Shown in pieces: positions 1 to 64,000 of a stretch of DNA of 64,000 nt. Numbering within the stretch: the first letter of the stretch is position 1; every line of letters starts with the position of its first letter. The notes under the pieces are model-generated. The model saw only the letters and a program-made list of their open reading frames with translations, made no database searches and was not told the origin of the DNA. Both the position numbers and the translations under genes were made by a program. This DNA comes from Verrucomicrobiales bacterium (GTDB lineage: Bacteria; Verrucomicrobiota; Verrucomicrobiia; Limisphaerales; UBA11320): assembly GCA_016793885.1 (NCBI GenBank), contig JAEUHE010000233.1, forward strand, positions 1-64,000, written 5' to 3'.

Positions 1-137
1 GATGCCTCCGAGTCATTGGCCGCTTCCGCCAACGCCTCGATGGCCTCGGGCTTCTCCGAGGCGGCCAGCTTCTCGGCTGCCGCAATGCGCGACTCCGGCT
101 TGCGTGCCTTGAGTTGTTGTATGGACCACCAGATCAT
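1..137 (-). CDS. Helical-repeat (HEAT-like) protein, N-terminal fragment
   Basis: The minus strand is open from the ATG at 137 to the window edge and encodes about 45 residues beginning [17 protein letters not shown]. The visible part is two amphipathic helices with an alanine/glutamate-rich pattern ([22 protein letters not shown]) typical of HEAT or PBS-lyase-like repeats. In-frame GTG and TTG codons lie upstream before a stop, so the start is uncertain; a purine-rich stretch (GGAAGG) precedes the chosen ATG. It diverges from the transaldolase gene. The rest of the protein lies outside the window, so no function can be given. Confidence 0.45.
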
Positions 138-316
138 CTGAACATCATCAGCTTCCTTCCCAGCGACCAAGTATTCCGTCGGCACTTCGCATGCCGCTCT
201 TCAATGATCCGTCTAGCATAAATCATGCTTGCAAGAATCCGATTGGCATTCATCTCCCCATTTGCTCCTATCGGGGATCGGTGCATCCTTATGGCCTACT
301 GTCCCATTATCATACT

Positions 317-1309
317 ATGAACTCTGCAACGCCCCAGTCCTCCTCGCTCAACCAGTTGGAGCAGCTTAAACAGATGACCAAGGTGGTGGCTGACACCGGT
401 GACTTCGCCACCTTGAAGCAGTTTGCGCCCCAGGATGCTACGACGAACCCCACCTTGATCCTCAAGGCCGCCCAGATGCCCGAGTATCGTCCCTTGGTGG
501 ACAAGGCGGTGCAGGATCACAAAGGCGCGGGGGGCTCCACCGAGGCCAAAGTGGGTCAGATCTTGGATTCTCTCCTGGTTGCTTTTGGGATGGAAATTTT
601 AAAGATCGTCCCGGGCCGTGTCTCCACCGAGACAGACGCTGCCTTGTCCTTTGACGCCGACGGAATCGTAGCGAAATCGCGTCACCTCATCGATCTTTAC
701 GCTCGCCAGGGCATTTCGCGCGAGCGAGTGCTCATTAAGATTGCCTCTACCTGGGAAGGAATTCGGGCCGCTGAACAGCTCCAGAAAGAGGGGATTCAAT
801 GTAATCTTACCCTGCTGTTTTCGCTTCCGCAGGCAATCGCTTGCGCCGATGCCAAGGTTCGGCTCATCTCACCCTTCGTCGGAAGAATTCTGGATTGGCA
901 CAAAGCCAAAACCGGCAAGGACTACGTTGGTGCGGAGGATCCTGGCGTCCAGTCCGTTCAGAAGATCTACCAGTATTACAAGAAATTCGGCCACGCCACT
1001 GAGGTGATGGGCGCCAGCTTCCGTAATGTCGGGGAAATCGTTGAGCTCGCCGGATGTGACCTGCTGACCATCAGCCCGAACCTTCTCGCTGAACTGCAGA
1101 AGTCCGCGGCCCCGTTGGTTCGTAAGCTTTCTCCTGACGCCGCCGCGGGGAGCGACGCAACCAAACTGGTTTTGGATGAGAAGCGTTTTCGCTTCCTTTT
1201 CAATGAGGACGCGATGGCCACCGAGAAGACATCGGAAGGGATCCGGAGCTTTGTGGCCGACACCCTCAAGCTCGAGAAGTTCATTGCTGAACGGCTGGCC
1301 AGCGCTTGA
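317..1309 (+). CDS. tal: Transaldolase (TalB-type)
   Basis: Cytosolic transaldolase of the non-oxidative pentose phosphate pathway, moving a dihydroxyacetone unit between sedoheptulose-7-phosphate and glyceraldehyde-3-phosphate. The 330-residue length fits the TalA/TalB class. Visible signatures are [11 protein letters not shown] near the N-terminus, [13 protein letters not shown], and [12 protein letters not shown] with the Schiff-base lysine at about residue 141, followed by NLTLLFS. The open frame extends back to 191, but the upstream 42 residues do not look like transaldolase, so the ATG at 317 is preferred. No clear ribosome-binding site is visible. Confidence 0.95.
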
Positions 1310-1324
1310 TGGCCCAGCCTCCCT

Positions 1325-2542
1325 ATGCACGCCCGGAACGACCCTCCCACGGGTTACCTGCACCGGACCTATTCATCGCCGATCGATGATTCGGCACAAC
1401 CGTTTGCACTTTGGGTGCCTCCGAGCTACTCAGCTCGAAAACAGTATCCGCTTATCGTCGCCCTCCATGGAATGGATGGCGATGAACGGATGATTCCCGA
1501 GGGTTGTTACGAGATTCCTCAGCGGGGGTTTAACCAGGAAGTGATTCTCTTGAGCGTGCTGGGCCGGGGCGATCTTGCTTTTGAAGGGCCGGGCGAAGCC
1601 GATATCTGGGATGCCATATCCTGGGTTAAGGCGCACTACCGCACTAACCCATGTCGACAGTACCTCACGGGCCTTTCAATGGGAGGCTACGCTACGTGGC
1701 GATTGGCGATGGACTATCCGGATCAATGGGCAGCGGTTGCGCCCATTTGTGGCGGGGGCGATCTGCACGGTCTTTCTGCTCTAGCGGACGTGCCGGTGTG
1801 GTGTGTGCATGGTCGGGACGACGAGTTTGTCAGTGTCGATGAGTCGAGGCGTATGGTGGACGAACTTCGCCGACTTGGCTTCCCGCATCGGTATGATGAA
1901 CTGGAAGGTTGGCGTCACAACTCCTGGGACTGGCTCTACAACCCGGACCGGGAAGTTGACACCCTCGTGGACTGGTTTCTGCAACATAGAAAGTCACACC
2001 CTGCCCCGACGATTCAACATCCAAAGCGGCGCGGTGGCTTTAAGGATCTATTCCAGGAACGGCTCATCATTAGCTATCCGGCAGCAACTCCCATCCCGGG
2101 AGAGTCTGAGCTGCTCAAGGCGGAGGCTGAGCGCATCTCCGCCTATTCCTTTGGGGATTTTGTGATGCGAAAAGGTCGTTTGTTGGTTAAGTCCGATCAA
2201 GAGATCACGCCTCGCGACTTGGTGGATGCTAATCACCTGATGCTCGGACGAAACGACAACCATCCCTGGCTCGCCAAAGTGGAGCGGAAGCTAGCCACTC
2301 GCCACGTCCGAGGCGCACTCAAGGTCTTTGGCGACACATTTTTGGGAAAATCCCTGATTGCCGCCACCTGTCAGGTCAGTCCGTGGAACCGGGAGAAGCT
2401 GTTGGGTGTGATCACCTATCAGCAATTTCATCAGGTGCGGGGGATATGCGAGCGGCTCTGTGGGCCTATGGCCGATCCTCTCGCATTGAACCTTTTCGAT
2501 ACTGCTAGACGACGGTTTATCCGCCAGGAAGAGGCCCCCTAA
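1325..2542 (+). CDS. Alpha/beta-hydrolase (esterase/PHB-depolymerase-like)
   Basis: Alpha/beta-hydrolase of 405 residues without a signal peptide. The oxyanion region reads VALHGMDGDE, the nucleophile elbow is GLSMGGYAT with the serine at residue 118, the likely acid is in HGRDDEFV (about residue 165), and a histidine in the WRHNSW segment near 197 may complete the triad. These patterns match the prolyl-oligopeptidase/dienelactone-hydrolase-like esterases. A C-terminal region of about 170 residues after the hydrolase core is unassigned. It begins 15 nt after the transaldolase stop and may be co-transcribed with it. The substrate is unknown. Confidence 0.75.
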   Translation: MHARNDPPTGYLHRTYSSPIDDSAQPFALWVPPSYSARKQYPLIVALHGMDGDERMIPEGCYEIPQRGFNQEVILLSVLGRGDLAFEGPGEADIWDAISWVKAHYRTNPCRQYLTGLSMGGYATWRLAMDYPDQWAAVAPICGGGDLHGLSALADVPVWCVHGRDDEFVSVDESRRMVDELRRLGFPHRYDELEGWRHNSWDWLYNPDREVDTLVDWFLQHRKSHPAPTIQHPKRRGGFKDLFQERLIISYPAATPIPGESELLKAEAERISAYSFGDFVMRKGRLLVKSDQEITPRDLVDANHLMLGRNDNHPWLAKVERKLATRHVRGALKVFGDTFLGKSLIAATCQVSPWNREKLLGVITYQQFHQVRGICERLCGPMADPLALNLFDTARRRFIRQEEAP

Positions 2543-2564
2543 GCTCGCTGATCCGGAGACGGTC

Positions 2565-3110
2565 TTATCGTCGACGGGCCAAGTCAAAGTGATACAGCGC
2601 CACGACCACGATCGCGTGCCGAATTTTTCCAGTGCGAACGAGGTCGGGGACCTCCTTGAGCGGAACGAGGTGCGTGACGAGATCCTCGCCTGGATCCAGC
2701 TCGGTCGGATGCTTGAGTTGGCAGTCCTCCACGAACACCGTGTAGCAGCGGTTGTTCATGATGGCCGGGTTGGGAAAGATCTCCCCGAGCAGCTTCGGTG
2801 GCTTTCCCGCATACCCGGTTTCTTCCCGCAGCTCGCGTTCGGCTGTCATCAGCGGCGATCCATCCTCGGCATCCATGACCCCGCCTGGGACTTCCAGTTC
2901 GACGGTCTCGGATCCGTGCCGGAACTGCTCCACCATCACGAGGTGATCATCCGGAGTGACGGCGATGATGTTCACCCAATTGCGGGTGTTGATTACAAAG
3001 AAATCGTGTTCCTCTCCGGTGCGCGGGGAGGTCTTGCGATCACTGTGCACCGTGAAGATGCGAAAGTCGCCTACCTGTTTGCGGTTCCGGCTGGGCCAGG
3101 GTTTGATCAT
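2565..3110 (-). CDS. NUDIX hydrolase (ADP-ribose pyrophosphatase-like)
   Basis: NUDIX pyrophosphohydrolase of 181 residues. The Nudix box (G-x5-E-x7-REUxEExGU) is present as GGVMDAEDGSPLMTAEREL followed by REETGY, with the metal-binding glutamates intact. The upstream EQFRHGSETVELEVPGG pattern is typical of ADP-ribose/nucleoside-diphosphate-sugar pyrophosphatases (NudF-like). Its start codon overlaps the stop of the small upstream gene by 4 nt (ATGA), implying translational coupling. Substrate choice within the family is inferred. Confidence 0.85.
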   Translation of the reverse strand: MIKPWPSRNRKQVGDFRIFTVHSDRKTSPRTGEEHDFFVINTRNWVNIIAVTPDDHLVMVEQFRHGSETVELEVPGGVMDAEDGSPLMTAERELREETGYAGKPPKLLGEIFPNPAIMNNRCYTVFVEDCQLKHPTELDPGEDLVTHLVPLKEVPDLVRTGKIRHAIVVVALYHFDLARRR

Positions 3111-3304
3111 AAGCCTTTTTCCTTTGCTGCCCAGCCCTGCCGCATGAGGCCGAGCAGATGGATCATAGCCTCCTCGTAAGTTCGAGGGGGTTCTTGGCTG
3201 CTCAATTGTCGCGCCCGCTTGTCCAACTGAGCCGCCATTTCGGCGGCTTTCTCAGGAGGGCAGCCGAGGGAGCAGAGGGCCTGCGCCAATTGTTCGAGGT
3301 TCAT
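3107..3304 (-). CDS. Small helical hypothetical protein coupled to NUDIX gene
   Basis: A 65-residue acidic/helical protein (MNLEQLAQALCSLGCPPEKA start) with no recognised family. Its stop overlaps the NUDIX start by 4 nt, which supports it as a real gene. It begins just after the terminator of the cyclophilin gene, so it probably has its own promoter in the short gap. The sequence could form a small three-helix, UBA-like bundle, but that is only an impression. Function unknown. Confidence 0.6.
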   Translation of the reverse strand: MNLEQLAQALCSLGCPPEKAAEMAAQLDKRARQLSSQEPPRTYEEAMIHLLGLMRQGWAAKEKGL

Positions 3305-3313
3305 AAAGCAGAA

Positions 3314-3346
3314 AAGCGCGGGCGGAGCCTCAGCCCGCCCGCGCTT
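3314..3346 (-). terminator. Intrinsic terminator after the cyclophilin gene
   Basis: A perfect 12-bp GC-rich stem (arms 3314-3325 and 3335-3346, 9-nt loop) followed on the minus strand by TTTTCTGCTTT. It lies 14 nt past the cyclophilin stop and separates that gene from the small-ORF/NUDIX pair. Confidence 0.85.
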
Positions 3347-3359
3347 CGATTGAAAACGA

Positions 3360-3980
3360 TTACTTGATCGTGCTGGCGTCCACGATCTTGATGCTCTCCA
3401 CGTTCACGCGCTGCGCGGGACGATCGCGAGGAACGGTGGGAACCGTGGCGATCTTCTCCAGGACATCATCGCCCTTGAGGAGCTTTCCGAACGCCGTGTA
3501 TTGGCCGTTCAGATGGGAGGGGCTGCCGTGACAGATGAAGAACTGGCTGCCGGCGGAATCGGGATCCGAGGAGCGTGCCATCGACAGGACGCCCCGATCG
3601 TGATTCTTGGCGTTGAACTCGGCCTTGATCTTGTAGCCGGGATCGCCGGTGCCCCAACGCGCCATGTCGGCGTCTTTCTTGGTCAGCGGATCTCCGCCCT
3701 GGATCATGAATCCGCGGATGACCCGGTGGAAGCAGGTGCCGTCATAGAAGCCCTTCTTGGCCAGCGTCTTGAAGTTTTCAACGGTTTTGGGGGCCACATC
3801 AGGCCAGAACTCGACGACCATTTCCCCTAGACTGGTCTTAATCACGGCGACTTCGGTAGTGTTCACGGTATTCTTTTTTTCCTCAGTTTTGGTTTCCTTC
3901 TTCGCCTCATCGGCAGCGAAGGCGACTTGTGCCATCGCCATGCTCAGCAGGACGGTGCAGGTGATAATCAGCTGTTTCAT
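3360..3980 (-). CDS. Secreted peptidyl-prolyl cis-trans isomerase (cyclophilin type)
   Basis: Cyclophilin-type prolyl isomerase of 206 residues with a signal peptide (MKQLIITCTVLLSMAMAQVAFA) followed by a Lys/Glu-rich linker, so it probably acts in the periplasm. The core shows FHRVIRGFMIQGGDP, GSQFFICHG and HLNGQYTAFGKLL; the conserved catalytic arginine (FHRV) and substrate-binding Q/F residues are present. The frame continues 21 codons upstream of 3980, but the signal peptide fixes the start there. A strong intrinsic terminator follows. Confidence 0.92.
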   Translation of the reverse strand: MKQLIITCTVLLSMAMAQVAFAADEAKKETKTEEKKNTVNTTEVAVIKTSLGEMVVEFWPDVAPKTVENFKTLAKKGFYDGTCFHRVIRGFMIQGGDPLTKKDADMARWGTGDPGYKIKAEFNAKNHDRGVLSMARSSDPDSAGSQFFICHGSPSHLNGQYTAFGKLLKGDDVLEKIATVPTVPRDRPAQRVNVESIKIVDASTIK

Positions 3981-4073
3981 AGCCCGCTCTGTGTGCCAGG
4001 AAGTCGGTGGATTGTCACGCGTAGAAATCCTGCGTATTGCCACGGACGCTGCTTTGTGGACAACTAACGGGGC

Positions 4074-4799
4074 ATGGCGCAGATATCCCCAGAGAGCGTT
4101 CCGGTCCTCGATCGTTGGCCGGTTGGCAAGAGGCTATTCTTTCGACTCAACCCGCAGTTGCGGCGTGCCCATCGCCTCTTCCGTGCGTTTCCAGTCCTCC
4201 CGTATCGACATTTTCTAGATGTCGGGGCGTTCGAAGGTGAGTTCACTGACAGTGTGCTGAGTTATTTCCAGCCCGACCGTGTCTGGCAGGTAGAGGCGGA
4301 TCCTGACCAGTCCGGACTTTTGCAGGCGAAGTATCGTGAAGAGTCTCGGGTGAAGGTGATTCCCGCCGCGATAGCCGATCAATCCGGGACCCTGGAGTTC
4401 CACGTCAATCAGCATCGGCCATCCAGTTCTTTGATCCCCATCGCCTCGAGCGCCGCGGGGGTCTTCCAGAAGGAGATGAACGAAGCACGGGTCGTGCGGG
4501 TGCCTGCTCTCAGCTTGGATGAACTGTTTGAGAAGGAAGCATTGCCCGACATCGATTTGATGAAGGTGGACATCCAAGGGGCGGAGCGCTTGTTGATTCA
4601 GGGAGGGACCAAGTCTTTGAAGCGTATCCGACTGGTGTTCATGGAAGTGTGGTTCCAGGAATGCTATCAGGGATCGGCGTTGTTCCCGGAAGTTCAAACC
4701 ATGATGACTGGCTCAGGTTTCAAGCTTCGCTCCTTCCATGAGTTTCGCAAGGGCTCAGACGGGAACCTCGTTTACAGCAACGCGTTGTACTATCGGTAA
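4074..4799 (+). CDS. FkbM-family SAM methyltransferase
   Basis: A 241-residue methyltransferase of the FkbM type. The SAM-binding motif I is FLDVGAFEGEF, followed by WQVEADP and the FkbM-typical D-x-MKVDIQGAE block and LVFMEVWFQE. Members methylate hydroxyls of sugars, lipids or natural products; the substrate here is not indicated by the neighbours. It stands alone, divergent from the cyclophilin gene, in an AT-richer spacer that should hold promoters for both. Confidence 0.85.
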   Translation: MAQISPESVPVLDRWPVGKRLFFRLNPQLRRAHRLFRAFPVLPYRHFLDVGAFEGEFTDSVLSYFQPDRVWQVEADPDQSGLLQAKYREESRVKVIPAAIADQSGTLEFHVNQHRPSSSLIPIASSAAGVFQKEMNEARVVRVPALSLDELFEKEALPDIDLMKVDIQGAERLLIQGGTKSLKRIRLVFMEVWFQECYQGSALFPEVQTMMTGSGFKLRSFHEFRKGSDGNLVYSNALYYR

Positions 4800-4949
4800 C
4801 TGTCGGCCTGCTTCGTCCTGTGGACGGACCCTTGCAGAACTTGTCACGAAAGTGAAATCCGTGGTCAATCGACTCCCGGTTCTAGGCTTCGCGGTGTCAT
4901 CCTGCAAATTCACTCAAGTGTCGATCCTCCGGGCCGATGTCCTTGACAC

Positions 4950-5741
4950 ATGAGTTTATTTATTCGTACGGCGGTCGAGATGCTTCCCCCCTTTGCTCTG
5001 GGTAACCCTTCCCGCCTCAGCTGCTGTCTGAGCGTCGCCTTGTTTGGCGCTGCCGCGCTGACTGCGTCAGCCCAGATCGTTCAAACCGACTATGTCTCCG
5101 CTACCGCCTCCATCCCGGGTGGTCTTACGCTTTCGGCGACCGATTTACTCCAGACCCAGCTTGCCTCTGCGGCGAGGTCGGCGTCGGGCGACGCCGCTTT
5201 TTACCGCGAGGAGAGCGGTTACACCGTGGATCTTTCCCGTTTGAGTGACGGACAGTTCGGGACCTATGGTTCGAGTGGTCTGGGCGGTGACGGCAACTAT
5301 ACGGTCATGCCGAACAATGTAACCCTTACCTTCACCTTCGACACAAGCGTCAACACCTTGGGCTATTCACTCTCTGCCATACGTACCTTTGCGAGTTGGG
5401 ATGATGGTCGCGATGGTCAGAGCTATTCTGTGAAGTATGCCACCGTGTTTGCGCCTTCGACCTTCAACACCCTCCATACGATCACCCCCTACAACCCCTC
5501 CGGACTGGACGATCCCGCCAACACGTTAGTCGAGTTAACCCCAACAGTTGGATACCTCGCCGAGAATGTGTCCGGGCTGCAGTTCGTCTTTAGCGGGTTT
5601 GAGAACAGCGGGACGGCATACCGTGAGGTGGACGTCACAGGCATCGCCACCCCCATCCCCGAACCCTCCATCTATGGGGTCGTTTTGTGCATGGTCGCTC
5701 TGCTCGTCCGTAGCAAGTCGTGGCGCCGCTCTGGCGCGTGA
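4950..5741 (+). CDS. PEP-CTERM sorted secreted protein
   Basis: A 263-residue exported protein: signal peptide (LSCCLSVALFGAAALTASAQ), a beta-rich body, and a C-terminal PEP-CTERM signal with PIPEPS, a hydrophobic segment (IYGVVLCMVALLV) and a final basic tail (RSKSWRRSGA). In the PEP-CTERM/exosortase system this tail is cleaved and the protein is placed at the surface or in extracellular polysaccharide. An in-frame ATG at 4980 gives a shorter n-region and is an alternative start. Its body resembles verrucomicrobial PEP-CTERM proteins of unknown function. Confidence 0.8.
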   Translation: MSLFIRTAVEMLPPFALGNPSRLSCCLSVALFGAAALTASAQIVQTDYVSATASIPGGLTLSATDLLQTQLASAARSASGDAAFYREESGYTVDLSRLSDGQFGTYGSSGLGGDGNYTVMPNNVTLTFTFDTSVNTLGYSLSAIRTFASWDDGRDGQSYSVKYATVFAPSTFNTLHTITPYNPSGLDDPANTLVELTPTVGYLAENVSGLQFVFSGFENSGTAYREVDVTGIATPIPEPSIYGVVLCMVALLVRSKSWRRSGA

Positions 5742-5826
5742 CTGCCCAGTCTACGCATTCAGTCCGATTCGAACACACCGAGAATGTTTGCCAGACGGCG
5801 CTCGTTCCTATTTCCAAAACCGTCCA

Positions 5827-5860
5827 CCGATTATTTCATACGTACGTACTAAATAATCCG
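5827..5860. promoter_or_regulatory. 34-bp palindrome, copy 1
   Basis: Imperfect palindrome with core TACGTACGTA flanked by AT-rich arms (ATTATTT...AAATAAT). 14 of 17 positions pair. It shares core and arms with copies at 5990 and 6985. It may be an operator for the adjacent PaaX-like regulator or a mobile palindromic repeat. Confidence 0.75.
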
Positions 5861-5989
5861 TTGGCCCTCGGTTTTCTGTTCCTGCACGTGTGGGGGGCAC
5901 CGCATCCGGTTTCGTTGCCCAGCGCCCACTTAGCAAGGGCAAACCGCCAGAGCCCTCCTTGTCTCCTCAAATCCCTAGGTCACGCCTGC

Positions 5990-6023
5990 CCGATTATTTC
6001 GTACGTACGTATGGAATAATCCG
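5990..6023. promoter_or_regulatory. 34-bp palindrome, copy 2
   Basis: Second copy, 14 of 17 positions pairing, same TACGTACGTA-type core. It ends 116 nt before the PaaX-like start codon, a position compatible with promoter control of that gene. Confidence 0.75.
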
Positions 6024-6139
6024 TAAAGTCCCTCGCTCGCGGGGTGACTTTCGACCGACCGGCCTCCCGCCTGGCCCCGCCTGGTTCTCTTGAATAGGAC
6101 TAGCCACCGAGTGGGGCAGGTCGTAAGATAGCCTTCTTC

Positions 6140-6928
6140 ATGAAGGAGAAAACGGAGGAGCTGCTTTACCATATGTTGTGGGCCTGTGACATGCTTTGGC
6201 GCCCAAGCTTCAGGCATGTTTTTGAGTCATTCGAGGGTTGGGCCTATCGGAACGGAATGATGAGGCAACTCGCGGAACTCGAACGGAGGAAGTTGATTGA
6301 GCGTCACTCGGAAGGGCTTAAGCCGGCGTTTCGACTCACAGAGATGGGAGTTTCCTGTGCTCTGGGCGGTGAAGATCCTGAAGCCCGCTGGAATCGACCT
6401 TGGCAGGGACGCTGGCACTTGGTGCTTTTCGATGTTCCTAACATCCACACCTCCCTTCGAAACACTCTCAGGGATCGGCTGCGAGACTCCAAACTAGGGT
6501 GGTTGCAGCGGAGCGTGTGGGTGAGCCCTGATCCCGTAACCCTGGACAGCCTTGGCTTAACCCGGGTTCGGGCTGCTGTAGAGTCTTTGATCCTTCTGGA
6601 AGCCTCGCCATCGACCGGAGAAACCGACGCAGAGATTGTGCTAACGAGTTGGGATTTTCCGCGGATCAATGAACTTTACGAGCAGCATTCGGTCGTGCTC
6701 ACTCAACAACCTCAGATCGCTCAGCGAGATGCAGCCGCCGCAGAGCAATGCAGATCGTGGGCTGCAGCTGAACGGGCAGCATGGCTGGCGGTCTGTCAGT
6801 GCGATCCGTTCCTACCGAGGGAGCTATTGCCTGAGGGGTATCAGGGGTGCCTGGCCTGGGAACGGCGCAAACTGCGTCTGCGAGACTTCGGTGCCCAGCT
6901 ACGCGCCTTCGGAACAATGAAGCCCTAG
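6140..6928 (+). CDS. PaaX-like transcriptional regulator
   Basis: 262-residue protein with the three-part PaaX layout: an N-terminal winged helix (about 1-75; QLAELERRKLIER and FRLTEMGV wing), a middle Cas2-like ferredoxin fold (about 90-170; RWHLVLFDVPNIHTSLRN and WLQRSVWVSPDP), and a C-terminal helical region. PaaX of E. coli represses phenylacetyl-CoA catabolism, but no paa genes are present here, so the regulon is unknown. Palindromes lie on both sides of the gene, which suggests autoregulation or a mobile unit. Confidence 0.75.
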   Translation: MKEKTEELLYHMLWACDMLWRPSFRHVFESFEGWAYRNGMMRQLAELERRKLIERHSEGLKPAFRLTEMGVSCALGGEDPEARWNRPWQGRWHLVLFDVPNIHTSLRNTLRDRLRDSKLGWLQRSVWVSPDPVTLDSLGLTRVRAAVESLILLEASPSTGETDAEIVLTSWDFPRINELYEQHSVVLTQQPQIAQRDAAAAEQCRSWAAAERAAWLAVCQCDPFLPRELLPEGYQGCLAWERRKLRLRDFGAQLRAFGTMKP

Positions 6929-6984
6929 CTCGGGAGCCAATCACCAGAGCGAGCATTTCAACCGATAGCCCGCTTTGCTCGGGC

Positions 6985-7022
6985 TACCGATTATTCCATA
7001 CGTACGTATGGAATAATCGGTA
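6985..7022. promoter_or_regulatory. Perfect 38-bp palindrome, copy 3
   Basis: A perfect 38-bp inverted repeat with no loop (19 + 19), same core as copies 1 and 2, 56 nt after the PaaX-like stop codon. It lacks a T-run, so it is not a typical intrinsic terminator. It could be an operator shared with the convergent gene at 7070, or the other boundary of a palindrome-flanked unit. Confidence 0.8.
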
Positions 7023-7069
7023 CGACCGGATTCAGGGCTAAACCTTTGGCTGGTTGGTCCAAGAAAAAG

Positions 7070-7483
7070 CTACGCTTCGCTGGTCAAAGCCCTCCTGAAT
7101 TCCTCGAAAGCTAAATAGCACTCATCGACTGAGTTCCAGCTCCACTCCTTCCCCTTCTTCAAGGCCCTGAATCTCTTCAGGTAGGTTGTCCACGAGCTCG
7201 TGACCGATGGTTTCAGCCTTTCGGATTGAGTAGTCATTTCATCCGCCAGCACCCTACTCACCATCTCGATGCTGCCAAAGAAATTCCCCGTCAGCGAGCT
7301 TCGAATATCGGGTGGCCTGGACGTTGTGAAGGAACGAAAGCGCCCCCAAAAATCGGCGAGGTGGTTGGTCATATACTGGAGCTTATCGGCCGAGCTCAAG
7401 CTGAGCTTTCGCAGATCGCGGAGATACAGTCTGCGCATGTTCCAGGCCTCGATTCGAATCAGCAGCTGTCTTGGGAGGTTCAT
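7070..7483 (-). CDS. Hypothetical helical protein
   Basis: A 137-residue basic, mostly helical protein (start MNLPRQLLIRIEAWNMRR), convergent with the PaaX-like gene. No family recognised. It contains an Arg/Lys-rich N-terminus and several amphipathic helices, and could be a small four-helix protein. A competing plus-strand frame over the same region looks less protein-like. Reality of the gene is only moderately supported. Confidence 0.4.
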   Translation of the reverse strand: MNLPRQLLIRIEAWNMRRLYLRDLRKLSLSSADKLQYMTNHLADFWGRFRSFTTSRPPDIRSSLTGNFFGSIEMVSRVLADEMTTQSERLKPSVTSSWTTYLKRFRALKKGKEWSWNSVDECYLAFEEFRRALTSEA

Positions 7484-7811
7484 GGCGGTTCCACTATTGT
7501 AGTGTGGGACAGGCTGGGCGTCGCCACAAATTGTAGTCGGGCCCGCTGCGCTCGAGGTGCTGGGAAAACGTCCAACATGGACGACGCTAGTTGTAGTGTG
7601 GGCCGTGTCGGCCCATGGGTGCTACAAATGCGAACCAGGTGATGAAAATGGCCACCGCCTTCTGAGAAGGGCGGATGGCGACGGATGATATTCAATCACA
7701 TCGCCGTCCTACCAAAGGAGCGGCCTTGCAGCCCTTGTGGATTCGTTGGCGATTTTTCCGGAGCTGGAGCCTCAGTCTGCGGGGTGATGCGCCGTTGGCG
7801 CGGAGTTGCTG
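7484..7811. other. Intergenic region with repeat A
   Basis: About 330 nt with no convincing gene. It contains a family-A dispersed repeat (7568-7619), a partial second copy around 7492-7545, and a hairpin near 7650-7682 (CCGCCTTCTGAGAAGGGCGG). Confidence 0.6.
7568..7619 (+). repeat. Dispersed repeat family A, copy 1
   Basis: Contains GACGACGCTAGTTGTAGTG followed by the hairpin GGGCCGTGTCGGCCC. The same module (ACGT-rich head, TTGTAGTGTGGGCC, GGCCCAT tail) recurs at 29090, 35508 and 41861, with a head-only copy at 20150. Confidence 0.8.
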
Positions 7812-9017
7812 CTAGCGCGCTTCGCGCTGGGCAGCTTGCCGAGCGGTGTATTCGCCGTCGATGTAGGACATCGCGTCAGGAAACTGCCAGGCGGGATCTT
7901 TGGTGATTCGCTTGCGGACAAAGGCTTTCACCGTTCGTTCCATCGCGGGGACTCCCAGCGCGTTCCCGGTCGCTTTGATCGCTCGTTTGATCCAGGGGCC
8001 CCCCGATTCCTTACCAATGATCTCACGGGTGGCTTGTTGCACCTCGCTAGGTTGCTCACCAAAGGCGCGATTCCACTCGGCTAACTCCACGGTCATATCC
8101 GCGCCGAAGCTGACGCTCAGCTGCATGGCGAGGTAGCTCTCGGAAAAATACATGGGCCACGAGAGGTTGTGGTTGGAAAGCCGCTCTCTGACGAGGGCCT
8201 GCACATGCAGGTAATCGTTATAGATGCTCCCGGGAATCGTCCGCGCCTTCACGGGCACCCAGTCGTAATAGATGCTCTCCTTGCCGCCCAGTTCCTTGGT
8301 GAAAGCCTGCGCGGCTGGCAGTTTCAGAATGCTCGCTTGTCCGTTGCTGTGCTTTTTGGTGACGAACACGACTAACGCCTCATGGATATGCAGGACCGCA
8401 TCGGCGTAAGCCAGTTGAAGAAAGGCAAGGGTGTAATCGGGGGAGACCGGCGGGCACAGCCGTCCCATAGGCCCGCTCTTGATCTTTCGCAGGAGCGATT
8501 GGTGAATGCAGCCGAAGTGCGGGATGGGCAGCAGTCGGACATAGTCACGCCGCGGACGGCTGACGAACGATCGCAAAATGTCGTCGGAGGAGCGGAACTC
8601 AGCCTGGTTGTTTCCTTCGCTCTTCCAGACTCGGGGTGTGTCAGTTAGATCGTCGAAGAAATCGTTGAGCCAGCGAACGGATTGAGGCTTGTGACGTTCG
8701 ACCTCGATGGCGAGTCGTTCAAGAGCGTGGCGCTTCAGCGCCTGTTTGTCTTCGATCAGACAAACGTAATCGGCCCTGGCTTGATCGAATGCAAAGTCCC
8801 AGTTGTCCGGCATCGAGCGGTTGCCGGAACGCACGTAGCGAAATCGTGGATCGGTGAAGCCAGCAGCAGCCTGGCGCGTGGCGTCGCCGTCGTCATTGTC
8901 GATGAGAACGACCTCGAAGTCCTCGAAGGTCTGTTGCAGGACGCTCCGAATGGCGTTGGGGATGAGGAAACTTCGTCCTTTCGTGGGAATCAGAACGCTA
9001 AAGAGAGGAGTCTTCAT
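7812..9017 (-). CDS. Family 2 glycosyltransferase
   Basis: A 401-residue GT-A fold glycosyltransferase: FSVLIPTKGRSFLIPNAI and FEDFEVVLIDNDDGD are the nucleotide-binding start, and RSMPDNWDFAFDQARADYV is the usual mid-motif. The DxD position reads IEDKQ, a departure from the canonical metal-binding acidic pair, seen in some GT2 subgroups. The C-terminal 150 residues are unassigned. It is the last gene of a minus-strand surface-sugar cluster, 10 nt downstream of the aminotransferase gene. Confidence 0.8.
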   Translation of the reverse strand: MKTPLFSVLIPTKGRSFLIPNAIRSVLQQTFEDFEVVLIDNDDGDATRQAAAGFTDPRFRYVRSGNRSMPDNWDFAFDQARADYVCLIEDKQALKRHALERLAIEVERHKPQSVRWLNDFFDDLTDTPRVWKSEGNNQAEFRSSDDILRSFVSRPRRDYVRLLPIPHFGCIHQSLLRKIKSGPMGRLCPPVSPDYTLAFLQLAYADAVLHIHEALVVFVTKKHSNGQASILKLPAAQAFTKELGGKESIYYDWVPVKARTIPGSIYNDYLHVQALVRERLSNHNLSWPMYFSESYLAMQLSVSFGADMTVELAEWNRAFGEQPSEVQQATREIIGKESGGPWIKRAIKATGNALGVPAMERTVKAFVRKRITKDPAWQFPDAMSYIDGEYTARQAAQREAR

Positions 9018-9026
9018 CGAAGCAAG

Positions 9027-10163
9027 TTAGTGGGTTCCTGAGCGGCTCAGGATTTTTTTGAAGGCTTCGGACACGCGCTTCACTTGCTCGGGCTGCAGGT
9101 TCAGGCCCGACGGAAGATTGATGCCGTAGGGACTGATGCGATAGCACACCCGATTTCGCTGGCGGGCCTTCTCCGCCTCTGCGCTGGCGGCATAGGCCGG
9201 GATGCTGCTGAGTGGATGAAAGAACGGTCGGGTGTCGATGCCTTCGGCGCTCAGCTGCTCCATGAGCTGTTCCTTGGGCAGCCCTAGGGACGGATCTAAC
9301 ACTGCGGTGACCATCCAGTAGGCGCTGCGCGTCTGGGGTGCTTCTTGGTTGAGTTGGACGCCGGGGATGCCGCCGAGAGCATCGCGGTACCACGAAAAAA
9401 TCTCCCGCTTGCGAACGATCAGTTCCTCGATGCGCTCCACCTGGGCCAGGCCCAACGCGGCCTGCATGGAGCTCATCTTGTACTTCCACGCCACTTCCGT
9501 GTTGTAGAACATTCGATCACCTGGAGGTCGTCCATGGTCGCGGAGGAACAGTGCGCGGTCGCGAATGTCCTGTCGGGCGGTCACCAGCATGCCCCCTTCG
9601 CCTGTGGTCAGGGTTTTGGATCCGTGGAAACTGAAGACGCCGGCGTCGCCAAAGCTGCCCGCTTTGCGTCCATGATACTCGGCTCCGGCAGCCTCAGCGG
9701 CATCCTCAATCACTGCGATTCGATGCCGCTTGGCCACGTCGAGAATCCCATCCCAATCGGCCATGTTGCCATAGAGATCCACCGGAATCACCGCTTTGGT
9801 GCGTGGCGTGATGCAGGACTCAAAGGACTTCGGACAAAGACACCAGCTCTGGGCATCGATGTCAGCGAACACCGTGGTGGCGCCGACGTAAGTGATCGGG
9901 GCTGCGGAGGCAATCCAAGTTCCGTCGGGCACGATCACCTCATCGCCTGGCCCGACACCCAGCGCCATCAAAGCGAGATGGATGGCGGAAGTGCAGGAGG
10001 GAAGAGCGATCGCATGGGGAACGCCGACGTGAGCGGCGAACGCCTTTTCAAAGCGGTCGTTGTAGACATTCGCTTGCGAATACCAGGCGTTCGTGACCGC
10101 ATCGGTCACGTAGCGAATCTCTTTTTCCGTGATCCAAGGACCTGAGACAGGGATACGTTCCAT
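9027..10163 (-). CDS. DegT/DnrJ/EryC1/StrS-family sugar aminotransferase
   Basis: PLP-dependent nucleotide-sugar aminotransferase of 378 residues. The Schiff-base lysine is K183 in FSFHGSKTLTTGEGG; the earlier IEDAAEAAG carries the cofactor-contacting Asp, and the N-terminal ALPSCTSAIHLAL binds phosphate. Members convert keto-sugar nucleotides to amino sugars. The neighbouring formyltransferase and 3,5-epimerase suggest synthesis of an N-formylated amino deoxysugar for a surface glycan. Confidence 0.88.
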   Translation of the reverse strand: MERIPVSGPWITEKEIRYVTDAVTNAWYSQANVYNDRFEKAFAAHVGVPHAIALPSCTSAIHLALMALGVGPGDEVIVPDGTWIASAAPITYVGATTVFADIDAQSWCLCPKSFESCITPRTKAVIPVDLYGNMADWDGILDVAKRHRIAVIEDAAEAAGAEYHGRKAGSFGDAGVFSFHGSKTLTTGEGGMLVTARQDIRDRALFLRDHGRPPGDRMFYNTEVAWKYKMSSMQAALGLAQVERIEELIVRKREIFSWYRDALGGIPGVQLNQEAPQTRSAYWMVTAVLDPSLGLPKEQLMEQLSAEGIDTRPFFHPLSSIPAYAASAEAEKARQRNRVCYRISPYGINLPSGLNLQPEQVKRVSEAFKKILSRSGTH

Positions 10164-10166
10164 GGC

Positions 10167-10895
10167 CTAATCCCGCACACACTTGAGATAACCCTCGGGG
10201 GCTACCGTGATCTGGAGTTTGTTCTGAATCTCTTCGTCGACGATGAACCGGCTGTTGGTCTTGAGAAACTCGCGCACCGCGGTCTTGGGATTGTTGCCCT
10301 TGCCCCAAGGCCGGTCGACGATGGCCGAAGGTTGCAGGTCTTCGATGACGGTATCGAACACCAGGAGGTAGCTATCCTTGGTGACGAGTTGGGAGTAGAG
10401 TTTCAGCTCGTCGCGAACATGATCGTGGGTGTGATTGGAATCCAGGATGACCAAGATGCGCTGCTTGCCGCGTGCGAAGTCGTAGACTTGTTGAGCGATC
10501 TGCGGATCGATCGAGGATCCTTGGATCATGGTGATCCGTTTGGCCATGGGATGCTTCTCGATCTCGACCCGGTTGTGGGCGCGAATATCGATGTCCAGTC
10601 CCAGCACCTGTCCATCGCCACCGATGAGCTCGAGCATGGAGGCGGAGAAAATCAGAGAGCCACCGTGGGCGATCCCGGTCTCAAGAATGAGATCCGGCTT
10701 CACCTTCCAGATGATCTCCTGCGTCGCGAGCACATCCTGGGGGAACTGGATGATGGGGCGTCCCATCCAGGTAAAGTGGTAGGAGTATTCGTGTTTCGTG
10801 GTGGCGTCGAACCATTGGCGAGTCAGGGCATGAAGCTCCCGGTCCTCGCCCATTTTGGCGATCATGTCGCGATTGCGCTCTTCAAAGGTGCTCAT
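10167..10895 (-). CDS. CmcI-like (cephalosporin hydroxylase family) protein
   Basis: A 242-residue Rossmann-fold protein related to CmcI. Visible motifs are DLILETGIAHGGS (SAM-binding loop), VLGLDIDIRAHNR, and VILDSNHTHDHV. Despite the name, CmcI-like proteins are SAM-dependent methyltransferase relatives common in surface polysaccharide clusters. The ATG at 10895 overlaps the stop of the upstream formyltransferase by 4 nt (ATGA), which fixes the start. It probably modifies a sugar in this pathway. Confidence 0.75.
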   Translation of the reverse strand: MSTFEERNRDMIAKMGEDRELHALTRQWFDATTKHEYSYHFTWMGRPIIQFPQDVLATQEIIWKVKPDLILETGIAHGGSLIFSASMLELIGGDGQVLGLDIDIRAHNRVEIEKHPMAKRITMIQGSSIDPQIAQQVYDFARGKQRILVILDSNHTHDHVRDELKLYSQLVTKDSYLLVFDTVIEDLQPSAIVDRPWGKGNNPKTAVREFLKTNSRFIVDEEIQNKLQITVAPEGYLKCVRD

Positions 10896-11644
10896 CGTGT
10901 GCGTTTTCGAATCTCGATTCTGACCTCGTACGTTTCGCCGTCGTCGCTGAACCACGCCCCGGGATGCGGCGGATAAGTACGGGCCCTCAACAGATTCAAC
11001 AGAGAACGTCCCGAATAACTCTTATCCAAGTCAATCTCAGAAGCGGGCTCCAGTTCCTTACCCAGGTGGAACGTGCCGGCGGACAGATCCTGGGCTCGCC
11101 GAGGAATTCGACCGGATACGATTTCATCGAAGTGATCGCGGAAGAGCTCCACCAAAGTTTGTTTCCCCTTCTCGTGCAAGGTTTTCGCAGTGTCTTCCCA
11201 TCCCGTCGGGATGCTACGTTGGTACGCGATCTCCCCGGCATCGATCTGGGGCGTAATGAAATGCAACGTTACTCCGTAGGGCGTGCCTTCGACCAAGCTC
11301 CAAAAATTCGGGTGCTTTCCCCGATTATAGGGCAGCAGGCTGGGGTGGAAGTTGAGAAACCCTAAGCGGGACAGGCTGATGAGGGAGGATTTTAGCAGAT
11401 AGGGCCACCACGCGAGGATCCCGAGGTCCAGTCCGAGAGCGCGGATCGTGTTGAGGGCTTCCTCTGAGCTCAAGGAGTCGCTTAACAGCACGACCTTAGC
11501 CTTCGCCATCGTTTGGAGTTCGGTGTTCAGCTTTAGAGGGTCCGCGGCGTCGAGCACGAGCAGATCGGGGCGGAGTTGTCGTTCGGCGAAGAGGCTGACG
11601 ATGTCGCGTCCGACGCGGTCCGCTGCAAAGAGGGCTATGCGCAT
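10892..11644 (-). CDS. Formyltransferase (sugar N-formyltransferase-like)
   Basis: A 250-residue protein of the methionyl-tRNA formyltransferase fold. It contains the catalytic HPSLLPYNRG motif and the TPQIDAGEI segment with the conserved aspartate; the asparagine of the N-H-D triad is in LGFLNFHPS. It is shorter than Fmt (about 310) and matches nucleotide-sugar N-formyltransferases in size. Genetic context next to a DegT aminotransferase supports formylation of an amino sugar rather than of Met-tRNA. The start at 11644 begins MRIALFAADRVG, a clean Rossmann start. Confidence 0.78.
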   Translation of the reverse strand: MRIALFAADRVGRDIVSLFAERQLRPDLLVLDAADPLKLNTELQTMAKAKVVLLSDSLSSEEALNTIRALGLDLGILAWWPYLLKSSLISLSRLGFLNFHPSLLPYNRGKHPNFWSLVEGTPYGVTLHFITPQIDAGEIAYQRSIPTGWEDTAKTLHEKGKQTLVELFRDHFDEIVSGRIPRRAQDLSAGTFHLGKELEPASEIDLDKSYSGRSLLNLLRARTYPPHPGAWFSDDGETYEVRIEIRKRTR

Positions 11645-11719
11645 GGAATGAGAGTTTCGAAGGGGTTGGCTAAGCGGGACCGAAGTTGCCGCCAAGACTG
11701 GCACTGGAGGGGCGCGTTG

Positions 11720-12259
11720 TCATGACTGGAGAGAGGACAGTTCGGGTAGTCCGGCGTCCCGGGATGAAAGCTGCGGATTGGAGATCGGCCATGGGATCGC
11801 CAATTTTCGATCGTCCCAGCGAACCCCCCTGGCCAGGTCGGGGACATAGAACTCAGACATCTGGTAGAACAGGCCGGCATCCTCAGTCAGGCACTGGAAC
11901 CCATGCGCGTAGCCGGCAGGAACGTAGAGCTGGTCGGGCTGTTCCGCCCTCAGCTCGAAAGCTTCCCACTTGCCGAAGGTGGCGGAGTTGGGGCGGACAT
12001 CCACCAAGACATCGAACACCGCTCCGGAAACACAGCGGATCAATTTGATCTCGGGGTGCGGATGTGCTTGATAGTGGAGCCCGCGCAACATGCCGCGCTG
12101 GCGGGTCAGCGTGGTGTTGCATTGCACCCAGCGGGTGTTCAGCCCGTGGGCGGCGAATTCCTGCTCGCAGTAGGTTCTGATGAAATGCCCCCGCTCATCA
12201 GCACGGGGATCCAACGGGATTCGCCAGACGCCGGGCAGGGTGGTGAGGTGGAACTGCAT
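11720..12259 (-). CDS. rfbC: dTDP-4-dehydrorhamnose 3,5-epimerase
   Basis: A 179-residue cupin-fold RmlC/RfbC epimerase. Key motifs are DERGHFIRTY, GMLRGLHYQAHPHPE (catalytic His in RGLHYQ), GAVFDVLVDVR, and YVPAGYAHGFQ. It epimerises dTDP-4-keto-6-deoxyglucose at C3 and C5. No rmlA, rmlB or rmlD lies in the window, so the remaining dTDP-sugar steps are elsewhere. It heads the minus-strand surface-sugar cluster. Confidence 0.92.
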   Translation of the reverse strand: MQFHLTTLPGVWRIPLDPRADERGHFIRTYCEQEFAAHGLNTRWVQCNTTLTRQRGMLRGLHYQAHPHPEIKLIRCVSGAVFDVLVDVRPNSATFGKWEAFELRAEQPDQLYVPAGYAHGFQCLTEDAGLFYQMSEFYVPDLARGVRWDDRKLAIPWPISNPQLSSRDAGLPELSSLQS

Positions 12260-12280
12260 GGGGTTGATGGACCGTTACCG

Positions 12281-14203
12281 TTACTTCAGCTTGGGACGCG
12301 TGTAGACCGGGTTTTGGGGCACAGCGAACACTTTCTTCGCTACCGCCTTGAGTTCTTTCTCATCGATAAAGACCAGGAAGTGGCCGGGTAGCTCGATCTT
12401 CTCAGCGACACGGGCCGCCAATTTCTGGTTAGCCTCCTCGCTGCGGAACTTCCATTGGGATATTCTCAATCGCACCGCGATGACATAGCACGCACTGGTG
12501 GGGAAATGAGACACCTTTTTCTTCGCCACGGCTGCGGAGCCGATGTCGGCCTCCGACTCTAGGATGGATTGAACGGATTGCAGTTGCGCGGCGGTGAGGT
12601 CGGCGGGTTCGAAGGTATCAGACTCTTTCACGTTGGATCGCTCCACTTGGGCCTTTTGAGATTCCTCCTGAAACTGGTCCATCCGTTCTTCCAGGGGGCG
12701 GAGTTGGTCGCGTTGTCCGGTTCGCGTGAAATGGGCATAAAGCGCATTGCAAGCTTCTGGAGTTACGGTGGGATCCTGCTTCATGGCGGTTTCCATATAA
12801 GTGATCCCCGCGGGGTCGTCCTTCTCCAGGTGGTGCCTGCCGTAAACGAAATTGGCCGAAGCATGCTCGGGATTCCGCGCTAGAATCTGTTCCACGACGG
12901 GTAGTGCCACGGAATCATCGTGCAGTTGAATCAACTTATTGGCCTTTTTCCATAGAATTTCGGTATCCGCCGCTTCGGTCGATGCCACGGTCTCTAGAGT
13001 GGCGAGTTCTTCACTGGCCTTTTGCACTTCGGCATGTCGCTCTTTCCAGCCGGGTTCGACCAACTTCTGCCATTCCTGGCTGATGGCTGTCTCGAGGACG
13101 GCCTCGTGGGCGCCGAGGAACGTTTCGGCTGCGCTGGGGCCCGACCGGGGGGGAGCGGATTGGGGGAAGATCCCTTGTTCGATCCCCTCCGGCAGGCTGC
13201 CGATTGCGCGCAGGCGGTCTTTAAGGCAGGGGTGGGTGTCGCTATTGTTGGTTTCGGCGAGGAAGGCCTGCCGCAGCCACTTGGCGGCATCCTCCGGCGA
13301 GGGACCGGCCGCGATCGTCTGGCGGATGGACTGTGCCATGTCGGACGGGGGCGTGTTGAGGTCGTTGGCCTTCGTATACAGGGATGGCCAGAATTTTTCC
13401 GTCAGGAGGCTGGCATCGACAGGGAGCCGCATGAGCGCACTGGCGGCCGATTGGGCTCCGGCCAAGCGGACGGAACAGGCATCCGCTTCATACTCATTCA
13501 CGCGGGACAGTACAAAGGCGTGGGCATTGAACACCGGCCAGAACCATCGCACGAACACCCGGAGCACCCCGGCTCCGCTGACCTCGCGGCTCGCCATATG
13601 GTCAAAGATCCTTTCCCAGCTGCGTCGCACCCGATAGAGCCAATTTCCGAAGCGTCCGTGGCCTTTGGACGAGTGAGCGAATTCGTGGGCCAACACCGCT
13701 TTGAATTCATCGGGAGACAGGCTTTGCAGGAGTGGGAGGCCCAATAGGAGGTAGTTGCGATGCCAACCAAAGACCCCCAAGCGGGGGATTTGCATGACCG
13801 CGGCATTGTAATCGTTCACCGCCAGAACTTCGTGAAAGGAGCTGCACTGGAGGGTGTTGCGAAGGTGGTCGAGCATCTCGAACAATCGGGGCGCCTGCTC
13901 ACGAGAGATGGGAATTCCTTCTGGTTTTTCGAAGCGGACCCACAATCCCCGGATGACGGCCCAGGCCAGTCCGCCGAAAATCAAAATCCCGGCGATACCG
14001 AGCTTGATGGCGGCGGCATTGTGAAAGGTGACAATCACATAGAGTGTCCCCAGGGTAAGCGCGATGCAGAGCAGGAGCACCAAGCCCAGGTAACCGTAGG
14101 CCAGCAGCACCAAGCTGACGACGCGAACGACATAGCCGGATGGGTTACGTTGGGAGATCTCCTCGAGTCGCTTGACCAGGGCGTCAAAGTCGTCGCGTGA
14201 CAT
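12281..14203 (-). CDS. M48-family membrane metallopeptidase with C-terminal TPR-like region
   Basis: A 640-residue membrane protein. Two transmembrane segments lie near the N-terminus (about 25-100). The zinc motif HEFAH is in VLAHEFAHSSKGHGR, with the downstream NEYEADACS that supplies the third ligand, as in HtpX/Ste24-like M48 peptidases. The C-terminal half is helical (LATLETVASTEAADTEILWK onward) with a TPR-like stretch including HASANFVYGRHHLEKDDPAG. Length greatly exceeds HtpX (about 290). It is divergent from rpmH; the 206-nt gap holds both promoters. Confidence 0.85.
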   Translation of the reverse strand: MSRDDFDALVKRLEEISQRNPSGYVVRVVSLVLLAYGYLGLVLLLCIALTLGTLYVIVTFHNAAAIKLGIAGILIFGGLAWAVIRGLWVRFEKPEGIPISREQAPRLFEMLDHLRNTLQCSSFHEVLAVNDYNAAVMQIPRLGVFGWHRNYLLLGLPLLQSLSPDEFKAVLAHEFAHSSKGHGRFGNWLYRVRRSWERIFDHMASREVSGAGVLRVFVRWFWPVFNAHAFVLSRVNEYEADACSVRLAGAQSAASALMRLPVDASLLTEKFWPSLYTKANDLNTPPSDMAQSIRQTIAAGPSPEDAAKWLRQAFLAETNNSDTHPCLKDRLRAIGSLPEGIEQGIFPQSAPPRSGPSAAETFLGAHEAVLETAISQEWQKLVEPGWKERHAEVQKASEELATLETVASTEAADTEILWKKANKLIQLHDDSVALPVVEQILARNPEHASANFVYGRHHLEKDDPAGITYMETAMKQDPTVTPEACNALYAHFTRTGQRDQLRPLEERMDQFQEESQKAQVERSNVKESDTFEPADLTAAQLQSVQSILESEADIGSAAVAKKKVSHFPTSACYVIAVRLRISQWKFRSEEANQKLAARVAEKIELPGHFLVFIDEKELKAVAKKVFAVPQNPVYTRPKLK

Positions 14204-14409
14204 GATCTGAGTCTGTCGACCCCGTTTTGAGAATCAATCTGATTTTGCATGGTAGCTTGACACCCCCCCTTTCATTGATAGGCTCCCCCGTTCTGCATCC
14301 CGGGGAGCATTGTCTTCCTGTGGTTGGGGTCGTCGGTGCAGGGTGGGCGGACCACTGTCGACGACCACTGTTAGGTGACCTATATATAGACTGATATCAA
14401 TTCGAGCAC

Positions 14410-14547
14410 ATGAAACGCACGTATCAACCCTCCAAAGGGCGCCGGAAGCGGCAGTATGGTTTTCGGGCGCGCAGCGCATCTAAAAGCGGTCGTATGGTGA
14501 TTGCGCGCCGGCGTCGCAAGGGACGGAAGAAGCTGTCTCCGGTTTAA
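14410..14547 (+). CDS. rpmH: 50S ribosomal protein L34
   Basis: 45-residue protein beginning [18 protein letters not shown] and ending [10 protein letters not shown], the unmistakable, highly basic L34 sequence. It starts the conserved rpmH-rnpA-yidD-yidC-jag block. In many bacteria this block adjoins dnaA/oriC, but here the upstream neighbour is an M48 peptidase. Confidence 0.98.
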
Positions 14548-14558
14548 GCTGCGTTTGC

Positions 14559-14930
14559 ATGTCTGACGCTCCTCCAGGCGGCTCGTTTGCTCTGCCGGCG
14601 GAGCGGCGCATTAAACAGTCCCGGGAGTTTGCTCGAATCAAGTCGAATGGACGGCGCCTGAGTTTGGGATGTCTTGTTCTGAACTGGATCGTTAGTTCCA
14701 GCGGGCTTTCCCCGCGACTTGGGGTGGTTGTCAGCCGCAAGGTTGGCAACGCCGTGGTTCGGAACCGGGTGAAAAGGTATATGCGCGAGTCATTTCGTTT
14801 GCATCAAGCCGAGTTGCCCCAGGCATTGGAGCTCGTTTTGGTAGCCCGCCCCTCCAGCGCTCGGAAACCTTTTTCCGACGTGGAGCGGGATTTTTTGGCT
14901 GCCTTAAAGCAGGCACGGATCACGAATTGA
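14559..14930 (+). CDS. rnpA: Ribonuclease P protein component
   Basis: 123-residue basic protein that assists the RNase P ribozyme in tRNA 5' maturation. The family signature is [19 protein letters not shown], followed by the helix [10 protein letters not shown]. Starts 11 nt after rpmH. An N-terminal extension ([17 protein letters not shown]) is slightly longer than usual. Confidence 0.97.
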
Positions 14931-14946
14931 GACTGAGCGGCATTTG

Positions 14947-15306
14947 ATGGGCGCGATGAACCTGCTGACAAAAAGTCTTTGCCTGATGGTTCGAGGCTAT
15001 CGGTTGGTCATCTCTCCCGTGTTTGTGGCCTTATTTGGGCCCACGGGGTTGGGATGCCGGTATGTACCGACGTGCTCGGCCTATGCTTTGGATTCGCTGC
15101 AGAAGCACGGTGCCCTTCGGGGCTGTTGGCTGACCCTCTGTCGTCTGGCGCGTTGTCATCCCTGGGGTGACTGCGGGCACGATCCCGTGCCGGAGCCGGA
15201 CCAGTTTTCATGGACAGGACGTGGAGCCGGGTGCCGATGCAGGCACTCTGAGGGTTCCCGGCCCGCTAGGACCACCCTCTCTGATCCCTCGATCGCTTCC
15301 TTTTAA
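14947..15306 (+). CDS. yidD: Membrane protein insertion efficiency factor YidD
   Basis: YidD family: [30 protein letters not shown] and [14 protein letters not shown] are all present, including the conserved cysteines. It lies between rnpA and yidC as expected. At 119 residues it is longer than the usual 70-85 because of an unconserved tail after [12 protein letters not shown] at 14947 or 14956 (MNLLTKSL) could start it; the latter may be more typical. Confidence 0.93.
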
Positions 15307-15311
15307 TTTAA

Positions 15312-17147
15312 ATGGATCGTAAAGCCATCATCGTCATCGCCCTTTCGATCGCCCTGCTGTTTGCCTGGCCGTCGCTTTTCAACCGTCTGTACCCGCCGAT
15401 CCCAGGGAGCGCTACCAATCGGGTTGCCTCGGTTTCGGCAGTGGCTACGAATCAGGCATCTCCGGCGGTGGCTTCGCCCTCGGCGATTTCCCTTCCCGTC
15501 GCCCCCACCAACAGCCTCGCCGCGGTGGCGGTGGTAAAGCCGGGGTCACCCGAGCAAACCGTCGTGGTGAGCAATTCTTTGGTTCGCTACACCTTCACCT
15601 CTCATGGTGGGGGTATCAAGTCGGTGGACTTGTTCAAGTATCCCGAGACGGTCGACTGTAATAAACAGGATGAGAAATCGGTGGCCAGACTAGCGAGCCT
15701 CAACGGAACGGGGACGGTGGCGGCGATGTCGCTATCCGGAGATCCCGCGCTGCTGGGGGACGGGGTTTTCGCCCTGCAGGCAACGTCGCAGGGAGTGCGT
15801 GCGGAGAAGCAGTTAGCTAACGACCTGGTGTTGGTGAAGGATTTTCAGCTGGCATCGAACTATCTGATGACCTGCACGCTCCGCCTGGAAAACCGCTCGG
15901 CCCAGCCTCAGACAATTTCCCAGCATGAGGTAGTGGTGGGGACTGCCTATCCCATGGATGCGCAGGACGATGGCACCAAGGTTGGCTTCTATTGGGGCCG
16001 AGCTCAGGCCGTCGAACACATCACCAGCTCTTGGTTCAAGAACGCCTACCTGGGATGCATTCCTGGAACACCCAGAGCTTTGTATCAGGATGGTTTGAGC
16101 AATGTGACCTGGGCGGCGGTTCACAACCAATTCTTCACCATGGCGGCGATTCCGAAGGAGCCGGCTCAGTCGGTGGTGGGCAGAGAGCTCAAGTTGCCTC
16201 CGCCTTCCGCGGAAGTGCTCCAGGCGACGCCTAGTGCTAACAAACATCCGGTTGCCTACCAGACTTCGTTTCTGTATCCGGGCGTGACCATTCCTGCGAA
16301 CAATGCCCTGGAGCGGCAGTTTTCAATCTATTCGGGACCGAAGGAATATTACGCGCTGTCCAAGTTGGGCGCGCAATTCAAGTTCGATTTGGACCAGGTC
16401 ATGGGCTTCGATCAGGTCCTGTTCGGATCCTTCTCTGGGTTTTTCGCCAAGATTCTCTTGCTCGCCATGAATGGCTTGCACAGCTTGGGCATCAGCTATG
16501 GTCTTACCATTGTGGTGATTACGGTGCTGATCAAGCTCCTGTTCTGGCCCTTGACCCAGGCCAGCACGCGCTCCATGAAGCGGATGCAGGCACTGCAGCC
16601 GGAGATGAAAGCTCTCCAGACCAAGTACAAGGACGATCCCGCGAAACTGAACAAGAAGATGATGGAGTTTTGGAAGGAGCACAAAGTCAGCCCCTTCGGC
16701 GGATGCTTGCCGGTGCTCCTGCAGATGCCGGTGTTCATCGGATTCTTCGCCATGATCCAAACCGCCATCGAGCTCCGCGGGGCCAGCTTCCTCTGGGCAT
16801 GCGATCTCACCCGGCCCGACACGTTGTTCATGATTCCGGGCATTTACTTCCCGTTCAACCTCATGCCGCTGCTAATGGGAGTGACCATGTTCTGGCAAGC
16901 CAGGTTAACTCCGGCCGCTCCAGGGATGGATCCAATGCAGGCGAACATGATGAAGTACATGCCGCTGATGTTCCTGGTCATGCTGTATAATTTCTCCTCC
17001 GGCTTGACCCTTTACTGGACGGTTCAGAACCTGTTAAGCATCCTTCAGATGAAGCTGACCAAAGCTCAGGATGAGAAACAACAGGCCCAGCTGCCGACCA
17101 AACCGCCCGGTGCTGGTGGTTCCACCAACGCACGCAAGAAATCCTAA
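15312..17147 (+). CDS. yidC: Membrane protein insertase YidC
   Basis: 611-residue inner-membrane insertase. An N-terminal anchor (AIIVIALSIALLFAWPSLF) is followed by a large periplasmic beta-domain (about 80-350), then the conserved 60KD insertase core: LLAMNGLHSLGISYGLTIVV, RSMKRMQALQPEMKALQ, HKVSPFGGCLPVLLQMPVF and the last helices around YMPLMFLVMLYNFSSGLTLYW. The length and layout are those of Gram-negative YidC. Starts 5 nt after yidD. Confidence 0.97.
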   Translation: MDRKAIIVIALSIALLFAWPSLFNRLYPPIPGSATNRVASVSAVATNQASPAVASPSAISLPVAPTNSLAAVAVVKPGSPEQTVVVSNSLVRYTFTSHGGGIKSVDLFKYPETVDCNKQDEKSVARLASLNGTGTVAAMSLSGDPALLGDGVFALQATSQGVRAEKQLANDLVLVKDFQLASNYLMTCTLRLENRSAQPQTISQHEVVVGTAYPMDAQDDGTKVGFYWGRAQAVEHITSSWFKNAYLGCIPGTPRALYQDGLSNVTWAAVHNQFFTMAAIPKEPAQSVVGRELKLPPPSAEVLQATPSANKHPVAYQTSFLYPGVTIPANNALERQFSIYSGPKEYYALSKLGAQFKFDLDQVMGFDQVLFGSFSGFFAKILLLAMNGLHSLGISYGLTIVVITVLIKLLFWPLTQASTRSMKRMQALQPEMKALQTKYKDDPAKLNKKMMEFWKEHKVSPFGGCLPVLLQMPVFIGFFAMIQTAIELRGASFLWACDLTRPDTLFMIPGIYFPFNLMPLLMGVTMFWQARLTPAAPGMDPMQANMMKYMPLMFLVMLYNFSSGLTLYWTVQNLLSILQMKLTKAQDEKQQAQLPTKPPGAGGSTNARKKS

Positions 17148-17179
17148 TCCTATTTCCTGAGTTCAACTCCTTGAGCGTT

Positions 17180-17638
17180 ATGTCGAACACTCCCAAAGAA
17201 ACCCTGGAAACCCTGCTTCGCCATCTCGAGTTTGATGCCACCGTTGAGGAGCATCAACTGGAGGAGGGCCTGGTTCTGGATGTCAAGACGGATGACCCTG
17301 GACGTCTGATTGGCCGGCAGGGCCAGACGTTGGCCGATCTTCAGTATCTGCTCAATCGGATGCTCTTTCAGGGCGACGACACCGTGCCTAAGGTGACGGT
17401 CGATGTGGGGGGGTATCGCACCCAAGCGCGCGATGGCCTGATCAAGAAGGCTAAGGAAGCGGCCGAGAAAGTGCGGCGCTGGGGGGATGTCATCGAGTTG
17501 GAGCCGATGAATTCCTACGATCGTCGAATCGTGCATAACACCTTGAAGGACGATCCTGATGTTGAGACGTATAGCGTCGAAGTGGAGGGCACGCCCAAGA
17601 AGGCGATGCTGCTTCGTCCGAAGCGGGCTAGTGTTTGA
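17180..17638 (+). CDS. jag: Jag/KhpB-like RNA-binding protein (KH + R3H)
   Basis: 152-residue protein with a KH domain (DPGRLIGRQGQTLADLQYL, the GxxG loop is GRQG) and an R3H-like C-terminal domain (PMNSYDRRIVHNTLKDDPDV). Jag/KhpB follows yidC in many bacteria and binds RNA. The N-terminal Jag domain is missing, as is common outside Firmicutes. The ATG at 17180 is preferred over the upstream TTG. Confidence 0.9.
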   Translation: MSNTPKETLETLLRHLEFDATVEEHQLEEGLVLDVKTDDPGRLIGRQGQTLADLQYLLNRMLFQGDDTVPKVTVDVGGYRTQARDGLIKKAKEAAEKVRRWGDVIELEPMNSYDRRIVHNTLKDDPDVETYSVEVEGTPKKAMLLRPKRASV

Positions 17639-18004
17639 GCGGGGGACAGATTTGTAGGAGACGACGTGAGGAGTTCTGGGAGTTACCTGTCTCCCTCCGC
17701 GTTGCGAACCGATCCCTCAGGTGCCGAAGCCTGCCAACGAACGGTATCACCACAAGCGTCCTAAGTGACTGCCAACGACGGGTCCCCCCCAACCCGAGCC
17801 AGGCCTGCGCGCACTTACACCGCAGAGACGGAAAGAGCGCAGAGAGGGAAAGTAACTGGTGAACCACGGATTTCGCTGATCCCACGGATTAAGAATCTTG
17901 AAGGGATCGGAAGTGAAACCCCCTTCTTCTTTCCATCCGCGTCATCCGAGAAATCCGTGGTTAAAACTTCCGTCTTAGGTTTCTCTGGAACTGCTCAACT
18001 GGAC
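17639..18004. other. Intergenic region with inverted-repeat element
   Basis: About 365 nt with no convincing gene between jag and a convergent pseudopilin gene. It contains the family-E inverted repeat (17862-17962), preceded by a GCAGAGACGGAAAGAGCGCAG direct-repeat-like stretch near 17822. Confidence 0.65.
17862..17962 (+). repeat. Inverted-repeat element, family E
   Basis: Left arm starts AACCACGGATTTC (17862-17890); right arm (17935-17962) ends GAAATCCGTGGTT. The arms are near-complementary over about 28 nt. A related left arm occurs at 47941. Confidence 0.75.
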
Positions 18005-18829
18005 CTACCTCGTCATGAGCACTTCGGCGCGCAAGCGGCCGACTACCTCGGCGGGCAGGCGAGGGTCGATTGATCCGTCGGCGGGAAGTTCGGTTCCGAC
18101 ATGTCCGTCGGCGAAGACGACATTGGCACGTGCTTGATGTCGGAAGTGTACGGTCGCTTCGCGAGGCGTCACGTAATAGAACTCCTCGAGCATGGGGTTG
18201 TCTTTCGAGGCGGGTGCTTGGAAATCGTTTACCTGGGCGGCGTCGGCAAACAGCGTGGTCGACGTAGGGCAGGGAAGGTTGCGCACCTGGATTCGTGGGT
18301 TGCTAGGCGTTGGGGAGAGGGCCAGGTTGTAGCCGTAGCCGTAGGCGGCCCCAGAGGCCTTCAGTTTGAAGTTGGAGCTGCCGTATTTCAGGCTGGGACA
18401 GATTTCCACGCCCCGTCCCGCCAGGTAAGGATAGAGCACCCCTTGCCGATGATCTACTCGCCGTTCCCCTTCACTGCCTCGCTGAAGCCAGCCGAACCAG
18501 TAGAGATCCCCGTTGTTGGTGCTCCCTTCGCGATATCGGAAGGCGAGGCTTTCGTGATCGTCCCAGTAGAGCTGCGTTGCCAGCCCAAGCTGATGCAGAT
18601 TGCTAATGCATCTGACTCGCTGGGCGGCTGACCGTCCGCGAGCGAGCGATGGCAGCATGAGGGAAGCCAGCACGCCGATCAGCGCGATCACCACCAGGAG
18701 CTCGATCAAAGTCAGGCCCTGCACGCGGAGTCGTGGTGGGACGATCGGACACAGCGAGCAGTGGTGTTGCTTCGCGTTGTCTCGAATTCGAGTGGCCTTG
18801 GTAGGCGACATTTCTGGCAGCGAATTCAA
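18005..18829 (-). CDS. Prepilin-like secreted protein (type II pseudopilin N-terminus)
   Basis: A 274-residue protein with a prepilin cleavage/methylation motif (QGLTLIELLVVIALIGVLASL) about 40 residues in, and a C-terminal HFRHQARANVVFADGHV resembling the H-x9-DG motif. This is the abundant planctomycete/verrucomicrobial pseudopilin-like family of unknown function, exported by a type II or type IV pilus-like system. Its ATG overlaps the stop of the upstream PEP-CTERM gene by 4 nt. The long n-region suggests a start further inside is possible, but the overlap supports 18829. Confidence 0.82.
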   Translation of the reverse strand: MNSLPEMSPTKATRIRDNAKQHHCSLCPIVPPRLRVQGLTLIELLVVIALIGVLASLMLPSLARGRSAAQRVRCISNLHQLGLATQLYWDDHESLAFRYREGSTNNGDLYWFGWLQRGSEGERRVDHRQGVLYPYLAGRGVEICPSLKYGSSNFKLKASGAAYGYGYNLALSPTPSNPRIQVRNLPCPTSTTLFADAAQVNDFQAPASKDNPMLEEFYYVTPREATVHFRHQARANVVFADGHVGTELPADGSIDPRLPAEVVGRLRAEVLMTR

Positions 18830-19695
18830 AGCGGTTTCGTACCTGTGGAGCCGAAAGGCTGGTGGTGTCGCTTCGCGGTGGAGCGGAGTCCCGCGGCTCC
18901 CAGTAGTCCCAAGCCGAAGAGAGCCCAGGTGGCGGGTTCGGGAACGGCGGCGATCCCATCCAACTCGATCTTGCCGTGGCTGACTTCGATCCGTACGAAG
19001 CGGGCGCTTGCGATACCTGCTTGGCTTCCATCGCTTTTACGAGCCCAAGCCAGGTCGAAGCCGGTTCCACCTGCAGATCCCGCGTAGAGTTCTTTGATCC
19101 CGGCGAGGTTCTTTCCGGCGAAATCCGCACCGGTGAGCGACGGGTTTACTGGCTTCAAGAAGTCTCCCGAGGCATCCGTGGGGAAGAGGCTGTCGACTTG
19201 AGCGGTGAGGCCGCTGGGCACGACTAGTTCATAGTAGTCCTGGTTGTTGTCGCTAACCCACACTGTGGAAGCTCCGGCTGGGTCGAAGGTGAACAGAGTG
19301 CCATCGGTCGTCCATTCCGACTCCGGCACGGAGTAGTCGTTCACCTTAAACCCGTTGTTTCCGAACAGGATCAGGTCGATGCCGTAGGGATTCCAGGCGA
19401 CATCTTGGGCACTGATTCCAAGTTCCAAGGTGATGGAACCCCCGGCGCCGATGGATACCAGCTGGCCGGTGGGCCAAGGAGGATTGAACGGCGTGACTGG
19501 CGCATCCGTCGGCCCGGCAGGAGTGATGCGGGATGGCTCGCCAAGCGCTGAACTCGGATTGTTGTAGGCGTTGGCGGCGGTCGAGCCCTGCGAATAAGCA
19601 ATCACTCGATCGGCGTACGGCGTGGCCGAGGCGGGGACGATGGAAGAGAAGAGGCCGGCCGCGAGGGCAAGCCAGAACGGAACGGAACGAGTCAT
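18826..19695 (-). CDS. PEP-CTERM sorted secreted protein
   Basis: A 289-residue exported protein: signal peptide (FWLALAAGLFSSIVPASA), beta-rich body, and C-terminal VPEPATWALFGLGLLGAAGL followed by a basic tail. The motif WNPYGIDLILFGNNGF and the terminal pattern fit cell-surface PEP-CTERM proteins. Its stop is coupled to the downstream pseudopilin-like start. Confidence 0.85.
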   Translation of the reverse strand: MTRSVPFWLALAAGLFSSIVPASATPYADRVIAYSQGSTAANAYNNPSSALGEPSRITPAGPTDAPVTPFNPPWPTGQLVSIGAGGSITLELGISAQDVAWNPYGIDLILFGNNGFKVNDYSVPESEWTTDGTLFTFDPAGASTVWVSDNNQDYYELVVPSGLTAQVDSLFPTDASGDFLKPVNPSLTGADFAGKNLAGIKELYAGSAGGTGFDLAWARKSDGSQAGIASARFVRIEVSHGKIELDGIAAVPEPATWALFGLGLLGAAGLRSTAKRHHQPFGSTGTKPL

Positions 19696-19712
19696 AGCAC
19701 TGGTCTTTCACA

Positions 19713-19731
19713 GCTCCGGCACAGCCGGAGC
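19713..19731 (-). promoter_or_regulatory. Leader hairpin upstream of PEP-CTERM gene
   Basis: Perfect 8-bp stem GCTCCGGC/GCCGGAGC with loop ACA, 18 nt upstream of the start codon. A second hairpin lies at 19759-19791. They could form a structured 5' leader, though this is inference. Confidence 0.4.
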
Positions 19732-20149
19732 GGGGTTATGGACAATTCGAGACCAGTGGGAGGATCCAAAGCAAAAAACCTTCGATCCTCCGCAAATCAG
19801 AGAATGAAGGTATTCAACGATTCCCAGCCACACACGTGGCGGGGTCAAGTCTCATCCTTCTCATTGACGGAGAAGTGAGCGCTCTCTTTCGAGAGCATTC
19901 GGACGAGCGATAAGAAGTCGATATCCTGACTCCGGGTTTCACCTCGCTCCCGCCTTCCCAGTTCTGACGAACCAGTGGCCTTTGGGAGTTTGTAACCCGT
20001 TACAGTGGCGCAACCGTTCCCGACTTTCACGGGATTCCCTGACACCTCTTAACGTTCAACGATCAGCCGATAGCTGACCTATTTCAAAGAGCGCGGATGT
20101 GATACAGAATTTGAGTGGTGGGTGTCACGTGATTTTTTTTGGGCTGGGG

Positions 20150-20208
20150 GGGCGGGGGAATCGTCCGGGGACGCACGACGCTACAAAATTGTAGTCTGGC
20201 GTCCCCTC
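20150..20208 (+). repeat. Dispersed repeat family A, copy 2 (partial)
   Basis: Shares the G-run, CGTCCGGGGACGCACGACGC head and TTGTAGT element with other family-A copies, but the GGCCC hairpin is replaced by CTGGCGTCCCC, which pairs with the GGGGACGC head instead. It abuts the 3' end of ftsK. Confidence 0.6.
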
Positions 20209-22947
20209 CTACTGTGCGATGTCGTTCTGCAGGTTGGCGCTGCGGCCGTCGGCACCCGTGCCATCCAGGTCGATCAGGATATCCCTTGGTTCAGCTCCGC
20301 GGCTCGGGCCAACAATCCCTCGTGACTCCAGTTCGTCCATAATTCGAGCGGCCCGGCCGTAGCCCAGCTTCAGCCTTCGTTGCAGCAGCGACACGCTCGC
20401 CTTCTGCTCACTTCGAATGACCTCGATGCATTGCTCGATCAATTCCTCATCCTCGTCGCTGCCGCCATCGGCGTCAAAATCACGAACCGGCTTCTGGAGT
20501 TGTGCGTGAATATCCATCTCGTAGCTGGGTTTACCCTGCTTCGCGATGTGGTCGACGACGCCCTGCAATTCTTGGTCGGTAATCAGCACGCCCTGAACGC
20601 GAGTCAGTTTGGAGGAGCCAGGCGGAAGGAAGATCATGTCGCCCTTGCCGAGAAGCTTGTCGGCTCCCATGGCGTCCAGAATGGTGCGGGAATCCACCTT
20701 GGAAGCGACCTGGAAGGCGATCCGCGCCGGGATGTTGGCCTTGATGACGCCGGTGATGACATCCACGCTGGGACGCTGGGTGGCGACGATACAATGAATG
20801 CCGGCGGCGCGTGCCATCTGCGTGATTCGAGCGATCGCCATTTCGACATCCGCCGGAGCCACCAACATGAGGTCGGCCAGCTCGTCAATGATCACCACAA
20901 TGTAGCTGAGCTTCTCAGGGATCACGATGTCTTCATCGCGTGGCACCACGATTTCCTCATCCAGTTCGACCGCAAAGCCGTCGGAATTCACCTCGACCCG
21001 TTCCTTCTTGGCGGTCAGGGGAAGCTCCAGCTCGGCGGGCTTGGGCGCCGGAGCGGCCTTGGTACGCTCGTTGAAGGATTTGATGTTGCGCACGCCGACC
21101 TTCGCGAAGATCTGGTAGCGCTTCTCCATTTCATTGACCACCCAGCGGAGAGCGAGCACGACTTTCTTGGGGTCGGTGACGACGGGCACGACGAGGTGTG
21201 GCAGCGCGTTGTACTGCTGCAGCTCAACCACCTTGGGATCGATCATGACGAAGCGCAGCTGGTCGGGCGAAAACCGGTAGAGCAGGCTGGCGATGATGGC
21301 ATTAATGCAGACCGATTTGCCTGAGCCGGTGCTGCCGGCCACCAGCAGGTGGGGCATGTCGGCAAGGTCGCCAACAATCGGGTGGCCGTACACATCTTTG
21401 CCGAGCGCAATCGGGAGCCGGGCCTTCGAATGCTGCCATTCCTCGGACTCCAGCAGATCGCGCATGATCACCTTGGTCTTGATGGCGTTGGGCACCTCGA
21501 CACCTACGGAACTCTTGCCGGGAATCGGTGCGAGAATATTGATGCGTTCGGCCTTGAGAGCTGCGGCGATGTTGTTGGCGAGGCCCGAAATCTTCTCCAG
21601 TTTGACGCCGGGAGCGGGGTGGAGCTCATAGCGCGTGATGGTTGGACCTTTGGTGATGTCGCCCATCGCCACGGCGATGTCGAACTGAGCCAGCGTGCTC
21701 TGCATGAGGCGCGCATTGGCCATGAGCTCTTCCTTGGTCTCGGTCGGCTTGACGTTTTGATCGGGGTGGTTCAGCACGTCCATCGGAGGAAGCTGGTAAT
21801 TACCGATCTTGGGTGCGGAAGCCACCACGATGGGCTTGGGCTTGCGAGCCAGGCGTTTGGCGCGTAGGCCGCCGCCCGAGTTGTCGTTGAAAGTGACGGC
21901 ATCAGGGCCGGCTGCCGAAGGGGCTCCGGCGACGGCAGGTGTCGGCGCGGCGTCGGAGCCGACACTATCTCCTGGGGTTCCCCCGGCCGCCTTTTTTGCA
22001 GTCGGTTCGGAATCGGTGCTGCCAAAGGGGCGTCCCAGGATGGCCTCGCTGGTGGCAGCCGCGATTTCCTTGGCTTTGATGACTTCGCCTTCCAGCTCCT
22101 CGGGTTCCTCGATGGGTTCAGGGGCCGGCTTGGACTTCTGAGGTTTGCCAGTGCGGGGCTGAGGCACGCTGAGATCTCGGACCATTGGTGCCGGCACGGG
22201 TTGAAGATCCGCTCCCAACCCAGCGGAAGCGGGCTTGGCTGCACCCCCCTTCTCGGGCTTTTCGGCTTTTTCCTTCTGGTCAATTTCGTCGCGAAGGCGG
22301 GCGGCCTCCTTCTCCAGCTCGCGTTTACGTTTAGAGAGTTTTCGCTCTTCGGGAGATAACCCTTGTTCGATTTCCTGAGCCTCCGTGGCACGGTTGACCC
22401 GCTCGCGGAGCCATTCGCCCAGGTTAAAGTGAGTGAGGAATCCCAGGCCGATGAAATACATCAAGGCGAACAAGATGGTGGCACCCGGCTTCCCAAAATT
22501 ATTGAAGATCAGGCTATTCATCCCCATCCCGGCTAGCCCACCGGCACTCGGTGCGTTCAGGCTCGTGCAGAGCGATTTCAGGTTGCTGCTGTATAGGTCC
22601 AGGAGACCGAGGGTAGCGACAAAAAGGAGCAGTCCGGCCCACCACCGGTGGCGAAGGTAGGTCAGGATTTGCAGGAGATAACCTAGTCCGAACAAGCCCA
22701 ACAAGAAGGGAAGCGCGAAGGCGGCCACGCCGAAGCACAAAAAGAAGCCGTTTGCCAAGTAAGCGCCGAACCCCCCGATCCAGTTGTGCATGGGCATGAC
22801 GGGCCCCGCTCGATTGATACGGACATCGGCCCGGTCGAACGAAATTTGCGACGCGAACAGCAGCAGGGCTCCTGCAATCAGGAGTATCCCGATAATGTCC
22901 GCAAAGCCGCGCTGGGACGTGCTCGGATCTGGTTCTTTACTCGCCAT
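20209..22947 (-). CDS. ftsK: DNA translocase FtsK/SpoIIIE
   Basis: A 912-residue FtsK-family motor that pumps chromosomal DNA during division. Four N-terminal transmembrane segments (about 18-180) are followed by a Glu/Lys/Pro-rich linker (about 185-400), then the motor: Walker A AGSTGSGKS near 540, Walker B YIVVIIDELADLM, and the GLFVQRP-like IVATQRPSVDVITG. The C-terminal gamma winged helix (about 835-900, SVSLLQRRLKLGYGRAARI) would read orienting KOPS-like sites. It is shorter than E. coli FtsK because the linker is short. Confidence 0.96.
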   Translation of the reverse strand: MASKEPDPSTSQRGFADIIGILLIAGALLLFASQISFDRADVRINRAGPVMPMHNWIGGFGAYLANGFFLCFGVAAFALPFLLGLFGLGYLLQILTYLRHRWWAGLLLFVATLGLLDLYSSNLKSLCTSLNAPSAGGLAGMGMNSLIFNNFGKPGATILFALMYFIGLGFLTHFNLGEWLRERVNRATEAQEIEQGLSPEERKLSKRKRELEKEAARLRDEIDQKEKAEKPEKGGAAKPASAGLGADLQPVPAPMVRDLSVPQPRTGKPQKSKPAPEPIEEPEELEGEVIKAKEIAAATSEAILGRPFGSTDSEPTAKKAAGGTPGDSVGSDAAPTPAVAGAPSAAGPDAVTFNDNSGGGLRAKRLARKPKPIVVASAPKIGNYQLPPMDVLNHPDQNVKPTETKEELMANARLMQSTLAQFDIAVAMGDITKGPTITRYELHPAPGVKLEKISGLANNIAAALKAERINILAPIPGKSSVGVEVPNAIKTKVIMRDLLESEEWQHSKARLPIALGKDVYGHPIVGDLADMPHLLVAGSTGSGKSVCINAIIASLLYRFSPDQLRFVMIDPKVVELQQYNALPHLVVPVVTDPKKVVLALRWVVNEMEKRYQIFAKVGVRNIKSFNERTKAAPAPKPAELELPLTAKKERVEVNSDGFAVELDEEIVVPRDEDIVIPEKLSYIVVIIDELADLMLVAPADVEMAIARITQMARAAGIHCIVATQRPSVDVITGVIKANIPARIAFQVASKVDSRTILDAMGADKLLGKGDMIFLPPGSSKLTRVQGVLITDQELQGVVDHIAKQGKPSYEMDIHAQLQKPVRDFDADGGSDEDEELIEQCIEVIRSEQKASVSLLQRRLKLGYGRAARIMDELESRGIVGPSRGAEPRDILIDLDGTGADGRSANLQNDIAQ

Positions 22948-23034
22948 GGCAGCATCCTAAAAACGTGCATCGAAAGAGCAAGAGGCAAAATGGCTATCTT
23001 GGAAGGCGAGGGGAGGTCCCGCGCATGGATTGGG

Positions 23035-23112
23035 CTTCAGGCGGAGGGGGCACCGAAGTGACATTGCGCGTGGGGACCTGCTAAAGCAGGAACTCCATAC
23101 CCCAAGGCCTCA
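23035..23112 (+). repeat. Repeat family B, copy 1
   Basis: About 78 nt, containing the hairpin CCTGCTAAAGCAGG and GCTTCAGGCGGAGG head. Nearly identical to the copy at 23173 over most of its length. Confidence 0.85.
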
Positions 23113-23172
23113 GTCCCCTGTACGGAGTTGATCGCGAGGCGGTCCGATGAGGCTTAAAGTTCATTTGTCCGC

Positions 23173-23250
23173 CTTCAGGCGGAGGGTGCACCGGAGTGAG
23201 ATCGCGCGTGGGGACCTGCTAAAGCAGGAACTCCATACCCCCAAGACCTC
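23173..23250 (+). repeat. Repeat family B, copy 2
   Basis: Direct repeat of 23035-23112 at a 138-nt offset; conserves the GACCTGCTAAAGCAGGAACT hairpin exactly. Head differs slightly (CCGCCTTCAGGCGG, itself a palindrome). Confidence 0.85.
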
Positions 23251-23362
23251 ATCATAGGTTTAGTGACTCTGAAGGCCGGCTATTGGGGATGGGGTTGCGG
23301 CGGGCGCGGATTCCTGCGCCGGGGATTGCGTTTGCCTGACAAACCGAGGAATTATCCTGCGC

Positions 23363-24874
23363 ATGCACAGACTCTACTCCTTTCACTCTTACTCCCGTCG
23401 AAGCCTGAATTGGATGCGCGGGCGGTGTCTTCTGCTGTGCCTTGTCTTCACGGGCGCCTTCGCGCCGGCCTTGGTTAACGGAGCAGCGGATCAATTGGCC
23501 GCGCCTCATAGCGAGCGACCGAACTTCCTGCTCCTGCTGTCCGACGATCAAACCTTTCGCACGCTCAGCCGCCTGGGGGAGCTTCCTTGCCGCACTCCGA
23601 ATCTGGATCGATTGGCGCGGCTTGGGTTGCTGTTTACCCACTGTTTTAACCAGGGTGGCTATAGCGGGGCGGTCTGTATCCCCAGTCGGACCATGCTGAA
23701 CACCGGGCGCCGGGTCTGGCAGTGCAGCGATGCCAAGCGCCAAGGGATCGCCGATGGTGCCGCCTTGTGGGGGGAAACGATGCGTCAGGCCGGGTATCAA
23801 ACGTTTATGGCAGGCAAGTGGCATCTGCCCCAGGCGGCACTGGTGCGCAGCTTCGAAACACTGGGGCCGCTCACGGGCGGATTCCTTCCTTCAACGACCA
23901 ATGGTGGTCTGGCGTACTATCGGCCCGCTCCTGGCAATGACTGGACCCCAGAGGATCCTCGGTGGAAGGGGCATTGGCTGGAGGTGGAGGGGAGGACGGT
24001 GCACAGCAGTGTTCGCATCGCAGATGCGGCCATTGATTATCTCCAACATCAGGCCTCGACGAGGCCGGCCCCCTTCTTCATGTATGTAGCCTTCAATGCA
24101 CCTCACGACCCTCGGCAAGCGCCGCGCGAATTTTTGGACATGTATCCGGCGGGACAATTGAGAGTTCCGCCTAACTTTCTGCCGAAGCATCCCTTTCGCA
24201 TCGACAATTTCGATCTCAGAGACGAGATCCTGGCACCCTATCCACGCACCCCGGCGATCGTTCAGACTCACCTACAGGAGTATTACGCCATCATCACTCA
24301 CATGGACGTCCAGATTGGACGGATTTTGGACGCCCTGGAGGCCAGTGGGCAGGCGCAGAACACGGTGGTTGTCTTTACGTCCGACCAGGGTTTGGCGGTG
24401 GGTCAGCACGGGTTGATGGGCAAGCAGAACCTGTATGATCATTCGGTTCGGATGCCCTTCATCATGGCGGGGCCGGGGATCCCGCGCGGACGAAGGAACG
24501 ATGCTCTGTTCCACATGCAGAGTCTCTTCGCCACTACTTGCGAAATGGCGGGCGTGCCAGTGCCGGCCTCAGTTCAGTTCCCCAGCATCGTGCCCCTCAT
24601 TACCGGCCAGCAGCGAAGTGGCGATGCGGCGCTCTACGGCGCCTATCTCGATGTGCAACGTTCTGTTCGGACGAAGGACTGGAAACTCATACGAAGTCCG
24701 AAGGAATCGCAGGTGCAATTATTCCGCATCCGGCAGGATCCATGGGAGCAGCGGAACCTGGCTGCTCAGCCCAGGTATGCTTCCGTGGTGGCAAAACTGG
24801 ATCAGCAGCTCAGGGAGTTGATGGCCCTGAACCAGGATCCCATGACGCCGCGACAGGTGTTCGGGCGCGAGTGA
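23363..24874 (+). CDS. Formylglycine-dependent sulfatase
   Basis: A 503-residue exported sulfatase with signal sequence (CLLLCLVFTGAFAPALVNGA). The metal-binding start is NFLLLLSDDQTFRTL; the FGly site is CIPSRTMLNTGR (C-x-P-S-R), whose cysteine becomes formylglycine. Further motifs are MAGKWHLP, APHDPRQAP and TSDQGLAVGQHGLMGKQNLYDHSVRMP. This is closest in layout to iduronate-2-sulfatase/choline-sulfatase-like enzymes that desulfate polysaccharides. Activity requires an FGly-generating enzyme, not seen here. Confidence 0.92.
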   Translation: MHRLYSFHSYSRRSLNWMRGRCLLLCLVFTGAFAPALVNGAADQLAAPHSERPNFLLLLSDDQTFRTLSRLGELPCRTPNLDRLARLGLLFTHCFNQGGYSGAVCIPSRTMLNTGRRVWQCSDAKRQGIADGAALWGETMRQAGYQTFMAGKWHLPQAALVRSFETLGPLTGGFLPSTTNGGLAYYRPAPGNDWTPEDPRWKGHWLEVEGRTVHSSVRIADAAIDYLQHQASTRPAPFFMYVAFNAPHDPRQAPREFLDMYPAGQLRVPPNFLPKHPFRIDNFDLRDEILAPYPRTPAIVQTHLQEYYAIITHMDVQIGRILDALEASGQAQNTVVVFTSDQGLAVGQHGLMGKQNLYDHSVRMPFIMAGPGIPRGRRNDALFHMQSLFATTCEMAGVPVPASVQFPSIVPLITGQQRSGDAALYGAYLDVQRSVRTKDWKLIRSPKESQVQLFRIRQDPWEQRNLAAQPRYASVVAKLDQQLRELMALNQDPMTPRQVFGRE

Positions 24875-24894
24875 GGATATACCAGTGTCAGCCT

Positions 24895-24996
24895 TCCTCG
24901 CGAAGCGTCTTGGACTGTTGTAGCCCTCTACAGCGTTTCGGCACGCCCGGAGGGGGGATCCCAGCTCCGCTGGGGAGACCAAAGCGGCAGAGGGCT
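24895..24996 (+). repeat. Repeat family D, copy 1
   Basis: Begins CCTCGCGAAGCGTCTTGGA, contains TGTAGCCCTCTACAG (palindromic) and GGATCCCAGCTCCGCTG. An inverted copy occurs at 32905-32996. Confidence 0.8.
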
Positions 24997-25018
24997 CTCA
25001 TCTTTACCTCCAAGAAAG

Positions 25019-25386
25019 CGGACTAGACAAGCTGGGCAACGCCGGTTTTTCTCAATTTATCGGCAGAGCCCGAACCCGCAGGGTTCAAAGAGATCTAGCC
25101 GGGGGTGCTCGCACCCCCGGAACTGTTAAAAGTACGGAGCATCGCGCAGCGATGCCACCGGGATCTGAGACTTGCGTCACCCGACTCAAAGAACCTGATC
25201 AATTCGTCAGTCCGTTCGCCGACGGGTGGCACGCCTTCCAGGGTGCTGTTTAATAGGGGGCCGATAGACCGGGGGTGTCGCTGCGCTCCACGCCCCGGCT
25301 CATCTCTTTGAACCCTACGGGTTCTCGGCTTCGGCATCAGGAACTCACGCGAGGAAGTGAGGATCCCCTACAATTTGTCCAGTCCC
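25019..25386 (+). repeat. Repeat element family C with nested inverted repeats, copy 1
   Basis: The core 25072-25324 (253 bp) is bounded by GAACCCGCAGGGTTC and GAACCCTACGGGTTC. Inside these, AAAGAGAT...ATCTCTTT and a GCCGGGG...CCCCGGC pair extend the terminal inversion to about 35 nt. Internal hairpins include GGGGGTGCTCGCACCCCC and GCATCGCGCAGCGATGC. Outer GACTAGACAA/TTGTCCAGTC pair at 25019 and 25386. An inverted second copy with the same 253-bp core lies at 35573. Confidence 0.85.
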
Positions 25387-25396
25387 CATATATCCC

Positions 25397-26731
25397 TTAC
25401 CTCGCGCTGGCGGAGGTGCGAGGTGCGCTGAAACACCACAGGCTCTCGTAGGTTCGCAGGAAAAGTTCTCCGTCGGAGTGGGCGAAGCTGGAGTTGGTGT
25501 ACTCGCCGACCGAGTTGGTGGCGATCAGCTCGAACTTCGGACTGGCGCGCACTACGAAGGCATCTCCGGACTGGTTGACGGTGTAGAGTTTGTCTCCCGC
25601 CAGAGTGAACGAAGACCAAGAATCTGCCTTGGCACCCGGACCCTTCAATCGCTCAGTCCAAACGGATTTGCCGGTGGCCAATTCCACGCACTCCGCAATG
25701 CCGTCGCTGTTGAGGATGTAAAAGTGACCATCCTTGATGACCGCGGATCCAATCCGGTTCTTCTTGGCACGCTGCTCATACCACAAGCGTTTGGAGGTGA
25801 CATCGCCATCGCCGCCGGGCTTCACGGCCACGACGCTTCCGAAGAAGCCGCCGATGGCGAGCACGGTTCCTTCTCCCACCACTGGGGTGGTGTAGACCAA
25901 GGGGTTGAGCCCACCGGCATGCCAGAGCACCTTGCCGCTGGAGGGATCGAAGGATTGGAGGCTTTCGGGGAGGCTGAGGATGAGTTCAGAACGGCCCTCC
26001 ACTTGGACCAGAACTGGGGTGCTGAAGGAACCAATGCGGCCGGGGAGATTTCCCTTGAAGCCGTCGAAGCGTTCTGTGGGATTCGGTTCGGGCAGGGGGT
26101 TTTCCCAGAGAGTTGCCCCGGTGCGCTTCTGCAGTGCGAGCAGTTTGGCTCCTTTGCCTGGGCCCTGGAAAACATAGCATCGATCTCCGTCCAGCACCGG
26201 TGAGGAGGCATATCCCCACTCGTGTTCCTGTTTGCCCAGATCCCGTTGCCAGAGCTCCTTGCCTTCAAAATCATAGGCGAAGACCCCGGCCGGACCGAAG
26301 GCAGCCACCACCACCGAGCCGTCGGTCGCGGGCGAGGCGGCGCAATAGGGATTGTCACCGTGAGTCTTCTCGGCGTGGGCGTAGGTGGTCCCCTTCTGCC
26401 AGAGCAGCTTGCCATCGCTGCGGCGGAAACACATCACGGTGCGCCGATGTTCCTTCTCGATCGCCTGGGTGATAAAAATGCGATCACCCCACACGATGGG
26501 AGTTGAGTTGCCCCGTTCGGGCAGCGCGACACGCCAGCGGACATTCTTGGTTTTGCTCCACTCGGTGGGGAAATGGGATTCCGAGCTAATTCCGTTCAGC
26601 TGTGGTCCTCGCCAATTCGGCCAGTCGGCGGCCGACAACGACCAGGTGGAGTTGCTTAGGAGTAGCGAGCTGAGCAGAGTCGCACGCCACAGTGCGCGCG
26701 TTCGCGGTGAGGATTTCGATGTTGCGAGCAT
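25397..26731 (-). CDS. Secreted PQQ-like beta-propeller protein
   Basis: A 444-residue protein with a signal peptide (ALWRATLLSSLLLSNSTWSLSAADW) and repeats of the WDWxGP / DGKLLW / ATGKSVW type (WPNWRGPQLNG, SDGKLLWQKGT, FEGKELWQRDLG, RTGATLWENPL, ATGKSVWTERL). This is the PQQ-binding-like beta-propeller family (related to BamB/dehydrogenase propellers), abundant in Planctomycetes and Verrucomicrobia. The role is unclear; it probably functions extracytoplasmically. Confidence 0.85.
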   Translation of the reverse strand: MLATSKSSPRTRALWRATLLSSLLLSNSTWSLSAADWPNWRGPQLNGISSESHFPTEWSKTKNVRWRVALPERGNSTPIVWGDRIFITQAIEKEHRRTVMCFRRSDGKLLWQKGTTYAHAEKTHGDNPYCAASPATDGSVVVAAFGPAGVFAYDFEGKELWQRDLGKQEHEWGYASSPVLDGDRCYVFQGPGKGAKLLALQKRTGATLWENPLPEPNPTERFDGFKGNLPGRIGSFSTPVLVQVEGRSELILSLPESLQSFDPSSGKVLWHAGGLNPLVYTTPVVGEGTVLAIGGFFGSVVAVKPGGDGDVTSKRLWYEQRAKKNRIGSAVIKDGHFYILNSDGIAECVELATGKSVWTERLKGPGAKADSWSSFTLAGDKLYTVNQSGDAFVVRASPKFELIATNSVGEYTNSSFAHSDGELFLRTYESLWCFSAPRTSASAR

Positions 26732-26785
26732 GGCCGGAGCCTAGGTGGATTCCGGCGCCCCGTCGAAAGAAATCTTCCGTCGGAG

Positions 26786-28684
26786 TTACATCCAGGCTTC
26801 GGTTTTAGGTGACGCATCCAGCCACCGAGCTTGGATGTCCAGGCAGGTCGCGCGATGCAGCTGGTCTACGTCTTTAGCGGCCATGAACTGTTTGCTGAAC
26901 CCGGGCTTGGCTGGGTCGATCACCAGCTCGGCCACGCGTACCAGATGCCCGATGAGCTGCCGCGGATCCTCGTCGCCCATCGCCACCCGGATGGTGGTGG
27001 CAGAGATGCCAGCCGCTTCCAATTCCTTGGCGCTCAGCTCGCTGTGACTGGTCAGGGAAGGGCAGAGAATCACGGTATTGGATTGGCCCAGGGAGACTTG
27101 ATGTCCGAAGGCCGGCTCCAAGCAGTCGAAAAAACGGGTGAAGGTGGCTCGGTCGAGTTGGGCGGGCTCGAGATCCATGGTGAACAGCGGTGCCGGAAGC
27201 GCGAGTCGCATGTGGGCTTTCCGCAGGGCGGCGTTTTCATTGTTTTCCAGCGCGTTGCACTTCACTCGGAAGAGCGGATGGCTGGCCAGGAAGTGAGCGA
27301 GCACAATGGTGCTGGCGCACTTGCGGAGCAAGCGCAGCTCCAACGTGCGCGAGCCATTGATCACTTCGAAGGCCTTGTCCGCATCGAGGAAAGCCCCCTT
27401 CACATAAAAGACGTTCCAGAAGAGGGTCTCGTTCCAGTGATACGTGACTGGGCGTCCCCCCAGATCTTTGGCGCTGACGGAATCATGTTTGGGAATGAAC
27501 ATCCGCTCGTTCCGGGCGATCACGACACCGGCGGTGGTCGTTCCACTTCCCGTGATGTCCTTGGTGTAACTGTGAAGCACGAAGTCCGGCCGTTCGATCG
27601 GCTCGCTGCGGCGCAGGGGCTGACAAAGGAAGGGCGTGCCTACCGTGGAGTCGAGAATGACTGAAAGCCCCGCTTCGTGCGCGGCCCGGCAGATGGCAGG
27701 AACATCCAGCACGTACCCCTGAGGATTGCAGGGCGACTCCAGATACACATAGATGTGCCGGCCTGCGGCCAGACGATCGGCATGCCGCAGTTGAGTGGCG
27801 GCGAGCGCGCGCTGAAAATCCTCCACGGTGTAGCCATCGAAGAACTCCACCGCCGCATCCAGGTTGCCCGGCTTTTGGAACCAGTCATGCAGCAGCTGGA
27901 ACGCGCCTCCATAGATGTTTCGCGAACTCAGAATGATGTCGCGATGTCCCACCAGATGGCTGAGGGTGGCGTCGATTGCCGCCATGCCGGAGTTGAAATT
28001 CCAGGCCATGTACTCGTGCGACAGCGGACCGCATTCCAAATCAACAATGTGGTTCGCCAGGGAGATGGATGTGGGGTTGAGCAGCCGGGAATACACTTCC
28101 AGCAGTGGTTCGCGCCCTTGGAAAGCATCGTCGATCCACTCCGTGCACGCGTAGATGTAGGTGGCGGTGCGGGTGATAACCGGTGTTGAAGAAAACAGAG
28201 CGGCAACGTTGTCGAAGATCGGGTAGGGACCTTTGGCAAGCTGGGTGGATTGATGGTTGGTGAGTGATTGGTAGGTGGCTCGAAACGGGTTCTGCAGGGA
28301 GTCCAGCAGCTTGGCCATTTGGAAGCACATGAACTTTTTGGCATTAAAAAAGGCGATGCGATCGCGACGATCCAGGGTTTTCAGCTCCTGCAAGGACAGG
28401 TCCCAGAGGGTTCGTAGCTCGACATTGGCTCGGTAGATGTGTCCTGCCAGACGACCGAGAGAACTGCCCAAGGGTGTCCGGGGGTCGATGGCGAAGTGGG
28501 CCAGTTGCTCGGCGACCAAGCCTTCGAGGTCGTGGGCCTGAGTGGTGCCGCGACGCGGGCTGAGTTGGCGGGCCAGTTTAAACTCCTGCTCGGTGGAATA
28601 GTGCATCGGATAGACTGAGGTTAAGTGCTCACCCGAGAGTAACTTCGGCTTTTGAGGCGTTCGCTTGAGTGCTCTTGCTCTCAT
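26786..28684 (-). CDS. Large Cys/Met-metabolism PLP-dependent enzyme
   Basis: Fold-type I PLP enzyme with the Schiff-base lysine in HSYTKDITGSGT and the upstream VYLESPCNPQGYVLDV motif of the cystathionine gamma-synthase/methionine gamma-lyase family. At 632 residues (or 606 from the ATG at 28606) it is about 200 longer than family members (about 400), owing to an N-terminal region of about 180 residues ending near PVITRTATYIYACTEW, plus some insertions. Substrate unknown. The actual start may be 28606 (MHYSTEQEFK). Confidence 0.75.
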   Translation of the reverse strand: MRARALKRTPQKPKLLSGEHLTSVYPMHYSTEQEFKLARQLSPRRGTTQAHDLEGLVAEQLAHFAIDPRTPLGSSLGRLAGHIYRANVELRTLWDLSLQELKTLDRRDRIAFFNAKKFMCFQMAKLLDSLQNPFRATYQSLTNHQSTQLAKGPYPIFDNVAALFSSTPVITRTATYIYACTEWIDDAFQGREPLLEVYSRLLNPTSISLANHIVDLECGPLSHEYMAWNFNSGMAAIDATLSHLVGHRDIILSSRNIYGGAFQLLHDWFQKPGNLDAAVEFFDGYTVEDFQRALAATQLRHADRLAAGRHIYVYLESPCNPQGYVLDVPAICRAAHEAGLSVILDSTVGTPFLCQPLRRSEPIERPDFVLHSYTKDITGSGTTTAGVVIARNERMFIPKHDSVSAKDLGGRPVTYHWNETLFWNVFYVKGAFLDADKAFEVINGSRTLELRLLRKCASTIVLAHFLASHPLFRVKCNALENNENAALRKAHMRLALPAPLFTMDLEPAQLDRATFTRFFDCLEPAFGHQVSLGQSNTVILCPSLTSHSELSAKELEAAGISATTIRVAMGDEDPRQLIGHLVRVAELVIDPAKPGFSKQFMAAKDVDQLHRATCLDIQARWLDASPKTEAWM

Positions 28685-28770
28685 TCTCTTCTATGCTACA
28701 TTGCGCAGATCCGTGGGTTTGGTCCTTTCGCTGGCGAACCAGAGGCCTTCCTAGGACTAAGAGAGATCCG

Positions 28771-29088
28771 ATGAGCAACTTAGAGAACTATCGTCCGAAG
28801 CGTCCCGGCGGCTATTCCGCCAAGAGCGTCATCAAACCCATCATCTTCCGCTGCATGGAGGCCAAGGCCAAGACGGTGACCGTCATGGGGGATTTTAACG
28901 ACTGGCATCCGGGGTCGCATCCGATGACCCAGCAATTCGACGGTTCTTGGCGGGCGGAGATTCCGATGAACCACGGTCATCATCATTACCTCTTTTGTGT
29001 GGATGGGCAGCCGACCTTGGATCCCAACGCGCAGGGCTTGGCGCGAAATGAGCGAGGCGAGAAGGTCTGTTTGGTGTCAGTGAGCTGA
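28771..29088 (+). CDS. Small glycogen-binding (CBM48/AMPK-beta-like) domain protein
   Basis: A 105-residue protein that is essentially a single CBM48 domain: VTVMGDFNDWHPGSHPM, DGSWRAEIPMNHGHHHYLFCVDGQPTLDPNAQG. This matches the glycogen-binding module of isoamylases and AMPK beta subunits. No catalytic domain. The frame extends further upstream to 28669, but the conserved start at 28771 follows a purine-rich AAGAGAG. It may regulate or target glycogen enzymes. Confidence 0.85.
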   Translation: MSNLENYRPKRPGGYSAKSVIKPIIFRCMEAKAKTVTVMGDFNDWHPGSHPMTQQFDGSWRAEIPMNHGHHHYLFCVDGQPTLDPNAQGLARNERGEKVCLVSVS

Positions 29089-29089
29089 G

Positions 29090-29160
29090 GGGGTTGGGGA
29101 AACGTCTGGGGACGGACGTCTCTATCAAGGTAGCGTGGGCCGTGTCGGCCCATCGGGCGG
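29090..29160 (+). repeat. Dispersed repeat family A, copy 3
   Basis: Contains GGGGAAACGTCTGGGGACGGACGTCTCT followed by GTGGGCCGTGTCGGCCCATCG. It sits just after the CBM48 gene. Confidence 0.8.
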
Positions 29161-29173
29161 GGACGGACCGAGC

Positions 29174-30607
29174 TTACACCAGAATCTTTTCGATGACGCT
29201 CCCCGCTACATCGGTGAGGCGGTAATCTCGCCCGTTGTGAAAGTAGGTCAGCTTTTCGTGGTTCATGCCGAGCAGATGAAGAAGTGTCGCGTGTAGATCG
29301 TGCACGCTGGTCCGGTCTCTTTCCGCGCGGTAGCCGATCTCATCGGTTTCGCCGTAGCTGACTCCCCCCTTGATCCCGGCACCGGCCATCCAGGCCATGA
29401 AACCATTGGGATTGTGGTCGCGACCGCCATTGCCCTGTGAGACCGGCATGCGTCCAAACTCACCACCCCACACAACCAGAGTGCTGTCCATGAGCCCGCG
29501 ACGTTTCAAATCGGTCAGCAACCCATGAATGGGTTGGTCTGTCGACGCGCAATGGTGGGAGTGATTCCCTTTCAAATCACTGTGGGCGTCCCATTCCCCA
29601 TCGCTGTAGACCTGCACGAAACGCACTCCGCGTTCGATCAGGCGCCGCGCGAGCAGGCACTTCGTGCCGATGCTTTTGGATACCTCGCTATCCAGGCCGT
29701 ATAAGGCCCGGGTCTCACGGGACTCCGAGGAGAAATCGGTCAGGTCGCTGGCCTCCATCTGCATCCGATAGGCCAGTTCAAAGCTTTGAATGCGGGCCAA
29801 TAGATCCGGCTCCCCCTCATGCTGTCGGAGGTGTTGATCGTTCACCTCCTTCAAGAAGTCGAGTTGCGATCGCTGGTCTTGACGGCTGACGCGGTCGGGG
29901 CGGGTGAGATTGAGAATGGGAGCGCCCGCTGAGCGGAAGAGTGTCCCTTGGTAGCTGGTCGGTAAGAACCCGGCACTCCAGTTCAGTGGGCCACCTTTCA
30001 CCCCTTGGGTATTGCCGAGTACCACATAGCCCGGGAGGTTTCGATTTTCGCTGCCGAGCCCGTACGTCACCCAGGCTCCGGCGCTGGGGAAGCCGGGGCG
30101 GGCGATGCCGGTGTTGATCTGGTAGAGGGCGGGAACATGGTCATTGGACTCGCTGTAGAGGGACTTGATGAACGCGAAGTCATCCACGTGCTTTGCCACG
30201 TTCGGATACTTATCACAGACCCAGGCCCCCGACTGCCCATATTGTTGAAATTGAAAGGGCGACTTCATCAGCGGCCCGGGGTTGCCGTTGAAGACGTCAA
30301 TGTTGATCCGTTGGCCGTCGCGTTTGGTGAGTTCCGGCTTGGGATCGAAGAGGTCCACTGAGCTGGGCGCGCCTTCCATAAAGAGCCAGATGACCGATTT
30401 GGCGCGGCCTGAATAGTGAGGTTTCAGTGGCGCCAAGGGGTCCTGAACGCGAGCCATTCCATGGTTCGATTCGGCTGCGCGAAGCGGGTTGAGCTGGAGC
30501 AGATCTGACAGGGCCAGCAGGCCGAAACCCGCACCCGCCTTGCTCAAGAAATCCCGACGGTTGGTGAATTGCTGATACCGGGCACAATGAGAATCAAACG
30601 GCTTCAT
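29174..30607 (-). CDS. DUF1501 (sulfatase-like) Tat-exported protein
   Basis: A 477-residue DUF1501 protein with a twin-arginine signal (TNRRDFLSKAGAGFGLLALS). Motifs: WLFMEGAPSSVDLFDPKPEL, GNHSHHCA..., VVWGGEFGRMPVSQG and GRDHNPNGFMAWMAGAG, typical of this sulfatase-fold family, which lacks the FGly cysteine. It sits 15 nt downstream of the DUF1549/DUF1553 gene on the same strand. The pair is a hallmark of Planctomycetes/Verrucomicrobia; the function is unknown. Confidence 0.9.
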   Translation of the reverse strand: MKPFDSHCARYQQFTNRRDFLSKAGAGFGLLALSDLLQLNPLRAAESNHGMARVQDPLAPLKPHYSGRAKSVIWLFMEGAPSSVDLFDPKPELTKRDGQRINIDVFNGNPGPLMKSPFQFQQYGQSGAWVCDKYPNVAKHVDDFAFIKSLYSESNDHVPALYQINTGIARPGFPSAGAWVTYGLGSENRNLPGYVVLGNTQGVKGGPLNWSAGFLPTSYQGTLFRSAGAPILNLTRPDRVSRQDQRSQLDFLKEVNDQHLRQHEGEPDLLARIQSFELAYRMQMEASDLTDFSSESRETRALYGLDSEVSKSIGTKCLLARRLIERGVRFVQVYSDGEWDAHSDLKGNHSHHCASTDQPIHGLLTDLKRRGLMDSTLVVWGGEFGRMPVSQGNGGRDHNPNGFMAWMAGAGIKGGVSYGETDEIGYRAERDRTSVHDLHATLLHLLGMNHEKLTYFHNGRDYRLTDVAGSVIEKILV

Positions 30608-30622
30608 GCGTTGCCTGAGGAT

Positions 30623-32839
30623 TTAATCCACGTAGATGAATTCGTTGAGGGCAAAGATAGCCTGACACAAATCCTCCAAAGCCAGAGTCTGGGTTTCGGT
30701 GGGTGCGACGCCCGCCGTCAGGCGTTGCTGGATTTGTCTGCCCACCAACGCAGTTATGGCTTTGAGTTCGTCCGACGACGGCTCGCGGCCGAGGGCCAGC
30801 TTCCAGGCCAGACGAGTCTGAGCGTCGGTTCCTGAGCCCGCTTCCCGTCTCAGTCTGAGCGCGAAGTCTGCGGCCCGCGCGCGGACAAAGGGGTCGTTCA
30901 GCAGGGCGAGGGCCTGCGGGGCCACCGTGGTGTTTTCCCGACGGCCACAGCTGGCCTGCGCATCCGGGCCATCGAAGGCCTGCATCAACGGCTGCTGCAC
31001 GACGCGCTTATGAAAGAGGTAGACCGAACGCCGACGAGTGGATGGTGTGTCCTTCAAGTCGGTTGGATACGGGTCCTTCATGTTGCGGGCTTGAATCGCT
31101 TCGGGCGCGACCGGCGCCTTGACGGCCGGGCCGAACATCCGCGGGTTCAGCGTGCCGCTGACCGCGAGCATGGTGTCGCGGAGGATCTCGGACTCCAATC
31201 GTTGTGGACGACGCCGCCAGAGCAGGCGGTTGTCGGGATCCTTCTTCGCCTGGTCGGGATCGAAAGTCGTGTCCTGCAAATACACGGAGCTGGCGAGGAT
31301 GAGCCGATGCAGAGGCTTAAGCCTCCAGCCGCCCTTCACAAACTCGGCGGTCAGCCATTCCATCAACTCGGGATGAGTGGGTGGATCGCAGCGTGCGCCG
31401 AAATCGTTGACGGTGCGCACGAGGCCTTCCCCGAAATGATGTTGCCAGACTCGGTTGACGATGACTCGTGCGACCAGATTCCCCGCGCCGTGCTCCCCGT
31501 CGGTCATCCACTCCGCCAGCGCTCGACGCTGCTGCGTAGAATCGGACCGCTTTTGGTGGTTGCGCGCGGAGGACCAATAGTCCTCAGGGCTTTTTCCGCG
31601 GGTCAAGACCGAGAGGAAGCCCAGCTGGACCGGTTCGCTCTTGGCTCTAAAGTCGCCCCGGGCTAACAGGAACGTGTCGCGCGGTTTGGCGTCCGCGTCC
31701 TCGAATCCCAGCGCGGTGGGCACTGGGCGCGGCTTGCGCGCTTTCAACTTCTGAAGTGATTCGTCCTTCTCCTTTTGACGGGCCTTTAATTCCGATTTGT
31801 CGGTCTGCTTCAACACTTGTTCCCAGCGCTGGGTGGCGGCGTCTAGCTCCGCCTTCCATTCGGCTTCCAGCTTCCGCTGACGGCGGGCCTGCTCCCAGGG
31901 TACTAACGGCAGCTCGGCCCGGTCGCCGGTGTTGAAGGCGCACAGTAGCCGGTAGTAGTCGCGTCGCGGAATAGGATCATACTTGTGATCATGGCAACGT
32001 GCGCACCCGAGGGTCAGCCCCATCATCGCGGCACCCGTCGTGGCGATCATATCATCGAGCTCGTTGAAGCGGGTACGAATCCTCTCCTCCTCCATGAGCC
32101 GGTCGGGAAGAACGGCGTGGGTTCCGGCTACGATGAAGCCGGTGGCGGCGAGCGCCGAAGGATTGTCCGGTTCCAGTTCGTCACCCGCCAACTGCCAGCG
32201 CACAAACGTGTCGAAGGGCAAATCTTCGTTGAGGCTGCGGATGACAAAGTCACGAAAATGATGCGCGGTCGGCCGGTCCGCATCGCCTTCCTGTCCATCA
32301 CTGTCGGCGTAACGGACGACATCCAACCAATGCCGGGCCCAGCGTTCACCGTAGTGGGGGCTGGCCAGCAGGTCATCGATCAACTTCTCGACGGCGGAAG
32401 AAGGATTCAAGGCCGCTGCTTCCACGAAAGCCGCGATTTGGGGCGGGCTGGGCGGCAGGCCGATGAGGCCGAAATACAATCGGCGGATGAGTTTTTCAGG
32501 TTCGGCTCGTGGCGTGGCGGTCAGCCCCTGAGCGCTCAGCCTCGCCTGAATGAAACGGTCCACTGGCGTGAGCGACAACGCGCCCGCGGGAAGGCCTGGG
32601 AGGTCGGGGCGGCGGAGGGGCAGGTAAGACCAGTGTTGGCGATCCTGCTCGGTCACCAGCTTCTCCGGCGGGAGGGAGGGGGTGGCCGGCGGAACAGCGG
32701 TCAAGTCGGCCCCGAGCGCCCACAAAAGCAAGGCTGCTGACCACGCTCCGGTGTTCAACCGCGCCGTAGCAGTTCGGAGGATGGACTTTGTCCGCGAGCC
32801 AGCCCTCGTCCCGCTGTTGATTCCAATTTGGGACCTCAT
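30623..32839 (-). CDS. DUF1549/DUF1553 secreted protein
   Basis: A 738-residue exported protein with DUF1549 first (HWSYLPLRRPDLPG, VDRFIQARLSAQGL, LLASPHYGERWARHWLDVVRYADSDGQ, GCARCHDHKYDPI) and DUF1553 in the C-terminal half (VNRVWQHHFGEGLVRTVNDFG onward). The N-terminal cytochrome c domain that often precedes this is absent. The open frame runs back to 32980, but the first 47 codons are translated repeat D, so ATG at 32839 is preferred. Partner of the DUF1501 gene downstream. Confidence 0.88.
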   Translation of the reverse strand: MRSQIGINSGTRAGSRTKSILRTATARLNTGAWSAALLLWALGADLTAVPPATPSLPPEKLVTEQDRQHWSYLPLRRPDLPGLPAGALSLTPVDRFIQARLSAQGLTATPRAEPEKLIRRLYFGLIGLPPSPPQIAAFVEAAALNPSSAVEKLIDDLLASPHYGERWARHWLDVVRYADSDGQEGDADRPTAHHFRDFVIRSLNEDLPFDTFVRWQLAGDELEPDNPSALAATGFIVAGTHAVLPDRLMEEERIRTRFNELDDMIATTGAAMMGLTLGCARCHDHKYDPIPRRDYYRLLCAFNTGDRAELPLVPWEQARRQRKLEAEWKAELDAATQRWEQVLKQTDKSELKARQKEKDESLQKLKARKPRPVPTALGFEDADAKPRDTFLLARGDFRAKSEPVQLGFLSVLTRGKSPEDYWSSARNHQKRSDSTQQRRALAEWMTDGEHGAGNLVARVIVNRVWQHHFGEGLVRTVNDFGARCDPPTHPELMEWLTAEFVKGGWRLKPLHRLILASSVYLQDTTFDPDQAKKDPDNRLLWRRRPQRLESEILRDTMLAVSGTLNPRMFGPAVKAPVAPEAIQARNMKDPYPTDLKDTPSTRRRSVYLFHKRVVQQPLMQAFDGPDAQASCGRRENTTVAPQALALLNDPFVRARAADFALRLRREAGSGTDAQTRLAWKLALGREPSSDELKAITALVGRQIQQRLTAGVAPTETQTLALEDLCQAIFALNEFIYVD

Positions 32840-32904
32840 GGAGGCGAAAGTTTTGGTAATGGCCCGGAGCCTATCCAGCCTATCCCATCCGTGCACGCTT
32901 AAAG

Positions 32905-32996
32905 TGCTTCCCCGGGCGGCCCCGGGGGGATCCCAGCTCCGCTGTGGGGACAAAAGCTGTAGAGGGCTACAGCACTCCAAGACGCTTCGCGAGGCG
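32905..32996 (-). repeat. Repeat family D, copy 2
   Basis: Inverted relative to the copy at 24895, with the same CCTCGCGAAGCGTCTTGGA end and GCTGTAGCCCTCTACAGC palindrome. It lies just upstream of the DUF1549 gene. A further hairpin (GCGGTAGACCTCTACCGC) follows at about 33010-33028. Confidence 0.8.
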
Positions 32997-33100
32997 ATTG
33001 GCCATATGGAGCGCGGTAGACCTCTACCGCTTTCTAGAACCCGACGGAGTCGGGTATCCCTTAATCGGAGATACCGATCTCTCCCACCTCAAATCCCGCC

Positions 33101-35455
33101 CTAGTCGGTCTCGATCTCCAACTTCATGAACAGTTGGCTGTTGGTCTTGGGCAGTCGGATCTCGACGGTTTCGACTCCGAGAGCCGGACGTCCCACCGGG
33201 GTGATCGTTACCCGCCGGGCGGCCCAGGTCTGGAGGTCGCTTGAGAAGACGGGGGTGCCGGTGAGGCCTACGTCTTCGGTGCTGCGGGTCCAGCGGAACA
33301 CGACGTCCTTACCTTCGATTCGCGCGGTCAGGACGCGCGCGCGGTTGGCTCGGCTGGGATCAGTGCCATAGTAAGCCTCTTCCAGATTCGACATCCGATC
33401 GCGGTCCGGATCCGCATAGGGTGCGAACCGTTCAATTAGCCCCAGGTTGAAGTCGGCAGTGCTGGCCGCTGAACTGAGATCGATGGCAAACACGGCCTTG
33501 ACCCAGTTGGCGTAGTTCTGGCTGGGAACGGGAAACAGGTCGTAGCTTGGCCATTCGTTCTTCTGCTCCAGCTGATCCAGGATCTTATCGACCGCCGTGT
33601 TCAAGTCCCAGGAGCATCCGGTGCGTTTGTTCGCGAGGGCCGCGTAGGCGGTTCCGTTATTGCGGTCGACCATGAAAGAGGAGGTGCCGGTCATGCAACC
33701 GTTGTGGCCTTCAGCGCCTCCTCCGACGTCGAACCAGCCGAGGCCATACCCATTCCCCATGGTCAGGGCGAAGTTGCGCATTTCGGTGCGACGGGCCGAC
33801 GATAAGATGTCACTGGGGAATGGTTCGTTGTCGATCCGACGCAGGAACTGCAGCAGATCGATGGAGGTGGCGATCCAGCCTCCGTTGGCGTCCATGCGCT
33901 TGGGGTGGATTTCGGTATACGGGTTCCCGCCGTCGGGCGCGGCATAGACGACTTCGCGAGGGAGTCGTCCGGCCTTCGTCTGGTTTCCTAGTTGCATCTG
34001 GGTGATGCCGCAGGGGGCCAGGATTGCATCCTTGATATAGTTCTCGTAGCTCTTGCCGCTGTATTTTTCGATGATTCGCCCGAGGGTGTGGTAGTCCAGA
34101 TTCATGTAGTCATACCGCGTCCCGGGTTCGAACTGCGGACTGTTGGAGTCGAGGGTCCAATCCATGATTCGCTCATGATCCACGCCGTAGCTGTTGTCCC
34201 ACATGGGGGTTTCGGCGGTCCAGCCGGTGGTATGGTTGAGTAGGTGTCGGACATTGATGGCCTTTTCCCAAGTGGAATAGTTGCCATTGACATATTGGGT
34301 GCCCAGCAGAGCCCCACTGCCGAAGACCTTGTCGGTCAGTTCGAATTTGTCATCGTCGATCAGCTTGAGCACACCCGCTGCTGTGATGGGCTTGGAGATG
34401 CTGGCGATGCGAAAGCGATGGAGTGGTCCAGCCCACTGGTGGTTCTCCTGATCGGCGTATCCAAAGCCCTTGGCATAGACCAGTCGTCCGTTGCGCATGA
34501 TGGAGAGCGACACTCCCGGGGTGTCCGTGTCTTCCATGTATTTGCGGATTCCCTTGTCGATCAGGTCACGTGTGCTGCCGGACCAGCCGCCGTTGCGGGT
34601 CCAGGTTGAGTTAAATCGGGGAGACCCGTTCACGGAGTAGGCGGAGACGAAATCCGTGCGGTAACCTTGGTAGTAGGCATTCTCGGTTTCGGTTTGGTAG
34701 TTCGCGGCCGTGAGGGAGCCATAGTTCCACCAGGTGTCTCCCCCCACTTTGCGCCAGATGGCCGCGAACCGTTCTTCGCCGCCCACCACGCAGCCGAAGG
34801 ATTGGACCAGGCGATAGCCTGCTGCCGTGGCGGCGTTGAACTCATTCTGATAGGTTGTCGTGCTCATGCGAGCCTTCCAAATCTGCACGGGGTGAACCGT
34901 CGATTTTTGCCAGATGGCGGCGTAATAGTCAGTGGCCCCGAGGGTGGTGGCGCTGAGGTGGTGCAGATGATATCCGGTGTCTTCGTAGAATTCCTTGTCC
35001 GATTGGAGCTGGGCGTAGGTGCGACCCATGCGAATGACACGATTCGCGTTTCCGGCTTCCCAGATGGCGGCGTAGCGCAGGGCGTTTCCGACCGGATAGA
35101 TGCTGATCCATGTCGGTTGGAAGCTGTTGTTGCCCATGGTGATATCCTGCGACTGGATGTCTGCGGCGGTGGCGTTGTGGGTGGCGGCTTGGCTAGGGCC
35201 GTCGGTGTCGTCCCAAAGCGCCGCGAACTCCGTGTTGGCTCCATTCAGGTAACCTGACACGCAGCGCAGCCGCAGCCCCTGTCCGGTCCAGGAGTTGAAC
35301 TGATCCTGATACTCATGCGACGACAGGCCATGGCGGGATACCCAGCCCACGCTGTGAGCCTGGAACGAGGAGCTGAGCAGGGCCAGCAAGGCCAGGAAGC
35401 GATAGGAAGCCAGGCGGCTGAGAACGACAAAGGGTTGCGTTGGAACGGTGATCAT
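33101..35455 (-). CDS. Serine hydrolase (beta-lactamase family) with tandem-repeat N-terminus
   Basis: A 784-residue exported protein. The N-terminal half (about 35-295) has tandem units with the pattern YQxxFNxxxxxGxRLxxVSGY...FAAIW (EYQDQFNSWTGQGLRLRCVS, TYQNEFNAATAAGYRLVQSF, etc.), as in the bacterial tandem-repeat/polyglycine hydrolase N-terminus. The C-terminal half is a class C beta-lactamase/DD-peptidase-like serine hydrolase with SxxK at S352-K355 (ASISKPIT) and YxN in YDYMNLDYH. The ribosome-binding AGGAGGT sits directly against the ATG, an unusual spacing. A weak C-terminal Fn-like tail follows. Confidence 0.82.
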   Translation of the reverse strand: MITVPTQPFVVLSRLASYRFLALLALLSSSFQAHSVGWVSRHGLSSHEYQDQFNSWTGQGLRLRCVSGYLNGANTEFAALWDDTDGPSQAATHNATAADIQSQDITMGNNSFQPTWISIYPVGNALRYAAIWEAGNANRVIRMGRTYAQLQSDKEFYEDTGYHLHHLSATTLGATDYYAAIWQKSTVHPVQIWKARMSTTTYQNEFNAATAAGYRLVQSFGCVVGGEERFAAIWRKVGGDTWWNYGSLTAANYQTETENAYYQGYRTDFVSAYSVNGSPRFNSTWTRNGGWSGSTRDLIDKGIRKYMEDTDTPGVSLSIMRNGRLVYAKGFGYADQENHQWAGPLHRFRIASISKPITAAGVLKLIDDDKFELTDKVFGSGALLGTQYVNGNYSTWEKAINVRHLLNHTTGWTAETPMWDNSYGVDHERIMDWTLDSNSPQFEPGTRYDYMNLDYHTLGRIIEKYSGKSYENYIKDAILAPCGITQMQLGNQTKAGRLPREVVYAAPDGGNPYTEIHPKRMDANGGWIATSIDLLQFLRRIDNEPFPSDILSSARRTEMRNFALTMGNGYGLGWFDVGGGAEGHNGCMTGTSSFMVDRNNGTAYAALANKRTGCSWDLNTAVDKILDQLEQKNEWPSYDLFPVPSQNYANWVKAVFAIDLSSAASTADFNLGLIERFAPYADPDRDRMSNLEEAYYGTDPSRANRARVLTARIEGKDVVFRWTRSTEDVGLTGTPVFSSDLQTWAARRVTITPVGRPALGVETVEIRLPKTNSQLFMKLEIETD

Positions 35456-35507
35456 ACCTCCTTCTACGCATTGGGAGGGAACATTCTTTCAGCCTGATGT
35501 GCTTCGG

Positions 35508-35572
35508 GGGTGGGGGAACGTCCGATACGGACCTCTCTGCATTTGTAGTGTGGGCCGTGCCGGCCCATCGGG
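35508..35572 (+). repeat. Dispersed repeat family A, copy 4
   Basis: GGGGGAACGTCC head, TTTGTAGTGTGGGCCG and GGCCCATCGGGG tail. It abuts the family-C element at 35573 with no spacer. Confidence 0.8.
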
Positions 35573-35879
35573 GAACCCGTAGGGTTCAAAGAGACTAGCC
35601 GGGGCGTGGAGCGCAGCGACACCCCCGGTGTGTCGGCCCCCCAATAAACAGCACCCTGAAAGGCGTGCCACCCGTCGGCCAATGGGCTGACGAACTGATT
35701 AGGTTCCTTGAAGCGGTTGACGCAAGTCTCAGAAGCCAGTGGCATCGCTGCGCGATGCTCCGTACTTTTAACAGTTCCGGGGGTGCGAGCACCCCCGGCT
35801 AAATCTCTTTGAACCCTGCGGGTTCGGGCCTTGCCGCAAAGTCAGAAAAGCCGGCGTTGCCCAGCTTGTCTAGTACCCC
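35573..35879 (-). repeat. Repeat element family C, copy 2 (inverted)
   Basis: The core 35573-35825 is 253 bp, the same length as the copy at 25072-25324 and in opposite orientation, with the same terminal inverted repeats and internal hairpins. The flank to 35879 matches the GCTTGTCTAGTACC outer segment. The two copies differ by scattered substitutions that do not preserve a reading frame signal. Confidence 0.85.
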
Positions 35880-35974
35880 ATTTTTCGCGGCAAAGATGAG
35901 GTCGTGCCACCGCAGTCCATAGAGGGACATGCCCGCTTCGTTGGTTGCACGTCCTCCTCGGAGCCCCTGTGCCG

Positions 35975-37093
35975 CTATCGCCGCAGGTTCATCGGTCTCA
36001 GCGGTGCTTGATTGCTTCCGGGAGTCTTCTCGCCCTTGAAGGCGGATCGCAGCAGCCAATGCCGTTTGAGGCCTTGCACCAAGTTATCGGTGTCGACGAT
36101 GAGTTGAGACACTTCCTTGACGATGTTGGTGTTCTGATCCACCTGCGCGCGGAGATTGCCAGTGATCTTGGCCAGGTTGTCGAGAGCCTCATCAAGGCTG
36201 GTGGCCACCTCGGTCAGCTGGAGGTTGGCGTTGGTGAGGGTGCTGTTGGCGGACAGGAGCGTGGTGTTGGCGTTGGTGAGGGTTTCGCTGAGCTGGCGAT
36301 TGACGTTGGTGGGAATCAACCATTCACCCAGGGAGCCTTGGGGATGCTTGAGGTGATCGCTGATGATCGTCAGGTTGGCAACGATGGGTTTGGCGTCGGA
36401 CAGAAGCCCATTCAGCCGATCTGTTGCATCGGCGGTGTTGGCCATGACGCGAGTCAGCAGATTCGTAAGGGCCAGAACATGTGGCAGGGCATCCTTCGCT
36501 TGCTGGACGATGGCATCCATCTGACTCGCCAGCTCCGGGGGTTCCTCCGCCGGCACGTAATACTGGGCTTTTTTGTCGTTCTTAGGGAAGGGCTTGTAGG
36601 ACTTGGCGGTCGGGTCCCACATTTCGTCGATCCCCTTGCCATCCTTGGAGACATAGGTGGCGTAGACCTTGCCATGCTTGCCCGAGGCATCACCCTTGAT
36701 GACTTCGAGGTAGCGGTTTCCCAGCAGCCCGGCCGACTTCACTTTCACAACGGAATCGCTCCAGACATAGCCGTGATATTCCCCTAAAACCACAAACGAG
36801 ACATAAACGTCATACTCGTTTCCGGGCGGCATAGCCGTCACCGCGGTGATCTCGCCGGCATCGAAACCCATGAGTTTTACCTTGTCTCCCACCTGAATGC
36901 CGCTGCCGCTGCGTAGGTAAGTGTAGTAGGGAGCCTTGAGCACGAACCATCCCTTGCGCTTGGCGGTTTCGCGCAAGTAGAGAAAGAGTCCGATGACCAT
37001 CATCAGGGTGGCGGCCATGATGAATATCCCGACAATCCGTTCGAATCGGTTGAGCCGGGTTCGCAGCTGGGGAGTTAGATCTTGGATGGGCAT
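35975..37093 (-). CDS. MlaD/MCE-domain lipid transport protein
   Basis: A 372-residue membrane-anchored MCE protein: single N-terminal membrane segment (IVGIFIMAATLMMVIGLFLYL), MCE domain (about 45-150; GSGIQVGDKVKLMGFDAGEI and SAGLLGNRYLEV) and a long helical C-terminus (about 180-340). Such proteins carry phospholipids between membranes, with the MlaE permease and MlaF ATPase encoded next to it. The frame extends further upstream to 37240, but the ATG at 37093 is the natural start. Confidence 0.88.
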   Translation of the reverse strand: MPIQDLTPQLRTRLNRFERIVGIFIMAATLMMVIGLFLYLRETAKRKGWFVLKAPYYTYLRSGSGIQVGDKVKLMGFDAGEITAVTAMPPGNEYDVYVSFVVLGEYHGYVWSDSVVKVKSAGLLGNRYLEVIKGDASGKHGKVYATYVSKDGKGIDEMWDPTAKSYKPFPKNDKKAQYYVPAEEPPELASQMDAIVQQAKDALPHVLALTNLLTRVMANTADATDRLNGLLSDAKPIVANLTIISDHLKHPQGSLGEWLIPTNVNRQLSETLTNANTTLLSANSTLTNANLQLTEVATSLDEALDNLAKITGNLRAQVDQNTNIVKEVSQLIVDTDNLVQGLKRHWLLRSAFKGEKTPGSNQAPLRPMNLRR

Positions 37094-37107
37094 GGCAGTG
37101 GGGAAAG

Positions 37108-37905
37108 TCAGCGGGGGTCGGCCTGGGGCGAGGAAGGGGTTGCCAGCGTGTTGATGATCTGGTCGGCGGGGAGGCCCGGATCCAAAATCTCGAGTTGCCC
37201 CTCCCGTAGCACGGCATAGTTGCGGCCGGGGGCAATCCACGGGCGAAAATCGTCACAGGTCACCACCGTCGTCATGGGGCGGTAGCTGATCAAGGGATGT
37301 CCTTCGGCCAATTCGGCCACGGTTTGGAGCCACCAGCGCGCATGTTGGGGGTCCAGTCCTGACAGCGGACTGTCCAGCAGCAGGATCTCCGGTTCGAGAA
37401 TGCATGCGCGCGCCAAACCCGCTCGCTGGGCCCAGTTGCGGCTGATGTTGCCGCTAAACTCGGTGGCCCAGTCATTGAGCTCCATCGCTTTCAGCCAGGC
37501 TGAGAGCCGCTTGGCAACGTCCTGGTCGGTGGCGTTGTGATGGTAGCGCAGCGGCAGGGAAATGTTGTCCGCCACGTTCAAATGCCGGAGCAGCAGCCCG
37601 CCGTCATGAACCAATCCGATTCTCAAGCGATCGGGAAGATCGGTTTCCACCTGGTTTTGATGCAGCACGCGCCCGAACAGCCGTATCTCCCCACGAAGCG
37701 GAGCCAACGCACCTGCCGCTGTGGTTAAGAAATTCGTTTTTCCGCTGCTCAGCAACCCACCGATCACCCAGAACTCCCGCGGATGAAGCTGCCAATGAAC
37801 GCTCTGGATTTGCGGGGAGCCGGGGTAGCGGGTCGAAGGTATATCGACAGCCCGCAGGTCCAACAGCGGTTCGCGCTTGGGGGTGAACTGGTCGGAGAGG
37901 CTCAT
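37108..37905 (-). CDS. Degenerate MlaF-like ABC ATPase
   Basis: A 265-residue ABC nucleotide-binding protein between MlaD and MlaE genes. Walker A is preserved (GLLSSGKT, residues 50-57), but the other catalytic elements are altered: the Q-loop position reads VHDGG with H100, the signature LSGGQ is ISRNW (154-158), Walker B is LLLDSP so the catalytic glutamate is Ser179, and the switch histidine is Cys217 (VVTCDD). The start overlaps the MlaE stop by one base (TGATG). It may bind but not hydrolyse ATP, or require an unseen partner. Confidence 0.85.
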   Translation of the reverse strand: MSLSDQFTPKREPLLDLRAVDIPSTRYPGSPQIQSVHWQLHPREFWVIGGLLSSGKTNFLTTAAGALAPLRGEIRLFGRVLHQNQVETDLPDRLRIGLVHDGGLLLRHLNVADNISLPLRYHHNATDQDVAKRLSAWLKAMELNDWATEFSGNISRNWAQRAGLARACILEPEILLLDSPLSGLDPQHARWWLQTVAELAEGHPLISYRPMTTVVTCDDFRPWIAPGRNYAVLREGQLEILDPGLPADQIINTLATPSSPQADPR

Positions 37906-38762
37906 CACAGCAGCAGGTAGATGATGAGGAACAAGGCGTCGGCCATGACACACAGCACCACGCTCTGGGTGATGGCGCGGATGGTCGCCTTGGAGACGTC
38001 CTCGATGTGCAGCGGCTGAGCTAGTCCATGGTAGCAGGTCACCAGGGCAATCAGCACTCCCATGCCGGTGGATTTCAGGCCCAGGGCTACAAAATCTAAG
38101 GGGTGCAGCGCGCCGGCCAACTGGTTAAAGTAGTCGGAGGGCAGAATCGGCACGTTCTGGACGAAGGCCCACAGATAGCCGGCTAGCAAGGCAACCACGA
38201 TCATATAGACCGTGAGACAAAACACTCCGAGGGCCATGCCAATGATGCGAGGAACCACGAAATAGTGGATCGGATCGATCCCGATCAGTTCCAGCGCTTC
38301 GACCTCGCGAGAGGCTCGGGCGGTGCCGAGTTCGATGACGGTGCCGGTTCCGGCGCGGGCCAATACGATCAACGCGGCCAGCAGGGGGCCCAGTTCGCGA
38401 ACCACGACGGTCACCATCACCATACCTAGGTATTGCCGGGCACCCACCTGGGTCGCCAGGGAGACGGTTTGGCCGATGACCACCAAGCCCAACGCGACGG
38501 CGAGGAACAAGACCATGGGGAGCAGCGCGACACCGGAGCGCATGACTTGCTGCCAGATCAGGGGGTAGATCACATTGGAGGCAGTGCGTCCCTTGGTGAT
38601 GAGCACCCCGCAGGTAATGAGTCCAAAGGAGACCACCCCGCGGAGCGAGGTCAGCGCACGGATCAGCCGGCTCCCCACCCAGCGGGTGTAGGACATGGGC
38701 AATCCGGTGATTGCCCGCGGGTAGTGGTCTGAATCCAGGCCCGATAGGATACCTTTCGACAC
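37905..38762 (-). CDS. MlaE-family ABC permease
   Basis: A 285-residue permease of the MlaE/YrbE family with five or six transmembrane helices. Visible: WQQVMRSGVALLPMVLFLAVALGLVV, RELGPLLAALIVLARAGTGTVIELGTARASREVEALELIGIDP (the conserved ELG...E-x-EAL loop), and the final FVALGLKSTGMGVLIALVTCYHG and LFLIIYLLL. ATG at 38696 is an alternative start. It forms a compact operon with the ATPase and MCE protein for retrograde or anterograde lipid transport. Confidence 0.9.
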   Translation of the reverse strand: MSKGILSGLDSDHYPRAITGLPMSYTRWVGSRLIRALTSLRGVVSFGLITCGVLITKGRTASNVIYPLIWQQVMRSGVALLPMVLFLAVALGLVVIGQTVSLATQVGARQYLGMVMVTVVVRELGPLLAALIVLARAGTGTVIELGTARASREVEALELIGIDPIHYFVVPRIIGMALGVFCLTVYMIVVALLAGYLWAFVQNVPILPSDYFNQLAGALHPLDFVALGLKSTGMGVLIALVTCYHGLAQPLHIEDVSKATIRAITQSVVLCVMADALFLIIYLLL

Positions 38763-38877
38763 CCCGAGAACCTAGGAAGCTGGGGGCCGGACGTCAAAGG
38801 ATTCCGGACGTCGGCAAATCCCGCTTTGATCTCTTCCCGGCTCCTGCTACCTTCCGCGCTCCTGGTTGGGTCAAACT

Positions 38878-41739
38878 ATGGACTACAAGAATACCGTTAA
38901 TTTGCCGCGCACCGACTTTCCGATGAAAGCCGATTTGGTGTCGCGTGAACCGCAGCGTCTGGCCAAGTGGACCGAAATGCGCCTTTATGAGCGCATTCAG
39001 GCGGCGCGGGTCGACGCGCCCAAGTTCGTGCTCCATGACGGTCCCCCGTTCGCCAATGGCGACGTTCATGTTGGCACCGCGCTCAACAAGATTCTCAAGG
39101 ACATCATCGTTAAGTACAAGACGGTGCGTGGGTTCAGCGCTCCTTATATCCCAGGTTGGGACTGCCATGGCTTGCCCATCGAGTTCAAGGTCAGCCAGGA
39201 GATGCGCAAGGCCGGGAACACCGAGGCGGACCCCGCCTCGATCCGTCGCGCCTGCGACACCTATGCGCGGAAATACATCGATCTACAGCGCACTCAGTTT
39301 AAACGGCTTGGCGTCCTGGGCGATTGGGAGAACCCGTATCTCACGCTCAACCGGGAGTATGAGGCGGATGAACTTCGACTCTTCGCTGATGTGGTGGAGA
39401 AGGGCTTTGTCTATCGCGGCAAGAAACCCGTGTATTGGAGCATCCCCTGTCACACTGCCTTGGCGGAAGCCGAGGTTGAATACAACGACCATGTCAGCCA
39501 GAGCATCTACGTGAAGTTCCCCGTGGTAGGGCAGCCGGGCACGTTCATCCTGATCTGGACCACCACGCCTTGGACCCTGCCGGCCAACTTGGCGGTCGCG
39601 TTCAATTCCCAGTTCCATTACTCCCTGGTGATGGCCAACGATGAGACCTACCTGGTCTCCAACGCGCTGCTGTCTCAAGTTTCAGCCAAGGCGGGTTGGG
39701 ATGCCTATCAGATCATCCGCACGGTCTACGGCGACGAGTTGGCCACGCTCGAGTATCAGCACCCGTTCTGCAACCGGACCGGCAAACTGCTGGCGGGCGA
39801 TGACTTTGTGGAGAACACCACCGGCACGGGCTTTGTGCATATCGCGCCCGGACACGGATTGGAGGATTACAGCCTCGGCATCCGCCACGGCCTGCCTGTC
39901 TATTCGCCGGTGGACGATACAGGATGCCTGGCTCGCACCTCGGATCTCCCGGTGGAGCAGCAGATGCCCGATTCGCTGGTTGGAAAGTCCGTCCTGGAGA
40001 AGGGTGGCAAGTCGAGCGATGCGAACGAAGCGGTGCTGGCGATCTTGCGAGAGAGCAACCGGCTGCTCGTTCACGAGCCCTACACGCATCAGTACCCGCA
40101 CTGTTGGCGCAGCAAGACCCCGGTGGTCTTTCGTGCGATGGACCAATGGTTCATCCGCATCGATCACGCCACGGCCGATGGATCGACGTTCCGCAAACAG
40201 GCGCTGGCCGAAATTGATCGAGTTCAATGGGTGCCCGATTGGGGTATCAATCGGATTCGCGGTGCGGTGGAAGGTCGACCGGATTGGTGTATCTCGCGGC
40301 AACGCTCTTGGGGAGTGCCGATCCCGGCGTTTTATGACGCTCAGGGTAATGCGATCCTGGACGCCCGCGTGGTGCGACGTGCTGCCGATTTGGTGCAGAA
40401 GGAAGGCAGTCATGTCTGGTTCGAAAAGACACCGTCGGAGCTGTGGGCCTTATGCCGTCCCTCGGATTGGACGGGCGCGGAAGGCGTCAGCAAGTCCGCG
40501 GATACCTTGGATGTGTGGATCGACTCCGGGTCCAGTTCCCGGGCGGTGATCGCTCAGCGCGGGGAGTTGCATGGCAAACGAGCCGATGGAAGCACCTTGC
40601 CTGCGTTCCAAGCCGACCTGTACCTCGAAGGCTCCGATCAGCATCGCGGCTGGTTTCAGTCCTCCTTGCTGCTTTCCTTGGCCGGTAACGGCGCGGCACC
40701 GTTCCGCACGGTGCTCACCCACGGGTTCATGGTGGACGCCGATCGCGAGAAAATCTCCAAGAGCAAGCAGGGACAGGGAGGCTATGAGAAGCCGCAGACC
40801 GCGGAACGTTACGTCAAGGACTTCGGGGCTGATGTGTTGCGCCTGTGGGTCGCGAGCCAGGATTTTCGCAATGACATCGTGGTGAGCGAGGAGCGGATCA
40901 AGAAAGTAGGTGAGACCTACCGTCTCATCCGCAATGCGCTGCGCTATCAGTTGTCGAATCTCTATGATTTCGATCCGGCCAAGCATACGGTTCCCGATGC
41001 TCAGTTGACCGGTTTGGATCGCTGGATCTTAGGCGAGTTTGCGGCGTTGGAAGCGGATGTGTTGAAGGCCTATGAAAGCTTCGAGTTTCATGTGGTTTAT
41101 CAGCGGATCGCGCAGTTTACCGCCGTCGAACTGAGCTCGGTCTATCACGATGTGGTGAAGGACCGGCTGTATACGGACGCGGCCAACTCACCGCGCCGCC
41201 GATCCACGCAAACGGCCTTGGCCCGATTGGTCACCGGGCTTTGTCATGTCCTGTCGCCGATCTTGGCGTTCACGGCCGACGAAGCTTGGGAGTTCATCCC
41301 GGGACGCGAGCAGGCTACCGTTCACGAATCGATTTGGAATCCGAAGCCCTTTGCGTTCGGCGAGGTGGAACGAGCGTTGTGGCAGAAGCTCTTTTCGATC
41401 CGCGATTTGACCATGCCCGTGTTGGAACAAGCGCGGCAGGCCAAGACCATTGGCAAGGCCTTGGATGCGCGGATGGAAGCTACCGTGCCGTCGGATTGGA
41501 TCGAACCGCTCACCCCGGTGATTTCACAGCTGCAGGAACTGCTGAATGTTTCACAGCTGACGTTGAAGCCGGGGCCGGCTTCGCGTCCGGATGCTCCTGC
41601 CGGGTCGGAAGTGACCGCTCAGGTGGTGAAGGCGGACGGCGCCAAGTGTGAGCGTTGTTGGCATTGGGAGACGCATGTTGGTCAGAGCGTTGAGCATCCG
41701 ACCCTCTGCAATCGGTGTGTCGAAGCGGTGAAGGGGTGA
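38878..41739 (+). CDS. ileS: Isoleucine--tRNA ligase
   Basis: A 953-residue class I aminoacyl-tRNA synthetase charging tRNA-Ile. PYIPGWDCHGLPIE and the editing-domain WTTTPWTLPAN are present, the KMSKS loop is REKISKSKQG (about 623-630), and the C-terminal zinc finger is CERCWHWETHVG...CNRC. The HIGH motif is atypical: HVGT (residues 64-67) in GDVHVGTALNKILKD, with threonine instead of the last histidine. ATG at 38878 fits the family start better than the TTG at 38866. Confidence 0.97.
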   Translation: MDYKNTVNLPRTDFPMKADLVSREPQRLAKWTEMRLYERIQAARVDAPKFVLHDGPPFANGDVHVGTALNKILKDIIVKYKTVRGFSAPYIPGWDCHGLPIEFKVSQEMRKAGNTEADPASIRRACDTYARKYIDLQRTQFKRLGVLGDWENPYLTLNREYEADELRLFADVVEKGFVYRGKKPVYWSIPCHTALAEAEVEYNDHVSQSIYVKFPVVGQPGTFILIWTTTPWTLPANLAVAFNSQFHYSLVMANDETYLVSNALLSQVSAKAGWDAYQIIRTVYGDELATLEYQHPFCNRTGKLLAGDDFVENTTGTGFVHIAPGHGLEDYSLGIRHGLPVYSPVDDTGCLARTSDLPVEQQMPDSLVGKSVLEKGGKSSDANEAVLAILRESNRLLVHEPYTHQYPHCWRSKTPVVFRAMDQWFIRIDHATADGSTFRKQALAEIDRVQWVPDWGINRIRGAVEGRPDWCISRQRSWGVPIPAFYDAQGNAILDARVVRRAADLVQKEGSHVWFEKTPSELWALCRPSDWTGAEGVSKSADTLDVWIDSGSSSRAVIAQRGELHGKRADGSTLPAFQADLYLEGSDQHRGWFQSSLLLSLAGNGAAPFRTVLTHGFMVDADREKISKSKQGQGGYEKPQTAERYVKDFGADVLRLWVASQDFRNDIVVSEERIKKVGETYRLIRNALRYQLSNLYDFDPAKHTVPDAQLTGLDRWILGEFAALEADVLKAYESFEFHVVYQRIAQFTAVELSSVYHDVVKDRLYTDAANSPRRRSTQTALARLVTGLCHVLSPILAFTADEAWEFIPGREQATVHESIWNPKPFAFGEVERALWQKLFSIRDLTMPVLEQARQAKTIGKALDARMEATVPSDWIEPLTPVISQLQELLNVSQLTLKPGPASRPDAPAGSEVTAQVVKADGAKCERCWHWETHVGQSVEHPTLCNRCVEAVKG

Positions 41740-41780
41740 GGGAGACACCCGGGGGAGGTGTTGGGTGTCGGGGTCGGTTC

Positions 41781-41798
41781 GTAATCGTAATCGTAATC
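41781..41798 (+). repeat. Hexamer tandem repeat (GTAATC)x3
   Basis: Three tandem copies of GTAATC followed by a partial fourth, in a short intergenic region. A small simple-sequence tract. Confidence 0.7.
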
Positions 41799-41860
41799 GA
41801 TCCCTCCTCGGCTTCCGGCGGTCTTGAGAGGCGAAGGAAACGCCCGCTGCGCTCGGGGCC

Positions 41861-41925
41861 GGGGGGGAATCGTCCGAGGACGGACGACGCTACAATTGTA
41901 GTGTGGGCCGTCTCGGCCCATCACC
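41861..41925 (+). repeat. Dispersed repeat family A, copy 5
   Basis: GGGGGGGAATCGTCCGAGGACGGACGACGC head, CTACAATTGTAGTGTGGGCCG, then TCTCGGCCCATCA. Among the most complete copies. Confidence 0.8.
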
Positions 41926-41929
41926 CGAC

Positions 41930-43291
41930 TTACCCAATCAACTCGGGCATCGCTTGGGCGCTACCGTCCACGAGGTACTGAGGCCGACCGCTGAGGTCCT
42001 GCAGGACCACCTTGTTCACATCCAAACCAAGGTTGTTATAGAGAGTGGCGAAGACCTCCCCATACTGAACCGGTCGATCAGTTGCTTCACCTCCCAGACG
42101 GTCGGTAGCACCGATCACCTGTCCCATGCGCATGCCGCCGCAGGCGAGCAAGGCCGAGTTGACCCGCGGCCAATGGTCACGCCCTGCGTCCTTGTTGATG
42201 TAAGGCGTTCGACCGAACTCTCCCCAAACGATGACCGACACGTCCTTGTCGAGCCCACGGGCATGCAGGTCCTCGACCAGGGCGCTGACCCCTTGATCCA
42301 GGAGCGGCAGATCTTGACGAAGTGCTCCGAAATTGTCGCCGTGATGGTCCCATCGGCTGAAGGCTAGGGTGACGCAACGGGCACCCGCTTCGACCAATCG
42401 ACGGGCCGTCAGCATATGCTCCATGAGTTTGGGTCCGCCATCATCGCGATTGCGGGGATCCCCCTTGCCGTAGCGGGCCCGCACCTTGGGGTCTTCTTTG
42501 TCTAGGTCGAGAGCGGTCAGCAGTTGGCTGGAGGTCAAGATGCCGAATGCCTGCTCGTTGAAGGCATCAAGGCCTTCCATCATGCCGCTCGCGTCCAGGT
42601 CGCGTCGGAAGGTATCGAAGCTCTTGAGCAACGATTTGCGATCGCCTAGACGGTCTAAAGTGATGCCGTTCAGGACCATGTCGTCTTTGCCGCCCCCTTT
42701 ATTGGGCTGGAAAGGGGCATGACCAACACCGAGAAATCCGGGATCTCCGGTTCGCGCCCATCGCATCTCGCCCATCTTGGGGGCCAAACCGATGAACGGG
42801 GGGACCAGACGGTTGACGGGGCCCTCCACCTTGGACAGCACGGACCCGACAGATGGCCAGCCTCCGGGAGGTTGGTTTTGAAACGCTCTTCCCGTCAGAC
42901 ACTGGAAGGCGTCGTGGTCTCCGGAAGCGCCTACGATGGAACGGATAATCGCCAGCTTATCCATCATCCCGGCCAGTCGGGGGAGGTGCTCGCAGATCTG
43001 AATCCCGGGCACCTTGGTCGAAATCGGCCGAAACTCGCCTCGGACTTCGGATGGAGCATCCACTTTGAGATCAAACATGTCCTGGTGGGATGGCCCACCC
43101 GGCAGGAAAATCATGATGACTGCTTTGTGGGATAGTTTGATCCCTGACTGCGCTTCAGCCCTTAATAGCTGGGGCAACCCAATGCCTCCGAGCCCGAGCG
43201 CACCAATTCTCAAAAAGTTGCGCCGCGAGATGCCGTCGCAAAAACGAGTCGGACTGCCATGGATTCTCAGCATAGGCGTTCTAATAGTCAC
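41930..43291 (-). CDS. DUF1501 Tat-exported protein
   Basis: A 453-residue DUF1501 protein with twin-arginine signal ([21 protein letters not shown]). Shares the [43 protein letters not shown] and [22 protein letters not shown] pattern with the copy at 29174. It lacks an adjacent DUF1549 partner here, unlike the other copy. The function is unknown. Confidence 0.9.
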
Positions 43292-43425
43292 TGGACATCA
43301 TTCGGGCGACTGAGTCAAGCAGAGGCTGTGCCTGACGCGTTCTCCGCGGTCCGCAGGGTTGGACTGCTTGGGAGCCGCTGGCATTCAAGACAAGATCGGT
43401 CCGCTTTGGGGGCCTAAAAAGAGAA

Positions 43426-43453
43426 AGAGCCAATAGATAAATCTATTGGCTCT
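43426..43453 (-). terminator. Strong hairpin terminator, minus strand
   Basis: A 28-nt palindrome with a 13-bp stem, followed on the minus strand by TTTCTCTTTTTA. It would end a transcript coming from about 43500-43700, upstream of the DUF1501 gene. No annotated gene ends here, which points to an unannotated RNA. Confidence 0.6.
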
Positions 43454-43610
43454 CTGGTGACGAGGTCGTTTACGCCTTCACCAAGACGCTCAGAAGGGCA
43501 GCAGGGCCAACTATTTCCGCGCTGCTCGAACCCCACCGCAAGCAAGACCTCTCTGCCAACCCTAAACGAGCAGCGGTACTACACACTCATAGATGGCTCC
43601 ATTGAAGAAT
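43426..43610 (-). ncRNA. Candidate small structured RNA
   Basis: Minus-strand segment ending at the terminator hairpin. Inside it GCTGCTCG pairs with CGAGCAGC (8 bp, about 37-nt loop), and GGCCCTGCTGCCC can fold. A plausible promoter (TTGAAC, 17 nt, ATCTAT) lies just upstream, around 43580-43610. The RNA was not recognised as tmRNA, SRP RNA, RNase P RNA or 6S RNA; this is a structural inference only. Confidence 0.3.
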
Positions 43611-43806
43611 TGTTCAATAGCAAATTGAAAAAACTTTATCGGAGCTAGGAAAATTTTTCCTGCATTAGCTCCAAACTAAGGTATGCCACCTGAGGTAGAC
43701 AACCGATCGGGCCCTTGTTTATCATCCTGGCAGATTCGCCACATCGAGCGGTCGCTCGTGCGACCATGACGATGAAGTGCTCCGCTGAACCAACCCTGAG
43801 CAACGC

Positions 43807-44793
43807 ATGCCCACCATCCAATCGAGTACGAGTTGCTCCATTCCCTGTAACCTCTGCGGGTCGGTGGAGGTAGAGACTGTCAGGTCCCAAGATCGACACG
43901 GTCAACCCTTGCGCTCGGTGATCTGCTGCGATTGTGGGTTGGTTTGGACAGATCCGCGTCCCAGCGCGGATCGCGTGCGCCACTTTTACGAGCGCGAGTA
44001 TCGCAGCAGCTACAAAGGCACCTATCAACCCCAGCCGAAGCATGCCTTTCGTGCGGGGAAAGTGGCGGTCGACCGGTTCGCCCAGATTCGTGGACTGTTG
44101 TCGCCCGGGATGAAGGTATTGGACGTAGGAGCTGGGAGCGGTGAGGTGGTGTATGTGGTGCGGGCCATGGGGTATGATGCCACTGGATTTGAACCGAACG
44201 AGGGCTATGCGCTGTATGCCGCCCAGGTACTCAAGGTCCCGGTTTGGCAGGCGTTCTACCAGGACGCGAAGGTAGCCCCTGAGTCCCAGGACTTCGTCAC
44301 CCTCTTCCATGCGTTGGAGCATTTGGAAGATCCCTACGACGCCATCGTACGGTTCCGCACTTGGCTCCGATCGGGAGGGCTGCTGTTCATTGAAGTGCCT
44401 AACTCGGAAGCGACCTGTCAGCAACCCCATTCGCAGTTTCATCTGGGGCACCTCTATCATTTCAACTTGCCGGCCTTGGAGGCTCTGGGTTGTCGAGCCG
44501 GCTTTGAAGTGATCAAGCGCGCCACCTCCGAAGACGGAGGCAATATCTCGGTAGTCCTCAGAAAGACGGACACTGGAGCGCCTTCAAACCCGCGGATCCC
44601 GGGCAATTTCCGTCGCGTGAGTTCCATTCTGCGACGGCACACCGCCTTCCGTCACGCCCTGTCACGGCACCCTTATGTGCGGCCGTTTCGGAAGTTGGCC
44701 GCCCGGATTGAGGAGCGGCGCGAGGCGAACGGTTCACGGTCAGGCCGGGAATTGCTGGACAAGCTGATTTACCAGCACCTGGGATCCCGCTGA
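43807..44793 (+). CDS. SAM-dependent methyltransferase with N-terminal zinc-ribbon
   Basis: A 328-residue methyltransferase. The N-terminal C-x2-C...C-x2-C (CNLCGSVEVE, ICCDCGLVWTDPRP) forms a zinc knuckle; SAM motif I is VLDVGAGSGEV, motif II-like GYDATGFEPNEGY, then FHALEHLEDPYDAI and GGLLFIEVPNSE. This arrangement (zinc ribbon + methyltransferase 23-like domain) is common in sugar or surface glycan methyltransferases. It has a separate start 43 nt upstream of the next gene's own start region. Confidence 0.85.
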   Translation: MPTIQSSTSCSIPCNLCGSVEVETVRSQDRHGQPLRSVICCDCGLVWTDPRPSADRVRHFYEREYRSSYKGTYQPQPKHAFRAGKVAVDRFAQIRGLLSPGMKVLDVGAGSGEVVYVVRAMGYDATGFEPNEGYALYAAQVLKVPVWQAFYQDAKVAPESQDFVTLFHALEHLEDPYDAIVRFRTWLRSGGLLFIEVPNSEATCQQPHSQFHLGHLYHFNLPALEALGCRAGFEVIKRATSEDGGNISVVLRKTDTGAPSNPRIPGNFRRVSSILRRHTAFRHALSRHPYVRPFRKLAARIEERREANGSRSGRELLDKLIYQHLGSR

Positions 44794-44835
44794 TCGTGAC
44801 GAAAGGAAGGCACCATTAAATCAACATCGTCGAAA

Positions 44836-46182
44836 ATGAGTTCAGGTTTTTGGGGGGTCGTGGAGGGGTTTTACGGTCGGCCCTGGACGATGGATCAGCG
44901 GGCGGAACTCTGTCGATGGATGGCGCGTTCCGGGTTGAACAGCTACCTCTATGCACCCAAGGACGATCCGAAACATCGTCTCTATTGGTCCCGATGCTAC
45001 ACGGATGGAGAGTGTGAGGAGCTGGCCGGTTTGATCCGGCGATGCCGCCGCACGGGAATCCGCTTTATCTACGGACTCGCCCCGGGGTATCGCGCGGAGT
45101 TCAGCCCCCGCCAGATGGAACGAATGCTCCGGACCAAGGTCGCGCAGTTGCTATCCCTGGGCTGCCAAGACTTTGCCCTCCTGTTTGACGACATTCCTCC
45201 TGAGGGTTCTGCCGAACACCTTCGACAATATGGTTCCTGGGCGGGAGCCCACATCACCTGGACGCATCAGGTTCTGGCTCAGCTGCAACGCCAATCCAAC
45301 CCGGGGGGACTCCTGTTCTGTCCCACCCCGTATTGTGGAAGTTTTGCCGGCGAGATTTCGACGAATGCCTATCTGCAGGAGATCGGGGATCGTTTGGATC
45401 CTGAGATTCCGGTGTTCTGGACCGGCCAGGACATTGTAGCGCAACGGATCACCGTGGCGGAGGTGCGCCACCTGCGTGCCGTGTTGCGGCGTCCGCCGAT
45501 TCTTTGGGATAACCTGTTTGCGAACGACTATGATATGCGTCGCTTGTATCTCGGCCCTTATCAAGATCGAGAGCCGGGGATTCGCCAGGAAGTCAGCGGC
45601 ATTCTGGTGAATCCGAACTGCGAGTTCCGGGCCAACTTTGTCCCGTTGCACACCTTCGCGAGCTTTGCCACGCAGGGGCGAGGGTGGACCGCTTCGAAGG
45701 CTTACCGGGCCGCTTTGCAGGACTGGCGTCCTTCGTTCCGCGATCTTCAGGGGACACTGCCTTCTCTGGATGAGCTGCGCCTTCTGACGGATTCACTCCA
45801 CTTGCCTTATGAGGTGGGTGACGAAGCGATTGGGTTCCTGGCCGATGCTCGGCAACTGCTGGCCTCGGGCGGGAAGGCATCCCGTGCTGTCGAAGAACGA
45901 TTCCGTCAGCGATCGGACGCGCTGACGCGTTGGCACACGAGGATCACCGACTTGGCCGACCGGGAATTGAGCTACACCCTGTATCGTCATGTGTGGGAGC
46001 TAAAAGAAGAGGTGGACTTGTTGCAGCGATACCTGGCTTGGCAAAAGCTTCCCCCTCGGGGACGAAACCCGTTTCGTTCGATATTCCATCAGCCGGGGAC
46101 CTACAGGGGAGGATTCGCGGCCGAACTCCAGCGATTGCTGGCCTTGAACGTCGAAGGCGACTTTGAGCCGGCGGGATGCTGA
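44836..46182 (+). CDS. GH84 O-GlcNAcase-like beta-N-acetylglucosaminidase
   Basis: A 448-residue GH84 enzyme, strikingly like the catalytic domain of animal O-GlcNAcase: GVVEGFYGRPWTM, YLYAPKDDPKHR, FALLFDDI with the catalytic acidic pair D118-D119, WDNLFANDYD and VNPNCEFRANFVPLHT. No signal peptide, so cytoplasmic. It would cleave beta-linked GlcNAc from protein or glycan. Followed after 9 nt by an acetyltransferase like the O-GlcNAcase C-terminal domain. Confidence 0.9.
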   Translation: MSSGFWGVVEGFYGRPWTMDQRAELCRWMARSGLNSYLYAPKDDPKHRLYWSRCYTDGECEELAGLIRRCRRTGIRFIYGLAPGYRAEFSPRQMERMLRTKVAQLLSLGCQDFALLFDDIPPEGSAEHLRQYGSWAGAHITWTHQVLAQLQRQSNPGGLLFCPTPYCGSFAGEISTNAYLQEIGDRLDPEIPVFWTGQDIVAQRITVAEVRHLRAVLRRPPILWDNLFANDYDMRRLYLGPYQDREPGIRQEVSGILVNPNCEFRANFVPLHTFASFATQGRGWTASKAYRAALQDWRPSFRDLQGTLPSLDELRLLTDSLHLPYEVGDEAIGFLADARQLLASGGKASRAVEERFRQRSDALTRWHTRITDLADRELSYTLYRHVWELKEEVDLLQRYLAWQKLPPRGRNPFRSIFHQPGTYRGGFAAELQRLLALNVEGDFEPAGC

Positions 46183-46191
46183 ATCAAGCTC

Positions 46192-46839
46192 ATGTCTAAC
46201 ACTCGATTGCAGACCTCTGACCCTCGGATCCGGCTCTGTCGGTCGGAGGATCAGGCTGGTGTTTACGAAGTCTGTTTGAAAACCGGCGATGCCGGAAAGG
46301 ATGCGACCCACCTGCACGAGGACCCGCGGGCTCTGGGAAGTATCTACGTTGGACCCTACCTCCAGTTGGAACCGCAGTTTTCCCTGCTACTGGAGGATGC
46401 TGAGGGGATTGCCGGATACTGCCTGGGGGCTTTGGACACACCCCGCTTTTTTCAGAGATTCGTGCAGGAGTGGCTGCCTCCACTTCAGCGGCAGCATCCA
46501 GAGCCGCTCGGACGTCCGGAAGAGTGGACGCCTTCTCAGCGTCTTCATTGGGAGTATTATCATCCCGACCTTTTCCATCCGGAGCCAATTGCGAAATATC
46601 CGTCGCACCTTCACATCGACTTGTTGCCTCGAGTGCAGGGTCAGGGATGGGGACATCGGATGGTGGCTGAGCTGCTGGGCCGTTTGCGGGCGGCCGGTTC
46701 GGCAGGGGTTCACTTGGGGATGTGGGTTCGGAACGAGCGCGCCTATCGGTTTTATCGGAAGTTTGGATTTGAAGAGCTGATTCGCGTGGGAGAAGGAGAT
46801 CGGGCCAGCGTCTATCTGGGCATCCATTGGGTGGCATGA
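46192..46839 (+). CDS. GNAT acetyltransferase resembling the O-GlcNAcase HAT domain
   Basis: A 215-residue GNAT-fold protein. VGPYLQLEP...FSLLLED, GYCLGALDTPRFFQRF and WLPPLQRQHP parallel the C-terminal HAT domain of human O-GlcNAcase. The acetyl-CoA loop QGQGWGHRM (Q/R-x-x-G-x-G/A) is intact, suggesting a functional acetyltransferase. It lies between the GH84 gene and an aminopeptidase gene with which it overlaps by 4 nt (ATGA). Confidence 0.82.
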   Translation: MSNTRLQTSDPRIRLCRSEDQAGVYEVCLKTGDAGKDATHLHEDPRALGSIYVGPYLQLEPQFSLLLEDAEGIAGYCLGALDTPRFFQRFVQEWLPPLQRQHPEPLGRPEEWTPSQRLHWEYYHPDLFHPEPIAKYPSHLHIDLLPRVQGQGWGHRMVAELLGRLRAAGSAGVHLGMWVRNERAYRFYRKFGFEELIRVGEGDRASVYLGIHWVA

Positions 46840-47942
46840 AGTCCCGGCTGCTGTTTTTGTGGTTGAGCATGTTGGTGGCATTGTCCGGCACCGGTTGCTC
46901 TACCAGTTCCTACTATCTGCAGGCGGTGCGCGGCCATTTAGAGATCGTCAGCCGCCAGCGTCCCATGGCGCAGGTAATGGCGGATCCGCGGACGTCCGCG
47001 GCGGTTTCCAACAAACTGCGGCTGGTCTTGGAGCTGCGCGAGTTCGCGGCCCAGGAACTGGGGCTTCCGGTGGATGGGCACTATCGGCGGTATGCGGATT
47101 TGGGACGCCGCTTTGTTGTTTGGAATGTCCACGCGGCGCCCGAATTTTCGCTGGAGGCCAAGGCCTGGTGGTATCCCCTGGTGGGACGGTTGAAGTATCG
47201 CGGGTTTTTTTCGGAGTCTTCGGCGCACCAGCTGGCTCAACGTCTTTCCGAGCAGGGGCAGGAGGTTTATGTGGGCGGGGTGGAAGCTTACTCCACCCTC
47301 GGATGGTTTCGTGATCCCGTGCTGAACACGTTCCTGCACCATCCGCCCGAGCATCTCGCCGAACTGCTTTTTCACGAGCTCGCCCATCAGAAGCTCTTCG
47401 TGAGCGGCGACACGGATTTCAACGAGGCCTTCGCCACCACCGTTGGCCAGGAAGCCGCCAGGCGATGGCTGGCTTCGACCGGCCGGGCCGAGGCGCTTCG
47501 ACGCTACGGAGCTGAGCAGGAGCGCGAGGCGGAGTTCGTCACGCTGGTTCAGAATGCCCGGAGGAAGCTGGCCGAGCTTTACCGGCTGCATCCCGTTCGC
47601 TTCAAGTACGATCCCGATCCCGAATTGGTCGAGGCCCTTCGACGCCGTAAAGCCACCGTGATCGCGGAGCTTCGAGCGGAGCATGCGCTCCGAGTTCAAT
47701 CATGGGGGGGCGCGTCACCCTACTCGGCCTGGTTCGGCGGGCCGCTAAACCATGCTCAGCTCAACACCGTGGCCACCTACTTCGACTTGGTGCCGGGATT
47801 CCAAAAGCTGCTGTCGCAATGCGAGGGTGATTTACCACGATTCTACGAAGAGGTGAGAAAGCTGGGCCAACTCCCAAAGGTCGAGCGGCGACGAAGGCTG
47901 CTGGAAACCGCGGGAACTGGGTCAGAACGGAAAGGGAATTAA
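46836..47942 (+). CDS. Lipoprotein zinc aminopeptidase (DUF2265-like)
   Basis: A 368-residue predicted lipoprotein aminopeptidase with N-terminal signal and a lipobox-like LSGTGC. The zinc motif is HELAH within LLFHELAHQKLFVSGDTDFNEAFATTV, with the downstream glutamate (NEAFA) as third ligand. This matches the putative aminopeptidase family (PF10023-like). It starts at 46836 and overlaps the acetyltransferase stop by 4 nt. Confidence 0.78.
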   Translation: MKSRLLFLWLSMLVALSGTGCSTSSYYLQAVRGHLEIVSRQRPMAQVMADPRTSAAVSNKLRLVLELREFAAQELGLPVDGHYRRYADLGRRFVVWNVHAAPEFSLEAKAWWYPLVGRLKYRGFFSESSAHQLAQRLSEQGQEVYVGGVEAYSTLGWFRDPVLNTFLHHPPEHLAELLFHELAHQKLFVSGDTDFNEAFATTVGQEAARRWLASTGRAEALRRYGAEQEREAEFVTLVQNARRKLAELYRLHPVRFKYDPDPELVEALRRRKATVIAELRAEHALRVQSWGGASPYSAWFGGPLNHAQLNTVATYFDLVPGFQKLLSQCEGDLPRFYEEVRKLGQLPKVERRRRLLETAGTGSERKGN

Positions 47943-48008
47943 CCACGGATTGCGCGGATGACACGGATGGGAAGAGGGGTTGGCCAGTTCTGATCGGATC
48001 CGTGGTCC
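47941..48008 (+). repeat. Repeat family E, partial copy 2
   Basis: Left arm AACCACGGATTGCGCGGATGA matches 17862-17890 in its first part; a short GATCCGTGGT right arm occurs at 47996-48006. Confidence 0.6.
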
Positions 48009-48219
48009 CCCTTGGGTCGCGAAAAACGTTCGGCCCTCACCGCCTTCGCTCGGCTGGCACCTGTCATTCGCAATCCCTGCGGACCGAGTGTATGCTAGGG
48101 AAAGATTGTTCGAGAAATATTTTGACAACCACCGGGGGGGGGGGGCTAAGTTGGAAATAGTCAAAAGAGGTAAAGGTGCAAAGTGCCGCCGGCGAGCGGC
48201 CTTGAAACGAACACTGCAC
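47943..48219. other. Intergenic region with poly-G tract
   Basis: About 280 nt between the aminopeptidase and the beta-helix gene. It includes the family-E repeat and a homopolymer G12 (48134-48145) preceded by TTGACA (48122-48127). The reading frame of the beta-helix gene is open upstream to 47980, so the G12 is in frame with it. Confidence 0.7.
48122..48151 (+). promoter_or_regulatory. Possible promoter with G12 tract in the spacer
   Basis: TTGACA at 48122-48127 matches the -35 consensus. A 17-19 nt spacer contains G12; a recognisable -10 is weak (GCTAAG or TAAGTT). Slippage in the spacer would change promoter strength, as in phase-variable genes such as Neisseria porA. This is inference. 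Confidence 0.3.
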
Positions 48220-50925
48220 ATGTCACTCATTCAAGCACTGCTCCAGGATGCTGTTCCAATGGACGTGTATATCGCTTTACGGAGCGATGGTGCCGTCGGG
48301 TCCGGGACCGAGAACGACCCGTGGAATGGGGGACGGGCGGCTTACCCAGTCCGGACCGTCGATGCAGTCACTGTAGGTACCATCACCGACAACGCCCCGT
48401 TTATCGTGACGATCACCACGAGCGTGGCTCATGGGTTTAATTCGGGGGATATCGTGCTCATGAGCGGGTTCGCTGCGCCTGCTACTTCGCCGCCCTCGCC
48501 TCCCTATGGTGAACTACTTAACGGGAGCTTTCTGGTCACTGTTCTGGCTGATACGCAGTTTACCTATAAGTCTTATTACTATTCCGAGGGTTTGTATCCG
48601 GCTCCCCCCACCGGTTCTCTCAGTTCCTCGGGAGTGATTTGTCAGAAGGATCCATTTCTCTTCGATGCGGTGATGCGTCGCCTTGCCCAGACCCCGACGA
48701 AGGCGGTTCGTGTTCACCTGGGGCCTGGAGTTTTCGAGACCAAAGGCTACCAATTTTCCTATCGGGACGGGGGAGCATCCGGGCTGGGCGGACTGGGGGT
48801 TACTTGGAGGGCCTTCGCAGGCCTAAAAATGCGCGGGTCAGGGATCAACGTGACCACTCTGAAACTGGTGGAGGCTTCCTTTCGGAACGCCCACTATCAT
48901 GTTATTGGGATGCCTCCAAATGCCTACCCCGCCGACGTTGCGGATTATTTTGAGGCTTCCGATTTTACCATCGACTGCAACGTCGGTGGACAGAATTCCA
49001 CTCAACTGACCTGCGGAGCCATTTTTGTGCGCGGAAGCCATACCCGACTTCGGAGGCTCCGAGCCATCAATTTCGGTCGGCAAGGCCCAGGGCTCAGGAC
49101 GGTTGCCGGGGTTCAAACCCCCGTCACGCCGGAACTCTTCTTGTTCCCGGTAGGCGGGTCCTCCCTGGCCAACAACGCAGGGAAGTATCAGTCGTCGGAC
49201 TGTGTGATTGAGGAATGTGTCGTGGAGCAGCCCGGGTTCAACTGCTTTCGGGAATCCACACTGCTGGTGGTTTCAGGAGGGAATTTTCCAAGCGGTGCCA
49301 CAGCTTTTAGGAACAATTACATCAACTGCGAATACGTGCTGAATCCGGTAAGGATCTCGGGTGTTACCGCGACGGACTTAGGAGGAACCACGACCAAAAC
49401 AATGGAGGTCACCGTTACCACTGTGGATCCGCATGGACTCACTGGAAATCCCTGGGTTCGGATCACGGGAATCAGGGTGGCCGGAAGCACCCTGGACGGA
49501 TACAACAACGCCTACAATGGGGCTTTTCAAGTGACCTCGATCACACCCCCCTACGTCTTCAAGTATGTTGCGGTCTATGTGGGGACATTTCCGGCGAGTA
49601 CTACAGTCGTAGGGGCTTGGCTGAATCGTTGGTCCAGTGACTATGTCAAAGTTCTCACGGTCAGCAATCTCCACTCGGTAACTGGTGTAGATCAGCTGAT
49701 TGGTGGCACAAAGGTCTATGAGGTGACAATCACTACCGATTCGCCCCATTTCCTAATACCCAGAGGTTCTTCAACTGTTCTGCCCGCAGGCTGCGTTGCT
49801 GTCTTGGACGGGACCACTCCAACGTTTAGCACCACGCCTTATAATCTGAACGTTCCATGGTTCGTGACTCAGGTCGTAAGCAATAATTCGTTTAAATGTC
49901 AGCGTGACTTTGAGGATCCGACGGCAACTCCTACGCTGACAGGTGTGGCTAATGCCCGGTTGGGTGCCAGATGGCAGGCGTTGGCAGGAGCCAGCCTGTT
50001 GGAGGGAAACCAAGTCTACAATTGCACAGTGGGCGGGCACTACATCGACACGTGGGGACTCAAGGACACCGTCGTTCGAAATAACTTCTTTTCTCGAGTG
50101 CGGCTCGGGATGAATGTGGTGTTGGATGGACAAGGACCTGGAGCTTCGGTCGCACTTCCGACCATCACCTTCATCCCCCCTCTCCGGAGCACGGGAACTG
50201 GCACGGACCAAAAATGGTTCGCGCTGTTTGAGATGGTATCGGGATTTCCCCATTTCCTGACAGTCGGGCAGGGAGTTTTGATCACGGGTGCGAAAAATGG
50301 GACCACCCCGCTCGATGACCTGTATAACCTTTCGTTCAAGGTATTCGCCATTCCTACCTCGACTCGGTTTGAAATCCAGTTGGATGCGAATCCGGGAACG
50401 AATAACCCTAACAACACTCCAACCGTCACTTGGCTCTGGACGACTACCGGAACTGTCTACGAGAACAATGTGGTAGAGATGGTGCCTTCGCTGGATACGG
50501 TGCAGAGTAAGGCTTTTTCTCTGGAGGGAAAGATCACCACTGCGGTTTGGAACAACCCGGGATGGCTGTATGCGCGGCCGACATATTATCGGCATCTGGC
50601 TTTCGTGTTTCGTAATAATACGGTTCGGTATGCGCTGCTTCCTTCGGGACTACCCATGACAGGGGTTCCTTCGGGAGAGGCCTGTGTAACCTGTCAGAGA
50701 GTTGAGAAGGGCGTTGTGACTGACAACGTGGTAGACTTGGATTGGAGGATCGCATCCTCCCATGAAACCCCGTTGCTTCAGATAGAAAGCAATCTGTTTT
50801 ACTACTTCAACAACTTCTCCTCATCGGGTCGATTTGTCCCAGGGACCGACCGGGACGCCAGCAATCGTTGGGAAGGGGGAGTGAACACGGTCGTGGAAGA
50901 GGCCCTCGAACTCGCTTTCTTATGA
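48220..50925 (+). CDS. Beta-helix surface/tailspike-like protein with four FCCH-like insertions
   Basis: A 901-residue protein with paralogue at 52002. It starts MSLIQALLQDAVPMDVYIAL, then RSDGAVGSGTENDPW. The backbone is a pectate-lyase-like parallel beta-helix (HLGPGVFETKGY, MRGSGINVTTLKL, FTIDCNVGG, RGSHTRLRRLRAINFG). Four insertions of roughly 70-100 residues (about 47-127, 381-467, 474-580, 647-741) resemble the E1 FCCH-like beta domains of phage tail proteins (H-G-[LF]-x-x-G-D, NG-[ST]-F-x-V-[TV]). No signal peptide. ATG at 48220 is supported by the paralogue. Likely a surface or appendage protein. Confidence 0.65.
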   Translation: MSLIQALLQDAVPMDVYIALRSDGAVGSGTENDPWNGGRAAYPVRTVDAVTVGTITDNAPFIVTITTSVAHGFNSGDIVLMSGFAAPATSPPSPPYGELLNGSFLVTVLADTQFTYKSYYYSEGLYPAPPTGSLSSSGVICQKDPFLFDAVMRRLAQTPTKAVRVHLGPGVFETKGYQFSYRDGGASGLGGLGVTWRAFAGLKMRGSGINVTTLKLVEASFRNAHYHVIGMPPNAYPADVADYFEASDFTIDCNVGGQNSTQLTCGAIFVRGSHTRLRRLRAINFGRQGPGLRTVAGVQTPVTPELFLFPVGGSSLANNAGKYQSSDCVIEECVVEQPGFNCFRESTLLVVSGGNFPSGATAFRNNYINCEYVLNPVRISGVTATDLGGTTTKTMEVTVTTVDPHGLTGNPWVRITGIRVAGSTLDGYNNAYNGAFQVTSITPPYVFKYVAVYVGTFPASTTVVGAWLNRWSSDYVKVLTVSNLHSVTGVDQLIGGTKVYEVTITTDSPHFLIPRGSSTVLPAGCVAVLDGTTPTFSTTPYNLNVPWFVTQVVSNNSFKCQRDFEDPTATPTLTGVANARLGARWQALAGASLLEGNQVYNCTVGGHYIDTWGLKDTVVRNNFFSRVRLGMNVVLDGQGPGASVALPTITFIPPLRSTGTGTDQKWFALFEMVSGFPHFLTVGQGVLITGAKNGTTPLDDLYNLSFKVFAIPTSTRFEIQLDANPGTNNPNNTPTVTWLWTTTGTVYENNVVEMVPSLDTVQSKAFSLEGKITTAVWNNPGWLYARPTYYRHLAFVFRNNTVRYALLPSGLPMTGVPSGEACVTCQRVEKGVVTDNVVDLDWRIASSHETPLLQIESNLFYYFNNFSSSGRFVPGTDRDASNRWEGGVNTVVEEALELAFL

Positions 50926-51995
50926 AGTCCTGCGATTGCATCACTTCAGGATTCCGCGTGCGGCGACGCCTGAGTCGTGTTCTGCGATTCAAGTGCGCCG
51001 TCTTCCTCCTCTTCTTTGCTTCAGCCAGACCTATGCACGCGCAACTTCCTATGATCCCAGATCCTACCTATTACACCTTGGCTATCCCGGCAACTGCGGA
51101 GACGAGTAAGAACCGTGCGACCACGAAGGTACCCTTCGGAACTTTCTGGTCGGGGTGTCGCTATCAACAGGTCTTTAACGCTTCTCACTTTTCGAAACTG
51201 CCCCCCGGCGGGGGATTCATGTTTCGCCTCTATTTCCGCCCAGGGTGTGGTGGTACTCAGGGAACTTTCATGACCAATACGGTAGTTCGGATGTGTACTA
51301 CCGCCCGCGCTGCCGGCCAACTCAGCCCGGTCTTCGATGAAAACCTGGGGGCTGATGTTCTGACCGTCGCGACCGTTCCGCTGAGCGCCGCTAACGGATA
51401 TTTACCGATAGAACGATGTGTTCCTAACCCTCCGCTATCAGATACGCTGGCGTGGTATTTGTTCATGCGCCTGAGGACCCCGTTTCTATATAATCCAGCT
51501 AAGGGTAACTTGTTGCTAGAACTCCTCATTTCGGCACACGTTCCTGAGCTAGACCAAGATTTCGAGAATTCCCCGATACTCCTGGAGCCTTCAGCTGAGA
51601 AGGTGGACGGGATATCATCGATTGCCGCTGGTTCCACCAACGCACTCAGCGCCGAAGTCGTGAACCCTTACGGATTGGTCGCTCAGGTTGTTTTCGCGCC
51701 TTTCCCCACTCTGTCTGTGACTCCCACGGACACGAACTTGGTGCTCAGCTGGCCGAGTCACCCAGAACCGATCCGGCTCCAGCACAAGGATTCATTGGAC
51801 CCATCGGTGGCCTGGAGAGATTACACGGAACCTGGGATTCAGCGTTTCGAGTTAACCTCCCTACTCGAAATCCCCCGGGCCAGTCTGCAAGCTCGCCGGT
51901 ATTTTCGTCTCTATTGGAACAGTCCGCAGGTAGGGCTCCCCGATACCACGGTGGAGGTCGGACCCGAACCAGCTCCCACCCCGGTCATTCCTTGA
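50922..51995 (+). CDS. Secreted hypothetical protein
   Basis: A 357-residue exported protein with an Arg-rich n-region and signal-like CAVFLLFFASARPMHAQ. The remainder is beta-rich with cysteine pairs (FWSGCRYQQ, RPGCGGTQ) and Pro-rich tail; near the C-terminus TPTDTNLVLSWPSHPEPIRLQHK resembles a fibronectin-like segment. Its ATG overlaps the stop of the beta-helix gene by 4 nt, so they are coupled. No family recognised. Confidence 0.6.
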   Translation: MKSCDCITSGFRVRRRLSRVLRFKCAVFLLFFASARPMHAQLPMIPDPTYYTLAIPATAETSKNRATTKVPFGTFWSGCRYQQVFNASHFSKLPPGGGFMFRLYFRPGCGGTQGTFMTNTVVRMCTTARAAGQLSPVFDENLGADVLTVATVPLSAANGYLPIERCVPNPPLSDTLAWYLFMRLRTPFLYNPAKGNLLLELLISAHVPELDQDFENSPILLEPSAEKVDGISSIAAGSTNALSAEVVNPYGLVAQVVFAPFPTLSVTPTDTNLVLSWPSHPEPIRLQHKDSLDPSVAWRDYTEPGIQRFELTSLLEIPRASLQARRYFRLYWNSPQVGLPDTTVEVGPEPAPTPVIP

Positions 51996-52001
51996 TCTCG
52001 C

Positions 52002-53393
52002 ATGTCCCTGATTGATGCACTTCTTTTGGATCCGCCGAGGATTAACATCTGGTTTGCCATGAGAACGGATGGGATAGCCGGAAGCGGCACCCAAGCCGAT
52101 CCATTGAACTGCACGCCTTCGGGTAAGTTTGATGAGTACATGCGCGGTATGGCTGAGAATACGTGCATTCATCTTGGTCCCGGAGTGTTTGTTACTCTGG
52201 GGTACTACACGGGCATCCCTTCAAATACCTCCTGGCAGGCCAAGAAGGGAATGCGCATCGTCGGGTCAGGAATCGATGTCACGACCATCCAGCTGGTCAA
52301 CAACACAGGCTCTAAACAGATCTACGCAGTTGGACATGCACTGTCTGCGAGCACTGTAGACAACTTTGAGATTTGCGACTTAACGATCGACTGCAACCTA
52401 CCAGGGGTCGGCACTTCAAGTGCGGCAGGCGCCGTACGCATAATGGGTAGCCATTCACGCGCCTCGCGCATCAAAGTTAAGAATTGGGGAAATAAAGGGG
52501 GGACCGGAGCAACACATTCCTTTGCCATAGCCATGCTGACAGGGGACGGAACGATTACCCCGACCATCACCAATTCCGGAATTCAAGATTGCATCGCAAT
52601 CACTCCTGGAACGGGACATACCGGTTACATCAGTGTTTTGCACGTCGGGTATCCGGAAAGCGCGTCCGGAACATCGGGGAAGGGCGTCGGCCCGTATATC
52701 CGAAACTGCTACGTCAGTTGCGGTCAAACAACACTTGGAAACACCACCAACGATAAGCTTTTTAGAGGCCTTTCCATGGCTTGGTGCACGGGTGGAATTG
52801 TGGAAGGTAACCGCGTTCAAGACACCTTTTACGGAGGTCCTTACAATATTCTGGGCGCCTTGGACGTCACAGTACGGAACAATGTCTACCGCAATGTGGC
52901 CGTGGGACCTTTGTACAACATTCACACGGCTCTTTCAGATAAAATGGATTTGCTGGTTGAAGGGAACCAAATCTATCTCACCAGATCTGACGTAAATCCC
53001 TTGTCTGATGGCAATGTGTGGACCTATGGGATTTTAATATATAACGACGCCGGTGGAGCCGGCGTCATCCCGTTTCGTAACATCGTTGTCAGACGCAACT
53101 ATATTGGTTACGTGCCAGAAGGAACTTTCGGGAGTCAGCCCGGGTCAGGATGCTTCATCTACGCTGCAAGCAATGCAACTGTTGCGGAGAATTCCTTGGA
53201 TCTTTCTGCTCTCGTTCCGACACCAATGATGAATCGATATTGCACCACCGCGAGGTATTTTGAAAACCGAACGCCTGCCGGCTTGTTGAAACAGGGGGTG
53301 CGGGCTACCGGAGCTGCGACCTATGACTTGGTGTACACGGAACTGGCGACGGATGCGGAGGACGCTCTGATTCTATCGCTCCTGCGGCGCTGA
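52002..53393 (+). CDS. Beta-helix surface/tailspike-like protein, compact paralogue
   Basis: A 463-residue paralogue of the 48220 protein, starting MSLIDALLLDPPRINIW and RTDGIAGSGTQADP. It keeps the beta-helix signatures (IHLGPGVFVTLGYY, MRIVGSGIDVTTIQL, LTIDCNLPG, IMGSHSRASRIKVKNWG) but has none of the FCCH-like insertions. Both proteins end with an acidic [AE]-[ED]-[AE]-L-x-L-x-[FL]-L tail. It starts 6 nt after the preceding stop. Confidence 0.65.
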   Translation: MSLIDALLLDPPRINIWFAMRTDGIAGSGTQADPLNCTPSGKFDEYMRGMAENTCIHLGPGVFVTLGYYTGIPSNTSWQAKKGMRIVGSGIDVTTIQLVNNTGSKQIYAVGHALSASTVDNFEICDLTIDCNLPGVGTSSAAGAVRIMGSHSRASRIKVKNWGNKGGTGATHSFAIAMLTGDGTITPTITNSGIQDCIAITPGTGHTGYISVLHVGYPESASGTSGKGVGPYIRNCYVSCGQTTLGNTTNDKLFRGLSMAWCTGGIVEGNRVQDTFYGGPYNILGALDVTVRNNVYRNVAVGPLYNIHTALSDKMDLLVEGNQIYLTRSDVNPLSDGNVWTYGILIYNDAGGAGVIPFRNIVVRRNYIGYVPEGTFGSQPGSGCFIYAASNATVAENSLDLSALVPTPMMNRYCTTARYFENRTPAGLLKQGVRATGAATYDLVYTELATDAEDALILSLLRR

Positions 53394-53555
53394 GGCCCAC
53401 GGTTCTGGTCTACCAGGTCTTTGCAGTCCCAACCAGGCAGAACCCTAGGGCAGACACTATCAAGGATCGATGGAAGGAACGAATGTCGGACCTCTGTAAC
53501 AGTCAAAAGCTCCATGGAGCGGAATAAATTCTGCAAATACGAACACACACATGCA

Positions 53556-53885
53556 ATGGCTACCACTATCAAAATCATCGCAAACGGGTTTCTAGGGACT
53601 GGTCTTTCACCCGCCGTCTACACGCCTACCGGGACCAAGTCCGCCTTCGTCACGGGAATAACGTTCATGAACACTCACGCCAGCGCACAAGCGGTAACGT
53701 GGTACGTTCTCCCGGGCGGGGTCTCGAGTTCGGAGGCTCGTATCTACTTTAACTCGAGTATCGCCCAGAACGCCGGCGACAAGATCAACGACGTGATCAC
53801 CCTCTCGGGTGCCGACCAACTCGTGGGCACCGCCACCAACACTTCTGCAGTCAGTTTCGCCGTGTATGGCATCGAGCGCGATTAG
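53556..53885 (+). CDS. Small beta-rich protein (phage decoration-like)
   Basis: A 109-residue protein: TIKIIANGFLGTGLSPAVYT start, then FMNTHASAQAVTWYVLPGG and GDKINDVITLSGADQLVGTA. The pattern (xT-x-x-x-[FY]-x-x-x-[VT]-x-x-x...) resembles small virion tail-associated proteins of tailed phages. The frame extends back to 53421, but the MATTIK start is preferred. Confidence 0.55.
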   Translation: MATTIKIIANGFLGTGLSPAVYTPTGTKSAFVTGITFMNTHASAQAVTWYVLPGGVSSSEARIYFNSSIAQNAGDKINDVITLSGADQLVGTATNTSAVSFAVYGIERD

Positions 53886-53933
53886 TTCCTCTCCCGTGTC
53901 GGTAGACTAATTCATTGAATTAAGATCCAAATT

Positions 53934-54248
53934 ATGCCCATTACCTTTAAACTTCTGAAGGCTACCAAAGCGATGACCGCCAATGCAGCGAACGTCATGT
54001 ACTCGGCAGGGCCTACCAACTCAGCCATTATAAGCAATATTCGTTTCTACAACGGCACCGGAGCCTCAACCAATGTGGATTTGACTGTCACGAAGGGTGC
54101 CACCGCTGCGAAGATTGCTCGTGTCGCTGTGCCGAACAATACGGTTACCGTTTTCAACACCGAGATCACCCTGAACAGTAATGAGAAGGTCGAGGCCAAC
54201 ACTGCAGTGACTTTGGATTGTGTGGTCTGCGGTGTGGAGCGGACCTAG
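53934..54248 (+). CDS. Small beta-rich protein, paralogue
   Basis: A 104-residue protein, with the same fold pattern as the previous one (MYSAGPTNSAIISNIRFYN, NVDLTVTKGATAAK, NTEITLNSNEKVEANTAVTL), also ending GVER. The two share the layout of small phage tail proteins. Confidence 0.55.
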   Translation: MPITFKLLKATKAMTANAANVMYSAGPTNSAIISNIRFYNGTGASTNVDLTVTKGATAAKIARVAVPNNTVTVFNTEITLNSNEKVEANTAVTLDCVVCGVERT

Positions 54249-54257
54249 TGGATTCGA

Positions 54258-54476
54258 ATGATCATCGACGAAGCGGAACAATTTGGGATCGCAATCTATT
54301 ACCCGACATCGATTTCCGACCAGATGAAACGCCGCCGATCCGCTGTATCAGGCCTGGTCTCGCGGTCTGAGCTTGCTACCTTCACAATACCCGGTTGGTG
54401 GGAATCCTCACACGTCACCGCGATGGGGATGCAGACCTTGAGCCACGTTCAGCCTCAATACCCTCGTGGCCGTTAA
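54258..54476 (+). CDS. Small hypothetical ORF
   Basis: A 72-codon frame (MIIDEAEQFGIAIYY) starting 9 nt after the previous stop and overlapping the next gene by 11 nt. The close packing favours a real gene, but no features are recognised. Position suggests part of the beta-helix cluster. Confidence 0.4.
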   Translation: MIIDEAEQFGIAIYYPTSISDQMKRRRSAVSGLVSRSELATFTIPGWWESSHVTAMGMQTLSHVQPQYPRGR

Positions 54477-55650
54477 GATTCTATGGTTGAGCGATTGTCC
54501 ACTACTGGCGACCGGCTTTGGCCGCGTCACCCGTGAGCTAACGATCAGGCTAGCGAAGCATCCCGATCTGGAAATCGTTTGCCTCGGTGTAGGCTTCGAC
54601 GGTTGGCCCTATGACCAAGCCCTCTATCCGATCAAGGTCTATCCGTCTCTAGCATCCACCTACGGGGAAGATCACTTTGAGCGGGTGGTGAACGAGTTTC
54701 GCCCCGATGTTGTCATTACGCTTGGGGAAATGTGGATGTTCCAGTGGATGTCGACTCATCCTGTGCGCGGTCAATTTAGGTGGATCGCCTATGTGCCTAT
54801 TGATGGAGCCCCGCTTTACGAGCCCTGGGTACCTCTCATTCAGGGGATCGACGAAGTGGTAACGATGTCCGACTTCGGTCGGTCGGTAATCCAAGCTGGT
54901 GTGCCTTCCAAGCGTATCCATCGGATTTATCATGGCGTGGACACCGAGACGTTCCGCCCTTTGCCCGATAGGGAGCGGCTTCGAGATCACGATCGTTGTC
55001 GTGGCAAGTTTGTTGTGGGATGCGTCGCCCGGAATCAGCCCCGGAAAAACATTCCTGCTTTGGTCAAAGCCTTCGCCCAGCTCAACGAGCTTCATTCTGA
55101 TACCTACCTCTATCTGCATATGAGCCCGTGCGACATCGGGTACGACTTAGTTACTCTTTTGAGGCGTTACCGACTCCAAGACCGAGCTGATGTGTCCACC
55201 CCAGAGTTGTCGCTAAGCTGTGCATTGAATGATTCTGACCTCAATCGCTTGTATAATTTTTTTGATGTCACCGTGCTGGCGAGCAACGGGGAAGGTTTTG
55301 GGCTGCCTATCATTGAAAGCATGGCCGCTGGAGTGCCTGTTGTCGCCACGGACTACAGCGCTTGTTCTGAATTGGTTCGAGGTCGTGGGGAACTCGCGCG
55401 GATCCTCGGCACGCAGACCTTGGGGAACAATTTAATCGAGCATGCCATTGTGGATGTGGATGACTTGGCCCGATGTATTGAAAGACTTTATTTGAATCCC
55501 ACGCTGCTCGAAACCTACGGAAAAGCTGGACGTGAATATGCGTGCAACTTGGCTTGGGAGAAGCTGATCCCACAGTGGCTCGAAGTGATCAGTTTAGCGA
55601 CTGGTTTTAACCTGTCGCTGTCGCATGGACCGGAATCTCGACCAGGCTAA
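54466..55650 (+). CDS. Family 4 (GT-B) glycosyltransferase
   Basis: A 394-residue GT-B enzyme starting at GTG (AVKILWLSDCPLLATGFGRV). The donor-binding signature is GEGFGLPIIESMAAGVPVV (E-G-F-G...E), with the N-terminal GFGRVTREL acceptor loop and mid-region GCVARNQPRKNIP. Predicted to transfer a sugar onto an acceptor, perhaps the neighbouring beta-helix proteins. No other start in frame looks better. Confidence 0.8.
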   Translation: MAVKILWLSDCPLLATGFGRVTRELTIRLAKHPDLEIVCLGVGFDGWPYDQALYPIKVYPSLASTYGEDHFERVVNEFRPDVVITLGEMWMFQWMSTHPVRGQFRWIAYVPIDGAPLYEPWVPLIQGIDEVVTMSDFGRSVIQAGVPSKRIHRIYHGVDTETFRPLPDRERLRDHDRCRGKFVVGCVARNQPRKNIPALVKAFAQLNELHSDTYLYLHMSPCDIGYDLVTLLRRYRLQDRADVSTPELSLSCALNDSDLNRLYNFFDVTVLASNGEGFGLPIIESMAAGVPVVATDYSACSELVRGRGELARILGTQTLGNNLIEHAIVDVDDLARCIERLYLNPTLLETYGKAGREYACNLAWEKLIPQWLEVISLATGFNLSLSHGPESRPG

Positions 55651-55687
55651 TCAAAGCTGTGCGTAGCCCATCGGGAGGGCAGCTCTC

Positions 55688-56782
55688 ATGATCCACTATG
55701 CTGGTAAACCGGGGTTTGGGTTCGGTTGGGGAATGGCCAACCGTTACCTGATTCAGGAACTGTCTCAGCTGGCCGAAGTCGTACCCTTGGATGACACGCA
55801 TCCGCTCTGGACTTGCCAAGACCTACCGGGTGACCTTTTTGTTCCGCTTCAGGACCACGATTTCAATCCTTCTGCGCCCTGCCGAGGAAGGCGGAACTTT
55901 GCTTACACATTCTTCGAGCTGGAGCTGACTGATGCGGCGAAAGACAATGCCAAGCGTTATGATCTCGTTTTCGCTGGATCGTCCTGGTGTCTCGCGCGCA
56001 TGCGGGAGAAGGGAATTCACAACGCCGCCCTGTTGATTCAAGGGATCGATCCTGCGCTCCATTTGCCTGGGACCTCAACCCGCACGGACGAAGAGTTTCT
56101 CATCTTTTCCGGAGGAAAGTTTGAATTCCGCAAGGGACAGGATCTCGTTATCATTGCCTTTCGGGAGTTGCAGGACCGCTACCCGAACATGACACTGGTA
56201 GCATCGTGGTTCAATTTTTGGCCCGACTCACTCCAGAGCATGGCGATGTCGCCCTATCTTCGTTGGGAATGGAGCGGATCGGACTATGAAGACCAGATGA
56301 ATCACTTGCTTGAGATCAACGGCATAAGGCCTGGGCGAGTCAAAGTCTTACCCCTGTTGGCCCCCGAGAAATTGGTGGAGGTCTATCGAGCTACGGATTT
56401 AGGAGTCTTTCCCAACCGTTGCGAGGGGGGGACAAATCTGGTGATGATGGAGTACATGGCATGCGGAAAGCCGGTCATTGCTTCGTACACCAGCGGACAT
56501 CGCGACATCGTAACCGAGAACAATGCCTATCCTCTGGTGGACCTTGAATCGCTCGAGATCTCCGATTCGGACGATAAGTTAGTGGCCCGGTGGGAGGAGC
56601 CTAGGGTTCAAGACATCGTTGCCATGATCGAGCACGCATATCACAATCGACACGCAGCAACAATCCGTGGCGCACGCGCCGCGGCGGACCTTAAGCGGCT
56701 CACCTGGAGGCACACAGCGGATTTCCTCTTTTCTAAGATGAGCCTTGTCCCGCCGGAGCATCCCCTTCTTCTTTTCGTCTAA
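55688..56782 (+). CDS. GT-B glycosyltransferase
   Basis: A 364-residue GT-B glycosyltransferase: YAGKPGFGFGWGMANRYLI start, FSGGKFEFRKGQDLVI, VKVLPLLAPEKLVEVYRATDLGVFPNRCEGG and NLVMMEYMACGKPVIAS (E-x7-E-like). A good ribosome-binding GGGAGGG precedes the ATG at 55688. Not closely similar to the adjacent GT, so the two probably add different sugars. Confidence 0.78.
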   Translation: MIHYAGKPGFGFGWGMANRYLIQELSQLAEVVPLDDTHPLWTCQDLPGDLFVPLQDHDFNPSAPCRGRRNFAYTFFELELTDAAKDNAKRYDLVFAGSSWCLARMREKGIHNAALLIQGIDPALHLPGTSTRTDEEFLIFSGGKFEFRKGQDLVIIAFRELQDRYPNMTLVASWFNFWPDSLQSMAMSPYLRWEWSGSDYEDQMNHLLEINGIRPGRVKVLPLLAPEKLVEVYRATDLGVFPNRCEGGTNLVMMEYMACGKPVIASYTSGHRDIVTENNAYPLVDLESLEISDSDDKLVARWEEPRVQDIVAMIEHAYHNRHAATIRGARAAADLKRLTWRHTADFLFSKMSLVPPEHPLLLFV

Positions 56783-56910
56783 TAAACATCGGGGAGGCGG
56801 GTCATATCCTCGTGGGCAGGTTGAGATATGCGGGTCTATAAACATGAAACCGGGCAACAACCGAGGGCTGAGAGCGCGATGCTTCCCTGGGTGGAACGCA
56901 GAGTAAGTGG

Positions 56911-57465
56911 ATGACTGTGAGCCTGTTTTCCCCCAGTGAAGCGGCGCCGGGCGCCTCGTCGATTGAGGCGATCTTTCATGCTTTGGAGTCCCCCTTGCTC
57001 GCCTACGCGCTGCGGCTGCTAGGGAATGCGGGAGCGGCGGAAGATGTTGTCCAGGAAGCTTTCATGAAACTCCATGCCCAAACCGATCCGGTGCTCCAGC
57101 CCAAGGCTTGGCTGTATCGGACGGTTCACAATCTGGCGCTGAACCATCGACGAAAGTTTGATCGCATCGTCCCGATGGTTTCCGGCACCGACGTCGAGGG
57201 TGGGGGAGCGGATGAACTCAGCGATCCGCGACCCCTTCCCGACGAGGAGATCTCCCGCTGGGAAGGCATTGGTTTGGTGCGCTTAAGCTTGGAGACGCTC
57301 GACGAAGAATCGCGAAACGTGGTTCGGCTGCGCTTTGAGGAGGGGTTGAGTTACAAAGAAATTGGAGAGAAGGCCGGCCTGACTGTCGGGAATGTGGGCT
57401 ATCTGCTGCACCACGCGCTGAAGAAGTTGGCGGGTGAACTCGCCAAGGCCGGATTAGTGCCATGA
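56911..57465 (+). CDS. ECF-type RNA polymerase sigma factor
   Basis: A 184-residue ECF sigma factor. Region 2 is around LLAYALRLLGNAGAAEDVVQEAFMKLH, region 4 is around LDEESRNVVRLRFEEGLSYKEIGEKAGLTVGNVGYLLHHALKKL. It overlaps the following VWA gene by 4 nt (ATGA), and that gene carries an anti-sigma-like N-terminus, an arrangement that suggests a cognate pair. Confidence 0.92.
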   Translation: MTVSLFSPSEAAPGASSIEAIFHALESPLLAYALRLLGNAGAAEDVVQEAFMKLHAQTDPVLQPKAWLYRTVHNLALNHRRKFDRIVPMVSGTDVEGGGADELSDPRPLPDEEISRWEGIGLVRLSLETLDEESRNVVRLRFEEGLSYKEIGEKAGLTVGNVGYLLHHALKKLAGELAKAGLVP

Positions 57466-60275
57466 ACTCGAATTTTGCCAATATGGGATCGGAAGAACTC
57501 GAGGTGCAGATCACTGCGCTGCTGCTGGGAGAGTTGCCCCCGGAGACAGCCGCGGCATTGGAGCAGGTCATTGAGAAAGATCCTCAGCTCCTGCAGCTGC
57601 GGGCGCGTCTGAAAAAGACCCTCGAATTCGTCGAAGCCACCGTGGCTCAGCCTTCGCCATCCACCGAATCTCCCGCTCCGCCGCTTCGTCTTTCCGATGG
57701 ACGCCGCACGCAGTTGCTCGAGCATTTCAAATCCGCACCACCGACCGCAGCCGCCCCGGTTCCCTCTCGACGGCCGGCGATCCGATGGATGGTTCCGATG
57801 GCGGCTGCGGCGGGCCTGATGGGGCTGGCTGGCGCTCTCTTCTGGCGCAGTTGGTCCCCTGATTCACCGGTCAGCCCAACGAATCTGGCCTTGGTTGGCC
57901 GGTTAGAGGAGGATCTACCGACTGCTCCGGCGGAGGACTTCTTGTCGGCCGACTCGAGAGGTGGGGCTCAGGACAAGCAGCGCGGTCTCTCCCGGAATGA
58001 AGGAGACCTTGGTTTGTTTAGAAAGCCGGCGAGCCCGCCGGCTTCCGGTCCCACCGAAAGTTCCGCTCTCCGGGGTGAGGCCATCGAGGAGAAAATCCTC
58101 CCCGAGTCCGTCCTTGCCCAAGTGGGGGCCTCCGTTCCCAGCAGACCAGCTCAGGACCCTTCTTCGCTCGCCCGTCCTTCGCTGGCAAACAGCACTCCCC
58201 CCTCACCCGTGTTGAACTATGACAACTCGCTGGCCGGGGCGGTGGAACTGAATGGGAGGTTCGCCGGGGGCCGGAAAGCGAACGAGTGGCATTTCGATTC
58301 GTTCTACGCCGGTCGTGATCTCGCGATCGATACGGTGTCACGTTTCGGAGCCCAGGAAAACCGAAGCTACTTCTACTCGGAGAAGTCCTTGGACGCGCGC
58401 TCCGAGGTGACCTTGGGAGATGCGGCGGGAGCGGCGGGGGGCAGCATGCTATCGAAGCTCCAGAAAGCAATGGACGGGGATCGGCCCTCCCTCTACGGGC
58501 TGGCCGAGAACCGGCCTTTATCCGTCGGTCAAACTCCACGGGGTGTGGAGAGCGTGAAACAGCTGGCGGATCTCACCGCGGTAGGCGAAACGGTGGACGC
58601 GCAGGGACGTCGGGAAATTCGGCTGTCCCTCAAAAAAAAGGATGAGAGTTCGCCCCCCGTGGCTGGGGTTCCGCTATCCACCTTATCGGACGGGGAAGTA
58701 GCTGCCGCCGACACTAAAGTGGGCGAGCCCTTGGCAGTGGACTCCACAACCCGAGGCCGGTTAGCGGAAACTCGCTTGGGCACCGCAGTGACACCGGAGA
58801 TAGCGGGGAAGCCGATCGAATCAAAGCAGGAGAGACTGACGATTCTGGCGGCGAAAAGCAGCGAGTCTCTGGAGCGAGGCAATCGGGTCACGAACCAGCT
58901 GCGCGTGGCAGGAGCCGCGCCCGTCCCAACCCCGCAGCCCGAAATGGACTCTCGGCAAAGTGCGTTGTCGACCTTCTCGCTGAACGTCACGGATGTTTCC
59001 TTCAAGCTAGCGGCCGCGAGTCTGCAGAACAACGTGCTTCCGGAGGCGGGCAGCATTCGCACCGAAGAGTTCATCAACGCCTTTCAGTATCGCGATCCCG
59101 AGCCGGCGGCCGGACGCGCGGTAAGTTTCAATTGGGAGAGGGCTCGCTATCCCTTTGCTCATGATCGGGACGTATTGAGGCTGGCCATCAAGACCGCGGC
59201 TCAAGGACGCGAGCTGGGTCGCCCGCTCAACCTGGTGCTGCTGCTCGATAATTCGGGATCCATGGAGCGGTCGGATCGAGTGGCGATTCTCCGCAGCATG
59301 CTGGCCCAGCTAGGCCAGCAACTGAAGGCACAGGACCGGGTCAGCGTGATCACCTTTGCCCGAACCCCACAGCTGCGCGTGGATGGCATGTTGGCGACTT
59401 CGACCAACGGTTGGATTCTCGCTCTCGGGGATCCCACTCCGGAAGGTGGGACCAACTTGGAGGAGGCCCTCAGGCTGGCGTATAACACCTGCGCGCGACA
59501 TTTCCTCTCGGGAGGTGTGAACCGGGTTGTTTTGATCACCGACGGAGCGGCGAATCTCGGGGAGATCAACGCGGAGGTCTTGACCAAGGAGGTTTCTGCA
59601 GCGCGCCAGCGTGGAATGGCCTTGGATTGTTTTGGAGTCGGGTGGGAAGAGTTCAACGATGACATGCTCGCCACCCTTTCCCGCCATGGCGACGGACGTT
59701 ATGGGTTTGTGAACTCGGAGGTGGAGGCGACGACGGAATTCTCGGCCCGGCTGGCTGGGTCACTCCGGGTAGCTGCCTCCGACGTCAAAGTCCAGGTGCA
59801 GTTCAATCCTGAGCGGGTGCGGGTGTGGCGACAGATGGGCTATGCTCGGCATCAGTTGACCGCCCAACAGTTCCGGGACAACACGGTGGATGCCGCGGAA
59901 TTGGGCGCTGCCGAGGCCGGACAGGCCCTTTATCTCATCCAGGTGAATGATTCGGGGTCGGGAGCGATCGGGACCGTGCGGGTTCGTTATCGGGTGCCGG
60001 CGTCCGGTCAGTATGTCGAGCAGGAGTGGGAGATGCCTCATGAACGAAACGTGCCCACCCTGGACCGCGGCGCTGCCAGCCTGCGTTTGGCCGCGACCGC
60101 GGGCGCGTTTGCCGAATGGCTGGCGCGCAGTCCCTTTGCGGAGCAGGTGAAGCTAGATCGCCTGCTTTCCTTGAATGCGGACATTCCCTCGCAATGGAAT
60201 CCCGACCCTCGCCCTCAGCAGTTGCAACAAATGCTTCAGCAAGCCCAGGCACTGGCCGGATCGGCCGGGCGATAG
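57462..60275 (+). CDS. YfbK-type VWA protein with anti-sigma-like N-terminus
   Basis: A 937-residue protein: N-terminal anti-sigma-like helices (ITALLLGELPPETAAALEQV, residues about 17-40), one transmembrane segment (WMVPMAAAAGLMGLAGALFW, about 109-128), a long low-complexity linker, then a YfbK-like VWA_N region (STFSLNVTDVSFKLAAAS), the VWA domain with MIDAS DNSGSM near residue 600, and a DUF3520-like tail (RVRVWRQMGYARHQL). Co-transcribed with an ECF sigma factor; the long linker is unusual. Confidence 0.82.
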   Translation: MNSNFANMGSEELEVQITALLLGELPPETAAALEQVIEKDPQLLQLRARLKKTLEFVEATVAQPSPSTESPAPPLRLSDGRRTQLLEHFKSAPPTAAAPVPSRRPAIRWMVPMAAAAGLMGLAGALFWRSWSPDSPVSPTNLALVGRLEEDLPTAPAEDFLSADSRGGAQDKQRGLSRNEGDLGLFRKPASPPASGPTESSALRGEAIEEKILPESVLAQVGASVPSRPAQDPSSLARPSLANSTPPSPVLNYDNSLAGAVELNGRFAGGRKANEWHFDSFYAGRDLAIDTVSRFGAQENRSYFYSEKSLDARSEVTLGDAAGAAGGSMLSKLQKAMDGDRPSLYGLAENRPLSVGQTPRGVESVKQLADLTAVGETVDAQGRREIRLSLKKKDESSPPVAGVPLSTLSDGEVAAADTKVGEPLAVDSTTRGRLAETRLGTAVTPEIAGKPIESKQERLTILAAKSSESLERGNRVTNQLRVAGAAPVPTPQPEMDSRQSALSTFSLNVTDVSFKLAAASLQNNVLPEAGSIRTEEFINAFQYRDPEPAAGRAVSFNWERARYPFAHDRDVLRLAIKTAAQGRELGRPLNLVLLLDNSGSMERSDRVAILRSMLAQLGQQLKAQDRVSVITFARTPQLRVDGMLATSTNGWILALGDPTPEGGTNLEEALRLAYNTCARHFLSGGVNRVVLITDGAANLGEINAEVLTKEVSAARQRGMALDCFGVGWEEFNDDMLATLSRHGDGRYGFVNSEVEATTEFSARLAGSLRVAASDVKVQVQFNPERVRVWRQMGYARHQLTAQQFRDNTVDAAELGAAEAGQALYLIQVNDSGSGAIGTVRVRYRVPASGQYVEQEWEMPHERNVPTLDRGAASLRLAATAGAFAEWLARSPFAEQVKLDRLLSLNADIPSQWNPDPRPQQLQQMLQQAQALAGSAGR

Positions 60276-60319
60276 TTTCGATAGCCCCCATCGAGGGGCC
60301 TTCCCAAAGGTGAATCCCC

Positions 60320-63300
60320 ATGAGCACACATCTGAACGATTCCACAGCCATCCTGCGACCCGGTAGGGCGAGACTCCGTCGAGCTCCAGTTGGCCCTGAC
60401 CGCTCGAACGGGGACAGGCCTCTCCTGGGAGGGGCACAGGGTCGGTCGAACGGGGACAGGCCTCTCCGGGGAGCGGCTCAGAGCCGGTCAGAAGGGGACA
60501 GGCCTCTTCCAGGAGGGCCTCAGGGTTCTCCCAGCCGGAGTGAGTTCCTCGCCGGGAGGTGGTTGGAGATGTGGCGTTGTGGGTTGGAACCGGGCTCGAC
60601 GGAGTCTCGCCCTACCTCGTGGGGTGGGGGGCGTTGGGGTGCTGTTAAGACCATTCTTATGTGCTTGAGCTGCACGGCTCTGTGGCTCGCTGGTTCGGAT
60701 CGGTGCTGGGGGCAGAACGCCGCTGCCAATCCCCCGGCTACGGCTGAGGTTCGGAATGCTTCAATTAAAGGAGGGTGGGATGGCGAACGGGCCAGTCTGC
60801 TGATCCAGGCCGAACTTCAAGGGCTGCGGCAGGGACACGAGTCGGCGGTCTACAGCGCCACATTCTTCCAAGCGGTTCGGGTGACCGAACGAAAGCTCCT
60901 GCACCGGATTGCCGTTCAGGTGGACGTCCTTCGAGGGCAGCCCCAGGAGCTGGTCTTGGAGTTGCGCGGAAAGGGTGAGGTGAGTCGCATCGCGGCTCCC
61001 AATGGCGGGGTTATGGATTGGGCGGTTCGGCAGGGGACCAATGGAGCCCGATCGTTGGTGGTTCGTTTCGCGAAGGCGGAGCCTCCGCTCAGTCAGATCT
61101 CCCTGCAGATTTTTGCAGAGACTACCGTCGAGTCTTGGGATCAGCCGGTGGATGGTCTGACGCTCATGGTGAGTCCGAGCGCTTTGTCCAGCGGGTATGT
61201 GCGGATCGATCCCGATGCCGGGTTGGAGGCGGTTCTCGAGCGCTTCGTGGGGCTTTCCCCGGTGGAACCCCGGTTTCTACCGGAGAGCTTGTCGCCGGTT
61301 TCGGGAGCGACCACTGCGACGAACGACGTTCAGGCGTATCGGTTCCATGGAGTGCCTTATGAGCTTCCTTTGAAACTACGCTGGGCCGATCCGGAGGCGG
61401 GTCGAGTGGTGTTGAACTCCCTCAGGTTGGTGGGAGAGCTGCAAGGGGAAGTCGCGGCTTTCACCTTGTCAGCAGTGGCTAAGGTTCAGAGCGCTCAGGG
61501 AGGGGAGATCGCCCTGCTGGGAGGACGGTTGGCCTTGACGGGATGGACGCCGGTTTCAAACGGGCGCCTTCGGTTTGAAGCTGGCCGCTACGTGGCTTCG
61601 TTCGACCGGGCTGGTGAGTTTCCCATCGAGATGCGGTTTCATGCGGGCGTCGTCAAAAACCAGGGGTGGAGCGACATCGATGTGAATATCGCGCGCTCGG
61701 TACTTCCCAAGCTGGAGTTGCGCGGGCTTCCCCGCGAGACACAGTTTCGCTTTCAAGGAGCTCCGCCACCCGAAGCGATTGGCGAGACCTTCGCCAGTTT
61801 TCTCCCTCCCTCCGGCGAGCTGAAACTTCAATGGCGGGAGGCGGGACGCGAGGCCGAGGGCGTGCTCTTCTTTTCCGTGGAGGCATTGAGTCAGATCCAG
61901 GTCCGGCCTGGCCTGATGACCCAGATCGAGATCTTTGAATACAAGGTCATGCAGGGAGAGCTCAAGCAGGTCAGTTTCCTCCTGCGAGGAGTCGGGGAGG
62001 TGACCCGTGTGCAGGGGGCATCGGTGCTTTCGTGGGTGGTGTCGCCGCTGCCGGAGGGCTCGGAGCGTCGGCTGACGATCCAGCTCAATCAGAGCCAGAA
62101 GGATCAGTTTTCCCTCCAGGTGCAGGCCCAAACTCCGCTGGGTTTGTTTCCCCTTGCGGTCGACATGATTCAGGTCAAGCCGGAGGGAGCCCTGCGGACG
62201 GGAGGCTTTGTTCGGTTGCTCAATGAAGGTGCGGTGCGGTTGGAGGTGCTTCGTTCCTCCGGGTTGTCACAGATTTCGCCGGAGCAATTTCCCCAGACCG
62301 ACTCCGCGAAAGCCTTGGTGTCGGGTCAGGGCAGTCAGATTTTTGCCTATCGATTCTCCGGCGACGTCCTGGATCTGCGCTTTCAGGCGGACAACATCTT
62401 GCCCGAGATCTCGGCATCGCAGGTTCTGCTCTATCACTATGGCGAAAACGAGCTGTCAGTGGAGTTGGATCTGGACCTGGAGGTTCGAGAGGCACCTTTG
62501 CGTGAGCTGGTGCTGCGGGTGCCCCGGGGTTTTGCCGTGGCTCGTTTAAACGCGGTGGGACTCACCGACTATTTTTTGACGGAGACACCCGGGGGAACGG
62601 ACTCGCAACTGCGCCTGGTGTACAGCGCCCCGGTGCTGGGAAGGCAGCTAATCAACCTCAGCCTGGAGCAAAATCGGCCCCCAGCGGCTGGAGATTGGAC
62701 TCTGCCACGCATCGATATTCCGCAGGCGAAATCGGTGCGCGGCCATCTCGGCGTGAAGGCCGACCTCGGATTCCGGCTCTCCCCCGGCAGGCTGCAGGGC
62801 GTGTCGGAGGTGGCGACGGCATTTTTCCCCAAGAAGACTCCCGGACTCCAGGCGGCGGCACGGATTCAGGACGCCCTGTGGAGTCAGGTGATGTCGGTTG
62901 AGCGGCTGCCTCAGTCGGTGCAGGCGGATGTTTTTCACCTCTTCTCGCTGGGAGAAGGGATCGCGAACGGCAGCAGCCTGATTCACTACCTGATCGCCGG
63001 CGCTCCCGTCTCGGCTTTTCGAGTAGGCCTGTCGAACGAGTATTTGAACGTGGAGTTCTCGGGCAAGGATCTGCGCAGCTGGCAGAAGGTCGAAGGAGGC
63101 TATGTGGTGCAGCTGCATTCCCCCGTCTCCGGTGCCTACCCGCTGCTGGTCACTTTTGAGCGGCCTTTCCGTTCGCAAGGGGAACGAGTCACTTTCGGAG
63201 GCGCGCGTCCCCTGGATGCTCAGTCTGAACAGGGCCACACCGTGATCGTCAGCTCCTTTCCCTTCCAGGCCCAGCCGCCGGCGGCGGCGCCCGGCTGGAT

Positions 63301-64000
63301 GGTGTTGGAGCCGGCGGAGATCCCGTCCGAGTACCGTCTCTTCTTCGATGCCCCGGTGTTGGCAGCTTACCGGTATTCGGCCCGCCCTGCGGACCTGGCT
63401 TTGGACTTAAAACCATTGGTGCAGGGAGAGACAGTGAATCAGGTGGTGGACCGGGGGATGGTGACCACGCGGATTTCCAAGGATGGACAGGTGATCACGG
63501 ATCTCCAGTACTTTGTGAAGAGCAAGGGAGTTCCGCACCTGCGGCTGACGGTTCCAGCTGGAATGCAGCTCTGGTCGGTGACGATCAATGGGAACCAGGT
63601 GGTGCCGGTTCAAGACGGTGCCGCCAGCGTTCTCCCCATGCCTCAGCAGGCGGATCCCAACGCGGTTAACGACATTCGAATCAAGATAGCCGCGCGTTCG
63701 GCGAGCCCGCGCAACCTGACCCTCTCGCTGCCGGCGCTTTCGGCGCCGGTGCTGTTGGAGGAGTGGCGGCTGGAACCAGAATCAGGTCGGCGATTGGTCT
63801 ATCGGAGCGGGAGCATCGCTCCAGCGGATCGGCCGGCGTCTACTGGGGGGGCGTCGGGGCTGGCGCGGTGGATGGAGTCCTCCAACCCGTCTCGTTTGGC
63901 GGCGCTGGCTGGCTTGGCCGGCGTATTGATTCTGCTGGCCCTTTGGGTGATGCGCGTGGCGACTGCCAAGGACTGCTCCCGGTTCAGCTCCCGACACGTG
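60320..64000 (+). CDS. Large secreted/membrane-anchored protein, C-terminus beyond window
   Basis: Open from 60320 to the window end (1227 codons visible). A signal-like TILMCLSCTALWLAG sits near residue 113; the rest is beta-rich and unrecognised, and a membrane segment (RLAALAGLAGVLILLALWVM) lies near the visible end. Three starts are possible: 60320 (AAAGGTGA), 60569 (GGAGGT, 8-nt spacing) and 60659. The first 42-99 codons are encoded by an in-frame repeat element. It is likely in an operon with the ECF sigma and VWA genes. Confidence 0.65.
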   Translation, partial: MSTHLNDSTAILRPGRARLRRAPVGPDRSNGDRPLLGGAQGRSNGDRPLRGAAQSRSEGDRPLPGGPQGSPSRSEFLAGRWLEMWRCGLEPGSTESRPTSWGGGRWGAVKTILMCLSCTALWLAGSDRCWGQNAAANPPATAEVRNASIKGGWDGERASLLIQAELQGLRQGHESAVYSATFFQAVRVTERKLLHRIAVQVDVLRGQPQELVLELRGKGEVSRIAAPNGGVMDWAVRQGTNGARSLVVRFAKAEPPLSQISLQIFAETTVESWDQPVDGLTLMVSPSALSSGYVRIDPDAGLEAVLERFVGLSPVEPRFLPESLSPVSGATTATNDVQAYRFHGVPYELPLKLRWADPEAGRVVLNSLRLVGELQGEVAAFTLSAVAKVQSAQGGEIALLGGRLALTGWTPVSNGRLRFEAGRYVASFDRAGEFPIEMRFHAGVVKNQGWSDIDVNIARSVLPKLELRGLPRETQFRFQGAPPPEAIGETFASFLPPSGELKLQWREAGREAEGVLFFSVEALSQIQVRPGLMTQIEIFEYKVMQGELKQVSFLLRGVGEVTRVQGASVLSWVVSPLPEGSERRLTIQLNQSQKDQFSLQVQAQTPLGLFPLAVDMIQVKPEGALRTGGFVRLLNEGAVRLEVLRSSGLSQISPEQFPQTDSAKALVSGQGSQIFAYRFSGDVLDLRFQADNILPEISASQVLLYHYGENELSVELDLDLEVREAPLRELVLRVPRGFAVARLNAVGLTDYFLTETPGGTDSQLRLVYSAPVLGRQLINLSLEQNRPPAAGDWTLPRIDIPQAKSVRGHLGVKADLGFRLSPGRLQGVSEVATAFFPKKTPGLQAAARIQDALWSQVMSVERLPQSVQADVFHLFSLGEGIANGSSLIHYLIAGAPVSAFRVGLSNEYLNVEFSGKDLRSWQKVEGGYVVQLHSPVSGAYPLLVTFERPFRSQGERVTFGGARPLDAQSEQGHTVIVSSFPFQAQPPAAAPGWMVLEPAEIPSEYRLFFDAPVLAAYRYSARPADLALDLKPLVQGETVNQVVDRGMVTTRISKDGQVITDLQYFVKSKGVPHLRLTVPAGMQLWSVTINGNQVVPVQDGAASVLPMPQQADPNAVNDIRIKIAARSASPRNLTLSLPALSAPVLLEEWRLEPESGRRLVYRSGSIAPADRPASTGGASGLARWMESSNPSRLAALAGLAGVLILLALWVMRVATAKDCSRFSSRHV
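60362..60616. repeat. 255-bp element with 23-bp perfect terminal inverted repeats
   Basis: Terminal arms 60362-60384 and 60594-60616 are exact inverted copies (GGTAGGGCGAGACTCCGTCG...). Between them lie three tandem about-42-nt units, each with CGAACGGGGACAGGCCTCTC or a close variant. The length is exactly 85 codons, so the element does not shift the frame of the gene it interrupts. Confidence 0.9.

Follow-up and report, generated by a model that had tools for sequence, protein, structure and literature searches.

The 64,000-nucleotide stretch of Verrucomicrobiales DNA analysed here (the window) carries one copy of a conserved gene module in which beta-helix proteins, a secreted protein, small phage-tail-type proteins and glycosyltransferases are encoded on one strand. 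We think there is an even chance that such modules make up a slippage-switched, multi-copy, probably glycosylated system of tailspike-like spikes that are secreted or carried at the surface, although its assembly, glycosylation, export and switching are things that we infer. The features of the window copy are as follows.

48122..48152, + strand: putative phase-variable promoter (TTGACA, a 19-bp spacer containing G12 at 48134-48145, TAAGTT)
48,220-56,782, + strand: cluster of eight ORFs, A to H, with overlaps or short gaps between ORFs
48220..50925, + strand: A, beta-helix protein of 901 aa interrupted by FCCH-like beta domains; begins with MSLIQALLQD and has no apparent signal peptide
50922..51995, + strand: B, 357-aa protein with a signal-like N-terminus, its start codon overlapping the stop codon of A (ATGA)
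52002..53393, + strand: C, 463-aa right-handed beta-helix protein, N-terminus MSLIDALLLDP, C-terminal helix, no apparent signal peptide
53556..53885, + strand: D, 109-aa jelly-roll (beta-sandwich) protein of a phage tail-region family
53934..54248, + strand: E, 104-aa homologue of D, with the same alignment as D across modules
54258..54476, + strand: F, 72-aa small protein with a conserved GWWExxH-type tail
54466..55650, + strand: G, GT4 glycosyltransferase of a module-specific subfamily
55688..56782, + strand: H, second GT4-type glycosyltransferase, a variable accessory gene

The eight plus-strand ORFs are tightly packed (apart from the ATGA overlap of A and B, there are 6 bp between B and C, 162 bp between C and D and 9 bp between E and F, while F and G overlap), and the cluster of paralogous beta-helix proteins, tail-like small proteins and glycosyltransferases that had been recognised in a preliminary description is real. 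Its conservation across genomes excludes a chance assemblage: all eight strong matches to G among 58 genomes (E<=1e-60) lie within module loci. The order shared by the modules is beta-helix protein A, secreted protein B, beta-helix protein C, one or two jelly-roll proteins of about 110 aa (D/E), then a small or Gly-rich protein, the GT4 glycosyltransferase G, and other glycosyltransferases. It is found, complete or partial, at four further sites of the 8.7-Mb source genome, and also in relatives within the genus and in a few other Limisphaerales families; beyond the order, 388 genomes sampled across the phylum gave no further match at E<=1e-20. A search for conserved gene neighbourhood, proposed in the preliminary description as a means of checking it, thus revealed synteny kept across several families and no prophage genes nearby, so neither of the two findings that would have counted against that description was made. 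The modules are flanked by housekeeping genes (nuo-type genes, an amylase-type gene, an RluD-like gene), and a comparison by way of the neighbouring VWA gene gives no guide to an empty site, since the loci of relatives found by short matches have neither the aminopeptidase gene nor the module alongside. Sister modules contain genes that the window copy lacks, such as K and the TPR protein gene T, and C is broken or truncated in several copies, so some modules appear to be decaying. The preliminary description had covered neither the module's other copies in the genome, nor its poly-G promoter, nor the additional genes of sister modules. We found no description of the module in the literature accessible to us, in which subscription journals were mostly missing.

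The two beta-helix proteins are paralogues, as had been supposed (profile-profile comparison gives probability 100 and E 1.8e-55, and both ends of the proteins match), and they share an unusual ten-residue motif at the N-terminus, MSLxxALLxD, which in the source genome was found only at the starts of module A and C proteins (none in a reversed control). Structure prediction, another of the checks proposed earlier, gave a right-handed beta-helix for C (AlphaFold2; pTM 0.83, pLDDT 79.8). Structural comparison of this model points to a fold of the tailspike/polysaccharide-lyase type: Z is about 31 to the RbmB lyase, the AlgE4 epimerase and the Dettilon tailspike (31.1), 30 to the PfbA adhesin and 27 to Sf6, and the epimerase AlgE6 is also among the best matches. 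C proteins of different modules are 39-57 % identical, and paralogues of A (31-43 % identity) occur at three other loci of the source genome. Matches of A and C in PHROG are weak or at domain level (A to the tail fiber family phrog_529 at 4.4e-9), and E1_FCCH was detected in two sister A proteins at 5e-4, below the Pfam cut-off. Viral contigs, scanned twice, and phage records, searched twice by tblastn (IMG/VR, INPHARED), yielded no relatives of either protein, and relatives of C with a signal peptide are present in related bacterial genomes; for both reasons A and C may have arisen in bacteria.

The small proteins, in contrast, do have phage relatives. The predicted structure of D (pLDDT 90.5) resembles phage proteins in BFVD (Foldseek E down to 4.8e-9, TM 0.87), and D and E are full-length homologues of small proteins from phage tail regions (hhalign 98.6 %, E 8.7e-16), relatives of D coming from Melnitz, HTVC026P, Caelum and phiPsal1. 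This substantiates the phage-tail-like patterns previously noticed in these proteins, even though phage tblastn with the window copy of D gave no match and the homologues were recovered only by profile comparison. Proteins of this type follow C in the modules that are complete at that end. F, judged from its sequence, is a real gene, because a GWWExxH-type tail is conserved after E (and before G) in six modules; in type II modules T, a TPR protein, likewise ends in PGWWE. K, from a sister module, matches tail proteins, and together with the D/E family, the tail match of A and the tailspike-like beta-helix this upholds the tail-like character first attributed to the cluster. The suggestion of a domesticated phage module is only half borne out: phage relatives exist for D/E and G, but none of A or C were found in viral contigs or phage records.

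B begins with a signal-like hydrophobic stretch and belongs to a family of 11 members, the body of the protein having no known relatives in Pfam, NCBIfam or PDB. The PEP-CTERM model TIGR02595 recognised one copy of B from the same genome (C178; 22.2 bits against a cut-off of 16), while the L059 copy fell below the cut-off and the window copy gave no match. G and H, earlier taken for GT-B glycosyltransferases, are both of GT4 type (PF00534 at 2e-17 and 3.2e-14, respectively, both above the cut-off), and both match phrog_2170 (8e-42 and 5.7e-20). A viral-contig scan with G yielded two distant glycosyltransferases only. H is missing after G in the C249 copy and is absent from L018.

Might the modules simply be loci for the modification of surface glycans, in which G, H and the other glycosyltransferases build or alter a surface polysaccharide, A and C are its lyases or epimerases, and the tail-like small proteins are incidental? 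The presence of RbmB, AlgE4 and AlgE6 among the best structural matches of C is consistent with this, and glycosyltransferases of phage type may act on host glycans rather than on virion proteins, those of phage tail-fiber regions having been interpreted as O-antigen modifiers (PMC7029224). We nevertheless consider it unlikely, if still a serious alternative: it is B that has a signal peptide, while A and C have no evident one; jelly-roll proteins regularly follow C; and the modules read contain neither a flippase, polymerase or exporter gene nor one for sugar nucleotides (in the window cluster all eight genes are of other kinds, and neither Wzx/Wzy nor ABC polysaccharide genes were seen there or in the sister modules read).

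It seems more improbable still that the modules are dispersed cassettes of interchangeable spikes, serving as receptor-binding cargo for a tail-like particle (a tailocin, a contractile injection system or a helper phage) encoded elsewhere. The resemblance of D/E, A and K to tail proteins, the existence of several alternative spikes and a weak sheath match in the source genome would fit such a role, but the sheath family PF04984 was not found in five of the eight module-bearing or related genomes searched, and the match in the source genome was below the cut-off. Moreover, no tail genes lie near the modules (no tail tube, baseplate or head-packaging genes among the ORFs read in the window cluster or the sister loci), and B, unlike tail-particle genes, carries a secretion signal. 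With the sheath search mostly negative, eCIS and tailocin were set aside as identities for the module. That the modules are degenerate prophages from which the rest of the phage has been deleted is very improbable: the D/E and glycosyltransferase families are phage-related and C is truncated at some loci, but the operon is ordered and intact in several families, is present in several copies per genome between housekeeping flanks, includes A and C genes found in no viral contig or phage record, and at every copy read, in relatives as in the window, has no terminase, capsid, portal, sheath or integrase gene in or beside it (the absence of terminase, capsid and integrase had been remarked before), so a prophage or GTA remnant was rejected.

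The strongest functional clue to the spike system proposed at the outset is the promoter, which from its sequence looks prone to slippage and could act as a switch. The G12 tract, 74 bp before A, is the sole G/C homopolymer of at least eight residues in the window, and forms part of the spacer between TTGACA and TAAGTT. The same layout (TTGACA, G run, TANNTT) is common to three A loci, the other two being C249 (TTGACA, G13, spacer 20, TAGATT) and G004:C46 (TTGACA, G13, spacer 20, TAGCTT), and the C149 copy has TTGACA and G10 before A; these tract lengths come from one assembly, may be slightly off, and are compared between paralogues only. The assembled spacers, at 19-20 bp, exceed the usual 16-18, promoter rules in this group being unproven, and the G12 site was not called by a standard promoter scan. 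Runs of 10-13 G or C residues precede seven of the 11 A genes and tandem repeats precede two more (the poly-C runs at L057 and L059 have no TTGACA ahead of them), so module loci carry simple repeats of the hypermutable type associated with slipped-strand contingency loci. The chance that three of the 12 tracts in the genome would fall upstream of four A genes is about 6e-10. Use of all poly-G tracts of the genome as module markers was abandoned, as several are near unrelated genes or in contig-end junk.

We therefore picture the spike system as about five dispersed modules, each specifying a tailspike-like, glycan-binding or glycan-cutting spike and the glycosyltransferases that would decorate it. 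Most modules are immediately preceded by a homopolymer or a short tandem repeat, and slippage in it would turn them on or off, in the poly-G cases by changing the spacer length of the TTGACA/TANNTT promoter. A, B and C would be co-translated, A and C being spikes that may dock through their common N-terminal peptide and that also share a C-terminal helix. The D/E jelly-rolls may be capping or adaptor proteins, the probable role of their small tail-region counterparts in phages, and G and the other glycosyltransferases, to judge from their strict co-occurrence with the spikes, would glycosylate the spike subunits. B, some copies of which bear an exosortase (PEP-CTERM) signal, would be exported and might link the product to the envelope; no export signal is recognisable in A, C, D or E, so a surface location depends on B and on analogy. 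The outcome would be a switchable, variable spike, at the surface or secreted, that serves to adhere, to capture glycans or to evade phages and predators. More tentatively, the modules might represent an undescribed class of phase-variable, glycosylated, tailspike-based surface or secreted machines, with phage-type adaptors, docking-peptide spikes, an exported and sometimes exosortase-anchored partner, dedicated glycosyltransferases, and alternative switchable copies within one genome.

Parts of this proposal have known counterparts. Phage tailspikes (Dettilon gp208, Sf6, HK620, K5 lyase) resemble C in its right-handed beta-helix (Z 26-31) and lack of a signal peptide, and the module more widely in the FCCH-like insertions of A and the tail-region neighbours D and E; but the module is chromosomal, multi-copy and devoid of tail and head genes, its spike sequences have not been found in phages, and it forms an operon with a secreted protein. 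Cyanophages, pelagiphages and Melnitz phages have small jelly-roll proteins in their virions (phrog_20100/phrog_1276 type) that share sequence family, length and fold with D and E, which however are encoded in bacteria, by an operon that places them after beta-helix genes and ahead of glycosyltransferase genes. In pelagimyophage host recognition clusters, too, tail-fiber-type genes are packed with glycosyltransferases (PMC7029224), but inside phage genomes, whereas the present modules are dispersed, bacterial and furnished with promoter repeats. Ena endospore appendages and the HFTV1 turret and KHP40 cement proteins likewise have jelly-roll subunits (Z 8-9 to D), a resemblance that is seen in structure only.

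For the switch, the Neisseria PorA promoter is a precedent, with a phase-variable G tract at a surface-type locus (PMC3639595), though here the organism is a verrucomicrobial one, the tract precedes a tailspike-like operon, and switching is suggested by sequence layout. An earlier report in the phylum, for Akkermansia, concerned homopolymers inside genes (PMC3048395). If the proposal is correct, bacteria maintain a switchable repertoire of phage-tail-type spikes at the surface, with its own glycosyltransferases and without a phage particle, which would make for a changeable surface of a new kind in the little-studied Verrucomicrobiota. Slippage in poly-G promoters may also be a regulatory device in the mostly uncultured Limisphaerales: the pattern TTGACA-N2-8-G8 occurs in 12 of 58 genomes (none in a reversed control), and other TTGACA-polyG sites, for example in L115 and L125, precede genes for secreted proteins.

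Eight ORFs form a single operon-like array on the + strand at 48,220–56,782:

ORFs of the cluster, all within 48,220–56,782 (+)
A, +, 901 aa, beta-helix protein
B, +, 357 aa, secreted protein
C, +, 463 aa, beta-helix protein
D, +, 109 aa, jelly-roll protein
E, +, 104 aa, jelly-roll protein
F, +, 72 aa, small protein
G, +, 394 aa, glycosyltransferase
H, +, 364 aa, glycosyltransferase

The array lies between ordinary chromosomal genes, one for a PF10023 aminopeptidase on its upstream side and one for an ECF sigma factor on its downstream side, and its GC content (0.52–0.57) is slightly below that of neighbouring DNA (0.58–0.62). Elsewhere in the window is an inverted repeat of 329 bp and 90% identity (24997–25324 and 35573–35900).

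A and C are paralogues along their full length, both starting with MSLxxALLxD and ending in a short hydrophobic stretch; in the source genome (G000) this N-terminal motif is encoded nowhere but at the starts of A or C genes (8/8; reversed control 0). The predicted fold of C is a right-handed beta-helix (pLDDT 79.8, pTM 0.83; residues 1–11 unsure), with the Vibrio lyase RbmB, alginate epimerases, phage tailspikes and the PfbA adhesin as top solved-structure matches (Z 26–31). The inserted domains of A match the phage tail-fibre family phrog_529 (4.4e-9; 2.7e-15 for the paralogue on contig C249), and sister A proteins match PF16190 weakly. Inspection by eye revealed no apparent signal peptide in A or C. 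At other places, sister genomes encode relatives of C that do carry an N-terminal signal sequence (loci L063, L064, L073 and L074); a bacterial origin of the beta-helix parts is therefore possible, with proteins of this type as a possible source. These relatives (L063 7200–9767, L064 8560–10032, and those of L073 and L074) are large secreted beta-helix proteins of the same genus, adjoining other large secreted proteins.

The phage-tail-like patterns remarked on in the preliminary description are borne out for D and E, which constitute a single family whose profile matches small phage tail-region proteins (98.6%, E 8.7e-16; of the six rows in the phage profile one, L083:6734–7063, turned out to be foreign to the family and stayed in the comparison). 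The phage relatives are in Methylophilales phage Melnitz, Pelagibacter phage HTVC026P (annotated 'structural protein'), Streptomyces phage Caelum and Pontimonas phage phiPsal1. The region concerned in Melnitz encodes two D/E-type proteins together with a tail fibre and a Gly-rich protein. D, modelled with pLDDT 90.5, is similar in structure to predicted phage virion proteins (TM 0.87); its PDB matches (Z 8–9) are nucleoplasmin-like domains, the HFTV1 turret, KHP40 cement and Ena appendage subunits. The product of K, a gene from a sister module, hits a family of phage tail proteins at 1.9e-9. The small protein F is conserved and has a GWWExxH-type motif at its end. G and H are GT4 enzymes, and the phages S-CBS4 and phiPsal1 encode relatives of G close to portal or capsid genes; extra enzymes in sister modules are GT2-TPR or GT9. 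B, whose start codon overlaps the stop of A, has a signal-like N-terminus; its C178 counterpart has a C-terminal PEP-CTERM signal (above cut-off), which the B ends in L059 and L068 resemble by eye. PF04984 (tail-sheath-like) is matched at G000:C225:5678–5947, G003:C53 and G018:C46, above cut-off in G003 and G018, possibly reflecting a tailocin or injection system, without link to the modules.

C, D and G, used as queries, located the module at four further places in the source genome, which comprises 8.7 Mb in 274 contigs:

Further module copies in the source genome
C249, A-B-C-D-E-F-G; G13 after TTGACA
C154, C-D-E-F-G; contig end precedes C
C178, A-B-C-D-X-T-G (X, Gly-rich protein; T, TPR protein)
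C149, A-B, then a C stub at the contig end; G10 after TTGACA

The C model was matched in each of the other four genomes from the genus, the G001 matches being weak and from signal-bearing relatives of C. Complete or partial modules, with the gene order of the source genome, are present in G002, G003, G004, G012 and G043, the last two being members of other families. Since, of 388 genomes drawn from the whole phylum, only the source genome gave a match at E<=1e-20, the module is, as far as tested, patchy and order-restricted. With G as bait (E<=1e-60, 58 genomes) there were exactly eight matches, all inside modules; this glycosyltransferase subfamily is thus part of the module. In trees, C of C178 clusters with C of G012 and G043 (support 100/98), and G of C178 weakly with G of G004, neither with the other source-genome copies; thus at least two module lineages exist side by side in one genome.

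The sole G/C homopolymer of at least 8 in the window, G12 at 48,134–48,145, sits 74 bp upstream of A, between TTGACA and TAAGTT. The arrangement is reminiscent of the poly-G promoter of Neisseria porA (PMC3639595). The G004:C46 copy has G13 after TTGACA, and TANNTT continues the putative promoters of C233 (the window contig), C249 and G004:C46 (spacer 19–20). Upstream of A there is C12 in L057 and L059, G12 in L066, and tandem repeats of 8 and 16 bp in L020 and L062; in L067 and L069 no homopolymer or tandem repeat was found there. Of 12 distinct tracts of at least 10 Gs in the source genome, three precede A genes (chance about 6e-10) and three fall in contig-end junk. A standard promoter scan did not call the G12 site; since a 19–20 spacer would suit a standard promoter poorly, such copies could be in a low expression state. 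TTGACA-N2-8-G8 occurs in 12/58 genomes of the order (reversed control 0), some non-module sites preceding genes for secreted proteins (in G012, for example, a C-type-lectin-like protein), and may represent a general class of slippage promoter in Limisphaerales. Loci in which TTGACA and a poly-G run stand before such secreted or surface-type genes (IPT/TIG-like, C-type-lectin-like) are L115, L117, L119 and L125 (G025, G019, G044 and G012).

From the observed fold, family, conservation and repeat layout we infer assembly, glycosylation, export and switching, most likely as follows. Slippage would set the transcription of each module, with several alternative spikes on offer; A and C would present a beta-helix that binds or cuts glycans, D and E would cap or join them, the glycosyltransferases would decorate the spikes, and B would tie these to the envelope. 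The chief alternative is a locus that modifies a surface polysaccharide, and a lyase and epimerases do stand among the matches of C, beside tailspikes and an adhesin. Tail-particle cargo and, with ordinary chromosomal flanks, a prophage remnant fit less well.

Broken C genes are common, with stubs in C149, G004:C18, G012:C103 and G002:C378, where a contig-end stub may be an assembly break. G004 contigs ending inside C share identical overlaps of 141 bp (L057 10178–10318, L058 1–141) and 122 bp (L060 10285–10406, L062 20–141), with a 43-bp inverted-repeat-like core, which suggests insertion of the same mobile element in two C genes. L065 7832–9189 (G004:C16) is a collapsed module, retaining only the first 54 residues of A, the end of A and the end of G. 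Broken genes, putative insertions and this collapse are consistent with loci under shifting selection. Two G012 contigs (C103, L067 4–14; C56, L066 5–16) both end at a poly-G run, and may be one locus of two tandem modules whose assembly broke at the tract.
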